From the IMG/VR virus record IMGVR_UViG_3300005664_000136, positions 1 to 20,421 of that record: a DNA stretch of 20,421 nt; one strand, written 5' to 3'. Under the pieces are notes generated by a model. That model did no database searches and was not told the DNA's origin. It saw only the letters and a program-made list of their open reading frames with translations. Each line of letters begins with the position of its first letter. Within the stretch, counting starts at the first letter, position 1. This document shows positions 1 through 20,421 of this stretch, in pieces. The translations under genes and the position numbers were made by a program. This DNA comes from a virus.

Positions 1-1
1 A

Positions 2-115
2 CCTAATATATCTGTACCTAAATGGATTCCAAAAGAAGATTGGATGGCAGCAGCAATAGAAAGAGATAGAGAAAGAGCAAGATCACAAGGAAGACCATTT
101 TGGACAGGTGATTAA
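2..115 (+). CDS. C-terminal end of an unidentified phage protein (partial)
   Basis: An open frame enters from the left edge and gives 37 residues before a TAA at 113-115. It is charged (IERDRERARSQGR) and ends with Phe-Trp-Thr-Gly-Asp. Too little is left to name a family. Its stop overlaps the GTG start of the next gene by 8 bases, the tight coupling seen through the whole window, which supports it as the tail of a real gene rather than a chance frame. Confidence 0.6.
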   Translation, partial: PNISVPKWIPKEDWMAAAIERDRERARSQGRPFWTGD

Positions 116-509
116 ACTAACAGACATATTACGAGAAATAATATTAGAAGACCGCTGCAAACGCATTGCAGACCGTCGCTATAATAAACCATCTGCCTAT
201 AAATCAGGTGCTATCGTACGTTGTCGTAAAGGTAAAATTTGGAAAGATATAAAATCTGAAGCGTTTTTTATAGGTGAGGATGGAGAGGAATTAGATGAGA
301 AAAAAGAAACACTTCGCACTTGGTTCGCTCGTAAAGGAGCACCAGGTAAAACAGGTGGTTGGGTAGATTGCAATACATGCAGAGATGGAAAATGTAAACC
401 TTGCGGCCGCCAAAAAGGTGAAAAGCGAGCAAAATACCCATCTTGCCGCCCAACACCATCACAATGTAAACAATCAGGTAAAGGTAAAAAATGGGGTAAA
501 ACAAAATGA
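108..509 (+). CDS. Small Cys-rich basic protein with N-terminal capsid-targeting-like leader
   Basis: This 133-residue protein starts at GTG 108, which puts the leader MIKLTDILREIILED exactly at the N-terminus, as in three other genes here. An (L/I)-x-E cleavage site of the T4 gp21 type would fall after Glu14 (I-L-E) or Glu10 (L-R-E). The rest is basic and has Cys-rich clusters around residues 88-113: CNTC, CKPCGR, then SC and QC further on. The stretch LRTWFARKG, GWVDCNTC, CKPCGRQKGEKRAKYPSCRP resembles a domain of unknown function (DUF5872-like, from memory) that recurs in large DNA viruses. The cysteines could bind zinc, but this is inferred. Its stop overlaps the next start as ATGA, implying co-translation with the 885-residue protein. 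Confidence 0.85.
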   Translation: MIKLTDILREIILEDRCKRIADRRYNKPSAYKSGAIVRCRKGKIWKDIKSEAFFIGEDGEELDEKKETLRTWFARKGAPGKTGGWVDCNTCRDGKCKPCGRQKGEKRAKYPSCRPTPSQCKQSGKGKKWGKTK

Positions 510-3163
510 GACCAATAGATAAATTTATACTACACGTTGTCCATAATTGGAAAAATGAATTAAACGAAGCTTATAGCGAAAAAGTTATGAAAGACTTCAT
601 TAAAAAATTTAGTGAAGAAGCAGACGATTTAAATATTACAATATCAGAAGATCAATTAAGAAAATATATTGAACGTTTCGATGTATTAAAAAATTCACCT
701 AAAATTACTGAGAAGGATTTAAATAAATGGTCTTTATCTCAATTAATTAAACTAGTTACAGCGTCTAAAGGTGCCGAAACAAAATCAGATGATGAAGATC
801 AAACACCAGACGTAGTATACAATGAAAATGGTATTGTAATATGGAATGGCTCTAAAGAAGATAATTGTATTACTTATGGTAGTGGTGAAAAATGGTGTAT
901 AACTAGAGGATCATTTGGTAGTTATCGTTATTCATCTGATAGAGGATATCCAACATTTTATTTAGCTAAAAATAATAATATATCAGATATAGATAAATTA
1001 AGTTTTGTTGCCATACAGGTTAGAGATGTATCTGATGAAAATAAAAAATACGTCTATACTAATAGAAAAAATGACCCATATGAATCTAGACCAATGTCTT
1101 TTAGCACATTACTATCTGAAATACCTTGGTTAAATGATATACCTAATATTAGGAGTGTATTAAAATATATTCCTTTAAATAGCAAAGAACAACTTCAAAA
1201 AAAGTACCAATATACCTCTATTAGTATTAGAGAATGGATAAAATTACCTTTTAGTATTAAACAACAATATTTAGTTGTTAGAAAAGATAGTGAATTATTT
1301 AGCGATGTATCTAATAAAGAATTCGTAGAAAAATATCTTCCACAATACCCTCAATTAGCAGAATTTATTGCTATTACCCCGGGCATTTTAAATACTAATT
1401 TATTATTAGCTAGCCTAGATAAATTTAGTAGTCAAGATAGAAAATCAATAACAGCTAATTTAAGAAATAAAGTTGATACTAAACTTCTATCATCTGAAAC
1501 ACTTCCATTTGATGTTAAAAAATTATTAGTAGTCTTAGATAAATGGAATATTAAAGCTGATGAAAGAATGTATGTTACTAAAGACGGTTCTACTATAGTT
1601 AAATTAAAATTAGGAGATGTTATTTCTATGGGCTTATATCAAGCAGAAGATGATTATCCTAATGTTAAATTAAACCAACGCACATCAAAATATATTCTTG
1701 AATACCCAGAATTAGATAAATTACCATTTAATGCTATGATTAAATTAGCAACAGATGGTGTAATTGATAAAAATGTACTTGATAAAATAATAGAAAAAGC
1801 TAAATCAACTGAAGATTCTGCTATTATAGTTAAAAAAGTAGAAGACGGAGAAATATTAATTGATGCTAATTCATTTTCATCATACAAAATAAAAGACGGT
1901 AAAATCTCTAAAATACCATTTAATGATGAAGAAGTACAAAAAACATTAGGTGATGAAAAAGAAAACACATCATTCCAACAAGGAGCAATTAACGTAATTA
2001 AAGATTCACTTAGTGATAGAAGTAATCTTCCATCTTCATTAGATAAAGATGCTTTTGTATCTATTGTTAATGCAACACCGTATGATAAAAGAGTATTACC
2101 TGATTACAATGGGAGACTAATGATAATTTTTACTCCTGATGGTGAAAGTAGATATACTTTAGTTGGAAAACAGGTAGATGATAGGGCTATGTATAATAGT
2201 TTTTCATCCCTTAATTTTGGAGATGGAGGAGATTGGAGAGTATATACTACGGGAAGAGTTATGGATGAAGCATCATGGAAAGCTTATTTTGCTTATTTAA
2301 GAAATGAAAACAAAGTATACTCTGGTGAAGAATTAGTGAGAATATGGAGAAGTTCAGGCAACACAGAATCAAGAAAAGCATGGTTTAGAGCACAACCACC
2401 ATTTAGTCCAACAGACCAATATGCCCCCGTAATAGGAGGAAATGGTGTTTTTTATATGGTTAATAAAGCTAATCCAAGAGAAAGTTTTAAATTATCAGAT
2501 AGTACAGGTAAATTAGTTAAAGCTAATATCCCTCCAGCAATGGCTCGCCAATTAACAGCCGCTACACCAGATGAAGCTACACCAGTAGCCGTAGCACCTC
2601 AAGCAGCGCCGGGCGCTCCAAGAAGAGGTAGACCAGCGGGTGTTGTTCAAAATGTTAGAGCCCCTCGTCCGGCAGCACCAGCAGCAGCTGGAGACATAAA
2701 TGTAACTGAAAGAATGACAGAATTAGGATTAGAAACAGCATTTTTACGTTTACCACGTTCTGATTTTAGACGATTAAATGTAACTAATGCTCAACGTGAA
2801 AATCCAAATACTAGTAGAGGAGCAACACGTGTTAATAATAGATTAGGTACCGCAGGTCAAGTAGGACAAGTTATTAATGTTGGACCTAGTAAAATATATG
2901 TTATTCGTTTAGCAAACCAACAAATAATAGCAACTATTAACGTACAACCAGGCAATAGAAACTATGTATTATTTGGTAATGAGCAAGGTAACGTAATGGA
3001 ACCAATAAATTCACCAGCTGAATTAATGGCGGTATTACAACGTCGTAATCTAGCTGAAGTACGCAACTATCTAGTACGTGAATATCTTGCTAATAACCCA
3101 CAACATTTAGATGAAGTACGTGATTTAATAAGACAACACGTTAATGAAACCAAAAAACGCTAA
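506..3163 (+). CDS. Large multidomain phage protein with WCIT motif, likely virion-associated
   Basis: This 885-residue protein has no enzyme assignment I can defend. The N-terminus is helical with L-N-E/A at residues 19-22, a possible prohead-protease site. Residues about 103-200 form a module with GSGEKWCITR at 126-134, then Tyr/Arg-rich and FYLAKN segments. Similar G-x-G-x-x-W-C-x-(A/T) modules recur in large uncharacterised phage proteins, as I recall. Residues about 220-350 are Leu/Lys-rich and helical. Residues about 680-732 form an Ala/Pro-rich linker containing RRGRP, an AT-hook-like core. The last 150 residues form a separate basic domain. The linker DNA is visibly richer in GC than its surroundings. 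It overlaps the Cys-rich gene as ATGA and is followed by an ATATTTAT motif. A structural or injected multidomain protein is likely; the exact role is unknown. Confidence 0.8.
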   Translation: MRPIDKFILHVVHNWKNELNEAYSEKVMKDFIKKFSEEADDLNITISEDQLRKYIERFDVLKNSPKITEKDLNKWSLSQLIKLVTASKGAETKSDDEDQTPDVVYNENGIVIWNGSKEDNCITYGSGEKWCITRGSFGSYRYSSDRGYPTFYLAKNNNISDIDKLSFVAIQVRDVSDENKKYVYTNRKNDPYESRPMSFSTLLSEIPWLNDIPNIRSVLKYIPLNSKEQLQKKYQYTSISIREWIKLPFSIKQQYLVVRKDSELFSDVSNKEFVEKYLPQYPQLAEFIAITPGILNTNLLLASLDKFSSQDRKSITANLRNKVDTKLLSSETLPFDVKKLLVVLDKWNIKADERMYVTKDGSTIVKLKLGDVISMGLYQAEDDYPNVKLNQRTSKYILEYPELDKLPFNAMIKLATDGVIDKNVLDKIIEKAKSTEDSAIIVKKVEDGEILIDANSFSSYKIKDGKISKIPFNDEEVQKTLGDEKENTSFQQGAINVIKDSLSDRSNLPSSLDKDAFVSIVNATPYDKRVLPDYNGRLMIIFTPDGESRYTLVGKQVDDRAMYNSFSSLNFGDGGDWRVYTTGRVMDEASWKAYFAYLRNENKVYSGEELVRIWRSSGNTESRKAWFRAQPPFSPTDQYAPVIGGNGVFYMVNKANPRESFKLSDSTGKLVKANIPPAMARQLTAATPDEATPVAVAPQAAPGAPRRGRPAGVVQNVRAPRPAAPAAAGDINVTERMTELGLETAFLRLPRSDFRRLNVTNAQRENPNTSRGATRVNNRLGTAGQVGQVINVGPSKIYVIRLANQQIIATINVQPGNRNYVLFGNEQGNVMEPINSPAELMAVLQRRNLAEVRNYLVREYLANNPQHLDEVRDLIRQHVNETKKR

Positions 3164-3170
3164 TATTTAT
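3163..3170 (+). promoter_or_regulatory. ATATTTAT motif, candidate promoter element
   Basis: The octamer starts on the last base of the preceding TAA stop and lies 23 bases before the next ATG, in a gap that is otherwise a TA/A run. It belongs to the recurrent intergenic family described in the findings. Confidence 0.35.
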
Positions 3171-3193
3171 ATATATATAAAATAAAAATAAAA

Positions 3194-3760
3194 ATGAAAA
3201 CAACTGAAATTCGTACTCTAATTCGTGAACTTATAGCTGAAGCTAAAAAAGCAAAAGGTAAAATGGTTAAAACATCTGTAGGTGATCGTTTAAAAATGAT
3301 CGATGAAGCAGGTGATAAAGCAGCTTTACAAGCTAAAATTGCTAAAATTGATGAAGATATCAAAGCAGCACACGATATAAAAAGTGCTATTCCTGTTGAT
3401 ATTAAACATTTTGTTGATGCTGAAATTGTTGGTGATTTAATGGATGATTTAGCTGACAGCATTAAAGAGCTTGAAGAAAAGAAAAAAGAGCTTGAAGAAC
3501 AAATGAAAGGCATGGATAAACCAGTTAAAGAAGCTCGTTTTAAAAAAGGTACAGATATAGGCAAACCAGGTAAAGTTCTTAAAAAAGTAATTAAAAAAGA
3601 AAGTATTCATAATACTGCCCAAATGGGAGGTGTAACTACATCTAAAGGAACAGCAGGATATATTAATAAATCTGATGACCAAAAAGGTGGTGCTTATGAT
3701 CCTAAACGAAGAGCAGCCAATTTAGCTAAACTAAAAGATTTGGGGCCTAAAAAGAAATAA
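3194..3760 (+). CDS. Putative internal head/core-like coiled-coil protein with leader peptide
   Basis: This 188-residue, highly charged Lys/Glu/Ala-rich protein starts with MKTTEIRTLIRELIAEA. The I-A-E/A site at residues 14-17 is a textbook match to the (L/I)-x-E cleavage rule of T4 prohead protease gp21, and the sequence resembles T4 capsid-targeting leaders. Residues about 45-110 are strongly coiled-coil (KELEEKKKELEEQMKG). The C-terminal third is basic and Gly-rich, with RFKKGTDIGKPGK near residues 115-127 and a Lys-rich tail. The composition is like prohead core or internal proteins, but homology to a named core protein is not shown. Upstream DNA is A-rich with no Shine-Dalgarno sequence. 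Confidence 0.85.
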   Translation: MKTTEIRTLIRELIAEAKKAKGKMVKTSVGDRLKMIDEAGDKAALQAKIAKIDEDIKAAHDIKSAIPVDIKHFVDAEIVGDLMDDLADSIKELEEKKKELEEQMKGMDKPVKEARFKKGTDIGKPGKVLKKVIKKESIHNTAQMGGVTTSKGTAGYINKSDDQKGGAYDPKRRAANLAKLKDLGPKKK

Positions 3761-3762
3761 TA

Positions 3763-3984
3763 ATGGATAACGCTATTATAGGACAATTTATATCTACCCT
3801 GTTTGCATCACGCACACAAGCACATATATTCCATCTCCAAACAATCGGAGAAGGATCATTTGCAATGCACTCAGCATTAAACATATATTATGATGATATT
3901 GTTGGTCTTGTAGATGGTTTAGTAGAATCATATCAAGGTAGATATGGTATCATTACTGGATATATGACTGAAAATAATCAATAA
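3763..3984 (+). CDS. Short Dps/ferritin-like protein (DUF5856-like), C-terminal half missing
   Basis: This 73-residue protein resembles the first half of the Dps/ferritin fold. The segment HIFHLQT followed by MHSAL and then LVDGLVESYQG places His24, His36, Asp51 and Glu55 at spacings of 12, 15 and 4. These equal the spacings of the E. coli Dps ferroxidase ligands His51, His63, Asp78 and Glu82. Dps is about 167 residues with four helices; this ORF stops after the equivalent of helix B, and the next gene begins 15 bases later, so no displaced second half exists here. Phage relatives that I recall as DUF5856 are longer. It lacks the leader peptide of its neighbours. It could be a truncated remnant or a self-sufficient half-bundle; metal binding is inferred. 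Confidence 0.75.
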   Translation: MDNAIIGQFISTLFASRTQAHIFHLQTIGEGSFAMHSALNIYYDDIVGLVDGLVESYQGRYGIITGYMTENNQ

Positions 3985-3999
3985 TTTCATTATTTAAGG

Positions 4000-4992
4000 A
4001 TGATTAAATTAATAAATATATTAAAAGAAATAGTATCATCTGAAACAATTAACGAAGCATCTTTGGAAGTAAAAAAACTACAGTTTCGCCCAGATAGACG
4101 TAAAGTTATAATAGATAAAGTGTGGAATAAAAGTCCATTCAAATTAATAGATGGAAATGAAATACTAGTAGATTATATTATAATAAACAATACCGCTTTT
4201 AATGCATCTAATCCTCAATACAAAGAACCTGCTTTACAAGCATTAGAAAATGTTTCAAAGTTATCATTTGAAGGAGATATAAATGGTAAATCATTAATCA
4301 TCCCTGCTTCTAAAATATTAAAAACTCCAGAATTAGGAGGAAAAGAAAAAGGAGCAACAACTGCTATCGAAAAAAGAGCAATGAACGATCTAGGAGAACA
4401 GATTAAAAATATAGGTTATCCTATTGATATTAAGATAGGAAATGAAATATATTATAATATAGTTGGAGCTCAAGATACACCAAATACACCTAAATCTGAT
4501 TTTGAATTAGTTGATGATAGAGGTAATTCTTTAATATTCATTTCTCATAAGGATGGAAGCACAGCAAAAGATTTCCAACAATATGGAGGATTAAGTGCCT
4601 TTAAAAATGTTCCTGAAGTTCAACGTTTTGCAGAAGATGTAAAAAAAGAAATAGGTGGAGATCAAATGGTTAGAGGAGGAGGATTTAAACGTAAAGTTGA
4701 AGATGAAGAATTAGGTCTTAAAGCTATATACGGTATAAATTATGGTTCATCTGACTTTAATAAAAATAATGTACAAATTGTTTGTCAAGGACCTATAAGA
4801 CTTATCAAAATAGATGATGATTTATATACATTAAAAAGTAATCATGATATGTTAAATGGAACATACCCAACAGAAGGATATACACCATATTTCATGGCTA
4901 CATTTAGATCAGATAGAAATGATTTAGGTATTAAACAAGCAAGATTAGGAATATATCCTACAGATACTCGTCAAACAGCAAAAGAAATTTAA
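4000..4992 (+). CDS. Leader-bearing protein with PD-(D/E)XK nuclease-like core
   Basis: This 330-residue protein starts with MIKLINILKEI, nearly identical to the leaders at 108, 12047 and 12621. I-N-E/A at residues 17-20 is a candidate prohead-protease site. The middle has TPKSDFELVDDRGNSLIF running into ISHKDGS, then DFQQYGGLSAF. Asp167 followed by Ser182-x-Lys184 on a hydrophobic strand has the layout of a PD-(D/E)XK nuclease, though the usual second acidic residue would be Ser. An upstream helix with Glu124 could supply the family's helix-1 acid. Phage proteins with FISHKDG and QQxGG motifs are familiar to me, but their activity is not. If the leader works, a nuclease-like protein would be packaged in the head. 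ATG directly follows AAGG with no spacer, so that is not a useful ribosome site. Confidence 0.8.
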   Translation: MIKLINILKEIVSSETINEASLEVKKLQFRPDRRKVIIDKVWNKSPFKLIDGNEILVDYIIINNTAFNASNPQYKEPALQALENVSKLSFEGDINGKSLIIPASKILKTPELGGKEKGATTAIEKRAMNDLGEQIKNIGYPIDIKIGNEIYYNIVGAQDTPNTPKSDFELVDDRGNSLIFISHKDGSTAKDFQQYGGLSAFKNVPEVQRFAEDVKKEIGGDQMVRGGGFKRKVEDEELGLKAIYGINYGSSDFNKNNVQIVCQGPIRLIKIDDDLYTLKSNHDMLNGTYPTEGYTPYFMATFRSDRNDLGIKQARLGIYPTDTRQTAKEI

Positions 4993-4999
4993 TATTTAT
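4992..4999 (+). promoter_or_regulatory. ATATTTAT motif, candidate promoter element
   Basis: The octamer overlaps the TAA stop of the nuclease-like gene and ends only four bases before the next ATG. If it were a -10-type element, the transcript would be nearly leaderless for that gene. Confidence 0.35.
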
Positions 5000-5003
5000 C
5001 ATC

Positions 5004-5504
5004 ATGGATAAACAAATTCTATTAGAAAAATATATTAAAGTTGCTGTTCGTAAAGCACTTAAAGAACAAGAAGAACAACAAAAACGAGCTGAAAAGTCTC
5101 TATATTTAATTTATCGCTTTCCTGGTCTTAAAAAATTAATGGAAGATTTAATGTCTCCAGTTTTTGGTCGTTTTTTAAAACATGTAGATATTGTTGCTCC
5201 TAAACCAACAACATTTGATGTTAAATTAATCAACGGACAAGACTTTACTATAATCTATGTTGGTAAAGGAAATTTTACAGTTAAAATAGCAGGTAAAAAA
5301 TATAATCCAAATAATTTAGGTGAATTAGAACGCGCTTCACAATCAATAGCTGATTTATTACAATTAAATTATGCACCTGAAGAAGGTAAAGAGCAACCAG
5401 CATCTAATAGTGGAGAAGAAATAGGTAAAGATTTAGCAGCAGCCGAAAAAGCACCAGCTGAAGCGCCTGAAGAAAAACCAGCTGAAGAAGAAACTCCAGC
5501 TTAA
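5004..5504 (+). CDS. Leader-bearing phage protein with acidic Ala/Pro/Glu tail
   Basis: This 166-residue protein starts with MDKQILLEKYIKVAVRKALK, then E-Q, an amphipathic helix with L-K-E/Q at residues 19-22 as a possible cleavage site. Residues about 33-125 form a compact alpha/beta domain with RFPGLKKLMEDLMSPVFGRF and FDVKLINGQDFTIIYVGKG. From about residue 126 to the end it is a low-complexity acidic tail of Ala, Pro and Glu. I recognise the middle domain only as a recurrent phage hypothetical, without a function. Together with the next leader-bearing gene at 8332 it brackets the homing-endonuclease insertion. Confidence 0.8.
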   Translation: MDKQILLEKYIKVAVRKALKEQEEQQKRAEKSLYLIYRFPGLKKLMEDLMSPVFGRFLKHVDIVAPKPTTFDVKLINGQDFTIIYVGKGNFTVKIAGKKYNPNNLGELERASQSIADLLQLNYAPEEGKEQPASNSGEEIGKDLAAAEKAPAEAPEEKPAEEETPA

Positions 5505-5545
5505 ATATAACATATAGACAGATTCATAGCCTAAAAAGTCTTCAT

Positions 5546-5553
5546 ATATTTAT
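5546..5553 (+). promoter_or_regulatory. ATATTTAT motif at left edge of the insertion
   Basis: This octamer is followed by TG, so the ten bases ATATTTATTG are repeated exactly at 8308-8317 beyond the intact homing endonuclease. It lies at the loop side of the 13-bp inverted repeat. Confidence 0.3.
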
Positions 5554-5561
5554 TGGAAATA

Positions 5562-5569
5562 ATATTTAT
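5562..5569 (+). promoter_or_regulatory. ATATTTAT motif overlapping an ATG
   Basis: The second octamer in this gap. Its last two bases are the AT of the ATG at 5568. Most of it lies in the hairpin loop, so transcripts starting here would lack the left arm and could not form the hairpin. Confidence 0.35.
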
Positions 5570-6119
5570 GAAGACTTTTATTTATTTGTTAAAAAATTGT
5601 TATGGAGATCCCAATAAAGTTTATATTTGTCTAACTTTTAAAACCTAAAAGTCTTTAGCTTTTAGGTACTTCACTAATATTAAAGACCAAGATGGAAATA
5701 TCTTTACAGAAGAAACTAAACAAAAAATAAGTTTAGCTAAAAAAGGGCACAAATGTTTCACACATGAATGGAGAAATAAAATAAGTAAATCATTAAAAGA
5801 AGGAAACCATTCTCAATATTATACTAATGATATTAAAGAAAAAATATCTAATAAATTAAAAGGAGTTTCTAAAAATTTTAGTAAAAAACATTTAGAAAAT
5901 TTGGCTAAAGCAAATTTAGAATCAAAAGGAAAAATAGTAGAATGTTATGATTTAAATGAAAATTTTATTAGAGATTTTTCTTGTTTAAGAGAAGCTAAAA
6001 TTTGGCTTATTGAAAAAAAGTCAATACATTCCCCCAATATAGATAAACAAATAAAAGATTGTTGTAATGGTCGCCAAAAAACATGTCATGGGTTTAAATT
6101 TAAATATAAATATAAATAA
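5568..6119 (+). pseudogene. Degenerate GIY-YIG homing endonuclease with NUMOD3/NUMOD1-type tail
   Basis: ATG 5568 opens a frame starting MKTFIYLLKNCYGDPNKVYI, a GIY-YIG beginning, which stops at TAA 5646-5648 after 26 codons. The same frame then stays open to 6119. That part reads as homing-endonuclease DNA-binding modules: FTEETKQKISLAKKGH, HEWRNKISKSLKEG and IKEKISNKLKG (NUMOD3-like), then IVECYDLNENFIRDF up to NGRQKTCHGFKFKYK (NUMOD1-like). The tail matches the layout of the intact enzyme at 7525. About 70-100 residues of the nuclease domain, including the catalytic Arg and Glu region, are absent between the two parts, so this is an internal deletion plus an in-frame stop. A TTG at 5901 could start a 72-residue remnant, but it need not be expressed. 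Confidence 0.8.
5643..5667 (+). other. 9-bp hairpin at the deletion point of the homing endonuclease
   Basis: ACCTAAAAG (5643-5651) and CTTTTAGGT (5659-5667) form a perfect stem with a 7-base loop, and the in-frame TAA is inside the left arm. The left arm also repeats part of 5530-5542 (CCTAAAAAGTCTT there, CCTAAAAGTCTT here). The hairpin may mark the deletion or insertion junction or be a displaced terminator; its role is unclear. Confidence 0.5.
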
Positions 6120-6137
6120 TAAAATAAAATAAAATAT

Positions 6138-7481
6138 ATGAAAAAACAAAAAATATGTGTGGTGGGAGCCGGAGTAGCAGGAATGTTCGCTGTAACCAAA
6201 CTTATAAACAATAACTATCCAGGTGAGTTAATTACTGTTATAGATGCCGGAAAAGACCCCCATAATAGATCCCCAGAGGAAGTAATGAAAGGAGGATTTG
6301 GAGCAGGACTTTTCTCTGATGGTAAGTGGTCATATCTTCATAATGCTGTGGGAGGTCAACTTGCCAAATATACGGGTGAAGAAAAAGCAAACCAAATATT
6401 AGAAGAAGCATGGTCTTATATTCTTCGTTTCCACCCAGATCCGTCAAAAATTATGTTCTCTAAACCAACAGAAGAACCGGAATTTATTAAACCATATTTT
6501 AATTTGAGAATGGCACCGGCTTACCATATAGGTACAAATTATCTTCATGATTTAGGTAAAAGATGGTATGATTGGTTAGTTGAGAAGGGTATTAAATTTG
6601 AATGGAATATTGAAGTCAATGATGTTGATTTTAATAATCAAACTGTAAATAGAAGTAAAATAGAATATATAGATGGTCAGAAAGTAACAAAATTAGTAAA
6701 TTTAGTAGATTTAAAATTTGATAAACTAATTTATGGTACTGGTAAATCAGGAATTGATTTAACTCAAAAACTTATAGATAAGTATAATTTAAAAAAAGAA
6801 CCTAAATCAGTTCAACTTGGGGTTCGTATGGAGTTACCTCAAAAATATATGCAATCAATAGTTGATATTGCGTATGATTTTAAATTATATAAACGTCATA
6901 ATGAAAAAGTTTCTTCACGTTCATTTTGTAGCAATAACTATGCTGCATATGTTGCTGAAGAGATTACTTATGATATGAAATCATATAATGGTCATAGTTA
7001 TAAACAAGAAAATATGATTAATAATATGACTAATTTTGGTATTATTATGGAAATTAAAGGTATTAATAATCCATTTCAATTCCAAAAAGATGTAGTATCT
7101 AAATGTCAAATAGATGGTAAAGGAATACATTATTCTCCTAACTTTACTCGAAAACCTTCATTAACTTCTGGTGGAGATAATATGAATGTTATTAGTGTTG
7201 GTAATTTGGATTTATTTAAAGAAATTTATAAAGAATATGCTGATTATATAATTAATTATATTGAAGATTTAAATAAAGTATTTAATTTTGATAATGATTA
7301 TTCATTATATATTCCTGAAGTAAAATTCCTTAGTGAAGAGGTTTTGACCTCAAATAATTTTTCATTATATGATTATCCTAATATTTATTTTGTTGGTGAT
7401 GCATTAAGTGCTCGCGGAATAGCAGTAAGTGCAGCTCAGGGTGTATATGCATCAGAAAAAATTCTTAAAATGTTGAAGTAG
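6138..7481 (+). CDS. FAD-dependent oxidoreductase (COG2509-like)
   Basis: This 447-residue flavoprotein has a Rossmann start, KICVVGAGVAGMFAV, with the G-x-G-x-x-G dinucleotide loop at residues 10-15 and an acidic residue, Asp36, ending the second strand. GGFGAGLFSDGKWS at 52-65 resembles the GGxGxFSDGKL signature of uncharacterised FAD-dependent dehydrogenases grouped as COG2509. The C-terminus NIYFVGDALSARGIAVSAAQ is the usual second FAD-binding motif (GDA). The length is close to full and no frameshift is seen. The substrate is unknown. It has no leader peptide, unlike the neighbouring virion-type genes, and is bracketed by two homing-endonuclease genes, so it probably arrived with them. 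The start follows an AAAAT-repeat tract with no Shine-Dalgarno sequence. Cytoplasmic action during infection is inferred. Confidence 0.85.
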   Translation: MKKQKICVVGAGVAGMFAVTKLINNNYPGELITVIDAGKDPHNRSPEEVMKGGFGAGLFSDGKWSYLHNAVGGQLAKYTGEEKANQILEEAWSYILRFHPDPSKIMFSKPTEEPEFIKPYFNLRMAPAYHIGTNYLHDLGKRWYDWLVEKGIKFEWNIEVNDVDFNNQTVNRSKIEYIDGQKVTKLVNLVDLKFDKLIYGTGKSGIDLTQKLIDKYNLKKEPKSVQLGVRMELPQKYMQSIVDIAYDFKLYKRHNEKVSSRSFCSNNYAAYVAEEITYDMKSYNGHSYKQENMINNMTNFGIIMEIKGINNPFQFQKDVVSKCQIDGKGIHYSPNFTRKPSLTSGGDNMNVISVGNLDLFKEIYKEYADYIINYIEDLNKVFNFDNDYSLYIPEVKFLSEEVLTSNNFSLYDYPNIYFVGDALSARGIAVSAAQGVYASEKILKMLK

Positions 7482-7505
7482 AAATGTATTTTCTGGGATT
7501 ATTAT

Positions 7506-7513
7506 ATATTTAT
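7506..7513 (+). promoter_or_regulatory. ATATTTAT motif upstream of the intact homing endonuclease
   Basis: The octamer lies in the 43-base gap between oxidoreductase and endonuclease and ends 11 bases before the ATG. Its extended form TATATTTA also fits the TAnnTTT part of the Bacteroidota -7 promoter box. Confidence 0.35.
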
Positions 7514-7524
7514 AAATAAAATAT

Positions 7525-8304
7525 ATGATAATTTATTTGACTACTAATTTAATAAATAATAAAAAATATATAGGAAGTACTAATAATAATAATCCTTACT
7601 ATTTAGGAAGTGGAGTATATCTTAACAAAGCTATTAAAAAATATGGTAGAAAAAACTTTAAAAGAGAAATATTAGAAACAGTTTCAAACTTAGAAGAGTT
7701 AAGAAAAAAAGAAGAATATTATATAAAATTATATAATGCAATTAATAGCAAAGAATTTTACAATGTGTCTAAAAAAGGAGTAGGAACTAAACCTGGATAT
7801 AATTCAAAAATTTATACTGAGGAGAGAAATAAGAAAATAGGGTTAGCTCATAAAGGACAAAAAAGATACGAAGGATTAGGAATCAAAATTAGTGAAAAAA
7901 CAAAAAATAAACCTAAACCTCCTAGAACCAAAGAACATAATGAAAAAATAGGTTTATCTAATAGAGGAAAATCTAAATTACCAATGAAAGAAGAAACTAA
8001 AAATAAAATTAAAAATTCAAAAATTGGGATTAAACAACCTAATATTGATAAGTCCAAAAAAGGTTATAAAATGTATAATCAGGAGTGGAAAGATAAAATA
8101 AGTAAATCATTAATAGGTAAACATAAAAACTATTTAGGCCATCATAAACCTATAATTCAATATGATCTTCAAGGTAACTTACTTAATGAATACCAATCAG
8201 CACAAGAAGCAGGTAGATACTTAAATAAATCAGGTAATAGTATAGCAGATTGTGCTGCCGGTAAACAAAAAACAGCTTATGGTTATAAATGGAAATACAA
8301 ATAA
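7525..8304 (+). CDS. GIY-YIG homing endonuclease with NUMOD3 repeats and NUMOD1 tail
   Basis: This 259-residue protein has an N-terminal GIY-YIG nuclease domain: IIYLTTNLINNKKYIGST (IIY at 2-4, YIG at 15-17), YLGSG at 26-30, KKYGRKNFKREILE at 38-51 and the catalytic-type Glu in EEYYIKLYNA near residue 63. Four NUMOD3-like DNA-binding repeats follow at about 97-110, 135-149, 155-168 and 186-199 (pattern T/K-E-E-x-x-x-K-I-x-x-S-x-x-G). A NUMOD1-like module at about 209-248 (IIQYDLQGNLLNEYQSAQEA) ends in AYGYKWKYK. All expected parts are present in order, so it is probably active. It cuts DNA lacking the element and so promotes its spread. The modules match those of the broken copy at 5568. Confidence 0.93.
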   Translation: MIIYLTTNLINNKKYIGSTNNNNPYYLGSGVYLNKAIKKYGRKNFKREILETVSNLEELRKKEEYYIKLYNAINSKEFYNVSKKGVGTKPGYNSKIYTEERNKKIGLAHKGQKRYEGLGIKISEKTKNKPKPPRTKEHNEKIGLSNRGKSKLPMKEETKNKIKNSKIGIKQPNIDKSKKGYKMYNQEWKDKISKSLIGKHKNYLGHHKPIIQYDLQGNLLNEYQSAQEAGRYLNKSGNSIADCAAGKQKTAYGYKWKYK

Positions 8305-8307
8305 TAA

Positions 8308-8315
8308 ATATTTAT
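8308..8315 (+). promoter_or_regulatory. ATATTTAT motif, candidate promoter element
   Basis: Four bases after the endonuclease stop and 16 bases before the ATG at 8332. With the two following bases it repeats the decamer found at 5546. Confidence 0.35.
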
Positions 8316-8331
8316 TGACAAACGTACAATA

Positions 8332-8583
8332 ATGACTAAAGATCAATTACGCGAAGCAATCCGCGCTGTTATTAGAAAAGAATTAGCTGAAGTACAACCA
8401 GCAGTAGCACCAACTAAACCATCACCTGGCCCTGCTATACATCCTGGAAAACCAGATACAGGTAAACCAAAACCTCGTCGCCCATTAGGAAATCCAGGTG
8501 TAAGTCCAAAACCAAAAGCTACAATGACTGAAGCTGAAATGCTAGCAAAGATTATTAAACGTTTTAGAAAAGCAAAAAAATAA
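8332..8583 (+). CDS. Small Pro-rich basic protein with leader peptide
   Basis: This 83-residue protein starts with MTKDQLREAIRAVIRKELAE, then Val, an amphipathic helix with L-A-E/V at residues 18-21 matching the prohead-protease rule. Residues about 22-60 are Pro/Lys/Gly-rich (PSPGPAIHPGKPDTGKP, PRRPLGNPGVSPKPK). The end is a basic helix, MTEAEMLAKIIKRFRKAKK. I recognise similar small phage proteins but no function. Its size and basic charge suit an internal head protein that binds DNA, which is inferred. Its stop overlaps the next start as TAATG. Confidence 0.8.
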   Translation: MTKDQLREAIRAVIRKELAEVQPAVAPTKPSPGPAIHPGKPDTGKPKPRRPLGNPGVSPKPKATMTEAEMLAKIIKRFRKAKK

Positions 8584-9602
8584 TGGCAAATCTCTTAGAA
8601 GTAGAATACGAGAAAATATTCTCCCCTAAAACTATGGCTGCTTTAAAAGGTAAGTCAGGTGAATCTTTACGTCAAATGCTTGGTAATAAAGATTTGATGC
8701 AAACATTAATGCGATCTAAAGCAGTATTAGATGAAATTATTGATGCTGAAGAAGGATATCGTGATGAATTAGAAATGATTGCTGCTATAATGGCAACAGA
8801 TGCTTTTCCAATTATTGACTATGCAAACATCAAAATAGATGCTAAAATAACAGGACCAGAAGATTTAAATGTTGAAATAGAACCAGGTGAAGAAGATCCA
8901 TTACAACCTAGCTTTGATGATGATACTGAAAAATTAAAAGCAAAACGCCGTATCATAAACGGTATTACACAGGGCGCATCAGTTAGAGGAGCATTTAGTT
9001 TCTACTTATTCAGAGAATACCTTGATGATATTAATCCGGCATTAGTAGAAAAATATAACGAAATATTAAAATCGGTATTCGGAATATACGATGATGAAAA
9101 CGCTATTGCGATGATGCTTGCAGCACTAGCTCAAGGACAAAAAATGGAAGGTGGTACAAGTGAAATGGTGTATGATGAAGAAAACGAACAATTTGTTATT
9201 AAAGCAAGAGCATTATGTTTTCCCATGCTGTTACACGAAATTGTAAAAGGATTATACGAAATCGTTGGTACAGAAGGATTTGGTGCTGATAAAGAAAAAA
9301 ATAAAGCAATTATAAATGCTGTAGATAAATTATCTAATGAACCAAACGATTTTCGCTTCGGTAAATTCTTATATGATGCTATTACTAAATTATATAATGA
9401 AAGTGATTTAGATGATGCACGTATTCGTGAATTATTCTTTGCTGAATTATATAAATTAGAAGAAGACGAGTTCTTATCATTTGTAGAAAATGCTGTTAAT
9501 GATGAATTAACTCCAGAACAAAAGAGATGGGCTATCAATACAATGAAAGATATTGAACGCGACTTGAAAAAAGACGATACTGGATTAGCTGATTTAGACT
9601 AA
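8583..9602 (+). CDS. Conserved phage protein with HEIVKG motif, function unknown
   Basis: This 339-residue acidic, mostly helical protein has NGITQGASVRGAFSFYLFRE at residues 126-145 and ARALCFPMLLHEIVKGLYEI at about 208-227. The FPxLLHExVKG segment recurs in T4-like phage proteins of unknown role, as I recall. HEIVK has the start of a zincin motif but lacks the second His (HExxK, not HExxH), so a protease call is not justified. There is no leader peptide. Translation is coupled to the Pro-rich gene by the TAATG overlap. A weak hairpin terminator follows the stop. Confidence 0.8.
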   Translation: MANLLEVEYEKIFSPKTMAALKGKSGESLRQMLGNKDLMQTLMRSKAVLDEIIDAEEGYRDELEMIAAIMATDAFPIIDYANIKIDAKITGPEDLNVEIEPGEEDPLQPSFDDDTEKLKAKRRIINGITQGASVRGAFSFYLFREYLDDINPALVEKYNEILKSVFGIYDDENAIAMMLAALAQGQKMEGGTSEMVYDEENEQFVIKARALCFPMLLHEIVKGLYEIVGTEGFGADKEKNKAIINAVDKLSNEPNDFRFGKFLYDAITKLYNESDLDDARIRELFFAELYKLEEDEFLSFVENAVNDELTPEQKRWAINTMKDIERDLKKDDTGLADLD

Positions 9603-9603
9603 T

Positions 9604-9626
9604 AGGCTTGTCAAAGTCCTTTTATT
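9604..9626 (+). terminator. Weak hairpin terminator with GTCA loop
   Basis: AGGCTT (9604-9609) can pair with AAGTCCT (9614-9620) with one bulged T, followed by TTTTATT. The sequence aligns with the stronger hairpin at 9903, sharing AATAGG, TGTCAAAG and CC in the same order, so the two are probably related by duplication. Confidence 0.45.
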
Positions 9627-9651
9627 ATCTTTATAAAAAATAAAATTAGTT

Positions 9652-9897
9652 ATGGAAACACAAAGAATTAAAACATCAGACGGAACAATTGCCTATTACG
9701 TGGATTGTGGAGGCATAAACAAAATGCACAATTGGGATGGTGCAGCTTATTTCCCACAAGGTAACAAACGAGAAGCCGAGTATTACTTATTTGGAATTAA
9801 AATGAGTAAAGACGAATGGTTAGAACGAAAAGCTGATGTTAACGGGATTCCATGGTATAAAACAGCTGCCGGAAAACAAAGCGGAGCTAGAGTTTAA
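9652..9897 (+). CDS. 81-residue conserved phage hypothetical protein
   Basis: The protein has DGTIAYYVDCGGINKMHNWD, then GAAYFPQGNKREAEYYLFGI, then KMSKDEW. The order HNWDGxAxxPxGN, EYYLxGI, KDEW recurs in phage hypotheticals and is like the HReDGPA-type repeats that pair a small beta unit with a GxxYxxEEW unit; this comparison is from memory. No catalytic residues, membrane segment or leader are visible. It is a single-gene unit between two related hairpins, so it may be transcribed separately from its neighbours. Confidence 0.7.
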   Translation: METQRIKTSDGTIAYYVDCGGINKMHNWDGAAYFPQGNKREAEYYLFGIKMSKDEWLERKADVNGIPWYKTAAGKQSGARV

Positions 9898-9902
9898 TAA
9901 AT

Positions 9903-9930
9903 AAATAGGGGTGTCAAAGCCCCTATTTTA
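9903..9930 (+). terminator. Rho-independent-type terminator
   Basis: AAATAGGGG (9903-9911) and CCCCTATTT (9920-9928) form a perfect 9-bp stem with the loop TGTCAAAG, followed by a short T/A-rich stretch. It lies six bases after the stop of the 81-residue gene and is the clearest terminator in the window. Confidence 0.75.
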
Positions 9931-9940
9931 AATTCAAGTT

Positions 9941-10243
9941 ATGAGAGGTAGACCACCAAAAGAAATTACACTACAAGAAAATCCAACTAAATTTAGTCGT
10001 ACTTATGAAGATGAATATACTACTGAGGTATGGACATTTGATTTAAATAAATCACCATATGGCCCTATCAGCGTAGATATTAAATATAAAGCAGGTGCTG
10101 AAAAAAAGATAAAACAAGAGATTAAGGAAGCTAAACAACAGAAGAAGATAGCTCGTCAAATGAAAAAAATAAATAAGCAAAATGAAAATAGGACTAACAG
10201 GAACCGTGTCGGTAGGAAAAACGACACTAGTAAACGCTCTTAA
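9941..10243 (+). CDS. Small basic protein with AT-hook-like N-terminus
   Basis: This 100-residue protein begins MRGRPPKEI, where RGRPPK is the core of an AT-hook, a minor-groove DNA-binding motif. A short folded part follows, with EDEYTTEVWTFDLNKSPYGP and ISVDIKYKAG at about residues 25-58. After that comes a Lys-rich helix (KKIKQEIKEAKQQKK) and a basic tail. The tail (residues about 81-100) is read from the same DNA as the start of the kinase gene in another frame, a 62-base overlap. The start is the first ATG after the terminator. DNA binding is inferred from composition. The function is unknown. Confidence 0.7.
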   Translation: MRGRPPKEITLQENPTKFSRTYEDEYTTEVWTFDLNKSPYGPISVDIKYKAGAEKKIKQEIKEAKQQKKIARQMKKINKQNENRTNRNRVGRKNDTSKRS

Positions 10244-10703
10244 AGAGTTAGAACAATTCAAAGGATATGAAATAGCAACTGAACGTAGTAAATATCTACG
10301 CGATCAAGGTATAGCATTAAATACTGATTCAACATTGAAAGGTCAAATAGTGTTCGCTGCTGAACGTGCTTTAGAGTTAATGAAACCAAATATTATCACT
10401 GATAGAACAATATATGATGTAATAGCATTTACACTCAGCGCTAAATCAATTAGTAAATTTGAAAAACGTCATTTTTTCGATTTAATGTTGGATTTACGTA
10501 ATGAATATGATGTTGTTATTTATGTATCACCTGAAGGTGTTGATATAGAAAATAATGGTGTACGTGAAACTAATGCTGATTATCGTACAGAGATTGATGA
10601 AATTATACGTGAATTATTAAAAGCACATCCACCTAAGAAACTTATTGAAATTAAAGGTTCAACAGAAGAACGCATAAACACTATTACCTCACAACTAATC
10701 TAA
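10182..10703 (+). CDS. P-loop NTPase, AAA_28/NadR-like kinase family
   Basis: This 173-residue protein starts MKIGLTGTVSVGKTTLV, a Walker A loop (G-x4-GKTT) at residues 7-15. ATERSKYLRDQGIALNTDST near 35-54 and IITDRTIYDVIAFTLSAK near 70-87 match the layout of small P-loop proteins of the AAA_28 type, which includes NadR-like and nucleoside/nucleotide kinases. DVVIYVSPEG near 109-118 is the usual strand plus lid region. A small-molecule kinase role, for example in nucleotide or NAD metabolism, is likely, but the substrate cannot be told. The start is fixed by the P-loop lying seven residues in, so the 62-base overlap with the upstream gene is real if both are translated. Confidence 0.82.
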   Translation: MKIGLTGTVSVGKTTLVNALKELEQFKGYEIATERSKYLRDQGIALNTDSTLKGQIVFAAERALELMKPNIITDRTIYDVIAFTLSAKSISKFEKRHFFDLMLDLRNEYDVVIYVSPEGVDIENNGVRETNADYRTEIDEIIRELLKAHPPKKLIEIKGSTEERINTITSQLI

Positions 10704-10710
10704 TATTTAT
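10703..10710 (+). promoter_or_regulatory. ATATTTAT motif, candidate promoter element
   Basis: The octamer begins on the last base of the kinase TAA. An ATG at 10709 overlaps its end; the preferred ATG at 10739 lies 28 bases downstream. Confidence 0.35.
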
Positions 10711-10738
10711 GGACATATCGTCAAACCAACTCAAAACA

Positions 10739-11713
10739 ATGAAATCAAAACAATTACGTGGAATTATACGTGAAGCACTATTAGAAGTATTAAATGAAAT
10801 AGGGCAAACTCCTGGTCATGGAGCTGTGAAAGTAAAAAAAGGAGATATAGCTAGTATTAAAAAATATACTCAACAAGGAATAGATGTTGAAGAAGATCCA
10901 ACAATAAAAGAAATGGCTCGTGTTGCTAAAGGATTTAGATTAGCTGATCCAAACTTTGATGCTTCTCAATATGCTGCTAAACGTGTTAGTGGAGTATCAA
11001 TGGAAGATATAATTAATTATTTCCGCGAAAATCCAGGAGCTGAAAAAACACAATTACAAGCACAATTTAATTTCGCTCGCCCACAAATAGCAAATGCTTT
11101 AGTTAATGGCTTATTAGATGCTGGAGTATTAGTTAAATTAGGAAGAGGAGGTGAAGTAGAAGCACCACCAGCTCCAGGTGAAGAACCAGCAGAAAGAGAA
11201 GAACCAATTCGTGGTGGTGAAGAATTTTTAATCGGACCTTATTTAGACTTAGGTGTAGATAGACCATCAACATCAAGTGAAGAAGAAACAGATGATGAAG
11301 AACCAATAATCGAACCAGAAAAAATCGAAAAAACCACTGCTAAAGGTGGAATGTCTGATGAAGATTATCAAGCATTTATAAAATATAGCGAATTAAAAGA
11401 CCGTTTAAATGCTACTAAAACCAATATCAATAAAACAAAACGTTCTAAAGGCATAATTGATATAGGACCTAATACAAAAGATGAAGATATCTTGCGCTTG
11501 ACTAACTTGAAAAAATCATTAGAAGATAGAATGGCGGCATTAATAGCAAGTTCAAAATATCTACAAGATAAGATAGCCAAAGAACAAACAGGTAAAATTG
11601 CTGCTAAAGCACCAGAAATTGAACCAGTAGAAGATAAAGATGAGGATGTGGTAGCAGAAAACTACGAATACGAAAGAAGACAATTGCAATACCGTGCTGG
11701 AATTATCAGATAA
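10739..11713 (+). CDS. Leader-bearing protein with winged-helix-like domain and coiled coil
   Basis: From ATG 10739 the protein has 324 residues and begins MKSKQLRGIIREALLEVLNE, with L-L-E/V (14-17) and L-N-E/I (18-21) as candidate prohead-protease sites. An ATG at 10709 would add ten residues, but it overlaps the ATATTTAT motif and would bury the leader, so 10739 is preferred. Residues about 86-137 (SMEDIINYFRENPGAEKTQL to LLDAGVLVKLG) read like a winged helix-turn-helix: three helices then a two-strand wing. An acidic Pro/Glu linker follows at about 141-200, then a coiled coil (YSELKDRLNATKTNINKTK and LKKSLEDRMAALIASSKYL). It could be a DNA-binding protein packed in the head, which is inferred. 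Its end overlaps the next ORF by 20 bases. Confidence 0.78.
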   Translation: MKSKQLRGIIREALLEVLNEIGQTPGHGAVKVKKGDIASIKKYTQQGIDVEEDPTIKEMARVAKGFRLADPNFDASQYAAKRVSGVSMEDIINYFRENPGAEKTQLQAQFNFARPQIANALVNGLLDAGVLVKLGRGGEVEAPPAPGEEPAEREEPIRGGEEFLIGPYLDLGVDRPSTSSEEETDDEEPIIEPEKIEKTTAKGGMSDEDYQAFIKYSELKDRLNATKTNINKTKRSKGIIDIGPNTKDEDILRLTNLKKSLEDRMAALIASSKYLQDKIAKEQTGKIAAKAPEIEPVEDKDEDVVAENYEYERRQLQYRAGIIR

Positions 11714-12047
11714 ATATAAAAAATATATTCTATACGTTATAGTTGGTATACTATTATTGTTTAGCATTATATGGCTGTCCGTGCGACAGCCACAAATGCC
11801 TAAAGAATATAAAGATGCTATTGATGCTTTAACAAAAGCAAATAAAGAGTTAGTAGAACATCAAAAACAACTTGACAGTACTATCCAAGTTTATAAAAAC
11901 GAAGTAAAACAAGTTGATAATCAAATAGATAATATTAAAGAAAAAACAACTATTATCAGAGAATATTATCACGAGCAAAGTGTAGCGGCTAATAATTATA
12001 CACCGACACAAGTTGATTCATTTTTCAAAGCACGATATAATTATTGA
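11694..12047 (+). CDS. Single-TM coiled-coil membrane protein, possibly spanin-like
   Basis: This 117-residue protein starts at GTG 11694, because no ATG lies ahead of its membrane segment. Residues about 10-28 (YILYVIVGILLLFSIIWLSV) are one transmembrane helix. Residues about 38-90 are a coiled coil (KANKELVEHQKQLDSTIQVY), and the end is a short polar tail, TPTQVDSFFKARYNY. An inner-membrane anchor plus periplasmic coiled coil is the shape of Rz-type i-spanins, and similar short proteins occur in Bacteroidota phages. There is no sequence evidence for a partner lipoprotein, so lysis is only a suggestion. Confidence 0.7.
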   Translation: MLELSDKYKKYILYVIVGILLLFSIIWLSVRQPQMPKEYKDAIDALTKANKELVEHQKQLDSTIQVYKNEVKQVDNQIDNIKEKTTIIREYYHEQSVAANNYTPTQVDSFFKARYNY

Positions 12048-12502
12048 TGATTAAGCTAATTGATATTTTAAAGGAAATAATAGATATTTATCTTCCTAAT
12101 GAGTTATCTAGCAAAGATATTCAATATGATGTAGTACAAGAATCTCCTAGAAGATGTATAGTTAATTTATCCTATAAAGATAATTATTATAGTTTAAGAA
12201 TATTACCAATTTTTAATCCCAAAAGACCATCAGTTAATTTTGGGATTACAGATGAAAATTTTGAAAAAATTAATATGGATAAACTAATTAATGCTTCTCA
12301 TACTCCTCGTATATTAGCTACTATTTTTGGATTTTTAAGATATTGGGTTGATAAATACAATATTCAAGAATTTGAATATGCTGCTCAAGGAGAAGTTAGA
12401 AATAAATTATATGAATATTATTTAAAAAAACATTTTTCTGATTTTAAACAAACTCAAGAAACGTTTGGTAATGAAACTATACAAGTATGGAAGAAAATCT
12501 AA
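12047..12502 (+). CDS. Leader-bearing protein, possible GNAT-like fold
   Basis: ATG 12047 overlaps the upstream TGA (TGATG) and gives 151 residues; a TTG three bases earlier is less likely. The leader is MIKLIDILKEIIDI, with L-K-E/I at 8-11. The body reads as alternating strands and helices: CIVNLSYKDNYYSLRILPIF, PSVNFGITDENFEKI, TPRILATIFGFLRYW, then IQEFEYAAQGEVRNKLYEYY. The late pattern of a strand with FEYAAQGE followed by R-x-K-L-Y-x-Y-Y is like the end of phage GNAT-fold domains that I recall. The acetyl-CoA loop (Q/R-x-x-G-x-G/A) is not visible, so activity is doubtful. An ATATTTAT octamer at 12084-12091 is inside the gene. Confidence 0.72.
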   Translation: MIKLIDILKEIIDIYLPNELSSKDIQYDVVQESPRRCIVNLSYKDNYYSLRILPIFNPKRPSVNFGITDENFEKINMDKLINASHTPRILATIFGFLRYWVDKYNIQEFEYAAQGEVRNKLYEYYLKKHFSDFKQTQETFGNETIQVWKKI

Positions 12503-12624
12503 TATATAAAATTGAAATATTACAACTTATTGAATCTAAATATAATATTGAAATAAAAGATGAGGAAATAGAAAATATAATCACTTTTGAAGATTTAATT
12601 AATTTTATAAAACAGAAACAATGA
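12487..12624 (+). CDS. 45-residue acyl-carrier-protein-like ORF lacking the carrier serine
   Basis: ATG 12487 opens 45 codons between the GNAT-like gene (16-base overlap) and the next leader gene (ATGA overlap). It fills the only space there, so it is probably a real gene. IEILQLIESKYNIEIKDEEI followed by ENIITFEDLINFIKQKQ resembles helices II-IV of bacterial acyl carrier protein (E. coli: [20 protein letters not shown] then EKITTVQAAIDYINGH). The DSL motif with the phosphopantetheine serine and helix I are missing. It may be an ACP-derived mimic or binding module, or a chance likeness in a short helical protein. Confidence 0.6.
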   Translation: MEENLIYKIEILQLIESKYNIEIKDEEIENIITFEDLINFIKQKQ

Positions 12625-13292
12625 TTAAACTAACTGATCTTTTAAAAGAAATAGAGCAAGACCGCATTGAGGAAATAGGTGCTAAAGATATAGCATTAGG
12701 AGCTATGATGGCTGCTAGTACATTAGGCGGAGCAAAAGCAAAATCAGTTGCCAAAGCACCAACAGCAATAACTCAAACCGTTAAAGATACAACAAGAACA
12801 ACTACACCTATAGATGGTATAATAGGTTCAGTAACATCTCAATTTAAATTCTTATCTCCTGAAAGAGAAGAAACAAAAATATCTGCTCCAACTAAAGGTG
12901 TACCATCAGTTGTTACAAAAACAAAAGTACCACAAAGTTTAGATCAAGTCAAACAATTCATTAAAACTGACTTAACAGTAGATCAAATGAAACAATGGAA
13001 TGATTTTGTAGATTGGATGAAAAGTAAAGGTCTATCAGGTGATACAAAAATGGATAAGGATGGTTCTGATAAAAAAGTATTAGAATTTTATAAAGACAAA
13101 GTAAATCCTGATTTTTGGGTTAGTGATGAAAATGATATAAAAGAGGTACAAAAAGCACATAAAGATTATAGAGAAACTACAATAAAACTATGGAAAGCAG
13201 GTAAATGGGTTATTAAAATAGCTGGTGAAACTATGACTCCTGGCGTAGATGATAATAAAGTAGATAAAGAATATTTAGCTTTGGCAAAATAA
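12621..13292 (+). CDS. Leader-bearing head-type protein with conserved C-terminal Trp-rich domain
   Basis: This 223-residue protein starts MIKLTDLLKEIEQDRIEEIG, almost the same as the leader at 108. Candidate prohead-protease sites are L-K-E/I (8-11) and I-E-E/I (16-19). A short Ala/Gly-rich apolar stretch follows at about 22-40 (AKDIALGAMMAASTLGGAKA), then a Thr/Lys-rich linker. Residues about 105-223 form a folded domain: MKQWNDFVDWMKSKGLSGD, LEFYKDKVNPDFWVSDEND, then KDYRETTIKLWKAGKW and MTPGVDDNKVDKEYLA. Similar tails occur in phage proteins of unknown role. An internal capsid protein is the best guess. Confidence 0.78.
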   Translation: MIKLTDLLKEIEQDRIEEIGAKDIALGAMMAASTLGGAKAKSVAKAPTAITQTVKDTTRTTTPIDGIIGSVTSQFKFLSPEREETKISAPTKGVPSVVTKTKVPQSLDQVKQFIKTDLTVDQMKQWNDFVDWMKSKGLSGDTKMDKDGSDKKVLEFYKDKVNPDFWVSDENDIKEVQKAHKDYRETTIKLWKAGKWVIKIAGETMTPGVDDNKVDKEYLALAK

Positions 13293-13319
13293 CTTTACTA
13301 TATTTAGATATTAAAGTAC

Positions 13320-13673
13320 ATGAATATGAAAAAGTTATTATTTATCTTATTAATGTTAGGTTATGTTATAACAAATGCACACCCACCTAAATCTAGAGCT
13401 GAATACGAAAAATATGTTGATAGTTTATATCAAATTAATATCAAAATAGCAATTGACTATGGCAAAGCATTAGATACCAACCCAAATGCAATTCGCCCTG
13501 AACCAGCAATATGGTTTGTTGATATGAATGGAAATGCATATGATTACCCACCAAACGCAGAAAATGATTCTATTATGCGAGAAAGAGAAGTATATAAAAG
13601 AAAATTAGATAGTTTAGGAGGCAAGCAATTTATAGAGATAGAAAAGTGGTATAACGAAAAACACAAAAAATGA
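13320..13673 (+). CDS. Secreted small protein with signal peptide
   Basis: This 117-residue protein starts MNMKKLLFILLMLGYVITNA; ATG 13326 (MKKLLF) is an equally good start. The basic end, apolar core and A-x-A-like end (TNA/HPP) form a Sec signal peptide with no lipobox Cys. The mature part is polar, with SRAEYEKYVDSLYQINIKIA, a central PEPAIWFVDMNGNAYDYPP and a charged helical end, EREVYKRKLDSLGG. I do not recognise the family. Periplasmic location is predicted. It overlaps the next secreted protein as ATGA, so the two are likely partners. Confidence 0.72.
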   Translation: MNMKKLLFILLMLGYVITNAHPPKSRAEYEKYVDSLYQINIKIAIDYGKALDTNPNAIRPEPAIWFVDMNGNAYDYPPNAENDSIMREREVYKRKLDSLGGKQFIEIEKWYNEKHKK

Positions 13674-14071
13674 AACAACTATTAATAATATTATTATTTA
13701 TATCAACGCTAACCAAAGCACAAGATACAATCAAAATACCCACCCCAGTAGCTAAACAAATAGCAAAGGAATTAGTTGGATGTGATAGTGTTAAAGCAAT
13801 TCATGAATTGATTAAAGATCAACTTAAATTAACTGAATATAAAGTAATACTTAAAGATAGTATTATATCAAATTATATCCAAAAAGATACAATGTATGAA
13901 CAACGTATTAAAAACGAACAAGATAAATTTGAAATACAAGGTAAATTTGTTAAAGATTTACAAAAACAAAATAGACGACTAAAAATAAAAAACATATTTA
14001 CTAATACTATATTCGGTATTACTATTGGTGGTCTAGTAGGTGGATTAACATATATACTTCTTACGAAGTAA
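13670..14071 (+). CDS. Signal-peptide coiled-coil protein with C-terminal membrane helix
   Basis: This 133-residue protein starts MKQLLIILLFISTLTKAQDT, a signal peptide likely cut after TKA to leave Gln, common in Bacteroidota. Residues about 20-105 are a long coiled coil (HELIKDQLKLTEYKVILKDS, EQRIKNEQDKFEIQGKFVK). Residues about 108-131 (NIFTNTIFGITIGGLVGGLT and on) are a glycine-rich membrane helix. The design of secreted coiled coil plus tail anchor, directly before phage packaging genes, is familiar from flavobacterial phages, where the role is not known to me. A spanin-like or envelope function is a reasonable inference. Confidence 0.75.
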   Translation: MKQLLIILLFISTLTKAQDTIKIPTPVAKQIAKELVGCDSVKAIHELIKDQLKLTEYKVILKDSIISNYIQKDTMYEQRIKNEQDKFEIQGKFVKDLQKQNRRLKIKNIFTNTIFGITIGGLVGGLTYILLTK

Positions 14072-14081
14072 TTCATCTTAT

Positions 14082-14089
14082 ATATTTAT
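14082..14089 (+). promoter_or_regulatory. ATATTTAT motif upstream of the terminase gene
   Basis: In the 39-base gap before TerL; it ends 21 bases before the ATG and reads TATATTTATA, which contains the exact reverse complement of the T4 late promoter core TATAAATA and also TAnnTTT of the Bacteroidota -7 box. Confidence 0.4.
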
Positions 14090-14110
14090 ATACAATAAAC
14101 AGTATATAAT

Positions 14111-15685
14111 ATGGCAGAACAACCCAATATAAAAGAAATAATTAAACAGGAATATATCAAATGTGCGATGGATCCTGTACATTTCTTTCGCAAATATTGT
14201 TATATTACTCACCCCGTTAAAGGTAGAGTATTATTTCATTTATATCCTTTCCAAGAGGATGTATTAAACGATTTTAGGAATCATCGTTTCTCTATTATAA
14301 ATAAGTCCCGACAGTTAGGTATCTCTACCTTATCTGCTGGTTATGCTTTATGGACAATGCTATTTAATAAAGATAAAACTGTGTTATGTATAGCAACAAA
14401 ACAAGAAACGGCAAAAGGTATGGTTGAAAAAGTACAATTTATGTACAATAACTTACCTAATTGGCTTAAAGGAAGTCAAAAACCAATCTCAGATAACAAA
14501 TTATCACTTAAACTAGCTAACAACTCTCAAATTGTAGCTACATCAGCCGCATCAGATGCAGGTAGATCTTACGCAGTATCTTTACTAATAATAGATGAGG
14601 CTGCTTTCATTGAAGGTATTGATAAAATATACACAAGTATTAAACCAACCATTGCAACGGGTGGAGGTATTATAGCATTATCCTCTCCAAATGGTGTTGG
14701 TAACTGGTTTCATAAAATGTACACTGAAGCTGAGGTTAACAAAAACGATTTCAAAGCAATTAAATTAAGATGGGATTTACACCCAGATAGAGATAGTAAA
14801 TGGGAAGAAACAGAACGAGCAAACATGTCAGCACGTGAATTTGCTCAAGAGTATGACTGTGACTTCTTAGGTTCCGGTAATTCATTAATTGAACCCGATA
14901 ACTTAACTTTTTATGAACAAACTTTTGTACAAGAACCTGTGGAACGCCGCTTTATGGGTGGCGACTTTTGGATATGGAATTATGCAGATTATAGTAAACA
15001 ATATATTGTTTGCGCTGATGTGGCTCGAGGAGATGGCAGTGACTACTCAGCATTTCATGTTATTGATATCGAATCATGTGAGCAAGTAGCAGAATATAAA
15101 TCACAAATTGACACAAGAACATTTGGTAATATGTTAGTTTCTGTTGCAACAGAGTATAACAATGCTTTGTTAGTAGTAGAAAACGCTAACGTAGGATGGG
15201 ATGTAGTAAATACTATTATAGAAAAAGGATATCAAAATTTATATTATTCACCTCGCGCATATGGCGAATTGAATATTGATAAATGGATGGCTAAAATGGA
15301 TAGTGAGCAAACAGTTCCTGGATTTACCACATCAGCTAAGACAAGACCACTTGTTATCTCAAAACTAGAGGCGTATATTCGAGATAGACATTTTATATTT
15401 AGATCAAAACGACTATTAGAAGAATTAAGAGTGTTTATTTGGCAAAATGGAAAAGCACAAGCGCAAAATGGTTATAATGATGATTTAGTTATGGCATTAG
15501 GTATTGGATTATTTACAAGAGATACTGGAGTAAAATTTTATCAACAAGGCGTAAATTTACAAAGAGCAGCTTTAAATAATATTTCTAATAACAGTAGTCC
15601 AATTACATTATTGCCTAACGATGCTCAAAACCCATACCAGATCGAAACACCATATGGTGTTGAAGACCTACGTTGGATGTTATAG
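14111..15685 (+). CDS. Terminase large subunit (T4 gp17-like DNA-packaging motor)
   Basis: This 524-residue TerL has an ATPase and a nuclease domain, as in T4 gp17. Tyr45-Pro-Phe-Gln48 is the adenine-binding Q motif. Walker A is deviant: KSRQLGIST (65-73), with the lysine at the front and Ile-Ser where T4 has Lys-Thr, as in terminases whose lysine sits at the start of the loop. Walker B is LLIIDEAAF (158-166, Asp162-Glu163), and SSPNG (191-195) is the coupling motif. The RNase H-like nuclease has Asp303 in CADVARGDGSDYS, Glu357 in VVENAN and Asp457/Asp458 in NGYNDDLVMA, the expected metal-binding set. It pumps DNA through the portal encoded next door and cuts the concatemer. The small terminase is not seen here. 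Confidence 0.96.
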   Translation: MAEQPNIKEIIKQEYIKCAMDPVHFFRKYCYITHPVKGRVLFHLYPFQEDVLNDFRNHRFSIINKSRQLGISTLSAGYALWTMLFNKDKTVLCIATKQETAKGMVEKVQFMYNNLPNWLKGSQKPISDNKLSLKLANNSQIVATSAASDAGRSYAVSLLIIDEAAFIEGIDKIYTSIKPTIATGGGIIALSSPNGVGNWFHKMYTEAEVNKNDFKAIKLRWDLHPDRDSKWEETERANMSAREFAQEYDCDFLGSGNSLIEPDNLTFYEQTFVQEPVERRFMGGDFWIWNYADYSKQYIVCADVARGDGSDYSAFHVIDIESCEQVAEYKSQIDTRTFGNMLVSVATEYNNALLVVENANVGWDVVNTIIEKGYQNLYYSPRAYGELNIDKWMAKMDSEQTVPGFTTSAKTRPLVISKLEAYIRDRHFIFRSKRLLEELRVFIWQNGKAQAQNGYNDDLVMALGIGLFTRDTGVKFYQQGVNLQRAALNNISNNSSPITLLPNDAQNPYQIETPYGVEDLRWML

Positions 15686-15692
15686 TTGATAA

Positions 15693-15700
15693 ATATTTAT
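15693..15700 (+). promoter_or_regulatory. ATATTTAT motif upstream of the portal gene
   Basis: Placed 7 bases after the TerL stop and 20 bases before the portal ATG, in the sequence AAATATTTATAGAC. Confidence 0.4.
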
Positions 15701-15720
15701 AGACATAATAAAACATATTA

Positions 15721-17619
15721 ATGGCTGAAGAAAAAAATAATAATGCGGGCACTGGTTTATTTAGTAGGTTAACCCGTTTATTCAGTACAGATGTAGTAAT
15801 CAGAAATGTTGGTGGAAACCAATTAAAAGTAGTAGATACAGACCGTATCCAAGCATATGGTAACGTAAAAACCAATGCTTTAATTGATAGATTTACAAAA
15901 CTTCATCGTTATGGTGCTAATATGCCATATAACCCAACGATGAACTATCAAACACTTCGTATTCAGTTATATACTGACTATGAAGCAATGGATACGGAAT
16001 CAATTATTGCTTCTGCTCTCGATATAGTAGCTGATGAAACAACATTAAAAAATGAAGCAAACGAAGTAGTACAGATTAAATCATCAGATGAAAATATCCA
16101 ACGTATACTTTATAACCTATTCTATGATATATTAAATGTTGAGTTTAATTTATGGATGTGGGTTAGAAATATGTGTAAATATGGTGATTTTTATTTACAC
16201 CTTGAAATAGCTGAAAAATTTGGTGTATATAATGTAACACCAATGTCTGTTTATGATATGGTACGTGAAGAAGGTATGGATCCTCAAAATCCATCTTACG
16301 TATGTTTTAAAATTGATCCAATGGTTATTGCCGCTGGTGGTATCAATAGCCGTGTTAAAGATAGAGATGGTAAAATCAAATTTGAAAATTACGAAATTGC
16401 TCACTTCCGTCTATTAACAGATGCTAACTACCTTCCTTATGGCAGATCATTTATAGAACCAGCTCGTAAAACTTATAAACAATATATTTTGATGAAGGAT
16501 GCAATGCTCTTGCATCGTATCACCCGTGCCCCGGAAAAACGTGTATTTTATGTTGACATAGGTAATATGCCTCCTGCTGAAGTTGATGCTTACATGGAAC
16601 GTTTAAAGCAAAAAATGCAAAAAACACCATACATCGATAAAAATACAGGTGAATATAACTTGAAATATAATATGATGAATGTAATGGAAGATTTTTACAT
16701 TCCTCAACGTGGTGCTAACTCAAACACTAAAATTGATACAATCAAAGGTTTAGAGTATAATGCAATAGAAGACGTAAACTTCTTACGTGATGAAATGTTA
16801 GCTGCATTAAAAGTACCTAAAGCATTCTTTGGATTTGAAAAAGATTTAACTGGTAAAGCTACATTAGCTGCTGAAGATATTCGTTTCGCTCGTACAGTAG
16901 AACGTATTCAACGTATTGTATTAAGTGAATTATATAAAATAGCATTAGTACACTTATATGTTCAAGGATATGATGGTGAATCATTAGCTAATTTTGAATT
17001 ACATTTATCTACACCATCAGTAATTTATGAACAAGAAAAAGTAGCGCTATGGAAGGAAAAAATTGCATTAGCTAAAGATATGCAAGATAGTAAATTAATT
17101 CCTTCTGACTGGATTTATAATTTCTTATTCCAATTCAGCGAAGATCAATATGATGAATTACGTGATTTAGTTGCTGAAGATATGAAACGTAGCTTTAGAT
17201 TAGGTCAAATTGAAAACGAAGGTAATGATCCAGCAAAATCTGGTAAATCATATGGTACACCTCATGATTTAGCCACATTATATGGTGCTGGAAGATATAA
17301 TGGAGCTAAAAAATCAGATGTTCCTCCAGGATATGATGAAGATCGCCCAGTTGGCCGCCCTAAAGAAAAATCATCTATGATTGGTACGCAAAACGACCCA
17401 CTAGGTAAAGATAGATTAGGTAGAGAAGAAAATGGTACATTATATACTGCAAATAAACCTGAAGAAAATGGTACACCTAAAGGCGGTTCTCCATTAGCAT
17501 TAGCTGAATCTTTACGTCTTAAAGATATGTTTAAAACCATACCTAGAAAAGATAAAGATATGGTGTTTGGTGATGATGAGCCTACACTATTAAATGAGGA
17601 AAATATTAGAGACATATAA
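15721..17619 (+). CDS. Portal protein (T4 gp20-like)
   Basis: This 632-residue protein is longer than T4 gp20 (524). The core has gp20-type segments: YEAMDTESIIASALDIVADE near 83-102, an NLWMWVRNMCKYGDFYLHLE region near 143-162, HFRLLTDANYLPYGRSFIEP near 228-247, HRITRAPEKRVFYVDIGNMP near 266-285, then PQRGANSNTKIDTIKG and MLAALKVPKAFFGFEKDLTG near 359-378. Portals form the dodecameric ring at one head vertex that starts prohead assembly, carries the terminase and joins the tail. The extra C-terminal part (about 500-632) is Gly/Lys/Pro-rich and includes GRPKEKSS and SPLALAESLRLKDMF; it is probably flexible. It follows TerL directly, without the tail sheath and tube genes that separate the two in T4. 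Confidence 0.95.
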   Translation: MAEEKNNNAGTGLFSRLTRLFSTDVVIRNVGGNQLKVVDTDRIQAYGNVKTNALIDRFTKLHRYGANMPYNPTMNYQTLRIQLYTDYEAMDTESIIASALDIVADETTLKNEANEVVQIKSSDENIQRILYNLFYDILNVEFNLWMWVRNMCKYGDFYLHLEIAEKFGVYNVTPMSVYDMVREEGMDPQNPSYVCFKIDPMVIAAGGINSRVKDRDGKIKFENYEIAHFRLLTDANYLPYGRSFIEPARKTYKQYILMKDAMLLHRITRAPEKRVFYVDIGNMPPAEVDAYMERLKQKMQKTPYIDKNTGEYNLKYNMMNVMEDFYIPQRGANSNTKIDTIKGLEYNAIEDVNFLRDEMLAALKVPKAFFGFEKDLTGKATLAAEDIRFARTVERIQRIVLSELYKIALVHLYVQGYDGESLANFELHLSTPSVIYEQEKVALWKEKIALAKDMQDSKLIPSDWIYNFLFQFSEDQYDELRDLVAEDMKRSFRLGQIENEGNDPAKSGKSYGTPHDLATLYGAGRYNGAKKSDVPPGYDEDRPVGRPKEKSSMIGTQNDPLGKDRLGREENGTLYTANKPEENGTPKGGSPLALAESLRLKDMFKTIPRKDKDMVFGDDEPTLLNEENIRDI

Positions 17620-17626
17620 CAAACAT

Positions 17627-17634
17627 ATATTTAT
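17627..17634 (+). promoter_or_regulatory. ATATTTAT motif, candidate promoter element; helps set the next start
   Basis: It lies 7 bases after the portal stop and 16 bases before ATG 17651, the same order of spacing as at the terminase and portal genes. This supports 17651 rather than the in-frame ATG at 17594 inside the portal gene. Confidence 0.4.
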
Positions 17635-17650
17635 AGATAGTGCATACTAT

Positions 17651-18508
17651 ATGGACAAAATAAAACACAACAAATTCAAAAACAGCGGACTAATATTTGA
17701 ATTATTGGTTCGTCAAATTACTTCAGACACCCTTTCTGGGAAAGATTCACCTGCTGTAGATATTTTAAAGAAACACTTTAATAAAACAGAATTAGCTAAA
17801 GAACATAAAATATATCAAGCATTGGTTAATTCTAAAGCATTATCTGAGGTTAAAGCAGAATCACTAATTAACGCTACATTAGAATTATCTTCTCGTTTAA
17901 ATCGCTCAGCGCTTCGTAACGAAAAGTATAATTTAATCAAGGCTATTCGTGAGGCATATAACATTGAAGATTTTTTTAAAGCAAAAATCAACAATTATAA
18001 ACAATATGCGGCTGCCTGTACATTAATTGAAGCACATAATTCATTAGAATTTACAAATCCTGATCAAGTAATTGAAAACAAATTAACGTTACTTGAACAT
18101 ATCTCTCGTACTGAAATAGATAAAGAAAAAGCAGGCGATAGATTAATGGAAGAGTTTATGAAAATGGATAAAGGTATGCGTTTACTAACGTATAAAAAAC
18201 TGTTAGAACGCTTCAACAGCAAATACTCATCTCTATCCGATAAACAAAAATTAGTTCTTAAAGAATATATTAACAACATTTCTAATACAGTTAAATTACG
18301 TGAGTTTGTTAATGAAAACTCTATTGCAATTAAAACTGAATTAGTTAAGTTAAATAAAAGCGTAACCGACAAAACAACTCAAATTAAGATAAATGAAGTT
18401 GTTAATATGGTTAAACCAATCGAAAAAACTCAAAACGTAAAAGACGAAAATCTTGTTTCGTTATTACAATATTACCAATTAATTGACGAGTTAAAAGCTA
18501 CCAAGTAA
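17651..18508 (+). CDS. Conserved helical phage protein next to portal, function unknown
   Basis: From ATG 17651 the protein is 285 residues and begins MDKIKHNKFKNSGLIFELLV, then RQITSDTLSGKDSPAVDILK. This K-x-K-N-(S/T)-G-L-x-F-E-L-L-V-R-Q-I-T start is familiar from T4-like environmental phages in the same place after the portal, which favours this start over ATG 17594 (26 bases inside the portal gene). The rest is all helical and charged, with no catalytic motif, membrane helix or leader. The position suggests a role in head assembly or the core, unproven. Its stop overlaps the next start as TAATG. Confidence 0.82.
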   Translation: MDKIKHNKFKNSGLIFELLVRQITSDTLSGKDSPAVDILKKHFNKTELAKEHKIYQALVNSKALSEVKAESLINATLELSSRLNRSALRNEKYNLIKAIREAYNIEDFFKAKINNYKQYAAACTLIEAHNSLEFTNPDQVIENKLTLLEHISRTEIDKEKAGDRLMEEFMKMDKGMRLLTYKKLLERFNSKYSSLSDKQKLVLKEYINNISNTVKLREFVNENSIAIKTELVKLNKSVTDKTTQIKINEVVNMVKPIEKTQNVKDENLVSLLQYYQLIDELKATK

Positions 18509-19206
18509 TGGATAAATTAAAAGAATATATTAAACAACTTGCTCGTGAAGTAATGAGTGAAGAATCAGCTACAGGCGCTATTGGCGTTGGTGCTGGTCCT
18601 ATCATGACACCATATGCTTTTTCTCCTAAAGGACAAAAGAAAAACGCTGCTACTAAAACCGCAGAAAAACAGGGAATGAAAGTAACTAAAGGTGAAACCG
18701 AAATGCCTGGTGATTCTAAAGTAAAAGATTATGTATCTTTAACTGGTAAGAAGAAGAAAAAAGTAAAAATATATAACGAACTTAGTAACTACGATCGACC
18801 ATCAAAACGAGGAGAGGCTAGTGGCTACACAGCACCTAGTGGCTACACAGGTCCTAGCTCTGCTTCTAAAGGTGGTGGGTACTATGCAAGCGCTGTAAAA
18901 GAAAATATGAAAGAATCATTAGAAAATATCGTTAAAGAAGAATTACTTAACGAAGTAACATACAATAAATTCAAAAACGAAGTAAAATTCAGAACTAAAA
19001 ACGAACAACTACACAAAGCAATACGTGAAGTAAAACGTAAATTATCTGAAATTGATCGTATTGTTGAATACACTTCTCGTATGAAACAAGAATTAAGCGA
19101 AGGTGAAGAAGGATTAAAATATTGGAAAAATACAGAAAAAAATATAGCAACTATTTCTGAAATGGTAAACCAATTAAATAATAAAATTAAAAATCTTCAC
19201 CAGTAA
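18508..19206 (+). CDS. Prohead-core-like protein with N-terminal and internal leader-like segments
   Basis: This 232-residue protein starts MDKLKEYIKQLAREVMSEES, an amphipathic helix like the other leaders but with only a weak site (M-S-E). Residues about 20-130 are low-complexity, Gly/Ser/Lys-rich and include a doubled SGYTxP unit (106-116). Residues 134-150, MKESLENIVKEELLNEV, look like a second leader, with a good L-N-E/V site at 147-150. The end is a long coiled coil (AIREVKRKLSEIDRIVEYTS to EMVNQLNNKIKNLHQ). Location after the portal, where T4 keeps its core genes and protease, suits an internal core or scaffold protein processed during maturation. Homology to T4 gp67 or gp68 is not shown. 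Confidence 0.78.
   Translation: MDKLKEYIKQLAREVMSEESATGAIGVGAGPIMTPYAFSPKGQKKNAATKTAEKQGMKVTKGETEMPGDSKVKDYVSLTGKKKKKVKIYNELSNYDRPSKRGEASGYTAPSGYTGPSSASKGGGYYASAVKENMKESLENIVKEELLNEVTYNKFKNEVKFRTKNEQLHKAIREVKRKLSEIDRIVEYTSRMKQELSEGEEGLKYWKNTEKNIATISEMVNQLNNKIKNLHQ
18820..18855 (+). repeat. Two tandem 18-base units
   Basis: AGTGGCTACACAGCACCT is followed at once by AGTGGCTACACAGGTCCT, differing at two positions. They encode SGYTAP and SGYTGP in the flexible part of the core-like protein. This is a recent small tandem duplication. Confidence 0.8.
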
Positions 19207-19337
19207 TGGCAAAAATTAAAAGTTCTTCTGAAAGTAATAAATTATCATTTGGCACTAAAAAAAGTGGCAAAGCACAAAAATCATTTAACAAACACGACAG
19301 AAAATCACGTAATTATCGTGGTCAAGGCAAAGTTTAA
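19206..19337 (+). CDS. Very small basic phage protein
   Basis: ATG 19206 overlaps the preceding TAA by one base and encodes 43 residues: MAKIKSSSESNKLSFGTKKS, then GKAQKSFNKHDRKSRNYRGQ, then GKV. It is strongly basic (Lys/Arg), with a closing YRGQGK-type end. I have seen small proteins with FGxKKxGKAxKxxNKH and YRGQGK in related phage head modules. No fold is predicted; DNA or core binding in the prohead is a guess. It fills the space between two head-type genes exactly. Confidence 0.72.
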   Translation: MAKIKSSSESNKLSFGTKKSGKAQKSFNKHDRKSRNYRGQGKV

Positions 19338-19345
19338 ATATTTAT
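19338..19345 (+). promoter_or_regulatory. ATATTTAT motif, candidate promoter element
   Basis: It follows the TAA of the 43-residue gene with no gap and ends four bases before ATG 19350. Confidence 0.35.
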
Positions 19346-19349
19346 ATTC

Positions 19350-20421
19350 ATGAAAAGCATCAAACAACAATACATCGATTTGAAAGAGGGTAGAATGACC
19401 CAACAAAATTTCATGCGTAATTTACGTATGACTATGCCTCAATATATTACTAATGTAACTTCATTCAATGATTCAGTAAGAATCCTTAAAAACAAAGGTA
19501 TATTGACTGAAGCTGATATAAAAGGGAAAACAATCAAAACATACAAACAAAATGAAGATTCTTCATACAGCGTTGAATATGAAGATGGTACTAAAGATAC
19601 TATTTATGTTTCTGATAGTAATTGGGATATTATTAATAATTTAGAAAAAAGTAATTTAAAAGAAAAAAATCTTGATGTTGATCCTGCAGAATTAGCTAAA
19701 GGTATTGCTGTTGAAAAAGAACATACAAATGATCCTGTAAAAGCTGAAGAAATTGCTTTAGATCATTTAGCCGAAGACCCACAATATTATACTAAATTAG
19801 ATAAAATAGGATTAGAAGAAGCAAACTATGATATAGTAGATATTCTTTTAAAATATGTTAAAGACCCAGATGATGCTGCGCAATATGCCAGTATGGATCC
19901 TGATACTTGGCCAGATTGGTTAACAGCAAATATGGACAGAGATCCGGAATATAAAAAATTCCACTCTGGTGAACCTGGTTTAACAGGGCATATGGCTAAA
20001 CTCGCTAAAGATTTAGCAAATCCATTCCCACAATATAAAAAATTAAAAGCAAACAACGTAGATTTATATCCAGGCAACATGGGTGATGAAATGTCTGCTC
20101 CTAGGGAAGGAAAATTGAACGAAGCTAAAGACGAAAAAGGCAGATGGACAAACGCTAACGGCAAATCAATGTACGACCAATTCAAAGAAATTGATAATTT
20201 AAACGGTCAAGAAGTATTAATTGGTATTGATTATGAAATAGAAAAAAATCACCAATTAACTAAAGTTGAAGCTGCTAAAATAGTAATCAAAAATCTTAAG
20301 AAAAACCCAATTTATTACACATCAGCACTTATGTCTGGTAAAGAAGGATACGAACCAGAATATCTTGGTGGTAAATCAGCAAATGCTGAAGCACGCCAAA
20401 TGCAACCTGTTAAAGATGATA
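19350..20421 (+). CDS. Head-module protein with two DUF5661-like repeats (partial, runs off the end)
   Basis: ATG 19350 opens a frame that is still open at the window end (357 codons seen). The start, MKSIKQQYIDLKEGRMTQQN, continues into FMRNLRMTMPQYITNVTSFN and a helix ending RILKNKGILTE. A first unit, ELAKGIAVEKEHTNDPVKAE running to LAEDPQYYTKL (about residues 114-150), matches my memory of DUF5661 (G-x-x-x-E-x-E-H, IA-x-x-HL-x-E-x-P-x-YY). A second, diverged copy (GIDYEIEKNHQLTKVEAAKI, then NPIYYTSALM) lies near residues 292-330. Between them are Trp- and Asp-rich segments. Such proteins occur in phage head modules near the protease or scaffold gene; the exact role is unknown. Confidence 0.8.
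   Translation, partial: MKSIKQQYIDLKEGRMTQQNFMRNLRMTMPQYITNVTSFNDSVRILKNKGILTEADIKGKTIKTYKQNEDSSYSVEYEDGTKDTIYVSDSNWDIINNLEKSNLKEKNLDVDPAELAKGIAVEKEHTNDPVKAEEIALDHLAEDPQYYTKLDKIGLEEANYDIVDILLKYVKDPDDAAQYASMDPDTWPDWLTANMDRDPEYKKFHSGEPGLTGHMAKLAKDLANPFPQYKKLKANNVDLYPGNMGDEMSAPREGKLNEAKDEKGRWTNANGKSMYDQFKEIDNLNGQEVLIGIDYEIEKNHQLTKVEAAKIVIKNLKKNPIYYTSALMSGKEGYEPEYLGGKSANAEARQMQPVKDD

Follow-up and report, generated by a model that had tools for sequence, protein, structure and literature searches.

The flavoprotein gene in the 20.4 kb stretch of phage DNA analyzed in the current study (the window) is native to a large group of T4-like phages, whose hosts are probably Bacteroidota, and occurs there in single copy. 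The allele present in the window appears to be foreign to its own phage backbone, and its donor was probably another phage lineage, so that an allele, and not a new metabolic gene, would have moved. The reading we prefer, with a probability of about 0.72, is that resident flavoprotein alleles have been replaced repeatedly at a homing hot spot, a process probably driven by endonucleases. The gene or its operon is normally preceded by a dedicated, predicted structured leader RNA, of which the window retains a part.

The window is a fragment of a T4-like phage (terminase at 14111, portal at 15721; IMG/VR virus record). Among complete named phages, the closest portal protein is that of Flavobacterium phage vB_FspM_immuto (58%), and contigs of the same group were found in Flavobacteriaceae and Flavobacteriales MAGs, which makes a Bacteroidota host likely. 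A preliminary description of this DNA had noticed a COG2509-like FAD oxidoreductase between a broken and an intact GIY-YIG gene, and this arrangement was confirmed (table 1). Its placement within a run of virion proteins could not be established, as the nameable neighbors are the terminase, the portal and an AAA_28 NTPase, and the others are leader-bearing proteins with no assigned role. No Rfam RNA family reached its gathering score anywhere in the window, which gives no indication of a group I intron, and no useful repeats flank the endonuclease-flavoprotein cassette. When a similar locus was sought in named phages at the DNA level, the matches were short, confined to endonuclease sequence and found in Staphylococcus phages.

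Table 1. Features at and around the flavoprotein gene of the window.
Feature	Position	Strand	Basis or remark
g5004, left flanking phage gene, leader-bearing, no assigned function	5004..5504	+	upstream neighbor conserved in relatives
5' half of the predicted flavoprotein leader RNA (P1 5' strand and invariant loop ATTCATAGC)	5509..5532	+	exact motif 5512-5531
Predicted hairpin after the cut leader, containing the start codon of the broken endonuclease	5534..5579	+	MFE -16.1 kcal/mol, z -3.9
Broken GIY-YIG homing-endonuclease gene	5568..6119	+	premature stop, catalytic core deleted, NUMOD tail kept
COG2509-type FAD-dependent oxidoreductase, A-type allele	6138..7481	+	PHROG, profile, fold and allele comparisons
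Intact free-standing GIY-YIG + NUMOD1 homing-endonuclease gene	7525..8304	+	Pfam above cut-off; PHROG 314, E=1.5e-31
g8332, right flanking gene	8332..8583	+	neighbor also in same-order relatives
g8583, conserved right flanking gene, query for collecting relatives	8583..9602	+	41 relatives

The flavoprotein ORF is intact (447 aa) and matched PHROG 12409, annotated as 'dehydrogenase' (E=5.5e-20). A PDB sequence search with the window protein gave no match, and profile and fold comparisons were therefore used. The profile of the phage family aligned with cellular COG2509-type proteins (hhalign probability 99.4%, E=1.9e-21, 28% identity over 258 columns), and the AlphaFold model of the window protein (pTM 0.83) had Vibrio VP0956 (PDB 3nlc) as its best Foldseek match (E=7.4e-19, TM 0.70 by query length). 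The cellular COG2509-type proteins, too, have this structure as their solved relative (E=4e-109), and we take it to be a representative of COG2509. With COG2509 (VP0956) and the Campylobacter phage proteins of PHROG 12409 the window protein has in common the Rossmann FAD motif, the GAGxxSDGK motif and the best structural match. The phage proteins (~440 aa) lack the N-terminal ~80 residues of cellular COG2509 members, their Rossmann motif starting at residue 5 and aligning to position 83 of the cellular profile, and for this reason they are filed here as what appears to be a divergent phage branch related to COG2509, and not as canonical members. Distant homologs (about 26% identity) occur in Campylobacter T4-like phages, and a literature search for COG2509 in phages found no paper. 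In many relatives a PF03013 (Pyr_excise-like) gene lies upstream of the flavoprotein gene, often overlapping it; this gene is missing from the flavoprotein slot of the window.

Two main types of flavoprotein allele, A and B, were distinguished, with an amino-acid difference of about 45%. The window protein was 80–82% identical to A-types (81–82% for loci L001, L004 and L056), although the TerL of these phages was only about 55–56% identical to that of the window, whereas it was 54–56% identical to the B-types of its backbone kin, whose TerL reached 72–85%. These values suggest that the allele is foreign to the backbone. In line with what the preliminary description had expected, the oxidoreductase tree conflicted with the phage core genes. 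Over 52 loci, the correlation of identity with that of TerL was r=0.14 for the flavoprotein and 0.90 for the portal (g17594, 0.90; AAA_28 NTPase, 0.69; g9652, 0.62). Changes of TerL-group label on the trees of the 52 shared loci numbered ten for the flavoprotein, three for the NTPase and one each for portal and TerL; the corresponding numbers were four for g9652 (44 loci) and one for g17594 (37 loci). The discordance was also strong within type B, where identities of 85–87% were found across TerL groups.

Six AU tests were carried out in all. A placement of the window allele outside A and its sister group C was not rejected (p=0.117), and the five placements with B-type subclades containing the kin, which were run after this first result had been seen, were all rejected (p from 8e-6 to 4e-40). 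The C-terminus of the window protein (GDALSARG) looks B-like, and the allele may be mosaic near this end. Cross-backbone similarity stops near the ends of the flavoprotein ORF, or of the ORF together with its operon partner (Pyr_excise), which is expected in any case because intergenic DNA diverges fast. No sampled donor of the window allele was closer than about 82%, which points either to an old event or to a donor outside the sample.

Endonuclease genes are concentrated at the same gene. In flavoprotein-bearing loci, 27 of 45 endonuclease genes lay at most 250 bp from the flavoprotein ORF, compared with 2.9 expected and a maximum of 12 in 200,000 simulations of random placement, a contrast that is inflated by an unquantified amount, since endonuclease genes were counted only when they resembled one of about ten local queries, and several of these queries had themselves been taken from next to the flavoprotein gene. 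Other core genes (TerL, portal, g8583, g17594 and others) had 0–2 endonuclease neighbors, and the NTPase had an upstream endonuclease in 7 of 102 cases, these being partly the same genes where the NTPase follows the flavoprotein. The endonucleases near the flavoprotein are of the GIY-YIG type, occasionally HNH, and are found between leader RNA and ORF, just downstream of the flavoprotein, or inside the gene. A common site is the first of these, with the endonuclease stop codon 11–20 bases before the ORF match.

In several loci the endonucleases are accompanied by remnants of a second allele or by split genes. Locus L004 has an A-type gene and, beside an HNH gene, a C-terminal scrap that matches B-type at 91% identity and A-type at 66%, and L023 has a full flavoprotein gene, a GIY-YIG gene and a 98% B-type tail. 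A C-terminal scrap was also present in L014 and an N-terminal one in L038. In four further loci (L039, L043, L045 and L163) the flavoprotein is split at about residue 172 by inserted ORFs, the insert in L045 being a GIY-YIG gene. The flanks of the window itself held no scar of a displaced allele, weak matches there being low-complexity noise.

In the upstream endonuclease gene of the window, the ATG at 5568 is followed by an in-frame TAA at 5646, YIG has become YIC, and about 55–60 aa of the catalytic core are missing, so that the catalytic domain is not intact, with the NUMOD tail remaining open to 6119. Its start resembles that of an intact gene which directly precedes the flavoprotein gene of L004 (ENCYGDPNKVYIGKT versus KNCYGDPNKVYICLT), and its tail has 64% identity to the endonuclease upstream of the flavoprotein in L101. 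In L101 a B-type allele is flanked by endonucleases on either side, like the A-type allele of the window. The downstream gene has a GIY-YIG domain and NUMOD1, both above the Pfam cut-offs, and is classed as free-standing, the window having no Rfam intron match.

The data show directly the presence and synteny of the gene, the discordance of its alleles, the clustering of endonucleases, the scars, and the leader RNA with its loss in the window. We infer that the endonucleases drive allele swapping, and likewise cleavage of the flavoprotein gene, the direction of transfer and regulation by the leader RNA. In the proposed mechanism, an endonuclease would cut the sister flavoprotein allele in a co-infecting phage, and repair would copy the endonuclease together with the flanking flavoprotein gene, replacing the resident allele. 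An A-type allele would thereby have taken the slot in which the kin of the window hold B-types; the upstream endonuclease of the window would have decayed afterwards, and the leader RNA there is cut after the first loop. Repeated rounds of such replacement would leave a gene that is almost always present, with alleles that ignore phage ancestry.

The main rival of this reading is that the endonucleases are passengers which settled beside a conserved gene, the alleles being swapped by ordinary homologous or illegitimate recombination, which the conservation of the DNA or selection for the enzyme would favor. Such recombination with passive accumulation of endonucleases would look similar, many exchanged alleles are now without an endonuclease (e.g. 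L066/L084 and L016/L063), and the flavoprotein alleles do have strongly conserved stretches in common. Portal and TerL, however, are equally conserved, yet they are neither swapped nor colonized by endonucleases, and the scars and split genes lie beside endonucleases in several loci; we therefore regard the passenger explanation as unlikely, though it deserves to be weighed.

Far less probable is the proposal of the preliminary description that the flavoprotein is a new metabolic gene carried in as cargo between endonucleases. The part concerning intronless homing is compatible with the data, in that free-standing endonucleases bracket the gene and the allele appears foreign; the part concerning gene gain is not, as it is an allele that seems to have been replaced in a resident slot. 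When relatives were collected with g8583 as the query, independently of the flavoprotein, nearly all of the 41 had the flavoprotein where the contig reached far enough. All 28 phages in the TerL clade that includes the window carried it, mostly in the same slot and in many cases with no endonuclease nearby. All 14 loci with the gene order of the window (window included) had the flavoprotein between g5004 and g8583, often with no endonuclease, and the direct junction of g5004 to g8332-g8583, which had been predicted for lineages without the cassette, was seen in none of them. Endonuclease-less flavoprotein genes at the same place were found in L016 to L018 and others. Of the two observations that the preliminary description had set against its own proposal, relatives carrying the gene here without endonucleases were thus for the most part found, and a flavoprotein tree following the core genes was not.

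In a sample based on TerL, 20 loci extended 6.5 kb or more upstream; 11 of them had the flavoprotein, and the nine without it belonged mostly to one separate TerL clade. Searches of the whole records for five longer records of flavoprotein-less loci (54–162 kb) did not find the gene, and the same was true of L030. Presence or absence changed three times on the TerL tree, never inside the clade of the window; this tree joins TerL-sampled and flavoprotein-collected loci and measures the distribution of presence, not its frequency. Among 119 of the host-class genomes, the only close relative of the flavoprotein was on a phage-like contig in one MAG. Together with the near-absence of the leader pattern from 395 host-class genomes (see below), this points to another phage lineage as the donor. 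Given the stable presence, the lack of an empty junction and the lack of a close relative in the sampled host-class genomes other than phage-like contigs, gain of the gene as cargo from a host was rejected.

Least probable of all is that A- and B-type genes are old paralogs, differentially lost, with the discordance as hidden paralogy: the A/B split is deep and L004 combines an A-type gene with a B-type scrap, but two full copies were found in no locus or whole record, the other long records having one copy each, and the discordance extends into type B.

The leader appears to be a covarying structured cis element dedicated to the flavoprotein gene or operon. It was found from 62 motif places in the first set of loci and is 105–115 nt long, with a stem P1 carrying an invariant loop (AUUCAUAGC), an A-rich linker, a stem P2 (NNN-AGCUGUGGC-N'N'N') and a third hairpin. 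The latter reuses GUGGC and the P2 3' strand, often has a U-run behind it and is terminator-like in folds. A kissing loop is predicted between CAUAGC in the P1 loop and GCUGUG in the P2 loop, columns which are nearly invariant and so contribute little evidence of covariation. For P1 and P2 the covariation was 0.375, compared with 0.117 ± 0.010 in shuffled and at most 0.068 in slid alignments, and 98.9% of cells were paired.

A covariance model was trained on 47 sequences from these and other loci. Of 84 flavoprotein loci whose upstream sequence was long enough, 77 had a match before the gene or its operon, whereas ten loci lacking the flavoprotein had none. A pattern scan of IMG/VR served as an independent test, although the exact pattern favors canonical copies and some of its 114 loci were from contigs already in the sample: the next recognized gene was the flavoprotein in 94, the Pyr_excise partner in nine and an endonuclease followed by the flavoprotein in four (107 in all), and the remainder had one other gene and then the flavoprotein (five) or the contig end, which is uninformative (two). 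Three complete elements compared with Rfam 15 at permissive thresholds gave nothing near a gathering score. The pattern had one match in 395 host-class genomes (G117), which lacked the stem and is attributed to chance. The leader RNA thus appears undescribed so far. L001 and L128 carry extra 5' halves, and L038 and L079 a second full copy each; these bracket inserted genes.

In the window the leader motif is exact, with 0 matches expected by chance, but the element is cut after the first loop; the rest of P1, P2 and the terminator-like hairpin are missing, and the covariance model had no match within the window. The cut leader is followed by a new hairpin and then by the broken endonuclease. 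From its layout we infer that the complete leader may act as a riboswitch or attenuator. A more specific reading, which we offer tentatively and at somewhat less than even odds, is that it represents an attenuator of a new class, carried by phages, dedicated to the flavoprotein gene and sensing a metabolite or a protein, in which the P1 and P2 loops would kiss and the P2 3' strand would be shared with the terminator-like hairpin; homing endonucleases would insert directly after it, and so fall under its control and travel together with the flavoprotein gene.

Neither intronless homing nor the occurrence of endonucleases next to auxiliary genes is without precedent (PMC2988022, PMC2993671, PMC6083498); what is new is the extent to which one core gene is swapped, and the dedicated, apparently undescribed leader RNA. 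The free-standing T4 endonucleases SegA-G and MobE are active in intronless homing, with the target gene usually adjoining, mobE splits nrdA of phage Aeh1, and degenerate endonucleases are known (PMC2988022). Here too, GIY-YIG and HNH genes lie beside a conserved phage gene, with degenerate endonucleases and split genes, the break at about residue 172 recalling Aeh1 nrdA (PMC2988022). Unlike the T4 cases, endonucleases of several types cluster at a single oxidoreductase gene, a non-virion gene, throughout the phage group, where alleles have been swapped in large excess and have left scars. The locus offers a measurable example from nature of a near-universal phage gene whose alleles are shuffled among lineages far more than its neighbors, at a place where endonucleases are concentrated and scars were left. 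A further likeness is to psbA, a gene of cyanobacterial origin, whereas the flavoprotein appears to be a phage branch that has diverged and received no recent contribution from a cellular donor. In cyanophage S-PM2 the endonuclease F-CphI adjoins psbA (PMC6083498; Zeng et al. 2009, cited in PMC2993671), and so is likewise a free-standing endonuclease next to an auxiliary metabolic gene. Reviews have proposed that homing endonucleases spread flanking genes among T4-like phages (PMC2993671), and the flavoprotein locus is a natural case for a direct test.

Phage riboswitches have been described as rare, one example being the glutamine riboswitch of methylophage Melnitz (PMC9004378). Both that riboswitch and the leader, as predicted here, are conserved phage elements with a structure, located in cis and associated with a single gene; unlike the riboswitch, the leader had no match in Rfam 15, and it combines a predicted kissing loop with a terminator-like hairpin and is specific to the flavoprotein gene or operon. 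The leader RNA may offer a practical way of learning to which signals the widespread phage COG2509 enzymes respond. In Campylobacter phage NCTC12673 the 'dehydrogenase' gene occupies a slot different from that of the flavoprotein here.

Inserted genes in several related phage loci (L001, L128, L038 and L079) were flanked by duplicate copies, full or half, of the leader RNA, as if this two-hairpin element were a modular insertion site. The ORFs found inside split flavoprotein genes encode leader-bearing proteins, and the insert in L045 is a GIY-YIG gene. A separate ATG opens the C-terminal half of the split gene in L039, L043 and L045. Matches to terminase (TerL) were also broken by inserts of about 1.1-1.2 kb, at L057:14311-17130 and L058:12549-15269, which are perhaps intron or endonuclease insertions.

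Split flavoprotein genes and duplicated leader RNAs in related phage loci
Feature	Locus	Position	Description
Split flavoprotein gene	L039	13485-15672	interrupted at about residue 172 by inserted ORFs
Split flavoprotein gene	L043	15646-17549	as above
Split flavoprotein gene	L045	13684-15882	as above
Split flavoprotein gene	L163	about 1010-1610	as above
Duplicated leader RNA	L001	7296 and 7876	copies flank inserted genes
Duplicated leader RNA	L128	4587 and 5893	as above
Duplicated leader RNA	L038	6238 and 6870	as above
Duplicated leader RNA	L079	6446 and 7883	as above

The premature stop of the broken endonuclease gene lies within a strong 10-bp hairpin (CCUAAAAG...CUUUUAGG, window 5643-5667), located where part of the gene is deleted. 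Two phages with identical TerL and near-identical flavoproteins differed in the downstream endonuclease, which was intact in one (L010:2012-2701) but a 43-residue stub in the other (L011:5907-6035).

In L009, L011, L015, L021, L029, L046 and other loci, the flavoprotein is directly preceded by a Pyr_excise-like gene (PF03013; MNIFYI...), whose frequent overlap with the flavoprotein start suggests that the two form an operon. The corresponding slot in the window lacks this gene. The flavoprotein and the AAA_28 NTPase (window 10182-10703 and relatives) were found or missing as a pair in the TerL sample, with both present in 11/11 and both absent in 9/9.

Four window genes (at 108, 4000, 12047 and 12621) have similar starts, with 76-82% identity across 34 bases, and share the repeated N-terminal leader MIKLxxxLxEI.
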